The notes beneath the pieces are model-generated. The model was given only the letters and a program-made list of their open reading frames with translations, made no database searches and was not told the DNA's origin. Shown piece after piece: positions 1 to 37,228 of a stretch of DNA of 37,228 bases (positions within the stretch are counted from its first letter, which is position 1; every line of letters begins with the position of its first letter). Source of the stretch: Prevotella sp. (lineage in GTDB: Bacteria > Bacteroidota > Bacteroidia > Bacteroidales > Bacteroidaceae); contig JAFTAR010000143.1 of NCBI GenBank assembly GCA_017455495.1, forward strand, positions 1-37,228, in the 5' to 3' direction. Position numbers and translations under genes: made by a program.

Positions 1-113
1 AGTATAGCGGCGTAGATCCTGAGATCTCACCGCAAGGCTATGGCGTTGCTGCCGATGCGGCGCAGACACCGCGCTCAAAGCAGTTCACCGTTACGCTTGA
101 TATTGGCTTCTGA
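1..113 (+). CDS. C-terminal tail of a SusC/RagA-like TonB-dependent receptor (partial)
   Basis: The window opens inside a reading frame that runs from base 3 to a TGA at 111-113 and gives 36 residues. It ends in a beta-strand pattern with a terminal Phe (FTVTLDIGF), and the stretch YSGVDPEIS matches the last extracellular segment and final strand of SusC-family outer-membrane barrels. A SusD-like lipoprotein follows 45 bp downstream, the usual susC-susD order. The protein would import an oligosaccharide through the outer membrane together with its SusD lid. Only the last strand is visible, so substrate and length cannot be judged. The family call rests on the C-terminal pattern and the neighbour. 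Confidence 0.8.
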   Translation, partial: YSGVDPEISPQGYGVAADAAQTPRSKQFTVTLDIGF

Positions 114-114
114 T

Positions 115-266
115 GCGGCCTTCGGCCTAAATAATAATTAATAATGAATCAATGAATAATGAAAAAGAATATGGATACCAATTATAATAATAAAGACAAA
201 GGAACTTTGTCGGCAAAGCCGCTAAGTTTATTATCTGTTCTTTGTTCTTTATTATTTAGCGTAGCG
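115..266 (+). repeat. Leader/signal-peptide repeat, copy 1
   Basis: This block starts with a small GGCC-TTC-GGCC palindrome, continues as an AT-rich TAAATAATAATTAATAA stretch, then ATGGATACCAA, and ends in the signal peptide (KPLSLLSVLCSLLFSVA) of the SusD-like gene. Similar blocks lie at 4251-4399 and 9542-9683, in front of proteins with unrelated mature parts. The shared part covers both the non-coding leader and the first ~30 codons. Confidence 0.7.
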
Positions 267-2000
267 CTTTTGTCCTGCGTGGATACTGTCATCCTGCCCG
301 ATGACAAAACCGTTGATGAGGACTTCTGGAAGTCGAAGGCTGACGTGCAGCTCATGGTGAACGGTGCATACCGCTCCATGCTCTCCCCCGACATCATCAA
401 GCGTATTATCGTGTGGTCAGGCCTGCGCTCAGAGGAGATGATTCCACTGGACAATATTTCAGGAAGCCTGGCAGAAGACCTCACCGAGATTAACCTGGGT
501 AACATTCAGCCCGATAACGAGTTTGCACGATGGAGCGCCTTCTATCACGTCATCAACAATTGCAACCTGGTGCTTGCCAAGGCTGCCGGGGCTATGGACG
601 AGGACCCCATGTACACTGAAGGGGACTACCTGTCAGACTGTTCGCAGATGCTGGCCTTGCGCGCTCTGTGCTATTTCTACTTGGTTCGCAACTTCCGTGA
701 TGTGCCTCTCGTCACAGAGGCTTTCATGAACAGCAGCCAGGACCGAAACGTGCCTCAGGTGGCTCCCGACTCAGTACTTGAACGCTGTATAGAGGACTTG
801 AAGACAGCCGAGGTGAACGCCATCTCTGCTTCGGCTTTCAACGACTGGCGGCGTGTGGGCTACTTCACGCGCGATGCCATTCAGACACTGCTGGCTGACA
901 TTTACCTCTGGAGAGGAAGCGTGATGCATAGCGCTGCTGATTATCAGGCTTGTGTGGACTATTGCAACAAGGTTATAGACTCGAAGAAGAACCAGCATGT
1001 GTTCGGATGGGGCGAGGCACGCGTAGAAAAGGATTTCTATTTGGCAGAAGGCAGAGAGGCCTTTGATGAACTCTATGTGAATCAGAATGCAGAAGAAAGT
1101 ATCTTTGAGCTGCAGTATAACGGTAATGACTACTATAGCTCACGTTCTGAGGGCAACTCCGCACTCTGTCAGTACTACTGTAGCTATAACAGCGGCAGTG
1201 ATCCCTACCTCTTTGCTTCTTCGCTGTTTCTTAATGGCGGAACAGTCTATACCTCAGATGCAGGTAGCTACCGTTCGCAAGACTGGCGCGGACTGGTCAA
1301 TACCTACAACTTGACAAAGACTGTAGGAAGCTTCGACGGACTGGAGATTAGAAAGTATGTAGGCGGAACAGAAGAGGCGCGAAATGCCGGCGACTATAAC
1401 ATTATTTCTTCTACGAGATACGCAAAGAAGGATCGCGCTTTCTCATGGCAGTATACTCAGAACTTCATCATCTATCGTCTTACCGACGTAATGCTGATGA
1501 AGGCCGAGGCCTTAGTGGCACTCTCAGCTCTCGCTGATGATAATGCTGACAGCCGTCTCTATGAGGCTTTCTACCTTACTCAGACTGTCAATGCCCGCAG
1601 CAAGACCAACGACTCTATCATGTGGTCTGCGAAGAGCAGTGTTGGATATAACGGCATGGAGAAATTTGTTCTTGAGGAGCGCCTGCGCGAGTTCGCCTTT
1701 GAGGGCAAACGCTGGTATGACCTGCTGCGCTACAACTATCGCCACGTGGAAGGTGTGGAATACAGCAAGACGCTGGCAGAACTTGACGACGAAGGCATAA
1801 CCCCTGTTGACAACTACAACAACAATGAGATTATGAACCTGGCCGTGCGCAAGCTGGTGAACGGCAATGCCGTGGCCGCCAAGCTCAGCAATGAGAACAC
1901 TCTCTACCTGCCAATACCGCTGTCTGACATCAATGTGTGTCCGGTGCTAAGGCAGAATCCCGCATATAGCTCTGACGATAAATACAGTAAGAACTACTAA
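159..2000 (+). CDS. SusD/RagB-like outer-membrane nutrient-binding lipoprotein
   Basis: SusD-family lipoproteins sit on the cell surface, bind glycan and cap the partner SusC barrel. The 613-residue product has a signal peptide with lipobox LLSC and the lipidated Cys at about residue 40, followed by acidic residues typical of surface-exported Bacteroidota lipoproteins. The N-terminal SusD-like region has EDFWKSKADVQLMVNGAYR, the central part is helical and TPR-like, and the C-terminal hallmark FAFEGKRWYDLLRY is followed by LYLPIPLSDI and RQNPAY near the end. A start at 171 is also possible: the MDT start there is the one shared with the repeat copies upstream of 4292 and 9588. It follows the SusC tail by 45 bp and precedes a FAS1 lipoprotein, so co-transcription is likely. 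The substrate is unknown. Confidence 0.93.
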   Translation: MKKNMDTNYNNKDKGTLSAKPLSLLSVLCSLLFSVALLSCVDTVILPDDKTVDEDFWKSKADVQLMVNGAYRSMLSPDIIKRIIVWSGLRSEEMIPLDNISGSLAEDLTEINLGNIQPDNEFARWSAFYHVINNCNLVLAKAAGAMDEDPMYTEGDYLSDCSQMLALRALCYFYLVRNFRDVPLVTEAFMNSSQDRNVPQVAPDSVLERCIEDLKTAEVNAISASAFNDWRRVGYFTRDAIQTLLADIYLWRGSVMHSAADYQACVDYCNKVIDSKKNQHVFGWGEARVEKDFYLAEGREAFDELYVNQNAEESIFELQYNGNDYYSSRSEGNSALCQYYCSYNSGSDPYLFASSLFLNGGTVYTSDAGSYRSQDWRGLVNTYNLTKTVGSFDGLEIRKYVGGTEEARNAGDYNIISSTRYAKKDRAFSWQYTQNFIIYRLTDVMLMKAEALVALSALADDNADSRLYEAFYLTQTVNARSKTNDSIMWSAKSSVGYNGMEKFVLEERLREFAFEGKRWYDLLRYNYRHVEGVEYSKTLAELDDEGITPVDNYNNNEIMNLAVRKLVNGNAVAAKLSNENTLYLPIPLSDINVCPVLRQNPAYSSDDKYSKNY

Positions 2001-2082
2001 GGTTGTGTGATAAGTGATAAGTGACAAGTGAGATTACACTGATTGCTATCATACATTACGAGAACTTTATTAATTAGTAATT

Positions 2083-4248
2083 ATGAATAAGATAATAGAA
2101 GACAAGAACGAAGGAAAGGTTGAAAGGAAAGTGATGAGAGGCATTCTATGTGCTGCACTTTTCACTTTTCACTTAACACTCTTCACTTCGTGTAATCCTG
2201 AGCCTGACGAGTCCGACCTGTACACCTTCACCGGTGAGACCATAGAGTCCTACATCCAGAAGGACAGCACGCTGACAGCTTTCAACTATATTCTGACGCG
2301 TGTGGGCTACGACCGCATGATGGCAGCATACGGAACATATACATGCTTCGCTCCAGTGAACGAGGGCGTAGTTGCCTACTGTGACAGCCTCTACAACGAT
2401 GACGAAGCTGTAATACCCCACAACGGAATGAGACAGCCCGAAGGCGAGTCGGCCGACTATGCCTCGGCTGACGACGAGACTAAAGTGAAGTGGCTTTCAG
2501 ACAGTCTCTGCCTCAACATTGCACGCTATCACCTCACTACGACCTACAAGAACATTGTGTCGCTGACAGGAAGTGGAGAGGTTAACACTCTGCTTGGATA
2601 TGAGTTTGCATATTCTTCAGTTGGCAAGGGCAACACAATACTTGGCAACAAGGCTATCATCATCAGTTCTGACAACATGACAACCAACGGTATTGTGCAC
2701 ATCATCGACAATGTGATTCCGCGTTTTACCCGCTTCATCGGTGACGTGCTTGACAGAAGCGGTGACTTCAGTATCTTTGCCGAAGCCCTGCGTCGCACCG
2801 GACTTGCTGACTCGCTGATGGAATATACAAGGGGAGCATTCACCTATAAGCAGATGACGCGTGAGAACCAGTCGCCGGTTATCTGGCCGGCAAACGGCCC
2901 TGGCACCACGGGAAATATTGATTGCAAGGTAGGGTTTACAGTCTTCGCAGAGAGTGACGCAGTGATGAAAGCCAATGGCATCGAAAACTTCGAAGGGCTT
3001 GTCAGCTACGCCAACAAGCAGTATGCTGAGGCTCCGGGCTGGTATGACTACATGAACGAGAACGGACTCACTGTGAGCACCGGCGATGACTACGAGAACC
3101 GCTTCAACGCGCTTAACATGTTTGTGGCATATCACATTTTAGGATGCTCAATGTCAACAAACCAGCTCGTGTTCGAGAAGGGCAGCAGTGACTTTTGGAA
3201 CTACGCTCCCGATGCCGATCCCCACGACTATTATGAGACCATGCTCCCACATACCATACTGAAGGTGTGGGAACCCTCAAACGTGGGCAATGGAAAGTCT
3301 CTTTTTATCAACCGCTATCGCCTGAACAACACTCTTACCGATGAGCTGGCTTCGCAGGGCAGCGAAGCCATGCATGAGGTAATCCGTCAGGGCGTTCTGG
3401 TGCGTCGCGACGCATCGCTCATGGCCTATAACGGCTATGTGCACAGCATCAGCGGCATGCTGGTCTATGACAGGGTGGTGCCGAAGGGAGTGCTCAACGA
3501 GCGTATGCGTATAAACGACTCATCGCTGTTCCCTGAACTCATCACAAACAGGTTCAGGTACTATTCTGCCGGTGACGGACAAATACCTGCGGGGCACGCT
3601 AATTACTATGTCGGAATACCTAATGATTATTTCAAGAATATGGTCGTCTACGACGAGAACTTCTGCCTCAACTTCTGGTGTCACAGCTCTCTTCGTGGCT
3701 ACCAGGCTGACGAGGTGCAGTTCTGGGGACAGTATGACTTTGCGTTCAAATTGCCTCCCGTGCCATCGGGAACCTATGAGGTGCGTGTGGTTTATGCTCC
3801 AATGTCATACGGTTCCTTCATGCAGTATTACATAGGAACGTCGTCAAGCGTGTCATCAATGCAGGCCTTCGGACTGCCGTTCGATGCTACCATACAGGTT
3901 GACGATCCCCGTATTGGTATGACCGACTGCAAGGAGGAGGAAGACCAGGGCGTGGCAACTGACGTGGCTATGCACAACCGCGGATACATGCGTGGGCCCT
4001 ACAGCTATACCGGACACGGTGAGAATGGATGGAATGCTACTGCCAACGCACGTACAGAGTATGGTACGGGCAGCTATACCATACGCTACGTGCTTGGACG
4101 CGTACAGCTGAACCAGGGTAATGAGAACTGGTTGCGCATCAAGACGCTCAACCCTGACAAGAAGACCAATCCCGTAGGACTTGACTTCGTGGAACTGGTG
4201 CCCGTCAGCGTGCTTGACAACCAGCAGTACACTGAGGACTGGTACTAA
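2083..4248 (+). CDS. Fasciclin (FAS1)-domain lipoprotein with C-terminal beta-sandwich-like region
   Basis: The 721-residue protein has a lipoprotein signal ending LFTSC (Cys near residue 37). A first FAS1 domain at about 55-215 carries the H1 box TCFAPVNE and the H2 box NGIVHIIDNVI. A second, more diverged FAS1 copy at about 220-470 ends in YNGYVHSISGMLVYD. Residues from about 480 to 721 form a beta-rich region that looks like a carbohydrate-binding jelly roll, but I do not recognise its family. FAS1 domains mediate adhesion or ligand binding; inside a SusCD operon this one is probably a surface glycan-binding accessory (inference). The signal peptide is encoded by low-complexity CTTTTCACTTTTCACTT-type DNA, which differs from the leader block of its neighbours. 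The gap to the upstream SusD gene is 82 bp. Confidence 0.85.
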   Translation: MNKIIEDKNEGKVERKVMRGILCAALFTFHLTLFTSCNPEPDESDLYTFTGETIESYIQKDSTLTAFNYILTRVGYDRMMAAYGTYTCFAPVNEGVVAYCDSLYNDDEAVIPHNGMRQPEGESADYASADDETKVKWLSDSLCLNIARYHLTTTYKNIVSLTGSGEVNTLLGYEFAYSSVGKGNTILGNKAIIISSDNMTTNGIVHIIDNVIPRFTRFIGDVLDRSGDFSIFAEALRRTGLADSLMEYTRGAFTYKQMTRENQSPVIWPANGPGTTGNIDCKVGFTVFAESDAVMKANGIENFEGLVSYANKQYAEAPGWYDYMNENGLTVSTGDDYENRFNALNMFVAYHILGCSMSTNQLVFEKGSSDFWNYAPDADPHDYYETMLPHTILKVWEPSNVGNGKSLFINRYRLNNTLTDELASQGSEAMHEVIRQGVLVRRDASLMAYNGYVHSISGMLVYDRVVPKGVLNERMRINDSSLFPELITNRFRYYSAGDGQIPAGHANYYVGIPNDYFKNMVVYDENFCLNFWCHSSLRGYQADEVQFWGQYDFAFKLPPVPSGTYEVRVVYAPMSYGSFMQYYIGTSSSVSSMQAFGLPFDATIQVDDPRIGMTDCKEEEDQGVATDVAMHNRGYMRGPYSYTGHGENGWNATANARTEYGTGSYTIRYVLGRVQLNQGNENWLRIKTLNPDKKTNPVGLDFVELVPVSVLDNQQYTEDWY

Positions 4249-4250
4249 TT

Positions 4251-4399
4251 GCGGCCTTCGCCCTAAATAATAAATAAAAAATAAAAATGAAATGAGAAAT
4301 AATATGGATACCAATAAATATAATAAAGGCAAAGGGGCTTTGTTTGCTAAGCCGCTAAGTATATTATCGATCCTCTGTTCTTTATTATTTGGCGTAGCG
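4251..4399 (+). repeat. Leader/signal-peptide repeat, copy 2
   Basis: This is the second copy of the block seen at 115-266. It runs from GCGGCCTTCGCCC through an AT-rich leader and ATGGATACCAATAA to the codons for KPLSILSILCSLLFGVA. It lies just after the stop codon of the preceding gene and forms the leader and signal peptide of the second FAS1 lipoprotein. The body downstream is unrelated to the SusD-like proteins that follow copies 1 and 3. Confidence 0.7.
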
Positions 4400-6208
4400 T
4401 TTTCAGCCTGTTCCGATTTGGACGATTACAACTCGGCGCCGGAGGAAGGGGTTTTGTCGGCCTCGCAGACTCTGTGGGAGAACATTCAGCAGCATCCCCA
4501 GCTGACGCACTTTGCCGACCTTGTAAGGCGTACAGGCTTTGACGAGGCTCTGAACCAGACTCACTACTATACTGTGTGGGCACCACTTGACGGTACATAC
4601 GATGCTTCAGCATTCCAGAGCCTTGACAGCGAGGCCCTGATGCGGCAGTTCGTGCAAAACCACATCGCAAGCTATGCTCACAGTGCATCGGGGGCTATGG
4701 ACGCAACAAAGAACAGAATACTGATGCTTAACGAAAAGCAGTACTATTTTGGTGGCAATTCTGAATACACCTTTGCCGAGGTGCCACTGCATGATGCCAA
4801 CCTGCCAAACTCCAACGGACTGCTGCATACGCTGGATGGATTGTCAGTGTTCTATCCCAACCTCTATGAGTTCATCACAGACTCGGCACTTAATGCCAGC
4901 CTGGGCATTGACTCGCTGCGCCGCTTCTACCAGAGCAGTGAAACTACCTATCTGGATACAGAACGTTCGGTGGTGGGTTCAATAGTCAATGGTATGCAGA
5001 CATACGCTGACTCGGTCATGGTGACGGAGAACAGCCTGTGGGATTCCATGAACGCCATGATAAACAGTGAGGACAGCACATATTCTTTCCTGCTGCCTAC
5101 CAACAATGCATGGAACAAGGCCTACGAGCGTATAAGCAGTTACTACAATTATCTGCCTAATATTGTGGCCGTAAACTATGAAACCAAGGAAAATGGCAAG
5201 GAAGTTAGCGTGAGCTATCCTATTGACAGTGAGGTTTGGAGGGACTCTATTGCATCAAGTTACCTGACACGCAATCTCATCTTCAACAACAACGACAGCT
5301 ACAACCGTTGGCTGGTGGGAACTCCTTCCTCCTACGGCAGCGATACTCTGCGTACCACACTCTACACAAAGCTGTCTAATCCCTTGGACATACTTGCTCA
5401 GGCAAGCCAGACAATAAGGATGAGCAACGGCAGGGGGTATGTCGTGGACAGCCTGGCATTCCTGCCATGGGAAACTTTCGCCCCGATGCGCAGATACTCC
5501 GCTACCAGCAGCCGCAATCTGGCAAATGTGAAGAGTGGCTCTGCCGAGACTGTTGACGTGATTACACCCGACCCGGAAAAGGTTGATATGAACCTCCTTG
5601 CACTTGAAAATGACAACAAGCTCTCTTACCTGCTTGTCACTCCAAGCGGTGCATATTCAAAGCCGGAACTCACGTTCTATCTGCCCAACGTGCTAAGCAC
5701 CACATATTCTATATATTGTGTCTTTGTGCCGAAAGAGGCTGAGCTTGGAGGCATTCCGGGCGACACAGTGGCAACGCTGCCCAGCCGAGTCGTCTTTACC
5801 ATCAACTACTGTGATACCGACGGCAAGACAAAGAGTAAAGAGTTCAATGATGATTCCGATGAGAACAAAGCATGGTTTGACGAATATTATGAGGCTTGCA
5901 GGGTGCTTGCACTGGAGAACGACCCAAGGGCACGCTTCATTCCTGCACCGGATGCAAAGACCAAGGTTTCGTTCTCCAACGATCCCTCTCGTGTAGATAC
6001 CATTTATGTCGGCGACTTCACCTTCCCTGTATCATACGCCGGACTGGGTAGCGGAAGAGACATGATTTGTCCTTACCTCAGGATTGCCTCTACGTTCAAT
6101 CCGACTAACGCTGCACTGAAGACAGGCTTCACAAACGAGTTGCGTGTTGCAGCCATCATACTGAAGCCGAAGGAACTTGTTGAATATGAAGAAGAACTAA
6201 ATAAGTAA
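4292..6208 (+). CDS. Fasciclin (FAS1)-domain lipoprotein
   Basis: The 638-residue protein has a signal peptide and lipobox FSAC followed by SDLDD, an acidic pattern compatible with export to the cell surface. A FAS1 domain spans about residues 60-195, with H1-like YTVWAPLDG and H2-like NGLLHTLDGL. A second FAS1-like part spans about 200-400, with YSFLLPTNNAW and NGRGYVVDSLAFLP. The remaining C-terminal third is beta-rich and unrecognised. Its TAA stop directly abuts the ATG of the SusC-like gene at 6209, so translation of the two is probably coupled. Two FAS1 lipoproteins in a row between two SusCD pairs suggest that they belong to the binding apparatus. The start at 4304 (MDT) is a good alternative because that is where the repeat-encoded signal begins in the other copies. 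Confidence 0.82.
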   Translation: MRNNMDTNKYNKGKGALFAKPLSILSILCSLLFGVAFSACSDLDDYNSAPEEGVLSASQTLWENIQQHPQLTHFADLVRRTGFDEALNQTHYYTVWAPLDGTYDASAFQSLDSEALMRQFVQNHIASYAHSASGAMDATKNRILMLNEKQYYFGGNSEYTFAEVPLHDANLPNSNGLLHTLDGLSVFYPNLYEFITDSALNASLGIDSLRRFYQSSETTYLDTERSVVGSIVNGMQTYADSVMVTENSLWDSMNAMINSEDSTYSFLLPTNNAWNKAYERISSYYNYLPNIVAVNYETKENGKEVSVSYPIDSEVWRDSIASSYLTRNLIFNNNDSYNRWLVGTPSSYGSDTLRTTLYTKLSNPLDILAQASQTIRMSNGRGYVVDSLAFLPWETFAPMRRYSATSSRNLANVKSGSAETVDVITPDPEKVDMNLLALENDNKLSYLLVTPSGAYSKPELTFYLPNVLSTTYSIYCVFVPKEAELGGIPGDTVATLPSRVVFTINYCDTDGKTKSKEFNDDSDENKAWFDEYYEACRVLALENDPRARFIPAPDAKTKVSFSNDPSRVDTIYVGDFTFPVSYAGLGSGRDMICPYLRIASTFNPTNAALKTGFTNELRVAAIILKPKELVEYEEELNK

Positions 6209-9200
6209 ATGAAAATGAACCGCACTATATTCAGCTTTTTGCAGCCTCTCGGCCACAGGTTTGCCGTTTGTGCGCTTATCATGGGCTTGGCAACAGGGGC
6301 ATACGCCCAGTCTGCCGATGACGATGACAATGCTGCCAGCGATGACGACCAGACTGCCATACGGCAGCCGGACCGCTCACGCATGCAGCCGGACAACTAT
6401 CCAACCATGACCCTAAGGGGAAAGGTGGTGGACCAGGCTACGGGGGCAGCCCTGGCAGGCATACAGCTGCGTGCCATGGGATATAACCGCTATACTGCCA
6501 TGACTGGCGAGGACGGATCTTTCGCCATCGTTGTGCCTACGTTTACAACAGCTCTCTATGTCCACTCGCCGGAGTTTTTGCCTCAGCAGGTGGCAGTGGC
6601 CGGCAGTGACAGCACGCAGATGATAATGGTGAAGATGCTCAGCGACCGCTTTGCACCAATGTATGGCACCGGTACGAACTACACAGCCCGCCGCACATCT
6701 CAGATAGACCGCTTCGGCGTTACCGTGGATAACGAGATTGCCAACCGCCTTGGCGGCGACATGAGAAGCATCATGCGCTCGGCTGCCGCCGATGCAGGAG
6801 CTGCCATGTTCATACGTGGCCTGAACAGCATAACAAGCGAGGCTCAGCCGCTCGTAATCATTGATGGAATTGAGCAGGACATGCAGCGCATGCGACCATC
6901 GCTCCATGTTGGCCAGTATAACAATATCCTGGCAAACATCTCGCCCGACGATGTGGAGCAGGTTACCATACTGAAGAATGCCACGGCACTCTACGGTGCA
7001 CGCGGTGCCAACGGTGTGATCCTTATTGAGACAAAGCGTGGTCACTCTATGGCTACACGAATTGATGCTAACGTCTCGGCAGGTGTACAACTGATTCCGC
7101 AGCTGCCCACAATGATGGATGCTTCACAGTTCCGAACATACGCAGCCGAACTCCTCGGAACGATTCCCAATGTCAATAAGTACAGGAACTTCTATTTCCT
7201 TGACGACGATCCCGACGGCTACTACTACCATACCTACCATAATAACACAGACTGGAGCGACTATATCTATCGCACGGCAATGACCCAAAACTACAGCGTA
7301 AACGTGCAGGGCGGTGATGACGTAGGCATGTATAACCTCTCAGTGGGATATGTCAAGGCAGAGAGTACACAGAAGAGTGCCGATTTTGACCGCTTGAACG
7401 TGCGTTTCAATACCGACATCAGCATACTGTGGAACCTCACCACAAAGTTCGACATCTCAATTGCCCGTACAAACAGCAATGTCTTCGATGCCGGTATGCC
7501 AGCCAGCTCCGCCTCGTCTACCATCACATCGCCCATTACCCTGGCTTTGCTCAAGTCGCCACTGGTGTCGCCTTATCAGTATAGCAGCTTCACAGGCGGC
7601 TTTACCAACCTTCTCAGCGACTATGACAACCTGCTGGCAAGCAGTGAGAGTCCAAGAACTGGTACACTGAGCAACTATTCGCTTGCCAACCCTCTCTCCA
7701 TTATGAACTATGGCAAGGGTGACAACAAGAACAAGTCGGAGAATACCTATTTCACCGTCAGGGTTGCACCTGAGTATAAAATAAACAACACCCTGACTCT
7801 TTCTGCCGACCTGAGCTACATGCTGAACCGCAATGCACAGCGCTATTTCCGTCCCTATAGCGGAGTGCCTTCGTTCCTGGTAGACCAGATGGGCGCCGTT
7901 ACGTCAATGGTGGGCTCAATGTTTGCCAAGGAGCAGAACTTCATGGGAAAGGTGCAGCTTGACTGGCAGAAGCAGATGGCCCAGCACTTTGTACATGCTT
8001 TCGTGGGAGGTCGCTACAACTACTTCTCATACGACAACAGCGACCTCAGCACGCAGTACACCGGAGTTACTGACGATAAGAACCCTGCATTGTCTGCATC
8101 TTCTGGATTCCCCGGCGTGGACGGTGTCAACGACATCTGGAAGAACATACAATGGTACGGCAATGTAGACTATAACTACATGAACCGATACTTCGCCACG
8201 CTGACCCTCATGGCCGAGGCAAACAGCCGTTTCGGTGAGAATGCCTCCGGTCTGGGACTCTTCGGTGTGAAGTGGGCTGTTTTCCCAAGCCTTCAGCTTG
8301 GCTGGGTGCTGACCAATGAGGACTGGTTCCCAAAGACCAAGGGCATCAACTATCTGCGTCTGAATGCCGGATATGACATCAGCGGCAATGATAATATCTC
8401 TAACTACGCAGCCCGCACAAGCTTCTCTGTGGTGAGGTATTACAACACCGCTTCTGCCCTTCAACTGACAAACATAGGCAACGACAAAATCCAGTGGGAG
8501 AGTACAAAGAAACTGAACATCGGCCTGGAGAGCCATCTGCTGAACAACAGGCTGAGTGTAAACTTTGATTACTTCCTGCACAAGACCGACGACCTGCTAA
8601 TGCTCAAGTCGTTCTCGAACCCCATCGGTGGCATCAACAACTACTGGTGCAACGGCGGCTCGCTGCAGAATGAGGGCTTCGAGGCCATGATTTCGTTCAA
8701 ACCCGTCGTCACCAAAGACTGGCGTGTGGAAGTGGGAGCCTCTGTGGGCCACTACAAGAACCGTGTCACCAAGCTTCCTGACGGCAACTTCACGTCATCT
8801 GTCTATGGCGAGGACAATATCATCACTGCTGTTGGCAGTCCTGTGGCAATGTTCTACGGCTACAAGACTGACGGCATACTGGCTGACAACGATGCAGCAC
8901 TGGCCGCAGGAAATGGCAATTACCTGTACATGGAGGACAATGCCGGACAGCGCTATGACTTCAAGGCTGGCGATGTGCACTTCCTTGACTTGGACAATAA
9001 CGGATGTATCAACGAGAATGACAAGACCATTATCGGCGACCCGAACCCCGACATCTATGGCAATATCTTTGCCACAGCCAACTGGAAACACCTTACTCTC
9101 TCGTTAGGTTTCAACTACTCGCTTGGTAACGATGTGTACAACTACCAGCGCTCTGTTATCAACAGCGGCTCTACGTTCTACAACCAGCAAGTGGCTTCTG

Positions 9201-9541
9201 CAGGCCGTTGGCGCTATGAACACCAGCAGGCAGAGCTTCCCCGTATAGCCTATGGCGACCCCTTAGGAAACAACCGCTTCAGCGACCGCTGGATAGAGGA
9301 CGGCAGCTACCTGCGCCTAAAGACTGTAACCCTAAGCTACCAGGTGCCCGTTCCCGGCTCATGGACATGGCTGCAGGGACTTACCATCTGGGCTGAGGCA
9401 CAGAACCTCGTCACTCTGACCAAGTATGTTGGCAGTGATCCAGAGTTCTCTATTGGAAACAGTGTGTTCTATCAGGGTATTGATGCCGGTAACCTGGCTC
9501 AGGGACGTGCCTTCATGGGCGGACTGAAGATTAACCTCTAA
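6209..9541 (+). CDS. SusC/RagA-like TonB-dependent outer-membrane receptor
   Basis: The 1110-residue product is a full-length SusC-family transporter that imports oligosaccharides across the outer membrane using TonB energy. A signal peptide ends at about residue 34 (GAYAQ) and is followed by an unusually Asp-rich linker (DDDDNAASDDD). A carboxypeptidase-regulatory-like domain lies at about 70-145 (LRGKVVDQATGAALAGIQL). The plug domain at about 165-285 carries the family signatures PLVIIDGIEQDM, VEQVTILKNATALYGARGANG and VILIETKRG. The rest is the 22-strand barrel, ending in a short final strand. The start codon follows the upstream TAA with no gap; an in-frame ATG six bases further (6215) is the alternative start. 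Its SusD partner starts 46 bp downstream. Confidence 0.96.
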   Translation: MKMNRTIFSFLQPLGHRFAVCALIMGLATGAYAQSADDDDNAASDDDQTAIRQPDRSRMQPDNYPTMTLRGKVVDQATGAALAGIQLRAMGYNRYTAMTGEDGSFAIVVPTFTTALYVHSPEFLPQQVAVAGSDSTQMIMVKMLSDRFAPMYGTGTNYTARRTSQIDRFGVTVDNEIANRLGGDMRSIMRSAAADAGAAMFIRGLNSITSEAQPLVIIDGIEQDMQRMRPSLHVGQYNNILANISPDDVEQVTILKNATALYGARGANGVILIETKRGHSMATRIDANVSAGVQLIPQLPTMMDASQFRTYAAELLGTIPNVNKYRNFYFLDDDPDGYYYHTYHNNTDWSDYIYRTAMTQNYSVNVQGGDDVGMYNLSVGYVKAESTQKSADFDRLNVRFNTDISILWNLTTKFDISIARTNSNVFDAGMPASSASSTITSPITLALLKSPLVSPYQYSSFTGGFTNLLSDYDNLLASSESPRTGTLSNYSLANPLSIMNYGKGDNKNKSENTYFTVRVAPEYKINNTLTLSADLSYMLNRNAQRYFRPYSGVPSFLVDQMGAVTSMVGSMFAKEQNFMGKVQLDWQKQMAQHFVHAFVGGRYNYFSYDNSDLSTQYTGVTDDKNPALSASSGFPGVDGVNDIWKNIQWYGNVDYNYMNRYFATLTLMAEANSRFGENASGLGLFGVKWAVFPSLQLGWVLTNEDWFPKTKGINYLRLNAGYDISGNDNISNYAARTSFSVVRYYNTASALQLTNIGNDKIQWESTKKLNIGLESHLLNNRLSVNFDYFLHKTDDLLMLKSFSNPIGGINNYWCNGGSLQNEGFEAMISFKPVVTKDWRVEVGASVGHYKNRVTKLPDGNFTSSVYGEDNIITAVGSPVAMFYGYKTDGILADNDAALAAGNGNYLYMEDNAGQRYDFKAGDVHFLDLDNNGCINENDKTIIGDPNPDIYGNIFATANWKHLTLSLGFNYSLGNDVYNYQRSVINSGSTFYNQQVASAGRWRYEHQQAELPRIAYGDPLGNNRFSDRWIEDGSYLRLKTVTLSYQVPVPGSWTWLQGLTIWAEAQNLVTLTKYVGSDPEFSIGNSVFYQGIDAGNLAQGRAFMGGLKINL

Positions 9542-9683
9542 GCGGCCTCTGGCATAAATGATAAATAAAAAATAAAAAGTAAGAAATATGGATACAAGAA
9601 TAAACGGCAAAAGATTATCCTCTTTGCTTGTCAAGCCGTTAGGTTTATTATTTATTATTTGTTCTTTATTCTTTAGTGTAGCG
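9542..9683 (+). repeat. Leader/signal-peptide repeat, copy 3
   Basis: This is the third and most diverged copy of the block at 115-266. GCGGCCTCTGGCATAAATGAT replaces the palindrome, then come the AT-rich leader, ATGGATAC and the codons for KPLGLLFIICSLFFSVA. It supplies the leader and lipoprotein signal of the second SusD-like gene. Confidence 0.62.
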
Positions 9684-11510
9684 TGTGAGGACATGCTTGA
9701 GTCTGACAGCTCCCGTCAGCTCTTTGACCCTGAGCTGAATCAGAAGACCGACACCATCTTCTATGCCCTTGGAGTGCTGCAGGCCATGCAGGAGCTGGCC
9801 GACCACTATGTGTTCCAGGGTGAAGTGCGTGGCGACCTCGTAAGGACTACTGACTATACAGACAAGAACTTGCGTCAGTTGGCCAACTTCTCGGCAACGA
9901 CCGAGAACAAGTATGACTCAGCATATGTCTACTACCGTGTCATCAACAACTGCAACTATTTCATAGCACATGTGGATACCACTCTGCGTACTGGTGCCGA
10001 CTATGTGATGATGCCGGAATACGTGGCCATGAAGTCCATCAGGGCCTGGGCCTATATGCAGTTGGCACGCGTCTATGGCTCTGTGCCTTTCTATACAGAG
10101 CCGCTCACCCAGATTTCCCATATTGACGATGGCAACTATCCCATGCTTGACATGGCGGGCATAGTGCGCGAACTGACACCCGACCTGGAGCAGTATGCGC
10201 AAGACAAACTGTACAACGTGCCTATTTACAGCGGAACGCCTTCCGGGGCAAACTTCAATCCCTCATACATCTTCATGCCTGTTGATGTTGTGCTCGGCGA
10301 AATGTATCTTGAGATTGGTGACTACGATAAGGCTGCCAACCACTATATCCGCTATCTGACAAGGCTTTCTACGTCTCCCCATTCTGCATACGTACAGCCT
10401 TTCACTCCGTTGGGATCTATGTTCATGGATGAACTTCCTACTGACTGGTCTGATGCCAACTTAAGGTTGAATAGCCTTGCAGGTGCCCAGTGGAATACTA
10501 TCTTCACCACCATCGGCACAGAGTATATTACCTACATTCCCATGGCACCCAGTGCGTTGCAGGGAGCTACAACTCAGTTGCCTCTTACCTATGGCTACGA
10601 CTTCTATGCCACTGACAAGAGCGGCCGTGCACGCTACATTGATGAGGTGCAGCTCCAGGCAAGCGATGCCTTTACCAAGCTGTCAAGCTCAGTGCCCTAC
10701 AACTACTTGGCATCTGTTGGAAACAGAAGTGTCATAAGGCAGATTGGACTTGGCGATGTGCGATACAACTCTGTCGTAAGCACTGAGGTGAGTGAAGAGA
10801 CTGACAGCATGAAGGTGTGGATTACGAAGTTCAACAATGCGCGTATACCCCTCTACCGCATAAGTACTGTCATGCTGCATCTGGCTGAGGCCTTTAACCG
10901 CCTTGGTATGCCCGATGCCGCCTTTGCAATCCTTAAGGACGGCATAAACCCAGACATCGTTGCTGCCGGCGACGGACGGCCTCTTTACATCAGCGATGAG
11001 ACCCGCACGGCGCTTACATCCACTTATCCGATTCTCTCAACGGAGAATGCTGCGGTGTTCACGGGCGACAATACTTCCAAGAGGTATTATCATGTGGGCA
11101 TACACATGCACGGAGCCGGATGGACTTCTGACTTTGACGGTAACACCTACACCCCAGGGCTTTCTCCTTACCAGATGGATGATGTCATGGCTTCAAAGCT
11201 TGCAGAATTAGCCAGGCTCTATCCGGAGGCTGCTATCGGCACTACCAAGCAGGACTCCATCAATGCCATGGAGGATATCCTCTGTGATGAGTATGCCCTG
11301 GAGTTTGCATTTGAGGGTACCCGCTTCTTCGACCTCTGCCGCATGGCACGCCATAAGAACGGCCATGCTACAGCTACGTCGCCCTTCGACGGTTCTCCTG
11401 CTTCATACGGCGCCAACTTCGGTAGCCAGTGGCTGGCCCGCAAACTGGCTTACAAGCAGCCGGTGGTGAACCTGCTGGACGAGAAGAACTGGTATCTGCC
11501 CTTTAAATAG
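9588..11510 (+). CDS. SusD/RagB-like outer-membrane nutrient-binding lipoprotein
   Basis: This 640-residue protein is the SusD partner of the SusC-like receptor ending 46 bp upstream. The signal peptide ends in FFSVAC (Cys at about residue 33) followed by EDMLESD. The SusD fold is shown by the N-terminal segment with YYRVINNCNYFIAH and the helical, TPR-like stretch AMKSIRAWAYMQLARVYG. The C-terminal hallmark is LEFAFEGTRFFDLCRMARH, and the last residues are NWYLPFK. It differs strongly from the first SusD-like protein, so the two are not a simple recent duplication despite their similar signal peptides. It is the last gene of the run: a small CATTAC/GTAATG palindrome (11512-11528) and then a long hairpin follow its stop. 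Confidence 0.93.
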   Translation: MDTRINGKRLSSLLVKPLGLLFIICSLFFSVACEDMLESDSSRQLFDPELNQKTDTIFYALGVLQAMQELADHYVFQGEVRGDLVRTTDYTDKNLRQLANFSATTENKYDSAYVYYRVINNCNYFIAHVDTTLRTGADYVMMPEYVAMKSIRAWAYMQLARVYGSVPFYTEPLTQISHIDDGNYPMLDMAGIVRELTPDLEQYAQDKLYNVPIYSGTPSGANFNPSYIFMPVDVVLGEMYLEIGDYDKAANHYIRYLTRLSTSPHSAYVQPFTPLGSMFMDELPTDWSDANLRLNSLAGAQWNTIFTTIGTEYITYIPMAPSALQGATTQLPLTYGYDFYATDKSGRARYIDEVQLQASDAFTKLSSSVPYNYLASVGNRSVIRQIGLGDVRYNSVVSTEVSEETDSMKVWITKFNNARIPLYRISTVMLHLAEAFNRLGMPDAAFAILKDGINPDIVAAGDGRPLYISDETRTALTSTYPILSTENAAVFTGDNTSKRYYHVGIHMHGAGWTSDFDGNTYTPGLSPYQMDDVMASKLAELARLYPEAAIGTTKQDSINAMEDILCDEYALEFAFEGTRFFDLCRMARHKNGHATATSPFDGSPASYGANFGSQWLARKLAYKQPVVNLLDEKNWYLPFK

Positions 11511-11549
11511 GCATTACACTATGTAATGACAAAACGATAAGATAGTAAA

Positions 11550-11635
11550 AAGGTTGTCCTAAGTTGTTTAAGTTGTCTTCTTATTTCTGTGCGGTGAGCC
11601 AAGGTAAAGACAACATAGACAACTTAGGACAACTT
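11550..11635. terminator. Long imperfect hairpin between convergent genes, probable bidirectional terminator
   Basis: Two inverted arms of about 29 bp (11550-11579 and 11607-11635) pair with only a few mismatches around a 27-base loop. Each arm holds three GTTGT motifs spaced 9-10 bases apart. It lies between the end of the SusD-like gene (11510, plus) and the end of the 5'-nucleotidase gene (11682, minus), where a two-way terminator is expected. Runs of A and T flank both sides. Confidence 0.6.
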
Positions 11636-11681
11636 CTTTAATAATCGCACATAGTTGTTTTAAAAAAGGAAGTGCCAATGG

Positions 11682-13460
11682 CTACCGCCTGTTGGGCCCG
11701 AAGAGCAGTTGGCGGTCACGGCGAGCAGCAGAGCGTGTCCAGCGCTCGGGCACAAACTTCCAGTTATGGGCGGCACGGGGTGTCACTGTGCCCTGGCGTT
11801 CTATCTCCTCCATGAGGTAGTGGCGCAGGTCCAGCTCGCTTTGGTATACTATGCGCCCGTTGAGCGAGTCCTTGGGAATGCCCGCACCACGCACCATGAG
11901 GTCGCCGCCGCCATTGGCCCTGTAACTGTTCATAACGACATTGTACACCCGGCTCTCATCAAACGGCTCACCGTTGCTCATGCACAGAATGGTGATCTTC
12001 TCGCCGTCGGGTTTTGTGACGTCCACCTCGTAGTCAATGCCCGACGCAGAGTCAAAATTGAACGTGAAGTTCCTGAATCCCATGCGCTGCTGGTCGCCGC
12101 GGCTGTTGTCGTTGAGCAGCAGCAGGTGGTCGCCAGGGGCTGTCATGGTGTTCACCCACTGGTCGTAGCTCATCTCAAGGTGTCCCCGAATCTCGTGCCC
12201 CGTCATGCGCATCACATACAGCTTGTTTTCAAAGCGGTACAGCTTGAACATGTCGGCCACGGTGACGGGGCCGGCTTCTATCCTGGTGTCGAACGAGAGG
12301 GGCGCGTTGAAGGATATGTCTGCCCCTGTGAGCTGCAGCTGCAACTGGTGTATGAAGTCTATGAAGGCCGAATTGCCGAAGTAGCTGTCACGGGTGGCTG
12401 CCGATGTGGCGAACGTACCGATGCGGCGGCCGACGTATGCCTTGATGGAATCTATCTGAGGCTGGAAATGGGCCATCATACTGCTGTCAGTTTCTTCACG
12501 GCTCACGTCTATGATGTCGCCCCTTATGTCCTTGGCAACGAGTTGGCTGCCGTTGTAGGTGAGGGTGACAGTGGCCTCTGCCACGTTTCTCACGTAGCAC
12601 GAGGGGTCCATGCACAGCACGTCTCTTCCCGACGGACTCTGCAGCATGACGTTGTGCACCTGATGGTCGTGGCCGAAGAAAATGGCGTCGAAGCCCTCCA
12701 CCTCCTGTGCCACTCGCTCGGTGGCATCCTCCTCTATTCCGTTCTCCATGGTGATGCCGCCGTTGAGGCCGCTGTGGAAGAGACCGAAGATGAGGTCGGG
12801 CTGCTCCACCTGCTGTATATACCTCACCCACCGGCGGGCGCAGGTCACCATCTCCTGGAACTCCAGCCCCTGCCACAGGCTTTCATTGAGCCAGATGGGT
12901 ATGGCCGGTGTGAGCATGCCCAGTATGGCCACCTTCACCGTGAGCGGGTTCTGGGCATCGCCCACCTGCCGTTCAATTATGGCATAGGGGCGGACATAGG
13001 GCAGCTGGTTTTCCGTGTCCACGATGTTTGCTCCCAGCACAGGGCAGCGCACCTCGCGGATCCACTTGTCATAAACTGCGTGGCCGGTCTCTATGTCGTG
13101 GTTGCCAACGGTCTCCGCATCGTAGCGCATGTAGTTGATGACGCTGGCTGCCAGGTTCTCGTCCTCTGGCATCACATAGTTCGACCAGTATGTACAGGGC
13201 TGTCCCTGGAGTATGTCGCCGTTGTCTATGAGCAGCAGCCGGTCGCCATACTGTCGGCGAAGCCGCTCCACGTAGGTGCTGGCACGTGCCAAAGTGCCTT
13301 CCAGCTCGCGGCCCTCTATGAAGTCGTAGGGGAAGAAATGGCCGTGTACGTCGCTGGTCTCTATTACTTTCAGTTGCACGGTGCGCTGTTGAGCCATTGT
13401 TGAGGCTGAGCCAAGTGCAAGCATGCATGTCAGCATGGCAGGTAAGAATCTTCTTTTCAT
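11682..13460 (-). CDS. Periplasmic 5'-nucleotidase / 2',3'-cyclic-nucleotide phosphodiesterase family metallophosphatase
   Basis: The family hydrolyses nucleotides or cyclic nucleotides in the periplasm for phosphate and nucleoside salvage. The 592-residue protein has a signal peptide (about residues 1-24). The N-terminal metallophosphatase domain shows all expected metal motifs: SDVHG (D37, H39), LIDNGD (D79-D82), GNHDIE (about 117), FGLFHSG and FGHDHQVH. The C-terminal 5'-nucleotidase domain (about 330-560) has the substrate-loop pattern NSYRANGGGDL. The exact substrate (UshA-like or CpdB-like) cannot be told by eye. It is a single gene, divergent from the TonB receptor at 13598 and convergent with the SusD gene. 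A good -7 promoter box lies 32 bp upstream. The large open frame on the opposite strand (11709-13403) is a shadow of this GC-rich gene. Confidence 0.93.
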   Translation of the reverse strand: MKRRFLPAMLTCMLALGSASTMAQQRTVQLKVIETSDVHGHFFPYDFIEGRELEGTLARASTYVERLRRQYGDRLLLIDNGDILQGQPCTYWSNYVMPEDENLAASVINYMRYDAETVGNHDIETGHAVYDKWIREVRCPVLGANIVDTENQLPYVRPYAIIERQVGDAQNPLTVKVAILGMLTPAIPIWLNESLWQGLEFQEMVTCARRWVRYIQQVEQPDLIFGLFHSGLNGGITMENGIEEDATERVAQEVEGFDAIFFGHDHQVHNVMLQSPSGRDVLCMDPSCYVRNVAEATVTLTYNGSQLVAKDIRGDIIDVSREETDSSMMAHFQPQIDSIKAYVGRRIGTFATSAATRDSYFGNSAFIDFIHQLQLQLTGADISFNAPLSFDTRIEAGPVTVADMFKLYRFENKLYVMRMTGHEIRGHLEMSYDQWVNTMTAPGDHLLLLNDNSRGDQQRMGFRNFTFNFDSASGIDYEVDVTKPDGEKITILCMSNGEPFDESRVYNVVMNSYRANGGGDLMVRGAGIPKDSLNGRIVYQSELDLRHYLMEEIERQGTVTPRAAHNWKFVPERWTRSAARRDRQLLFGPNRR

Positions 13461-13491
13461 CCTTTTATTTAATGTTAGTATGTCCTTGGTG

Positions 13492-13499
13492 CAAAGATA
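13492..13499 (-). promoter_or_regulatory. Bacteroidota -7 box for the 5'-nucleotidase gene
   Basis: On the minus strand this reads TATCTTTG, an exact match to the TAnnTTTG -7 consensus of the primary sigma factor of Bacteroidota. It lies about 32 bp upstream of the ATG, giving a leader of about 25 nt. I see no convincing -33 TTG at the usual distance. Confidence 0.55.
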
Positions 13500-13597
13500 G
13501 TCATTTTTTCCTTATAATCATTCACCCCAGCAAGAAAAATAGCGAATAAACTAATTGCTAAGATAATAAAAGCATTCTTTTTGCGTTATTAGCTTAG

Positions 13598-14413
13598 ATG
13601 AACAAGAATGCAGTGCGGACGGCCATTTGTCGTGCCGCAATATTTCTGGTGATAATGATAGTGAGCGTGGCAGCCAAGGGGCAGACGTTCACGCTGAAAG
13701 GCATGGTGACCGACGACGAGGGCAACGCCCTGGAGCTGGCCACCGTGGCATGTCCGTCGCAGGGCAAGGTAGCAATGACCAACCTCCGCGGCGAGTACCA
13801 GATGACGCTGAGCAGTGCCGACTCCGTCGAGGTGCGCTTCACCATGGTGGGCTACCGCCCTCGCACGCGAACATTATATCGCCCTCAGGGCACGCAGACC
13901 CTCCGCATAGTGATGCGGGCACAGCAGGAGCTGGGCGAGGTGGTGGTGACCGAGCAGCGGCGCCAGACCGACCAGATGGAGATGCTCGACATGAGCAGTC
14001 TGGCCGTGGCACCGTCGGTGTCGGGCAATGCCATTGAGGAGCTGGTGCAGCAGCAGGCCGGCGTGAGCACCCACAGCGAGCTGTCGTCGCAGTACAACGT
14101 GCGGGGCGGTTCGTTCGACGAGAACTCTGTATATATAAATAATGTGGAGGTCTACCGCCCCTTGCTCATCCGCAGCGGTCAGCAGGAGGGCCTCAGCGTC
14201 ATCAACCCCGACATGGTGGAGAGCGTGGGCTTCAGCACCGGCGGCTTCTCGGCCCGCTATGGCGACAAGATGTCGAGTGCCCTTGACATTACCTACCGCC
14301 GTCCCACTCGTACCGAACTCAAAGCTTCAGCCAGCCTGCTCGGAGGCTCAATCTATTTCGGCACAGCTGCCGGAAAAAAATCTCAACCCTCAACTCTCAA
14401 ACCTTCTCCATGA
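13598..14413 (+). CDS. TonB-dependent receptor, N-terminal part (signal, regulatory and plug domains)
   Basis: The 271 residues comprise a signal anchor or signal peptide (about 1-29), a carboxypeptidase-regulatory-like domain (about 30-105, FTLKGMVTDDEGNALELATV) and a TonB plug domain (about 110-240). The plug has VVVTEQRR, the turn QYNVRGGSFDENSVYINNVEVYRP and VESVGFSTGGFSARYGDKMSSALDITYR. The frame then runs into a non-homologous tail (KKSQPSTLKPSP) encoded by a repeat-like CTCAACCCTCAACTCTCAA stretch and stops at 14411-14413. The barrel continues in the -1 frame from 14410, so this and the next entry are one receptor gene of about 840 codons. The change of frame sits at A7 (14374-14380). 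It may be a broken gene, a slippage-dependent gene or a one-base sequencing error. Confidence 0.85.
   Translation: MNKNAVRTAICRAAIFLVIMIVSVAAKGQTFTLKGMVTDDEGNALELATVACPSQGKVAMTNLRGEYQMTLSSADSVEVRFTMVGYRPRTRTLYRPQGTQTLRIVMRAQQELGEVVVTEQRRQTDQMEMLDMSSLAVAPSVSGNAIEELVQQQAGVSTHSELSSQYNVRGGSFDENSVYINNVEVYRPLLIRSGQQEGLSVINPDMVESVGFSTGGFSARYGDKMSSALDITYRRPTRTELKASASLLGGSIYFGTAAGKKSQPSTLKPSP
14374..14380 (+). other. A7 run in slippery -1 frame (A AAA AAA) at the receptor split
   Basis: In the zero frame the codons read GGA AAA AAA TCT, so the run forms the classical X XXY YYZ heptamer. A one-base backward slip here continues as AAA AAA ATC TCA, which stays open and joins the downstream frame through MSHGLRYK. 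Polymerase slippage or a missing A in the sequence would give the same joined product. Confidence 0.5.
14381..14409 (+). repeat. CTCAAC-rich repeat fragment at the receptor frame junction
   Basis: The stretch TCTCAACCCTCAACTCTCAA directly follows the A7 run and resembles the ends of the ~60-bp elements at 15663-15728 and 18470-18527. It encodes residues that do not fit a TonB barrel, so it probably arrived by insertion. Confidence 0.45.
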
Positions 14414-16128
14414 GCCACGGTCTGCGCTACAAGACAAACCGCTACCTGCTCGGCTCGCTTGAGACTACCGGCGAGTACCGCCCCAACCAGCTTGACTACC
14501 AGACCTACATGGTGTGGCAGCCCAACCGCCGGTGGACGCTTGACTTCCTTGGCAACATCAGCGAGAACCACTACACCTTCCGTCCAAAGGACCGAGAGAC
14601 ATCATTCGGCACCATGGAGGACGTGAAGACCTTCCGCGTGTACTTCGACGGTCAGGAGCGCGACATCTTCCGCACCCTCTTCGGCACCGCCTCGCTCACC
14701 CGCCACATTGGCGACTCCACAAGCATAAAGCTGCTGTGGAGCGCCTTCCACACCAAGGAGCAGGAGTGCTACGACATACAGGGCCAGTACTGGCTCGACG
14801 ATGCCGGCAGTGCCGAACAGCTGGGCGTGGGCACATACGCCGAGCATGCCCGCAACTACCTCACGGCCAACGTGCAGAGCGTGAAGCTGATGTACACCCG
14901 CCTGCTGCGCCAGCACAACATTGAGGGTGCGCTGACCTACAAGTGGGAGCACGTCAGGGAGCAGAGCCGCGAATACGAGATGCGCGACTCAAGCGGATAC
15001 AGCGTGCCGCATACGGCAGAGAGGCTCAACCTCATCTACACACTCAACTCGCAGCAGAACATGCGCTCGCGGCGCTTTGAGGGCTATGTGCAGGATGTGT
15101 ACCGCTGGAACACGGCATACGCCTCCTCTGGCGATGACACTGCCGAGCCCGACATGGGAAACTACTTCACCCTGACCTACGGTGTGCGCTTTGCCCACTG
15201 GAGCTTCAACGGCGAGACGCTGCTCTCGCCACGAGCCTCGCTGGCCATAGTGCCGGCCCGCAACCGCGACATCACCTACCGCCTTGCCACCGGACTATAC
15301 TATCAGGCACCCTTCTACAAGGAGCTGCGCGACACGTCGCTTACCACCACCGGCATCACCGTGGCCACGCTGAACCGCAACATCAAGAGCCAGCGCTCGT
15401 GGCAGTTCATCGCCGCCATGGACTACCGCTTCAAGATGATGGGCCAGCGGCCGTTCAAGTTCACCGCAGAGGCCTACTACAAACTGTTGGGCAACCTCAT
15501 TCCATACAACGTGCAGAACGTGAAGGTGACCTACTACGGCGAGAACCTCACCTCAGGCCATGCCATGGGTCTCGACCTGAAGCTGTTCGGCGAGTTCGTG
15601 CCCGGCACAGACTCCTGGCTCTCCTTCTCGCTGATGCGCACCAGCCAGCATTTCAACGAAACAACTCTCAACTCTCAACCCTCCGCTCGACCCGAAGGGG
15701 TGCTTTCCTCAGAAAGAACTCTCAACTCCGAGAGCTTCCCCCTTCCCACCGACCAGCGCTATGCCATCAACCTTCACTTCACCGACTACTTCCCCGGCAC
15801 CGACCGCTGGAAGATGACGCTACGCCTGGCCTACGCCGACGGCTTGCCCTTCGGTGCCCCCCACCGTGGCATTGAGGCCCAGCACTTCCGTGCGCCGGCC
15901 TACAAGCGTGCCGACATAGGCATGAGCTATCTGGCCGTAAAGAACAGAGTGGAGGGCAGGCGATGGGACGTGAAGAGCCTCTGGATAGGGTTGGACTGCC
16001 TGAACCTCTTCGGCATCTCGAACGTTAACTCATACTACTGGGTGACTGATGTCACCAACCGCTACTGGGCTGTGCCAAACTACCTCACCGGCAGGCAGCT
16101 CAACGTCAGGGTGACCGTGGAACTGTAA
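14410..16128 (+). CDS. TonB-dependent receptor, C-terminal barrel part
   Basis: These 572 residues form the outer-membrane beta-barrel of the receptor whose plug is encoded at 13598-14413. Barrel features are alternating strands with aromatic girdles, such as SHGLRYKTNRYLLGSLETTG at the start, FTAEAYYKLLGNLIPYNVQNV near 365, and the end LTGRQLNVRVTVEL. The ATG at 14410 is only where the open frame shows a Met; the homologous region begins in the frame before it. Residues about 418-440 come from an inserted repeat element (15663-15728) that keeps the frame, placed in an extracellular-loop-like position just before the strand containing PLPTDQRYAINLHF. The gene ends 19 bp before the OmpA-family lipoprotein, suggesting one transcription unit. 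Confidence 0.85.
   Translation: MSHGLRYKTNRYLLGSLETTGEYRPNQLDYQTYMVWQPNRRWTLDFLGNISENHYTFRPKDRETSFGTMEDVKTFRVYFDGQERDIFRTLFGTASLTRHIGDSTSIKLLWSAFHTKEQECYDIQGQYWLDDAGSAEQLGVGTYAEHARNYLTANVQSVKLMYTRLLRQHNIEGALTYKWEHVREQSREYEMRDSSGYSVPHTAERLNLIYTLNSQQNMRSRRFEGYVQDVYRWNTAYASSGDDTAEPDMGNYFTLTYGVRFAHWSFNGETLLSPRASLAIVPARNRDITYRLATGLYYQAPFYKELRDTSLTTTGITVATLNRNIKSQRSWQFIAAMDYRFKMMGQRPFKFTAEAYYKLLGNLIPYNVQNVKVTYYGENLTSGHAMGLDLKLFGEFVPGTDSWLSFSLMRTSQHFNETTLNSQPSARPEGVLSSERTLNSESFPLPTDQRYAINLHFTDYFPGTDRWKMTLRLAYADGLPFGAPHRGIEAQHFRAPAYKRADIGMSYLAVKNRVEGRRWDVKSLWIGLDCLNLFGISNVNSYYWVTDVTNRYWAVPNYLTGRQLNVRVTVEL
15663..15728 (+). repeat. Approximately 60-bp interspersed element, copy inside the TonB receptor
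   Basis: The element starts and ends with direct AACTCTCAACTC motifs and has the core ACCCGAAGGGGTGCTTTCC followed by TCAGAAAGAA. A near copy lies at 18470-18527. Here the frame is kept and the element adds roughly 20 residues (LNSQPSARPEGVLSSERTLN). Confidence 0.7.
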
Positions 16129-16147
16129 AAAGAAAAATGTGGGATTT

Positions 16148-18334
16148 ATGAAGAAGAACATAACGACACGAAGCCTCTGTATGCTGCTGTTGGCAGCAGC
16201 GGCCTTCTTCACTTCCTGCGGCGCTGACAATGCCATGAAGAAGGGCGACAAGTACTTCGCCCTTGGCGAGTACTACGACGCTGCCACATACTATAAGAAA
16301 GCCTACGCCCAGACTCCCGCCAAGGAGCGCACCCTGCGCGGACAGCGGGCCTTGCGCATGGCCGACTGCTACCGCCGCATTAACCAGACACAGCGCGCCA
16401 TTGCTGCCTACAACAATGCCGTGCGCTACCACGTGGCCGACACCACCGCCCTGCTCTACCTTGCCCAGCTGCAGCTGAAGAACGGCAGCTACCGCGAGGC
16501 CGAACGCACCTTCTTGCAGCTGCAGGACTCTGCCATGCGAAGTCCCCTTGTGGCCATAGGTCTGGAGTCGGCACGCATGGCGCCGCAGTGGAAGGCTGAG
16601 GCCGAATACTCAGGATATACCGTGAAGCGCCAGGACCTGTTCAACTCACGCCGGGCAGAGTATTCGCCGGCACTGGCGGGCGAAAACAGCGACCAGCTTT
16701 ACTTCTCGTCTACTCGCAACCAGGCCCGTGGCGACGAGCTGAGCGGCATCACCGGTACGAAGAATGCCGACATCTTCTTCTCCCAGCGCGACGACAAGGG
16801 CAACTGGTCGCGCCCGGAGGCTGTTGACAGCGAGCTGAACACCGACGAGGACGAGGGCGCAACGACCTTCAGCGCCGACTTCCGCACCATGTACCTCACC
16901 GTCTGCAGCACAGACCCCTCCTATCCCCGCTATGCCAAGATAGCCACCTCGCAGCGCACCGACGCCGCATGGGCAAAGGCCACGGTACTTGAGATAAGCC
17001 GCGACACGCTGTCTACCTTCGCTCATCCCGCACCCTCGCCCGACGGCCGCTGGCTCTACTTCGTAAGCGACATGCCGGGAGGCCTGGGCGGCTACGACAT
17101 CTGGCGTGCCGAGCTTACCACATCGGGCGTGGGCAGCATTGAGAACGTAGGGGCACCCATCAACACTCCCGGCAACGAGCTGTTTCCCACCTTCCGACCC
17201 AACGGCGACTTATATTTCTCGTCCGACGGTCACCCGGGCTTCGGAGGACTGGACATCTACTATGTCGAAGCCTCCCCAAGCCCACAGGCCTCCCCAAGCC
17301 CCTCCGAAGGAGGGAGTGTTTGGTTAGATAAAGTCGCGGAGGATACAGTCGCATTATGTAACTCAACATCCCCTCCTTCGGAGGGGCTTGGGGAGGCCGT
17401 TTTCCACCCCGGCTGGCCCCTCAATTCTGCTGGTGATGACTTCGGCATGACCTTCGAGGGCGTGTACAACCGCGGCTACTTCAGCTCCAACCGTGGCGAT
17501 GCCCGTGGCTGGGACCACATCTACTCGTTCGAGAAGCACGAGGTGGTGCAGACGGTGAAAGGCTGGGTCTATGAGAAGGACGGCTACGAACTGCCTGCCG
17601 CCCAGGTCTACATGGTGGGCAACGACGGCACAAACAAGAAAATCTCCGTCCGCGGCGACGGCTCCTTCGTGGAGGAGATAAAGCCCGGCGTGAGCTACGT
17701 GTTCCTCGGCACCTGCCGCGGATTCCTCAACCACAAGGAGGAACTTCTGGTTGAGCCTGTCTTAGAGAGCGAAGAGTATGTGCTGCAGTTCCCCCTTGCC
17801 AGCATCACCGCCCCCGTGCTCATTGACAACATCTTCTACGACTTCGACAAGGCCACGCTGCGCCCCGAGTCCACCGAGGCTCTCGACAACCTTATAGTGC
17901 TGCTCAACGAGAACCCCAACGTAACCATAGAGCTGTCGGCACATACCGACAACCGAGGCTCTGACAGCTACAACGAGCGCCTCTCACAGCGGCGTGCTGA
18001 GAGCGTGGTGAACTATCTCATAGAGCACGGCATTGCCGCCGACCGCCTCTCACCTGTAGGCTACGGCGAGGGAAAGCCAAAGACCGTGAAGCGCAAGCTC
18101 ACCGAGACCTACGACTGGCTGCACGAGGGCGACGTGCTCAACGAGGAGTTCATCAATGCCCTCAACGACGAGGAGAAGCAGGAAATATGCCATCAGCTGA
18201 ACCGCCGCACAGAGTTCATCGTGCTGCGCACCACCTACGGCATGTTCAACGCCGACGGACAGCCCACGCAGCCTGCCGACCCGGAGCCTCCGCAGCAACA
18301 GCAGTCCCGGCAGGACGAGGAATTGTTATGGTAA
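16148..18334 (+). CDS. OmpA-family lipoprotein with TPR, PD40 propeller and peptidoglycan-binding domain (PorE-like)
   Basis: The ATG at 16148 begins a lipoprotein signal with lipobox FFTSC (Cys about residue 23), giving 728 residues. Domains in order: TPR repeats (about 30-130), a WD40/PD40 beta-propeller (about 150-380, with AEYSPALAG, HPAPSPDGRWLYFVSD and ELFPTFRPNGDLYFSSDG), a carboxypeptidase-regulatory-like domain (about 460-545), and a C-terminal OmpA peptidoglycan-binding domain (about 560-710; FYDFDKATLRPES, ELSAHTDNRGSDSYNERLSQRRAE). This order is that of PorE of the type IX secretion system, which anchors the machine to peptidoglycan, but OmpA/PD40 proteins also exist outside that system. 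A 110-bp REP pair is inserted in-frame at 17288-17397, after the propeller. The gene lies 19 bp behind the TonB receptor and 18 bp before the methyltransferase remnant. Confidence 0.9.
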   Translation: MKKNITTRSLCMLLLAAAAFFTSCGADNAMKKGDKYFALGEYYDAATYYKKAYAQTPAKERTLRGQRALRMADCYRRINQTQRAIAAYNNAVRYHVADTTALLYLAQLQLKNGSYREAERTFLQLQDSAMRSPLVAIGLESARMAPQWKAEAEYSGYTVKRQDLFNSRRAEYSPALAGENSDQLYFSSTRNQARGDELSGITGTKNADIFFSQRDDKGNWSRPEAVDSELNTDEDEGATTFSADFRTMYLTVCSTDPSYPRYAKIATSQRTDAAWAKATVLEISRDTLSTFAHPAPSPDGRWLYFVSDMPGGLGGYDIWRAELTTSGVGSIENVGAPINTPGNELFPTFRPNGDLYFSSDGHPGFGGLDIYYVEASPSPQASPSPSEGGSVWLDKVAEDTVALCNSTSPPSEGLGEAVFHPGWPLNSAGDDFGMTFEGVYNRGYFSSNRGDARGWDHIYSFEKHEVVQTVKGWVYEKDGYELPAAQVYMVGNDGTNKKISVRGDGSFVEEIKPGVSYVFLGTCRGFLNHKEELLVEPVLESEEYVLQFPLASITAPVLIDNIFYDFDKATLRPESTEALDNLIVLLNENPNVTIELSAHTDNRGSDSYNERLSQRRAESVVNYLIEHGIAADRLSPVGYGEGKPKTVKRKLTETYDWLHEGDVLNEEFINALNDEEKQEICHQLNRRTEFIVLRTTYGMFNADGQPTQPADPEPPQQQQSRQDEELLW
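17270..17397 (+). repeat. REP pair (BIME-like) inserted in-frame in the OmpA-family gene
   Basis: Two perfect 27-bp inverted arms (17288-17314 and 17371-17397) flank a 56-bp spacer. Each arm carries its own palindrome, CCCTCC-GAA-GGAGGG or CCCTCC-TTC-GGAGGG, next to a GCCTCCCCAAG tail, as in REP sequences. A 14-bp partial duplicate of the tail lies just before, at 17270-17283. The insert is read through as a Ser/Pro/Gly-rich linker. Confidence 0.8.
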
Positions 18335-18352
18335 AGCAAGGGAGAGAGTGAT

Positions 18353-18529
18353 ATGCAGTTGCCCGAGGAATTTGTAAGTCAGACACGCCGGCTGATGGGC
18401 GAGGAGCGCTTCGCCCGCTATCTGGCCGCCTTCGACGAGGAGCCGCCAGTTAGCATACGCCTTAACCCTAACTCTCAACTCTCCGCTCTACCCGAAGGGG
18501 CGCTTTCCTCAGAAAGAACTTTCAACTAA
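18353..18529 (+). pseudogene. N-terminal remnant of RsmF/YebU-type rRNA m5C methyltransferase
   Basis: The 58-codon frame begins MQLPEEFVSQTRRLMG and includes PPVSIRLNP, which is the usual start of Bacteroidota NOL1/NOP2/sun-type methyltransferases that modify 16S rRNA. It then enters a 58-bp repeat element (18470-18527) and hits the TAA formed at its edge. The native sequence resumes straight after the element in the -1 frame (PVPWC, then [14 protein letters not shown] and [17 protein letters not shown], bases 18529 to about 18665). The frame changes again before the catalytic domain at 18543-19565. As it stands the gene cannot give one continuous protein. Confidence 0.72.
18470..18527 (+). 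repeat. Approximately 60-bp interspersed element, copy disrupting the methyltransferase gene
   Basis: The sequence matches the element at 15663-15728: AACTCTCAACTC at the start, core TACCCGAAGGGGCGCTTTCC, then TCAGAAAGAA and TTTCAACT at the end. Its 58-bp length is not a multiple of three, so insertion shifts the frame of the host gene. Confidence 0.72.
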
Positions 18530-18542
18530 GCCCCGTTCCCTG

Positions 18543-19565
18543 GTGCCGCAATGCCTACTATCTTCCCACCCGCCCCAACTTCACCTTCGACCCTCTTCTT
18601 CATGCCGGCTGCTACTATGTGCAGGAGGCAGCCTCAATGTTTCTGGACGCTGTATTGCGCCAGAAAATAGTAAATTTCTTGACCTCTGTGCCGCCCCTGG
18701 CGGCAAGTCCACACTGCTGAGGAGCGCAATGCCTGAGGGTAGCATCCTCTACAGCAACGAGCCGGTTCCCAAGCGTGCCAGCATACTCTTGGAAAACATC
18801 ACCAAGTGGGGCCATCCCGGCTGCATCGTCACCAGCAACTACCCTAAGGACTACCGTGCATCGAAGTTATGCTTCGATGTAATCCTCTGCGACGTGCCAT
18901 GCTCGGGCGAGGGCATGTTTCGCAAGGACCCGCAGACCATCTCTGAGTGGAGTCCGCAGAATGTGGAGAAGTGCTGGCGCCTGCAGCGTGAGATTGTGGC
19001 CGATGCCTGGCAGTGCCTCAACCCAGGCGGATTGTTAATATATAGTACCTGTACATTTAATATTAAGGAAAACGAGGAGAACATCCGCTGGATTCTGGAC
19101 AACTTCGATGCTGAGGCCTTGGCTGTCGACACTGAGCCGGAGTGGGGCATCACCGGCTCGCTCCTTCCTGGCTTCAACGCGCCTGTCTACCGCTTCATTC
19201 CCGGCATCACCCGTAGCGAGGGCCTCTTCATGGCAGTCATTCGCAAGGGTGGTGAAAGTACTGAAAACAGTAAAGCCATAAAGCCCAAGAACTTGAATAT
19301 CCTGACACCACCATACGTCCGCCAGTCGCCGGTAGCCGCTGTTGAACTGTCTTACTCTCAGTCCATTGCCTACCTGCGTGGTGAGGCTCTTGTCCTTCCG
19401 CCGTCCACTCCTCGCGGCATCGTTGACGTAAGTTTCATGGGCTATATGCTTGGACAGACCAAGAACATCGGCAACCGTGCCAACAACCTGTATCCTAAGG
19501 AGTGGCGCATAAAGAGCACTCATGTTCCATCCGAATACGAACCTATACTAAAACCGTTACAATGA
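18543..19565 (+). CDS. RsmF/YebU-type rRNA m5C methyltransferase, catalytic part (frameshifted gene)
   Basis: Real homology starts near base 18665 with [18 protein letters not shown], the SAM-binding motif I of this family; the first ~40 codons of the frame are out-of-frame translation. Further motifs are [19 protein letters not shown] (the PCS loop with the release Cys) and [12 protein letters not shown] (catalytic TCT Cys), followed by the C-terminal RNA-binding part ending [21 protein letters not shown]. The enzyme would methylate a cytosine of 16S rRNA. The upstream part lies in two other frames (18353-18529 and about 18529-18665), so the gene is broken twice or the sequence has indels. 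The second shift is near CAGAAAATAG. The TGA overlaps the thyA ATG by four bases (ATGA), so translation of thyA may have been coupled to this gene. Confidence 0.8.
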
Positions 19566-20377
19566 AGCAATACTTAGAGTTACTTGACCGCATACTGCGC
19601 GAGGGCACCAGGAAAGGCGACCGCACCGGCTCCGGTACGCTCTCCATCTTCGGCACTCAGAGCCGCTACAACCTGCAGGAGGGCTTCCCCGTTCTCACCA
19701 CAAAGAAGCTCCACCTGAAGAGCATTATCTACGAGTTGTTGTGGTTCCTGCGTGGCGACACTAACGTGCACTGGCTGCAGGAGCACGGAGTGCGCATCTG
19801 GAACGAGTGGGCCGACGAGAACGGCGAGCTGGGGCCTGTATACGGCCATCAGTGGCGCTCGTGGCCCGACTACGACGGCAACACTATAGACCAGATACAG
19901 ATGGTGCTTGATCAAATCAAGAACAACCCCAATTCACGCCGCATGATAGTCTCTGCATGGAACGTGGCCGAAGTGAACAAGATGGCCCTGCCTCCATGCC
20001 ACACCATATTCCAGTTCTATGTCAATCCACCTAAGGATGGGGTGGGGGAGGGCACTCTGTCATTGCAGCTCTACCAGCGCTCGGCCGATACCTTCCTCGG
20101 AGTGCCGTTCAACATTGCCAGCTATGCCCTGCTCACCATGATGATGGCTCAGGTGTGCGGGCTGAAACCGGGAGAGTTCATCCACACCACCGGCGACACG
20201 CACCTCTACCTTAACCACCTCGACCAGGCACGCCTGCAGCTCACCCGACAGCCGCGGCCACTGCCGGTGATGAAAATAAATCCCGACGTGAAGGACCTCT
20301 TCTCCTTCTGCTACGAGGACTTCCAGTTGGAGGGCTATGATCCCTGGCCACACATCAAGGCTGAGGTAAGTGTATGA
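19562..20377 (+). CDS. thyA: Thymidylate synthase
   Basis: ThyA converts dUMP and methylene-tetrahydrofolate to dTMP and dihydrofolate in the cytosol. The ATG at 19562 gives 271 residues and matches the family start ([25 protein letters not shown]). Seen are the folate/phosphate-loop Arg in KGDRTG, the catalytic Cys146 in [11 protein letters not shown], the dUMP-binding [20 protein letters not shown], and the C-terminal [12 protein letters not shown]. The protein is about seven residues longer than the usual 264 because of a PPKDGVGEG insert at about 156-164, in the strand turn after the catalytic Cys. The insert DNA looks like a decayed REP arm (20027-20052). The start overlaps the upstream stop, and the stop abuts the region before the Mrp gene. 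The catalytic residues look intact. Confidence 0.97.
20027..20052 (+). repeat. Possible REP-arm remnant inside thyA
   Basis: Read on the minus strand, CCTCCCCCACCCCATCC followed by TTAGGTGG aligns loosely with the REP arm at 17288-17314 (CCTCCCCAAGCCCCTCC, then GAAGGAGG). It coincides with the extra residues that set this ThyA apart from the family. Confidence 0.45.
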
Positions 20378-20401
20378 ATGCAATTATTTAACAAAGACAT
20401 T

Positions 20402-21523
20402 ATGACAACGTTATATCCCAAAATGATTATGGACGCGCTGGCCACGGTGACGTATGCCGGCACGAAGAAAAACCTGGTGGAGAGCCAGATGGTGGCCGAC
20501 ACACCTGCCGTTGCCGCCCCCCAGACAGAGGGCGAGCCTTGGCGCGTAAAGGTAATATTATTGTTCGCGCGCGATACCGACCCCTTCCTCCGCTCCACGG
20601 TGAAAGCTGCTGAGGCCGCCATAAAGTACCACTGCGGTAAGGACGTGGACGTTACCATAGAAACGGAGTTCAAAAGCAAGCCCCGGCCCGAGGCAGACCA
20701 ACTGCTGCCCGGCGTGAAGAACATTGTGGCGGTTAGCTCAGGCAAGGGCGGCGTGGGCAAGAGCACCGTGGCTACCAACCTGGCCATAGCCCTGGCCCGG
20801 CTGGGCTACAGCGTAGGTCTGCTTGATGCCGATATCTTCGGACCCTCGGTGCCAAAGATGCTGGGAGTGGAGCAGGAGAAGGTGTATGCCACCAATGTGG
20901 ACGGCCGCGACCTCATCATGCCTGTGGAGAAATATGATGTGAAGATGCTTTCCATAGGTTTCTTCGTCAACCCCGACACGGCTACGCTATGGCGCGGCGG
21001 CATGGCGTCGAACGCCCTGAAACAGCTCATTGCCGATGCCGACTGGGGCGAACTTGACTATCTAATACTCGACACGCCGCCGGGCACCAGCGACATACAC
21101 CTCACGCTGCTGCAGACGCTGAGCATCACCGGGGCCGTCATCGTGTCCACGCCACAGCAGGTGGCACTGGCCGATGCCCGCAAAGGCATTGACATGTATC
21201 GCAACGACAAGGTGAACGTGCCAATACTGGGACTGGTGGAGAACATGGCGTGGTTCACACCTGCCGAGCTGCCGCAGAACCGCTACTACATCTTCGGTCG
21301 CGAAGGCTGCAAGGAGCTGGCAAAGGAGATGCAGGTGCCCCTGCTGGCCCAGATACCGCTGGTGCAGAGCATCTGCGAGAACGGTGACGAGGGTACTCCT
21401 GCCGCCATGCACGAGGACACCATGACGGGACAGGCCTTCATCAATCTGGCACAGGCCGTAGTCACCGTTGTTAACCGCCGCAACCGTGAGAAGCCCAAGA
21501 CTGCAAGGGTAGAAGTAAACTGA
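20402..21523 (+). CDS. Mrp/ApbC (NBP35) family P-loop ATPase, iron-sulfur cluster carrier
   Basis: Mrp/ApbC proteins bind and transfer Fe-S clusters in the cytosol, driven by ATP. From the ATG at 20402 the protein has 373 residues. It begins with a MIP18/DUF59-like domain (about 1-90, TLYPKMIMDALATVTY), followed by the deviant Walker A SGKGGVGKS (113-121), LLDADIFGPSVPKMLG, the switch region DTPPGTSDIHLTL, and VENMAWF. The usual CxxC pair of cluster-binding members is not visible in the C-terminal half: the expected position reads VENMAWFTPAELPQNRYYIFG, without the cysteines. So cluster binding by the standard mode is uncertain. I chose 20402 over the ATG at 20378, which abuts the thyA stop, because family members start with this TLYPK segment. 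Confidence 0.9.
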   Translation: MTTLYPKMIMDALATVTYAGTKKNLVESQMVADTPAVAAPQTEGEPWRVKVILLFARDTDPFLRSTVKAAEAAIKYHCGKDVDVTIETEFKSKPRPEADQLLPGVKNIVAVSSGKGGVGKSTVATNLAIALARLGYSVGLLDADIFGPSVPKMLGVEQEKVYATNVDGRDLIMPVEKYDVKMLSIGFFVNPDTATLWRGGMASNALKQLIADADWGELDYLILDTPPGTSDIHLTLLQTLSITGAVIVSTPQQVALADARKGIDMYRNDKVNVPILGLVENMAWFTPAELPQNRYYIFGREGCKELAKEMQVPLLAQIPLVQSICENGDEGTPAAMHEDTMTGQAFINLAQAVVTVVNRRNREKPKTARVEVN

Positions 21524-21555
21524 TTTCTCATTTTCTCATTATCTCAATTACTAAA

Positions 21556-22062
21556 ATGGCACTGATAAAAAGCTACAAGGGAATGAGCCCCAAGTGGGGG
21601 CGCGACTGCTACTTCAGCGAGAATGCAACAATCGTTGGCGACGTGACGATTGGCGACGAGTGCTCTGTGTGGTTCAACGCCGTGGTGCGCGGCGATGTTG
21701 CCCCCATCACCATTGGCGACCGCAGCAATGTGCAGGACGGCTCCTGCATTCATGTAACCCACGAGACCGGCCCCACCCACATAGGCAGCGATGTCACCAT
21801 AGGCCATAATGTCACCGTGCATGCCTGTACCATCCACGACGGTGCCCTCATCGGCATGGGCAGCACTCTGCTCGATGGCTGCGAAATAGGCGAGGGAGCC
21901 ATAGTGGCTGCCGGGGCTTTGGTGCTGCAGAACACAAAAATACCGCCCCGTGAAATATGGGGCGGTGTTCCGGCGAAGTATATCAAACCCACGAGGCCCG
22001 GACAGACCGACAATGCTGCCCACTACGTGGCCTACTCTAAGATTTACCTCAGCGAAGAGTAA
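21556..22062 (+). CDS. Gamma-carbonic-anhydrase-like left-handed beta-helix protein (YrdA/PaaY type)
   Basis: The 168-residue protein is built of hexapeptide repeats (ATIVGDVTIGDECSVWFNAVV and later turns) and ends in a short helix, as in the YrdA/PaaY/CaiE family of trimeric cytosolic beta-helix proteins. The three metal-ligand histidines of gamma-carbonic anhydrases appear as H66 (SCIHVTH), H84 (TIGHN) and H89 (TVHAC), with the typical five-residue spacing of the last two. RGD at 45-47 and QDGS at 60-63 are also conserved. Carbonic anhydrase or thioesterase activity is possible but not settled. It follows the Mrp gene by 32 bp through a CTCATTTTCTCATTATCTC low-complexity spacer and ends two bases from the convergent FMN-binding gene. 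Confidence 0.9.
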   Translation: MALIKSYKGMSPKWGRDCYFSENATIVGDVTIGDECSVWFNAVVRGDVAPITIGDRSNVQDGSCIHVTHETGPTHIGSDVTIGHNVTVHACTIHDGALIGMGSTLLDGCEIGEGAIVAAGALVLQNTKIPPREIWGGVPAKYIKPTRPGQTDNAAHYVAYSKIYLSEE

Positions 22063-22064
22063 TC

Positions 22065-22457
22065 CTATTTGTGCTGCTCGTAGTATTCCACTGCGAGCCG
22101 CACATTCTGCTTTATGGCATCGCTTGAGAAGGTGGCTCCGGTGCGGCCGTCAACCTGGGTGCTCTTCACCTGGGCCACGGTCATGCCGTTCCACTTGTTC
22201 TGCAGGTGGTTTACGGCAGCAGCCCAGAAACGTGGAGTCTCGTGGTTGTCAAGAAACTCTATCTTCTGTATCTTGCCGTTCTTGATATACACCTTGAGCG
22301 GCGTAGGGCCCTCATAGCCCATCACATCCTTGCCAATCTTGGTGGTGTTCACTATGTACACTCCGTTCTCCTTAACCATGGTGTCGTCGTTGCTGGTGGC
22401 GCTCAGAAGCATTACTACCAAGCAGAGGCAACCCAGGATAACTGCAATCTTTTTCAT
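22065..22457 (-). CDS. Small exported FMN-binding-domain protein
   Basis: The 130-residue product has an N-terminal signal or membrane anchor (MKKIAVILGCLCLVVMLLSA). It is followed by an FMN-binding domain like that of NqrC/RnfG: GYEGPTPLKVYIKNGKIQKIEFLDNHETP, then the flavin-attachment-type motif DGRTGATFSSDAI near residues 103-115. In RnfG/NqrC the Thr of this motif carries FMN through a phosphoester bond made by ApbE; the equivalent Thr/Ser residues are present here. It is a single-domain periplasmic protein, so it probably shuttles electrons with an unseen partner (inference). It is convergent with the beta-helix gene, with a two-base gap, and has its own upstream -7 box and a leader hairpin. 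Confidence 0.8.
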   Translation of the reverse strand: MKKIAVILGCLCLVVMLLSATSNDDTMVKENGVYIVNTTKIGKDVMGYEGPTPLKVYIKNGKIQKIEFLDNHETPRFWAAAVNHLQNKWNGMTVAQVKSTQVDGRTGATFSSDAIKQNVRLAVEYYEQHK

Positions 22458-22490
22458 CTTGTCTGTTCTACATTATATTAATTTGTTCCG

Positions 22491-22523
22491 CTGAATGCCA
22501 TTGACAGCAATGTCGGCATTCAG
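22491..22523 (-). promoter_or_regulatory. Stem-loop in the 5' leader of the FMN-binding gene
   Basis: CTGAATGC and GCATTCAG pair as an outer stem, CATTG and CAATG pair as an inner stem around an ACAG loop, with a three-base bulge on one side. It lies 34 bases upstream of the ATG and just after the -7 box, so it would be at the very 5' end of the mRNA. Function unknown; mRNA protection or control is possible. Confidence 0.45.
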
Positions 22524-22527
22524 GCCG

Positions 22528-22535
22528 CAAAATTA
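22528..22535 (-). promoter_or_regulatory. Bacteroidota -7 box for the FMN-binding gene
   Basis: The minus strand reads TAATTTTG, fitting TAnnTTTG, about 70 bp upstream of the ATG at 22457. No clear -33 element is seen. Confidence 0.5.
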
Positions 22536-22572
22536 CGAAAAGATTTCGACATCGTAGCCGAATTAACAGAAT

Positions 22573-24975
22573 TTATCTTCTCTCGCGAGACTCTCTTTTC
22601 TCCTTCTGATAATCTGTTGGAGTCTGGCCTACCAGCTTCTTGAAGCACCTGCTGAAATACTTCGGGTCGGAAAATCCGCACCGGTAGGCTACGTCGGCCA
22701 CGTAGATGTTGGGCTGTCGCAGCAGCTGGCAGGCATGCTCTATGCGCTGGTTGAGGAGGTAGTTGCCGGGCGAAGTGCCGAAGACGCTCTTCATGCGGGC
22801 GAAGAGGACGGTGCGGCTCACGGCCATGTCGCGGGCCATGTCGGGGACTGAGAGGCCGGCATTAGAGAGGTTTTGCGCCACGTAGCTCTTGAGGCGGTCG
22901 GCGAATAGTCGGTCTTCCTCGTCTTCAATGGTCTCTGCCTCTACATCTACTGGTTCCACCGTCTGGCGTATGGACAGCAGTTCCTGCAGCTGAGCACCCA
23001 TCACACTGATGCGCTGCTGGCTTGTAAGCTTTATGTCCTTCAGCTCTTTCTGCATTCGGCGCACATAGCGCACGGTCTGGATAATGGCTATGATGAGCAG
23101 CGTTAGAAGCAGTCCGTAAAGCATCCAGGCGTAGGGGGTCTCGTGGAATGCTGCCCTGCGGTGTATGAACAGCACCCGCTCGTTGTCAGTCCAGACTCCG
23201 TCGCCGTTGGTTGAGCGGAGGTGAAGGAGGAAGGTTCCGGCTGGTATGTCGGGCAGGGTGAGCTGTGAGTCGGTGATGTAGGTCCACTCGTCGTTCATGC
23301 CCTCAATGCGGTAGGCGTAGGTGATGGGCATGCTTTTGTTGAAGTCGATGGCAGCAAAGCGTATGGTGAGCGAGCGCTCGCCGGGTGAGAGGGAAAGAGT
23401 GTCGGGGCAGTAGAACACTATGTCGGGCCTGTAGTTGCTCTTGCTGAAGTCGCCGGGCGCAATGTCAAGTACACCCTGTGTGGTGCCGAAGAGGTAGTGG
23501 CCGAGGGCAGTGCGCAGGGGTTTTGTCTCAAGTAGGTTGAAGTCCTGGCCGAGGGTGCCGCGTAGGGTGTTGGTGATGGTGTGATAGGGCAGTTGCATGC
23601 TGCTTATGGAGGCCCATGAGACAATGAAGAGCGTCTGTGAGAGGGAGTCGTAGAGCAGGCTCTGGCACACATCTGAGGCAAGGCCGTCGCGAGTGGTAAA
23701 GGTGCGGAAGGCTGTGTTGTCTGACAGCAGTTGGCGTGTGTCGGCCATGCAAAGCCCGCCTCCCGATGTTGCTATGGCCAGTGTGTCGCTGCCGAGTGGC
23801 TGCAGGTCGGTCACCCAGTCGTAGCTTAGCGACGTGTCGTCATCGGCTCTCCGGCAGTTGTGGTAAAAGTGCAATTGTGCCGGTGTGTCGCTAAGCTGAC
23901 AGCTGTACAGTCCGTTTAGGGTGCCTGCCACGAGTGTCTGCCCGGGCGTGATGTGCAGGCAGTGCATCTTGTTTGATGCTTCGTCGCGGGGCCATCCGGC
24001 GAGGTCGTTGCCGCTGTTATGGAACTGGTCGTTGTCGTGGCTCAGGTTGAGCATGTTGAGTCCGCCGCCGTATGTGGCTATCCATAGCCGCTGTTGGTTG
24101 TCCTCGCAGATGGCATAGACGTTGTCACAGCTAAGGCTGTATGGGTTGTTGCCGTCGTGCTGGTAGCGCTTCATGGTGAAGGCTCTGCCTCCTTCCGCGC
24201 TTCTCAACCGAACCAGGCCGCCGGGCTTGCATCCTAACCACATGTCGCCCCGGGAGTCCTCGAAGATGCAGTAGACCTTAAGCCCGAAAGCCACAGGCTG
24301 GCTTGACAGCTGTCCCTGTGGTGAAAGATAGTCCTCGTCTATGCGCACTATTCCGTTCTTGTCGGCCACCCATTTGCGCCCCTGGCGGTCGGCATAGATG
24401 GCGCGCACTTCTTGCCTTCCTCTGTTTGAGGCCTCCAGCGGGCGCCTTATCTGCCAGACGCGGTATAGTCCGCTGTGGGTGTCCACCCAGATGCCTCCCT
24501 GACGGTCGGTCAGCAATATGCGGGCGTTGTCGTCGCTGAGCTGTGGCAGCCCCTCTATGCGTTGCGCTATGGCTGGGGAGACGGAATACGGCCTTGGCCG
24601 CTGTGAATAGTCGGCGCTGATTTGCTCGAAGGTCTCTGTGCGCAGGTGGAACACTAACGTCATGCTGTCGGCCGTGGTGCACTCCAGGTCGCCGTCGGGC
24701 CTCTCCCTTACGGTGCCTATGCGGTTTGTGCGCAGGGGGCTGCTGTCGCCGGGCCTCATCTTGTAGGTCTTGAAGCGGTAGCCGTCGTATTGCACCAGAC
24801 CGTTCCAAGTGGCCAGCCACACAAAGCCACGGCTGTCCTGGATGGCATAGCTCACCACGCTCTGCTCGTAGCCCTCGGCCTCGCTGAAATGGGTCAGCCT
24901 AACCACGCTGTCGCCCTGGGCTTGCAGGGTGACAATATATAATAATAGGTAGAGGAAGGTTAACAATTGTCTCAT
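22573..24975 (-). CDS. Membrane-anchored sensor-regulator: two-component-type propeller and Y_Y_Y domain fused to AraC HTH, without kinase or receiver
   Basis: The 800-residue protein has a signal peptide (1-19) and a periplasmic beta-propeller of reg_prop repeats (about 25-520, e.g. DSRGFVWLATWNGLVQYDGY, DSRGDMWLGCKPGGLVR, DNQQRLWIATYGGGLNML). A Y_Y_Y domain follows (about 530-605, ending LHLRSTNGDGVWTDN), then one transmembrane helix (about 617-637), a short coiled-coil-like linker, and an AraC-type double HTH (about 705-795; LSVPDMARDMAVSRTVLFARMK and VADVAYRCGFSDPKYFSRCFKK). Hybrid two-component systems of Bacteroidota have a histidine kinase and a receiver between membrane and HTH; both are missing here, with no H-box or DD/K receiver motifs. 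It probably senses a periplasmic glycan fragment and acts on DNA while bound to the membrane. It is divergent from the pectinesterase and GH95 genes, its likely targets. Confidence 0.92.
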   Translation of the reverse strand: MRQLLTFLYLLLYIVTLQAQGDSVVRLTHFSEAEGYEQSVVSYAIQDSRGFVWLATWNGLVQYDGYRFKTYKMRPGDSSPLRTNRIGTVRERPDGDLECTTADSMTLVFHLRTETFEQISADYSQRPRPYSVSPAIAQRIEGLPQLSDDNARILLTDRQGGIWVDTHSGLYRVWQIRRPLEASNRGRQEVRAIYADRQGRKWVADKNGIVRIDEDYLSPQGQLSSQPVAFGLKVYCIFEDSRGDMWLGCKPGGLVRLRSAEGGRAFTMKRYQHDGNNPYSLSCDNVYAICEDNQQRLWIATYGGGLNMLNLSHDNDQFHNSGNDLAGWPRDEASNKMHCLHITPGQTLVAGTLNGLYSCQLSDTPAQLHFYHNCRRADDDTSLSYDWVTDLQPLGSDTLAIATSGGGLCMADTRQLLSDNTAFRTFTTRDGLASDVCQSLLYDSLSQTLFIVSWASISSMQLPYHTITNTLRGTLGQDFNLLETKPLRTALGHYLFGTTQGVLDIAPGDFSKSNYRPDIVFYCPDTLSLSPGERSLTIRFAAIDFNKSMPITYAYRIEGMNDEWTYITDSQLTLPDIPAGTFLLHLRSTNGDGVWTDNERVLFIHRRAAFHETPYAWMLYGLLLTLLIIAIIQTVRYVRRMQKELKDIKLTSQQRISVMGAQLQELLSIRQTVEPVDVEAETIEDEEDRLFADRLKSYVAQNLSNAGLSVPDMARDMAVSRTVLFARMKSVFGTSPGNYLLNQRIEHACQLLRQPNIYVADVAYRCGFSDPKYFSRCFKKLVGQTPTDYQKEKRESRERR

Positions 24976-24982
24976 ACGGGTG

Positions 24983-25013
24983 CAAATTTATACAAAAAGG
25001 ACGTAAGCAGCAA
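24983..25013 (-). promoter_or_regulatory. Promoter of the sensor-regulator gene, almost without leader
   Basis: On the minus strand TTG (25011-25013) and TAAATTTG (24983-24990) are separated by 20 bases, a good match to the -33/-7 spacing of Bacteroidota promoters. The -7 box ends only about 7 bases before the ATG at 24975, so the predicted transcript would have a leader of a few bases at most. Confidence 0.5.
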
Positions 25014-25076
25014 GCCTTTGGACGATTTTGCACCCTATTACGGCTTTTTTTTACCCCATTTTTTTCTTGTCGGGGC

Positions 25077-25084
25077 TAATTTTG
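25077..25084 (+). promoter_or_regulatory. Bacteroidota -7 box for the pectinesterase-GH95 operon
   Basis: TAATTTTG fits TAnnTTTG and lies 30 bp upstream of the ATG at 25115. The -33 region holds T-runs but no clear TTG at the right spacing, which would fit a promoter needing an activator such as the divergent AraC-type regulator. Confidence 0.5.
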
Positions 25085-25114
25085 CAGCCAAAATCCATAA
25101 ACAATACTGTCAAG

Positions 25115-28100
25115 ATGAAAAGAAACCAGCTATTCAGGACGGCCATCACCATCGTTGCGCTGATGGGGAGCATGGCCACCGCCAAGGCCGACCAGGTCAC
25201 TCTGGCCTCTTGGGACTTCTCGAACGACGTGAAGTACACCCAGACTTCTGCCGACGGGCAGAAGACGTACTACACGGCATCGGCTGAGTCGAAGGTGAAC
25301 ATGGAGTATGCCTTCTCTGCTCAGCAGCCATTCTTCTATCCTACCTCAGGAGCCGTTGCCAACAGCACGCTTACCATCTGGGCTGCCGATGGCACTAAGA
25401 AGTGGTATATCTCTAACTACAACAATGGTGCCCTGCGCATGTATACCGCATCGCCTCGCATCATAGACAACCCTACTGATGCCAGCCAGCACTACAACTA
25501 TGCCGAGGTGGAGCTGTCGGCCGAGGGCTATAAGAATCTGCAGTTTTCCTGCCGCATGTCGGGCAACAACAGCAGGACACTGCCAGTCTATGTGCTTGTG
25601 TCTACCGACGGCGGTAACACATGGCTCCCTTCCAGCATACAGAACACCACCGGCAGCAGCTGGAGCAACTTCAACGAGACTAAGGCTGCCCTTGCCGTTG
25701 ACGGTCGGCAGAATGTGAAGGTGCGCGCCTTGATAGGCTACGATGCAGCTGCCACAGGCGACATGTACATGAACAGCTTCAAGGTGACTGGTGAAACTCT
25801 TGGCAGCGAGGCTGTCAACACCCTGACCACTTCGGCCACGCCTGCCGGTGCCGGCTATGTGGCCATGTCGCCAGTGGGCGATGCTGCTGTCAGCGGTACA
25901 AGCATCACCTATACGGCCAGGAATATGTCGGGCTATAAGATAAAGGAGTGGCAGGACGGCAACTGCACCACGCTGGCAACCACGCCTGCATATACCACTA
26001 CCGTAAGCGGTCCGACGGCTGTCACTGCCGTGTTTGCCACTACTGAGACCTACACCCTTACTATCAACAAGGCCGGCGACGGTGCCAAGTGGGGCGAGGT
26101 GGTGATGTCGCCAGAACCCATCAACGGCAAGTATGATGACGGAACGGAGGTGACGCTGACTGTAGTCCCCAACAATGTGACCAACTTCCTGACATGGGAG
26201 ACCGGCAGCGCCGAGCTGAGCCGAGTCGTCACCGTAAACGGCAATACCGAGGTGACGGCCACTTTCGATGTCATACCTTTCATCGTGGCCTGGGACTTCA
26301 ACAACGACAAGAACTCTGCACGTGGCAACCGCGCTGCCGACTATGCTTTCTCTACCGACAACACGGGTGTGATGCTGTTCTACCAGGGCAGCAACTGCGC
26401 CAGCACCAACTGGGGCAGCGGCAAGGCCTCGTTTGGGGGCAAGGAGATGTGGGCTGCCCGCCGCTACACAGACTACAGCAAGAATGAGCAGATTCCCCGC
26501 GCCTTCGTGGCTTCGTTCAGCGTGAAGGACTATGACAAGATAAAGATTCACAGCTTTGTGGCTGCCAACAACAACTGCGTGCGCCAGCGCCAGTTGCTGC
26601 AGCTGAGCACCACAAGCGCTACTGAGGGCTTCACAACCCTGATGACGCTGACACTGCCGGACAACCCCAGCAGCGAGTGGCTCAACATGGACTATGAACT
26701 GGATACAAAGAACATAGACGGCATGGTCTACATTCGTTGGATTGAGGACGAGACGAGCGACTTCTTTGACGGTGGCAACCACTCGGGCACTGAGGGCTTC
26801 TACCTGGCCGATGTCATCATCTTCGCCGACCAGACAGCCATTGATGACACAGAGGCCCCGCAGCTCATCAGCAGTTCACCTGCCGATGGCAGCACCAGCG
26901 CCTCGGCCCGCGGCAACATCGTGCTTAGCTTCAACGAGCGCGTCAAGGCCGGCACTGGCAGTGTGGTCCTCAATGGTGAGGCCTTGATCGGCTCCTTCGG
27001 CAGCAAGAGCGTCACCTACGCCTACCACGGCCTGCAGTACGGTCAGCAGTACACTCTCAGCATCGGCGAGAACGCCATCACCGACCTTAGCGGCAACGCC
27101 TTCCCTGCCCGCGACATCACCTTCACGGTCATGGAGCGCCCGCTGCCCACGGCCAAGACCTTCGACGCAGTGGTGGCCAAGAGCGGCTTCACAGTGCCCG
27201 ATGGTTCTGCCATCGGGGTCTATGAGACCATCCAAGCTGCCATTGATGCCGCCCCGGCCAACCGCATAGCCCCCTGGCTCATCTTCGTCACCAATGGCGA
27301 GTACGAGGAACTGGTCACTATCCCGCAGAACAAGCCCTTCATCCACCTCATCGGCCAGGACAAGGAAAAGACCGTTATAAAGTACCTTATTAATAATGGT
27401 GGCTCCAACGACGTGGGCTATGAATACTCCACCAACAACCCCAGCTCGCTTACCTATGGCAAGCAGGCCGTGGTGCAGGTAAACGCCACCGACTTCTATA
27501 CAGAGAATATCACCTACCTGAACCGCTGGGGCGTGGAGCACCAGTCAGGCCCCATGGACCTCGCCATGAGCTCGCGTGCCGACCGTCAGGCCTTCAACAA
27601 CTGCCAGTTCCGCTCATATCAGGATACTTGGTACACCGACGTGCGCAATGCCAGCGACCGCCAGTATGTGAACAACTGCCTCATTGAAGGCGCAGTGGAC
27701 TTCTACTACGGCGCAGGCGATAACTACATTGAGAACAGCACCTTCCGTCTGGCCCGTGAGGGCAGCGTAATCGTGGCTCCCAGTCATCAGGCAGGCACAA
27801 AGTGGGGCTATGTCCTCGTGAACAACACCATTGACGGCAAGGGTGGCAGCAATAAGCTGGGACGCGCTTGGCAGAACCAGCCAATATCAGTCTGGATAAA
27901 TACTACGCTGAAGACTACCATAGCTCCTGAAGGCTGGAGCGAATGGCACATCGCACCGAAGCTTTTCGCAGAGTATAACACCATGGATGCCGACGGCCAG
28001 CCCGTTGACCTGAACAACCGCCGCACCACCTACAAGGTGGATGAGGACAAACTGGCTCAGGGCGAGACAAGCCCTGTCACCCGTCAGGCTGTGCTTAGTG

Positions 28101-28534
28101 CCGAGGAGGCTGCACGCTACACCTACGAGGCTGTGACAGCCGGCACCGACGACTGGAACCCGCGCAAGTTCTTTGAGACTGTTGAGGCTCCTGCCAATGT
28201 GGCTTATGCCGATGGCAAGATTACGTGGAGCGCCTCACAGTATGCCATCTGCTATCTCGTCATCAATGCCGACTCTCAGGTCGTTGCCATAACCAAGGAT
28301 ACTGAGTATGCCACCGCCGTAGCAGGCAGCTACACTATTTGCTCGGTCAATGAGTACGGAAGCCTGGGCCAGACTACTACCTTCGAAGTTACAAACGACA
28401 TGGCCACAGGAATCAGGGTAATTACTCCCCAGCCTGTATACGACTCTAATGTCTACAACCTCAACGGCCAGCCTGTAAGCACGGCCACAAGGGGCGTATA
28501 TATTGTGAATGGAAAGAAAATGTTAGTTAAGTAG
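25115..28534 (+). CDS. Multidomain pectinesterase (CE8), secreted
   Basis: CE8 enzymes remove methyl esters from homogalacturonan. The ATG at 25115 gives a proper signal peptide (MKRNQLFRTAITIVALMG, ending ATAKA) and 1139 residues; an upstream in-frame ATG at 25028 overlaps the promoter. In order: a beta-rich module (about 25-225), repeat modules of the InlB B-type (about 234-385), a second beta-sandwich module (about 388-575), an SbsA/Big_5 Ig-like domain (577-675, with SSSPADGS) and the CE8 beta-helix (about 679-1000). Catalytic residues are visible: D837 in QDTW, D862 in GAVDFYYG, R917 in LGRAW. The C-terminus (YNLNGQPV, then GVYIVNGKKMLVK) resembles type IX secretion tails. GH95 follows after 10 bp, so both probably share one transcript under the divergent regulator. 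Confidence 0.93.
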   Translation: MKRNQLFRTAITIVALMGSMATAKADQVTLASWDFSNDVKYTQTSADGQKTYYTASAESKVNMEYAFSAQQPFFYPTSGAVANSTLTIWAADGTKKWYISNYNNGALRMYTASPRIIDNPTDASQHYNYAEVELSAEGYKNLQFSCRMSGNNSRTLPVYVLVSTDGGNTWLPSSIQNTTGSSWSNFNETKAALAVDGRQNVKVRALIGYDAAATGDMYMNSFKVTGETLGSEAVNTLTTSATPAGAGYVAMSPVGDAAVSGTSITYTARNMSGYKIKEWQDGNCTTLATTPAYTTTVSGPTAVTAVFATTETYTLTINKAGDGAKWGEVVMSPEPINGKYDDGTEVTLTVVPNNVTNFLTWETGSAELSRVVTVNGNTEVTATFDVIPFIVAWDFNNDKNSARGNRAADYAFSTDNTGVMLFYQGSNCASTNWGSGKASFGGKEMWAARRYTDYSKNEQIPRAFVASFSVKDYDKIKIHSFVAANNNCVRQRQLLQLSTTSATEGFTTLMTLTLPDNPSSEWLNMDYELDTKNIDGMVYIRWIEDETSDFFDGGNHSGTEGFYLADVIIFADQTAIDDTEAPQLISSSPADGSTSASARGNIVLSFNERVKAGTGSVVLNGEALIGSFGSKSVTYAYHGLQYGQQYTLSIGENAITDLSGNAFPARDITFTVMERPLPTAKTFDAVVAKSGFTVPDGSAIGVYETIQAAIDAAPANRIAPWLIFVTNGEYEELVTIPQNKPFIHLIGQDKEKTVIKYLINNGGSNDVGYEYSTNNPSSLTYGKQAVVQVNATDFYTENITYLNRWGVEHQSGPMDLAMSSRADRQAFNNCQFRSYQDTWYTDVRNASDRQYVNNCLIEGAVDFYYGAGDNYIENSTFRLAREGSVIVAPSHQAGTKWGYVLVNNTIDGKGGSNKLGRAWQNQPISVWINTTLKTTIAPEGWSEWHIAPKLFAEYNTMDADGQPVDLNNRRTTYKVDEDKLAQGETSPVTRQAVLSAEEAARYTYEAVTAGTDDWNPRKFFETVEAPANVAYADGKITWSASQYAICYLVINADSQVVAITKDTEYATAVAGSYTICSVNEYGSLGQTTTFEVTNDMATGIRVITPQPVYDSNVYNLNGQPVSTATRGVYIVNGKKMLVK

Positions 28535-28543
28535 AAGTAATAG

Positions 28544-31500
28544 ATGTTAAAGAAAAGAACGACGATGAAGGCAATGCTGGCAGTGCTGGCATTCCTTCTG
28601 AGCTCCAACAGTGCCATGGCCGATCAAACGGCTGTGGCACATTGGGAGTTCACTACCGGCTATGACGTAGAGAAACAAGGCACCACGGCCATCTATACCC
28701 CAAACAACTTAGGGTGGTCGCAGATAGCCAACACTAAGTGGAGTACACTGCAGCCCTACTTCCTGCCCAACGAGTGCGCGCTGATGCCGGAGCAGTGCCG
28801 GGTAACGGTGCACACCAGCGACGGCAAGTGGCAGGTGACCAGCAGCGGCTCGGCACCCAACTACCTGCTGCGCCTGAACACGGCCTCTATAGATAAGTTC
28901 ACCGCCAAGGCTGACTATACCGACGGCTCGAAACACGACCAGTACTTCGAGGTGCAGATGCCTACTACGGCACTTAACAACATCAAGCTGAACTTCGCCA
29001 TCGGCGACGGCTCCAGCTCTGCCACAAAGTTTGGCTTGGTCTATTCCACCGATGGCGGCCAGACGTGGACTGTGCTCAGCGACTACACATCCGGCTCCCA
29101 CTGGAACACCTATGTTGATGCCAACTACGACCTGCAGGCCGACGACAAGGAGCTGCTCATAGTGCGAATGCTGATTCAGTCGGCCACGAAGACCAGCAAC
29201 TACAACTTGAAATACCTGAACATCCTGGCTGAGGACACTAAAGCCCCCGTGCTCGTCAGCAGTATGCCTGCCGACGGTGCTACTGGCGTGTTGCCCACGG
29301 GCAAGGTCACGCTGCTGTTCAACGAGGGCGTGAAAGTGGCCACAGCTTCAGCCGCAGTTCCCGCTGCATCTCCAGTGGGCACTCTCACCAACAGCACCAC
29401 CGGTCAGTCACAGACCATCGCCCCCGTAGTGAATATCAATAAGGTGTCGTTCCCCTATGCCGACCTTGACCTCACCACGACTTATACCCTCACCTTGCCT
29501 GCCAACTCGCTGGCCGACCTGGCTGGCAATTTGCTGAATGAAGCCATCACCATAACATTCACCACTGGCGACACGCGCCCCGTGCCACCCCCTGTGCTTG
29601 ACAGCTACAACCGCCTGTGGTATCACCGCCCCGCCCAATACTGGGAGGAGGCACTGCCTCTGGGCAACGGAAGGCTGGGCGCTATGGTGAGCGGCTCGGT
29701 AGCCAAGGATACGCTGCAGCTTAACGAAGACACCTTCTGGGGGCAGTCGCCCAACCGCAATCATAATGCCAACGCCCGCGCGGTGTTGCAGCAGGTACAG
29801 CAGTATATCTTCAACCGCGACTATGCTGCCGGGCAGAGACTGGCCATTCCCAACTGGATGTCGCAAGGCTCGCACGGTGCGCAGTATCAGGCTGCCGGCT
29901 GCGTGCTCGTGGGCTTCCCCGGCCACCGCTTCGACGATGAAGAACCCGGCTTCACTGCCTCAAATAGTGCGGTCGGCGGTTTTGCCGCCGATGCCCAGGG
30001 CTACGTCCGCTCCCTTGACATGAACAACGCCACCGCCATCACCACCTATATCATTGACGGCGTTACCTACACCCGCACCGTCTTCACCTCCTTCGAGGAC
30101 AATGTGACCATAATGCGCATAGAAGCCTCCGAGCCGGGAAAGCTGAACTTCAACGTGTGCTATGCTGCACCCAGCAAGACCAACATGGAGAAGCTTGGCG
30201 TGAACAAGATTACGGCCGACGGCATGATTGAGGCTTCGCTTATTCCCGCCCGCGAAATGACCGAGAACGTGCCCAACAAGCTGCAGTGCTATACCTTCAT
30301 CAAGGTCATCAACGATGGCGGCACTCAGCGCAGCGTGCTCAGCGGTTATTCCGTTGAGACCCGCGGCATCGTGGCCGGACAGACGCAGGTGCCCACCATT
30401 GAGGTCAGCGAGGCCACGTCGGCCACCATCGTCATCTCTTCAGCTACCAACTTTGTCAACTACGACGACATCAGTGCCAATGGTGAGGCGAAGGCCCTCA
30501 ATTATATGACCACCTACCTAAACAAGAACAAGGACTACGAGACCACGCACTCCGACCACGCCGCCCGCTATCAGGAGCAGTTTGGCCGCGTCAGCCTTGA
30601 CCTTGGCAGCAATGCCGAGCAGGAGCAGAAGGACACCGAGACGCGCATCAGGGAGTTCCGCTCGCAGGGCGGCAACGACCCAGGCCTGGTGGCCAACTAC
30701 TTCCAGTTTGGCCGCTACTTGCTCATCTCCTCCTCGCAGCCCGGCACACAGCCGGCCAACCTGCAGGGCATCTGGAACCCCAACTCCCGCCAATATCCTG
30801 CCTGGGACTCGAAATACACCAGCAACATCAATGTTGAGATGAACTACTGGCCGGCCGAGGTGTGCAACCTGGCCGAGTGCCACATGCCCTTCGTTGACAT
30901 GGTGAGGGATGTAAGCGTAACTGGTGCCGAGACGGCGCAGGCTATGTACGGCGCACGCGGCTGGACGCTGCACCACAACACCGACCTGTGGAGAACCACC
31001 GGTGCCGTGGACAATGGCTCCGTAGGAGTGTGGCCAACGTGCAACGCATGGTTCTGCTCGCATCTCTGGGAAAAGTATCTCTTCTCCGGCGACAAGCAGT
31101 ATCTGGCCGACATCTACCCCGTGCTGAAGGGCTGTGCACAGTTCTTCCAGGACTTCCTCGTCCGCGATCCCAATACGGGCTACATGGTGGTGTGTCCCTC
31201 CAACTCGCCTGAGAACCATCCCGGCATTGGCTCTTATACCGATGACAACGGCAAGCAGATGAACTGCGCCCTCTTTGGTGGCGTGGCCATGGACAACCAG
31301 ATGGTCTACGACGTGCTGAAGAACACCGCCGAGGCCGCCCGCATCTTAAGTGCCGAGGCCGCAGTGACCGATGGTTCTCCATCGGTCTATAACGAGTCGG
31401 CCTTCGCCGACGAGCTTGATGCCCTTCGCGCCCAGCTTACTCCCTACATGATTGGCAAGTACGGCCAGGTGCAGGAGTGGCAGGAAGACTGGGACCGCGA

Positions 31501-32374
31501 GAACAACAGCCATCGCCATCTGTCGCACATCTGGGGAGCCTATCCCGGCAACCAGGTTTCGCCCTATACCAATGCCACTATCTACCAGGGCGTGCACAAG
31601 TCGCTTGTGGGCCGTGGCGATGCCGCCCGAGGCTGGAGCATGGGCTGGAAGGTGTGCCTCTGGGCACGCATGCTTGACGGCGACCATGCCCTCAACATTA
31701 TAAAGAACCAGCTGCGTCTTATGGACCCCAACGCCACTATGAGCGATGCCGACGGCGGCACCTATGCAAATATGTTCGACGCCCACGCCCCGTTCCAGAT
31801 AGACGGCAACTTTGGCTGCTGTGCCGGCATTGCCGAGATGCTCGTTCAGAGCCACGCCGGCTTCGTCCACCTGCTGCCCGCCCTGCCTTCTGCATGGGCC
31901 GACGGCGAGGTGAAAGGACTGCGCACCCGTGGCGGCTTTGAAATCACCGACATGCAGTGGCGCGACGGTAAGGTGGTGATGCTGCGGGTGAAGTCTACCA
32001 TTGGCGGCAACCTGCGCCTGCGCTCGGCATCAGAGCTGAAAATGGCCGACGGAACGGCCCTGCAGCCTGCCGCAGGCGACAACAGCAACCCGCTGACGCA
32101 GCCCTACATCATGCCCGATCCAATAGTGGTCAACCCCTCGAAGATTCCTGCCACCACGCTGCCGCAGACCTTCGTCTACGACATTCCCACCACGGCTGGC
32201 CAGGAGATAGAGCTTATAGACCTCAATGGTTTCACCGGCATAGAGACAATCCAAAACCATGACCAGCACCAAGCTGCTGGTCATGGGGTGGCCTACTCTG
32301 TCGACGGCTTGCGGGTGAACGACTCCTACCGCGGCATCACTATTATCAATGGCAACAAGTACATGAACAGGTAA
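28544..32374 (+). CDS. GH95 family alpha-L-fucosidase/alpha-L-galactosidase, secreted
   Basis: GH95 enzymes release terminal alpha-L-fucose or alpha-L-galactose from glycans. The 1276-residue protein has a signal peptide (an ATG at 28565 is an equally good start), an N-terminal beta-rich module (about 27-230) related to that of the pectinesterase, a Big_5 domain (about 231-345) and the GH95 domain (about 355-1190, starting LWYHRPAQYWEEALPLGNGRLGAM). By comparison with AfcA of Bifidobacterium, the catalytic set is intact: N761 and N763 (TSNINVEMNYW), E890 (SPENHPG) and D1087 (QIDGNFG). A Thr occupies the place of the His found two residues before the first Asn in AfcA. The tail (YSVDGLRV, GITIINGNKYMNR) is type IX-like. 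With CE8 and GH43 neighbours, a pectin side-chain substrate is more likely than host glycans (inference). Confidence 0.93.
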   Translation: MLKKRTTMKAMLAVLAFLLSSNSAMADQTAVAHWEFTTGYDVEKQGTTAIYTPNNLGWSQIANTKWSTLQPYFLPNECALMPEQCRVTVHTSDGKWQVTSSGSAPNYLLRLNTASIDKFTAKADYTDGSKHDQYFEVQMPTTALNNIKLNFAIGDGSSSATKFGLVYSTDGGQTWTVLSDYTSGSHWNTYVDANYDLQADDKELLIVRMLIQSATKTSNYNLKYLNILAEDTKAPVLVSSMPADGATGVLPTGKVTLLFNEGVKVATASAAVPAASPVGTLTNSTTGQSQTIAPVVNINKVSFPYADLDLTTTYTLTLPANSLADLAGNLLNEAITITFTTGDTRPVPPPVLDSYNRLWYHRPAQYWEEALPLGNGRLGAMVSGSVAKDTLQLNEDTFWGQSPNRNHNANARAVLQQVQQYIFNRDYAAGQRLAIPNWMSQGSHGAQYQAAGCVLVGFPGHRFDDEEPGFTASNSAVGGFAADAQGYVRSLDMNNATAITTYIIDGVTYTRTVFTSFEDNVTIMRIEASEPGKLNFNVCYAAPSKTNMEKLGVNKITADGMIEASLIPAREMTENVPNKLQCYTFIKVINDGGTQRSVLSGYSVETRGIVAGQTQVPTIEVSEATSATIVISSATNFVNYDDISANGEAKALNYMTTYLNKNKDYETTHSDHAARYQEQFGRVSLDLGSNAEQEQKDTETRIREFRSQGGNDPGLVANYFQFGRYLLISSSQPGTQPANLQGIWNPNSRQYPAWDSKYTSNINVEMNYWPAEVCNLAECHMPFVDMVRDVSVTGAETAQAMYGARGWTLHHNTDLWRTTGAVDNGSVGVWPTCNAWFCSHLWEKYLFSGDKQYLADIYPVLKGCAQFFQDFLVRDPNTGYMVVCPSNSPENHPGIGSYTDDNGKQMNCALFGGVAMDNQMVYDVLKNTAEAARILSAEAAVTDGSPSVYNESAFADELDALRAQLTPYMIGKYGQVQEWQEDWDRENNSHRHLSHIWGAYPGNQVSPYTNATIYQGVHKSLVGRGDAARGWSMGWKVCLWARMLDGDHALNIIKNQLRLMDPNATMSDADGGTYANMFDAHAPFQIDGNFGCCAGIAEMLVQSHAGFVHLLPALPSAWADGEVKGLRTRGGFEITDMQWRDGKVVMLRVKSTIGGNLRLRSASELKMADGTALQPAAGDNSNPLTQPYIMPDPIVVNPSKIPATTLPQTFVYDIPTTAGQEIELIDLNGFTGIETIQNHDQHQAAGHGVAYSVDGLRVNDSYRGITIINGNKYMNR

Positions 32375-32413
32375 ACACACCTATCGCCTCTTCTGCTCCG
32401 CAAGACTTTTCTC

Positions 32414-33988
32414 TTACTTCTTAATGTCGTAGTTGAAGTTGCGGAACATGGCCTTGCCGCCTGGAGTCCCTTCCCTGTTGTAGCAGTAGAGGCCCGTGCG
32501 CGAACCTTTCCAGTAGCCCATGCGGAGGGAGAAAGGCAGGCCCGCAGGGGTGAAGTGGCGGCCGTCATCACTTGTGTAGAACTGGTGCGCGTTGTTCTCG
32601 CTGTCTATGCTTACACGCAGGCTAACGGTGCTTCTGCGGCAAGGGCTGAGCACGGTGAAACGGCCGCCATCCTCTACATAGTAGTAGTTCCTGCCCATCT
32701 GGCGGCACACTCCCACAGCCATGAAGCGCTTGCCCATGCAGAGCAGGCCGGCATGGTCGCCCTCCTTCAGTTGCGAGCAGTCAATGGTGGTCGTCGCCTC
32801 GCTGCTGTAGCCCACTGTCTTTTGGGTCAGCATGTTCCGGCAGGCCTTTAGACTGTCGGCCGGCAGGGCATGGAGCGTCAGGTAGCCTTTGCGCTCGCCC
32901 ATGCTCCAGGCCGAGTCAACAGGGTTGTGGCACCACTGCCACTGCGGGGCCAGCGGGCGGCGGTGCTGTCCCGCCCAGTAGAGCGTGTCTGAGGTGAAGT
33001 CGCCAGAGAACACCGTGGTGCATGGTGACGCTTCTGCCATTGGGCTTGTCCACACCGCCACTGGCTCTCCGATGCCGTTGCCGTCAATGTCTACTCCTAT
33101 CAGTGGCCATCCGTCGTGCCAGCGGGCAGGCTGCATGTGAACCACCCTGCCGCGGGGATGGGTCTCCTGGAAATGCAGGAACCACCACGTGCCGTCGGGG
33201 GTGTCAACGAGTGCTCCCTGGTGCGGGCCGTTCACGTCGGTGCTGCCCTGTTCCAGCACCACGCGCTTCTCGTAGGGACCATAGATGCTGCGCGAGCGAA
33301 GCACTGTCTGCCAGCCGCAGCACACGCCGCCCTCGGGAATCACCAAGTAGTAGTAGCCGTCGCGCTTCATTATCTTTGTGCCCTCAGCCACAGGACCGGT
33401 GTACACCGTGACGCCGTCGTCAAGGAGTTGCTTTCCGTCGGCCGACATACGGTGGATGATGATAGGCCCGGCACCATACTGGCTGCGGCCAAGATATGCC
33501 TGTCCGTCCCCGTCCCAGAAAGGGCAGGGGTCCTCCCACTTCTCTACCTGCTTCACACAATGCAGGGGCGACCAAGGGCCGCTGGCATTGCTGGCGGTAG
33601 ACATGAACAGCCCCTCGTCGGGAGTGCAGAAATAAACGTAGAAAAGGCCGTCATGAAAGCGTATGGCCGGGGCCCACGAGCCACCGCCATAGTGGGCATT
33701 ACTGTCCCAACCGGGATAGTCAAGACGGTCGAACACCTGGCTCACCACCTGCCAGTTCACAAGGTCGGAAGACTTCAGCACCTGCATACCCATGAAGTGG
33801 AAGTCGGAGGCCACCATATAGTAGCTGTCGCCCACGCGGATTACGTCAGGGTCGCTATAGTCGGCATTTAGCACAGGGTTCTTGTAGGTGTCGTTACCCT
33901 GGTCGCCCCAGGCAAACGGAGCCTGTGCCTGGAGAGCTGCAATATTCATGACGGCAGCCACGACTGTTATCAGTATCTTTACTTTCAT
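32414..33988 (-). CDS. GH43 family glycoside hydrolase with C-terminal beta-sandwich
   Basis: GH43 enzymes are mainly arabinofuranosidases and xylosidases acting on arabinan or xylan side chains. The 524-residue protein has a signal peptide (about 1-22) and a five-bladed propeller with the three acidic residues expected: base D46 in YSDPDVIRV, pKa modulator D153 in WEDPCPFWDGDG, and acid E202 in GPVAEGTKI. The second half (about 320-524) looks like the concanavalin-type sandwich that often follows GH43 propellers (FTSDTLYWAGQHRRPLAPQWQW, SSEATTTIDCSQLKEGDHAGLLCM). The subfamily cannot be decided by eye. It is convergent with the GH95 gene (40-bp gap) and has its own promoter box upstream, so it belongs to the same pectin-type cluster but not to the same transcript. 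Confidence 0.92.
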   Translation of the reverse strand: MKVKILITVVAAVMNIAALQAQAPFAWGDQGNDTYKNPVLNADYSDPDVIRVGDSYYMVASDFHFMGMQVLKSSDLVNWQVVSQVFDRLDYPGWDSNAHYGGGSWAPAIRFHDGLFYVYFCTPDEGLFMSTASNASGPWSPLHCVKQVEKWEDPCPFWDGDGQAYLGRSQYGAGPIIIHRMSADGKQLLDDGVTVYTGPVAEGTKIMKRDGYYYLVIPEGGVCCGWQTVLRSRSIYGPYEKRVVLEQGSTDVNGPHQGALVDTPDGTWWFLHFQETHPRGRVVHMQPARWHDGWPLIGVDIDGNGIGEPVAVWTSPMAEASPCTTVFSGDFTSDTLYWAGQHRRPLAPQWQWCHNPVDSAWSMGERKGYLTLHALPADSLKACRNMLTQKTVGYSSEATTTIDCSQLKEGDHAGLLCMGKRFMAVGVCRQMGRNYYYVEDGGRFTVLSPCRRSTVSLRVSIDSENNAHQFYTSDDGRHFTPAGLPFSLRMGYWKGSRTGLYCYNREGTPGGKAMFRNFNYDIKK

Positions 33989-34044
33989 CTTAGATGTTTG
34001 TTTTTAGGTTCTATCTACTGACGGCTCTCAGTTCTAATTTGCCA

Positions 34045-34052
34045 CAAAAGTA
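34045..34052 (-). promoter_or_regulatory. Bacteroidota -7 box for the GH43 gene
   Basis: The minus strand reads TACTTTTG (TAnnTTTG) about 57 bp upstream of the ATG at 33988. A TTG lies 17 bases further upstream, slightly closer than usual. The inverted-repeat unit starts only 50 bp beyond it. Confidence 0.5.
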
Positions 34053-34102
34053 CAAAAATAGGTTGTAAACAAGGCATCTGTAGTGAAAAAAAATTCGACA
34101 AC

Positions 34103-34184
34103 AGGTTGTCAGGTTGTCAAAACGCCGTGTGGCAAAGGGTTTGCAACCTGTTGGAGGTTGTCAGAGGTTGACAGAGGTTGTCAG
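34103..34184 (+). repeat. Left 82-bp inverted repeat of the helicase unit
   Basis: This arm matches the reverse complement of 36548-36629 at 80 of 82 positions. The outer end has two AGGTTGTC motifs in tandem, the middle is a unique block (ACGCCGTGTGGCAAAGGG), and the inner end has three GAGGTTG(T/A)CA motifs with a 10-bp period. Confidence 0.9.
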
Positions 34185-34213
34185 AGTGGCAGATGACAAA
34201 ATGGCAAGCCGTG

Positions 34214-34325
34214 CGAACGTAGAGCTGAACTCTGTCAGCGTAAGGGGAAACTCTGCAAACGTAAGGGGAAACTCTGCAAACGTAGGGGGGAACTCTGCAA
34301 ACGTAGGGGGGAACTCTGCAAACGT
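34214..34325 (+). repeat. 21-bp tandem repeat array (five units plus a partial), iteron-like
   Basis: Units begin at 34214, 34235, 34256, 34277 and 34298, with a seven-base sixth start at 34319. The consensus is about CAAACGTAAGGGGAAACTCTG; unit 1 is the most diverged, and units 4 and 5 are identical. Spacing is exactly two helical turns, the usual size of replication iterons, and the array lies just upstream of the helicase gene. The surrounding 34186-34484 holds no gene I can support: both strands are open because the 21-bp unit is a multiple of three. Confidence 0.75.
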
Positions 34326-34484
34326 AAAGCAGTGCCTTATGCTTGAATTCTTGAGAGAATTGAAACAAAAGGCAGGTCTCTATGAAAAAATGGATGAGCG
34401 CTGCCGTTGTGTGCCAATGCTTGGCAGACGGAGATTGGCATGAGGTTTGCTGCAAGGATAATGTTTAACTAAAAATCGATAAGA

Positions 34485-36551
34485 ATGGAATACAAAGACA
34501 AACTTTTGATGGATTATTTCTATCGCAGTGAGTGGCGCCAGAAGGGTGTTACCCTCAGCGAGGTCTACGACTGGACGCTCAACGGCAAGTACCGGCACAG
34601 GGTGGATGCCGTGAGGGGCATAGACGAGATTGCCGTGCCCGGAGGCATGGAGAATGGCCCTATGGCCGCTGAGAGGCTGCCGAGGGTGAGGCCTGCCTCA
34701 AACGAGAAGGGCGGCTGCACGGGTCTGGTGCTGCTGTCGTTCCGCATAGAGGACGGGTTGGGCGTGCTGAAACGTCTGCGCCAGGTGGTGAACCTGTGGG
34801 AGCAGACACTGATGTCGTTCATGGGCTGTAGCGGACAGTCGCTGAAGGTGCTCATTCCCTATCGCCTCGTGGGCGGTGGGCTCCCTAAGGACGAGGGGCA
34901 GGTGGCGCTGTTCCGCCAGTATGCCTACAGGCGTGCCGCTGCCTACGCGCAGAACGCTACTGGCATCAAGCCCGAGGAGGTGGCCCACGACGGAACGGAG
35001 TTCTTCCACATATCCTTCGACCCTATGGCATACTACAACCCCGATGCCAAGGCCATAGAGATGAAGCAGCCAACAGAGCCGCTGACAGAGCTGACAGCCC
35101 CCGTGGTGAGCCGCCCGGCAGAGCCTGCTCTCGACACCACACTGCTGCCCGGCTACACCCGCCGCGAGATGGACACCACGAAATACAACTTCATCTGCCG
35201 CGACCTGTCGTTCGACAAGAAGGCGGATCACGAGGAGTACCTGATGAAGCTGGCCGCCAGCTGCTGCCAGGCCGGCATAGACCTGGAGCTGGCTATTAAA
35301 CTCACCCTGTGGCAGAGCGATTTCTATGGCAAGGACGCGCTGGTGAGGTCAGCCTTCTCAAACGCCTACGCAAAGCACCGTCTGGGCATGGCGAACCCCC
35401 TGGAGAAGTCGCTTATGCACCAGCACCTGCTTGAGGAGTTCCTGCGCCGCCGCTACATGTTCCGCCGCAACAGGGTGACTGGCGACCTGGAGTATCAGGA
35501 GAAGCACCGTTACGAGATGTGGTGGAAGCCGCTTACAGAGGAGGCCCTGAACGACATAAACAGCGAGGCCATAAGCGAGGGTATAAAGGTGTGGCCCAAG
35601 GACCTGAACCGCATACTCATATCGGAGCGCACCGACGAGTACGACCCCGTGCGCGAATGGCTTGACGGCCTGCCTGCGTGGGACGGGCGCGACCGCCTGG
35701 GCGAGATGGCCGACCGCGTGAGCACAAAGGCCCCCGGCTGGCGCGACAATTTCAAGATATGGATGCGCTCCATGGTGAGCCAGTGGCGCAGCGGCCGCGA
35801 CGCCATGTACGGGGCGCAGATGGTGTTGATGCTGGTGGGCGACCAGGGTACGCGCAAGTCTACCTTCATGCGCATGCTGCTGCCACGCGAGTTGACGGCA
35901 TTCTACATCGACCGCATAGACTTTGCCAACAAGAAGGAGGCCCTAAGGGCGCTGAGCCGCTTCCTGCTAATAAACATTGACGAGTACGACCAGGTGAGCA
36001 AGGCGCAGACGGCATTCCTGAAGCACCTCATACAGCGCACCGACGTGAAGGAGCGCAAACTCTACAGCACCACCTTCGAGCAGCAGCAGCGCTATGCCGC
36101 CTTCTGTGCCACCACCAACTCGCTGACACCGCTGCGCGACGACACCGGCTCGCGACGCTACATGGTGGTGGAGCTCACAGCCCCGATAGACACCGACGTG
36201 CAGGGCGGGAAGGCCATTGACTACCGGCAGCTCTACGCCCAGATAGTGTATGAGATAGAGCACGGCGAGGAGTATGCCTTCACCGGCGAGCGCGAACGCA
36301 GCATCATTGAGCACAACAGCGACTACAGCGAGACGCCCGGCGTGGTGGCACTCTTCGAAGACCGCTACCGCAAGCCTAAACCCGGCGACAACGTGCTGCT
36401 GCTCAGCCCCACGGAGATACTGACCAGGCTGAAGGCAGACCCGGCAAACCGCGCCAACGTAACCCGGCTGGGGGCCTTCCTGCACCGGCAGCAATACAAG
36501 AGGGGCGACGGCAACGACCGCAGGCGCTACAAGGTTGCTGAACGGGGCTGA
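34485..36551 (+). CDS. VirE/BT4734-type protein: primase-like N-terminus and AAA+ helicase domain
   Basis: The 688-residue cytosolic protein looks like the 'virulence-associated E' family common in Bacteroidota genomes, phages and plasmids. An N-terminal BT4734-like domain spans about residues 30-195 (AVRGIDEIAVPGGMENGP, LVLLSFRIED, HDGTEFFHISFDPMAYYNP). A helical PriCT-like middle follows (about 235-330). The VirE ATPase domain (about 390-640) has Walker A GDQGTRKST (452-460), Walker B FLLINIDEYD (about 493-502), sensor-1-like CATTNS and the arginine GSRRYMVVEL. The family is thought to unwind or prime DNA in replication of mobile elements. Here it is the only large gene between 82-bp inverted repeats, with a 21-bp array upstream. 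No partner replication or mobilisation gene is visible. Codon use is GC-rich, like the neighbours. Confidence 0.88.
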   Translation: MEYKDKLLMDYFYRSEWRQKGVTLSEVYDWTLNGKYRHRVDAVRGIDEIAVPGGMENGPMAAERLPRVRPASNEKGGCTGLVLLSFRIEDGLGVLKRLRQVVNLWEQTLMSFMGCSGQSLKVLIPYRLVGGGLPKDEGQVALFRQYAYRRAAAYAQNATGIKPEEVAHDGTEFFHISFDPMAYYNPDAKAIEMKQPTEPLTELTAPVVSRPAEPALDTTLLPGYTRREMDTTKYNFICRDLSFDKKADHEEYLMKLAASCCQAGIDLELAIKLTLWQSDFYGKDALVRSAFSNAYAKHRLGMANPLEKSLMHQHLLEEFLRRRYMFRRNRVTGDLEYQEKHRYEMWWKPLTEEALNDINSEAISEGIKVWPKDLNRILISERTDEYDPVREWLDGLPAWDGRDRLGEMADRVSTKAPGWRDNFKIWMRSMVSQWRSGRDAMYGAQMVLMLVGDQGTRKSTFMRMLLPRELTAFYIDRIDFANKKEALRALSRFLLINIDEYDQVSKAQTAFLKHLIQRTDVKERKLYSTTFEQQQRYAAFCATTNSLTPLRDDTGSRRYMVVELTAPIDTDVQGGKAIDYRQLYAQIVYEIEHGEEYAFTGERERSIIEHNSDYSETPGVVALFEDRYRKPKPGDNVLLLSPTEILTRLKADPANRANVTRLGAFLHRQQYKRGDGNDRRRYKVAERG

Positions 36552-36629
36552 CAACCTCTGTCAACCTCTGACAACCTCAAACAGGTTGCAAACCCTTTGC
36601 CACACGGCGTTTTGTCAACCTGACAACCT
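36548..36629 (-). repeat. Right 82-bp inverted repeat of the helicase unit
   Basis: This is the reverse-complement partner of 34103-34184, with two mismatches. It begins one base before the helicase TGA stop, so the gene ends exactly where the repeat begins. A transcript through the unit would fold back on itself over 80 bp. Confidence 0.9.
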
Positions 36630-36664
36630 AATATGAAAATAATTATGGATTACGCCTCATCTCA

Positions 36665-37228
36665 TTATCTCATTCTCCAAATCACGTTTCTTCCTACTCC
36701 CGTCAGCCGCTCCAACTGCCGCAGGGATGCACCCTTTTCACGCAGTTCCAAGAGCACCGTCCGCTGCCGTCCGTATGACAGGTTCATGAACATTACCTTG
36801 CCGCAGTCACCAACAAGCGCCTTTATTCCTTCCTGCACCTGCTTGTCCGACAGCCGGACGCTGGCCTTCCTCGGAGCCAGACACTTCACGCCCTTTTCCA
36901 ATGGCTTGCTCAGCATCTCCTCCACCTTTGCGCTGTCCTCCTGCCGGTACTTTTCCTTCACCTCACACAGCGCAGGCAACTCCCGGCCCTTGTGAACATA
37001 CTCATACCAGCTGCTGTAGGTCGGTTCGTTCAGGTCCGTCACCTTCCCTTCGCGCAGCGTAGTCTGGTGGATATACCGCACGACGGTGTCAAACCTCTCC
37101 GCAGTCTCCACCGGCTCGCTCGCGAATCGCCCGCGGTAGATAGCCCCGTCGCGGTCGTACTTTCCGTTGAAGTACACCGCATACGACGAGGCGATTCGCC
37201 TCACGAGGTTGCTCACCGTCTCCTCGCC
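36665..37228 (-). CDS. REP-associated tyrosine transposase (RAYT, IS200/Y1-like), C-terminal part, runs off the window
   Basis: The frame is open from the window edge to a TAA at 36665-36667, giving 188 residues that lack the N-terminus (the HUH motif would lie outside). Family features are SSYAVYFNGKYDRDGAIYRG followed by RFASEPVE, VVRYIHQT, and the YSSWYEY box, which match the Y1 transposase domain of RAYTs (RYIHxNP and WSSYxxY in relatives). The C-terminal part (about 120-188) adds a helical DNA-binding tail ending LRQLERLTGVGRNVIWRMR, which looks like a helix-turn-helix. RAYTs cut and move REP palindromes in single-stranded DNA. REP-like arms are present at 17270-17397, but none is visible in the 35 bp between this gene and the inverted-repeat unit. 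Confidence is high for the family, lower for activity. Confidence 0.85.
   Translation of the reverse strand, partial: GEETVSNLVRRIASSYAVYFNGKYDRDGAIYRGRFASEPVETAERFDTVVRYIHQTTLREGKVTDLNEPTYSSWYEYVHKGRELPALCEVKEKYRQEDSAKVEEMLSKPLEKGVKCLAPRKASVRLSDKQVQEGIKALVGDCGKVMFMNLSYGRQRTVLLELREKGASLRQLERLTGVGRNVIWRMR

Follow-up and report, generated by a model that had tools for sequence, protein, structure and literature searches.

The window, the whole stretch of 37,228 nucleotides of Prevotella sp. DNA analysed here, contains what we regard, with a probability of about 60%, as one full copy of a transposon-like family of Prevotella and its relatives that is bounded by inverted repeats and in which a helicase-type protein would drive the copying of the arms, much as in REPtrons. 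The only recognisable core gene of the family appears to be a BT4734/VapE-type helicase gene, and the architecture is constant, consisting of an arm, an inner palindrome or array, the gene, a second arm and often an HU-like gene.

Organization of the unit in the window

The two arms of the unit are 82 nt each, 98% complementary and separated by 2363 nt, the left arm lying at 34103..34184 on the forward strand and the right arm, its inverted copy, at 36548..36629 on the reverse strand. The left arm is made of direct AGGTTG(T/A)C-type repeats and one inverted copy, and it contains a hairpin (34111..34149, forward strand) with an asymmetric tip and a stem that pairs AGGTTG at 34111-34116 with CAACCT at 34144-34149. 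The DNA fold of this hairpin has a z of -3.4 and its pairs are kept by compensatory changes in relatives (84-arm alignment), while the fold of the right arm has a z of -3.2. Inner iterated repeats with the 10-bp unit GAGGTTGTCA (34154..34186, forward strand, 3.3 copies) are followed by a tandem array with a period of 21 bp (34228..34327, forward strand, 4.8 copies, 92% matches) and by the inner palindrome GAATTCTTGAGAGAATT (34345..34361, forward strand).

The single open reading frame of the unit (34485..36551, forward strand) encodes 688 aa with a BT4734-like N domain and a VapE/VirE AAA+ helicase domain, and its stop codon lies inside the first four bases of the right arm. The inverted 82-bp arms, the 21-bp array and the one gene ending at the right arm, all reported by a previous sequence-only reading of this DNA, were thus recovered at the same positions; the iterated nature of the arms (GAGGTTGTCA), the arm hairpin, the recurrence of the arm in the genome and the RAYT-like neighbour had been missed. 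A small open reading frame over the array (34114-34443) was taken as chance, because the array units differ between copies, and Rfam gave no match up to an E of 1 in 33900-37228. No recombinase domain was found inside the unit, whose sole gene is of the BT4734/VapE type. The left neighbour of the unit is a GH43 gene.

The encoded protein

In Pfam, the 688-aa protein matches BT4734-like_N (PF08800, 1.2e-14) and the VapE-like domain (PF05272, 2.6e-32), and residues 383-635 match chain 7pds_A at 6e-06, a solved structure whose name points to likeness with D. nodosus vapE. The gene is described here as that of a predicted VapE-type helicase. Residues G452, Q454, G455 and K458, D499 and E500, T543 and N545, and R557 and R558 are invariant in 55 aligned proteins, and we take these groups to be the Walker A, Walker B, sensor and arginine residues, respectively. 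The dN/dS ratio is 0.06-0.29 in six chosen element pairs, with the dS of the window pair near saturation, and the gene is therefore under purifying selection. BT4734/VapE-type matches at 1e-20 are present in 100 of the 150 genomes of the genus that formed the protein search sample, and we know of no shown role for these genes.

The N domain probably does not function as a primase, because the canonical primase motif I (D.D/E at its place) occurs in none of the 55 aligned proteins and motif II (sxH) in three, the two motifs being hhhDhD/E and sxH as defined for the BT4734-like AEP in PMC5862659. The protein also has a match to a PrimPol model, at a score far below the cut-off of that model. A defence system was considered and rejected; PADLOC gave a match to the CRISPR-associated PrimPol model (3.7e-12) and two weak matches. 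A viral or plasmid origin, or a satellite of a phage or plasmid, is likewise not supported, as the clade was not found on those records: viral relatives (21 loci) reach an identity of at most 31%, and all relatives in plasmid (53) and phage (366) records remain below 60%, the best of those listed being 32-36% identical over most of the protein. The relatives on Bacteroidales plasmid records bear the BT4734/BF3469 family name.

Recurrence of the same plan in other genomes

Relatives of the gene are enclosed in the same way at many loci. Named public genomes were scanned with a ten-protein alignment, the best 80 of 175 relatives were kept, and the sequence preceding each gene was compared with the reverse-complemented sequence that follows it; this gave 75 scorable loci after omission of L156, L165, L176, L181 and L205, which are cut by contig ends, and ten clade loci found in both genome sets were counted once. 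Among these best 80 of 175 relatives, inverted repeats (score at least 41) flank the gene in 45 of the 46 scorable loci with a protein identity of at least 42%, and the unit measures 2.3-2.6 kb in 44 of them and 2.9 kb in L175. The exception, L153, has kept the left arm, with the right arm reduced to 12 nt. Below 38% identity, inverted repeats were found in one of 29 loci (L184, Bacteroides sp. GM023). Shuffled left regions set against their own right regions (n=75) scored 29 at most, whereas mismatched locus pairs (n=295; median 22, 95th percentile 91) reached 159, because the arms of different elements are alike; the arms of L158, L175 and L177 are of other sequence. The expectation that arms would surround VirE-type genes at different loci is borne out by the 45 loci, which also contradict the opposing case that related genes lack them.

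The window arm has a match at an E of 1e-6 in 16 of the 398 genomes of the genus in the arm search sample. Two observations count against the favoured reading: no genome was seen to have more than one full element of a given arm type, so that no multiplication of the gene-bearing form was observed, and no clade gene was found in five of the nine genomes of the protein sample that have window-type arms (G001, G022, G064, G139 and G173, with a completeness of 54-81%). In L161 the VapE gene is broken (533 aa, then a second frame), and this locus was used by position only. At eleven loci viewed by eye, the neighbours look like ordinary chromosomal genes, and a larger element around the unit was rejected on this basis. 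At L112 an apparent tyrosine recombinase adjoins.

Arm anatomy and the conserved hairpin

From outside in, an arm of the main group consists of a T-rich stretch, two direct AGGTTG-type hexamers, an inverted copy that closes the hairpin within the arm, and about three more direct copies. A run of at least four T is found 3-22 nt outside the arm in 58 of 82 arms, as compared to 20 of 246 control 20-mers. The hexamer at the repeat core varies between elements (AGGTTG, AGGGTG, AGACTG, ACGCTG), and by eye its copies in the two arms for the most part change together, although some elements, such as L136, contain mixtures. Left arms score a median of 128 against their own right arm and 34 against the right arms of other elements (47 pairs, three loci omitted), and the own right arm ranks first of 47 in 29 cases and third or better in 40. 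The arms of one element hence evolve together, in a relative sense only, because the arms of different elements are also alike.

Across 84 aligned arms, of which 80 are distinct, 91.4% of the cells of the hairpin stem are paired versus 77.8% in shuffles, and the covariation of the stem is 0.327 versus 0.110, with none of 500 shuffles reaching the observed value, while sliding the stem gives 0.078 at most. Three of the six valid arms fold, as single-stranded DNA, clearly better than shuffles, an advantage that the remaining three lack. The conserved pairing supports the previous suggestion that the inverted ends form hairpins.

The order of the hairpin tip was compared at 25 arm sites of the close relatives G254 and G327, where it runs one way in nine, the other way in six and neither way in ten. 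The tip differs at one site shared by the two genomes (L211/L217) and not at the others; there the tip alone gives 8 flipped against 4 direct, and over 26 bases the direct identity is 19 and the inverted 18, so that flipping of the tip is only suggestive. The presence of both orders among these sites is a hint of telomere-like arms, for which the terminal repeats of parvoviruses serve as the model. A tentative and rather doubtful extension of the main reading would accordingly be a class of transposable elements devoid of any transposase, in which a primase-like/AAA+ helicase would start hairpin-type replication at two telomere-like arms built of iterons and hairpins, with host enzymes joining the copies.

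Gene-less units and the resident element

Searching the own genome with the window arm yielded 24 matches at E of at most 10, many of them short; among these, besides the window pair, are six clear inverted arm pairs of 102-430 bp that enclose no gene. The six pairs lie at C143:32699-33128, C63:169-596, C121:10082-10457, C143:56254-56532 and C51:739-1036, with a short pair at C210:9539-9640; C122 holds one good arm and a remnant, and C161, C93 and C8 hold fragments. This recurrence removes the possibility, raised against the sequence-only reading, that the arms occur only around the window gene. Short gene-less units with the same inverted ends are present in several copies, as in MITEs, and inverted hairpin-forming repeat doublets are dispersed between genes. 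By eye, AATTCTC..GAGAATT motifs occur in many of the gene-less units and clade elements viewed, and the first two pairs named above contain 21-bp arrays with unit sequences of their own.

G254 and G327 have 13 and 12 arm sites, respectively, including the two arms of one full element each, and around each gene-less site one arm only was detected. L155 was taken as the full element of G327, since its arms agree, and L156 as that of G254. Four gene-less units of G327 and G254 show 80-85% identity to the left region of L155 along 164-190 bases, and the matches span bases 1-173 or more of L155, i.e., beyond the arm. When ten genomes were searched for AGACTG-type arms, G130 alone yielded gene-less AGACTG units, namely two inverted pairs and a single unit, and this genome also holds an AGACTG full element. 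G075 has such a full element alone, with no gene-less units found, and the weaker matches in G136, G163 and G186 are AGGTTG repeats without AGACTG. Judged by sequence likeness, the gene-less units thus match the resident element, by its 5' region in G327 and G254 and by the AGACTG repeats in G130.

Right boundary and the HU-like gene

Of 52 loci, a set that includes L180 and the window, 41 have an HU-like gene after the right arm; in the window this gene is absent. The count includes L161, in which the broken gene shifts the distance, and L165 and L174 among the misses are too short rightward to judge; all three HU-like genes scanned match Pfam HU-HIG. The pairs L134/L135 (96%) and L164/L170 (95%) have 2.9 kb in common, a stretch that starts outside the left arm and runs as far as the HU-like gene. 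The flanks compared, which are short for L164, gave no further match at 1e-10. The right flank of L134 and the left flank of L135 contain, by eye, a common stretch that has many copies in both genomes. In L164/L170 the similarity stops inside the HU-like frame and the stop codons differ. Two ordinary stretches compared between the genomes of L164 and L170 have identities of 78 and 83%, below the 95% of the element, which hints at transfer.

In L141, which is without the HU-like gene, similarity to L134 is lost at the outer end of the right arm. Therefore, a 2.5-kb form (arm to arm) and a 2.9-kb form (with the HU-like gene) both exist, the window representing the shorter one. The right end is ambiguous, being either the arm or the HU-like gene, and the arm-to-arm stretch may be the minimal rather than the usual unit, because the HU-like gene is present in most loci and common to the near-identical cassettes. 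That the arms might belong to a larger element had been named earlier as a point against a compact unit, and the distant relatives in G024, which lie within larger repeated stretches of about 4.5-5 kb, agree with this concern.

Mobility and proposed mechanism

Dispersal of the arms within genomes is observed directly. Movement we infer, because no clean empty site was found in three comparisons (G254/G327, near-identical pairs and 45 relatives of G000, the own genome) and no target duplication was seen by eye in the flanks viewed, the exact outer ends being uncertain. Between G254 and G327, the units L213 and L222 each lack a counterpart at the corresponding place of the other genome, where further sequence differences are also present. 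The flanks of the own-genome units have no conserved pairs among the 45 relatives of G000, where flank matches are mostly 68-83% identical and the two sides (C210, C51) fall on different contigs. L140 and L161, tried as two separate insertion loci, were rejected, as both lie in one variable region. The precise boundaries that empty sites would give were not obtained from these three comparisons. Of the compact helicase-gene unit that had been proposed, the recurrence with its arms at other loci and in other genomes holds.

According to the reading favoured here, the VapE protein, perhaps together with the HU-like protein, would bind the iterated AGGTTG-type repeats and the hairpins of both arms, open the arms and load host replication. 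New copies would then be made along a replicative route that passes through single strands or hairpins, with host enzymes doing the cutting and joining, and the gene-less units would be copied in trans. Binding, unwinding, copying and joining are all steps that we infer, and we hold with moderate confidence that the element moves itself.

Alternative explanations

The most serious alternative, which we consider improbable, takes the arms for a site of replication origin or autoregulation that belongs to a VapE-HU cassette of the chromosome. This cassette would spread through horizontal transfer and recombination of the ordinary kind, and the gene-less units would be decayed or regulatory copies and no products of transposition. 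L167, L168 and L169 have flanks in common around the cassette; elements can therefore, it seems, also stay in place, as this explanation would have it. It also agrees with the common left region of L164/L170, which extends 79 bp past the arm and looks promoter-like by eye, with the loss of similarity between near-identical cassettes at the HU gene, which has no terminal repeat, and with the prediction in PMC5862659 that VirE-family ATPases are helicases of mobile-element replication. However, the six inverted pairs that lack the gene in one genome, and roughly a dozen arm sites in others, call for a process of dispersal, and two long inverted arms around a gene exceed the needs of one operator.

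A second alternative, which seems quite unlikely, makes the arms REPIN-like repeats that a Y1 transposase of the RAYT/IS200 type moves in trans, with the VapE gene as a passenger between two repeats. The C-terminal part of a RAYT-like gene (36665..37216, reverse strand), taken as outside the unit, indeed adjoins the right arm at 35 bp and runs off the contig end; it has a weak NCBIfam match (16.9 bits versus a cut-off of 80) and no Pfam match. Hairpins in the arms are what this explanation expects, and Y1 enzymes leave no target duplication, which also counts for it. A further point in its favour is the Bacteroidetes tnpAREP subclass 2.6, described in PMC6006769 as having atypical secondary structures on its flanks, copies of which occur at other places of the genome. 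Nevertheless, no arm was found around the three other RAYT copies of the genome, where little upstream sequence is present, and the 183-aa RAYT fragment has no homologue at an E of 0.001 in six of eight arm-bearing genomes (81-97% complete). Furthermore, the location of the gene between inverted repeats in all but one of the 46 loci is not expected of a passenger. RAYT was rejected as the general partner, on evidence that covers that RAYT family, a query made of a C-terminal fragment, and incomplete assemblies; the neighbouring gene is probably not the partner, and its place was taken as chance.

Finally, a conventional non-autonomous MITE-like unit moved by an unrelated host IS transposase is very unlikely. 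In its favour, PMC4596501 describes BrickBuilt of Porphyromonas gingivalis as a MITE that carries a minisatellite of 23 nt and whose ends resemble those of the IS5 family. Against it, the arms have considerable length and are built of iterated units, no sign of a duplication was seen, and the inverted repeats are tied to one VapE clade.

Significance and relation to known systems

If one clade of BT4734/VapE genes is the resident gene of a dispersed inverted-repeat family, these genes gain a function and a set of intergenic Prevotella repeats is explained. The idea that replication proteins alone drive the spread of DNA elements would become testable, and the family would have arrived at the REPtron way of life a second time, by unrelated means. 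Among the open-licence papers listed, to which the search was confined, none resembled a description of such an element.

Terminal inverted repeats, as in DNA transposons and insertion sequences, are present in the unit. Casposons, which are self-synthesising transposons, resemble it in carrying a replication-type gene between terminal inverted repeats, and they differ from it in that neither an integrase nor a DNA polymerase was recognised in the window unit. The BT4734/BF3469 family has the same PF08800 and PF05272 domains, whereas 28 of its 29 loci below 38% identity have no inverted repeat above shuffles.

BrickBuilt is, like the present unit, an intergenic element of Bacteroidota in which inverted ends enclose a minisatellite, with a unit of 23 nt as compared to 21 bp here; its ends are short and similar to those of IS5-family elements, and no helicase partner is described for it. 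With the REPtron and REPIN-RAYT systems, as presented in PMC3116915 and PMC6006769, the family has in common that each repeat type has one resident gene next to it, that inverted doublets able to form hairpins lie dispersed between genes, and that every gene has a repeat sequence of its own. The resident here is a VapE-type AAA+ protein rather than a Y1 transposase, the arms measure 80-100 bp with iterated units as opposed to the 20-40 bp of REPs, and no resident RAYT flanked by the repeats, which would define a REPtron, was found as a general partner within the RAYT family of the neighbour. BrickBuilt would be the closest system by form and REPtron/REPIN the closest by behaviour. In the element no recombinase, by which transposons are defined, was recognised, nor, within the RAYT family searched, a Y1 partner, by which REPtrons are defined.

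Neighbouring genes and repeats

The RAYT-like gene just outside the right arm of the element (36665-37216) is one of four similar copies in its own genome, the others (C3:6299, C130:1 and C6:4) matching it at 90-97%, and at least three of the four are interrupted by contig ends. This copy number contrasts with the RAYTs of PMC3116915, which are reported as single-copy. After the copy on C3 comes another repeat, which contains AAAGGGACTGC motifs. On the other side of the element, domain matches among the ORFs scanned mark carbohydrate-use genes at 22573-33988: a GH43 gene, a GH95 gene with an Ig-like domain, a pectinesterase gene and a regulator gene that combines Reg_prop, Y_Y_Y and AraC-type domains.

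Other repeats accompany the element and its arm units elsewhere. In the close relatives G254 and G327, a separate repeat of ~256 bp adjoins arm units at L213, L218, L221 and L233. At L164 and L170, two loci with 95% identical elements, visual inspection shows a CAGGTACCAGGTCCCTGACA-like repeat in several copies in both flanks; it could represent a shared target or another repeat family.

Other VapE genes

Two more VapE genes of the own genome (L026 on C52 and L027 on C205) are close to other inverted-repeat structures, which contain GTACAC and TGATAGA units. The single-contig genome G024 carries four distant VapE genes (L092-L095, on C1) that are ~95% identical in DNA; three each lie in a copy of a 5.1-kb stretch that they share, and the fourth has 4.5 kb in common with the others, in two pieces. 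On visual inspection, these repeated stretches also hold what looks like a T7-type primase-helicase gene and a zinc-finger ORF. In the same genome, the VapE gene at L097 (C1:2232695-2240509) is also a distant one (29%). It is accompanied by an inverted repeat, 133 bp long and 78% identical, in which GTGGAGG is abundant, and an apparent array of ~21 bp was seen by eye. L097 possibly follows the same plan as the window element with another sequence.

An element between SusC-like genes

At L112, an element locus in G136 (C20), two apparent SusC-like genes, with near-identical starts as judged by eye, enclose the element together with an apparent gene for a tyrosine recombinase, an arrangement that resembles a shuffling locus.
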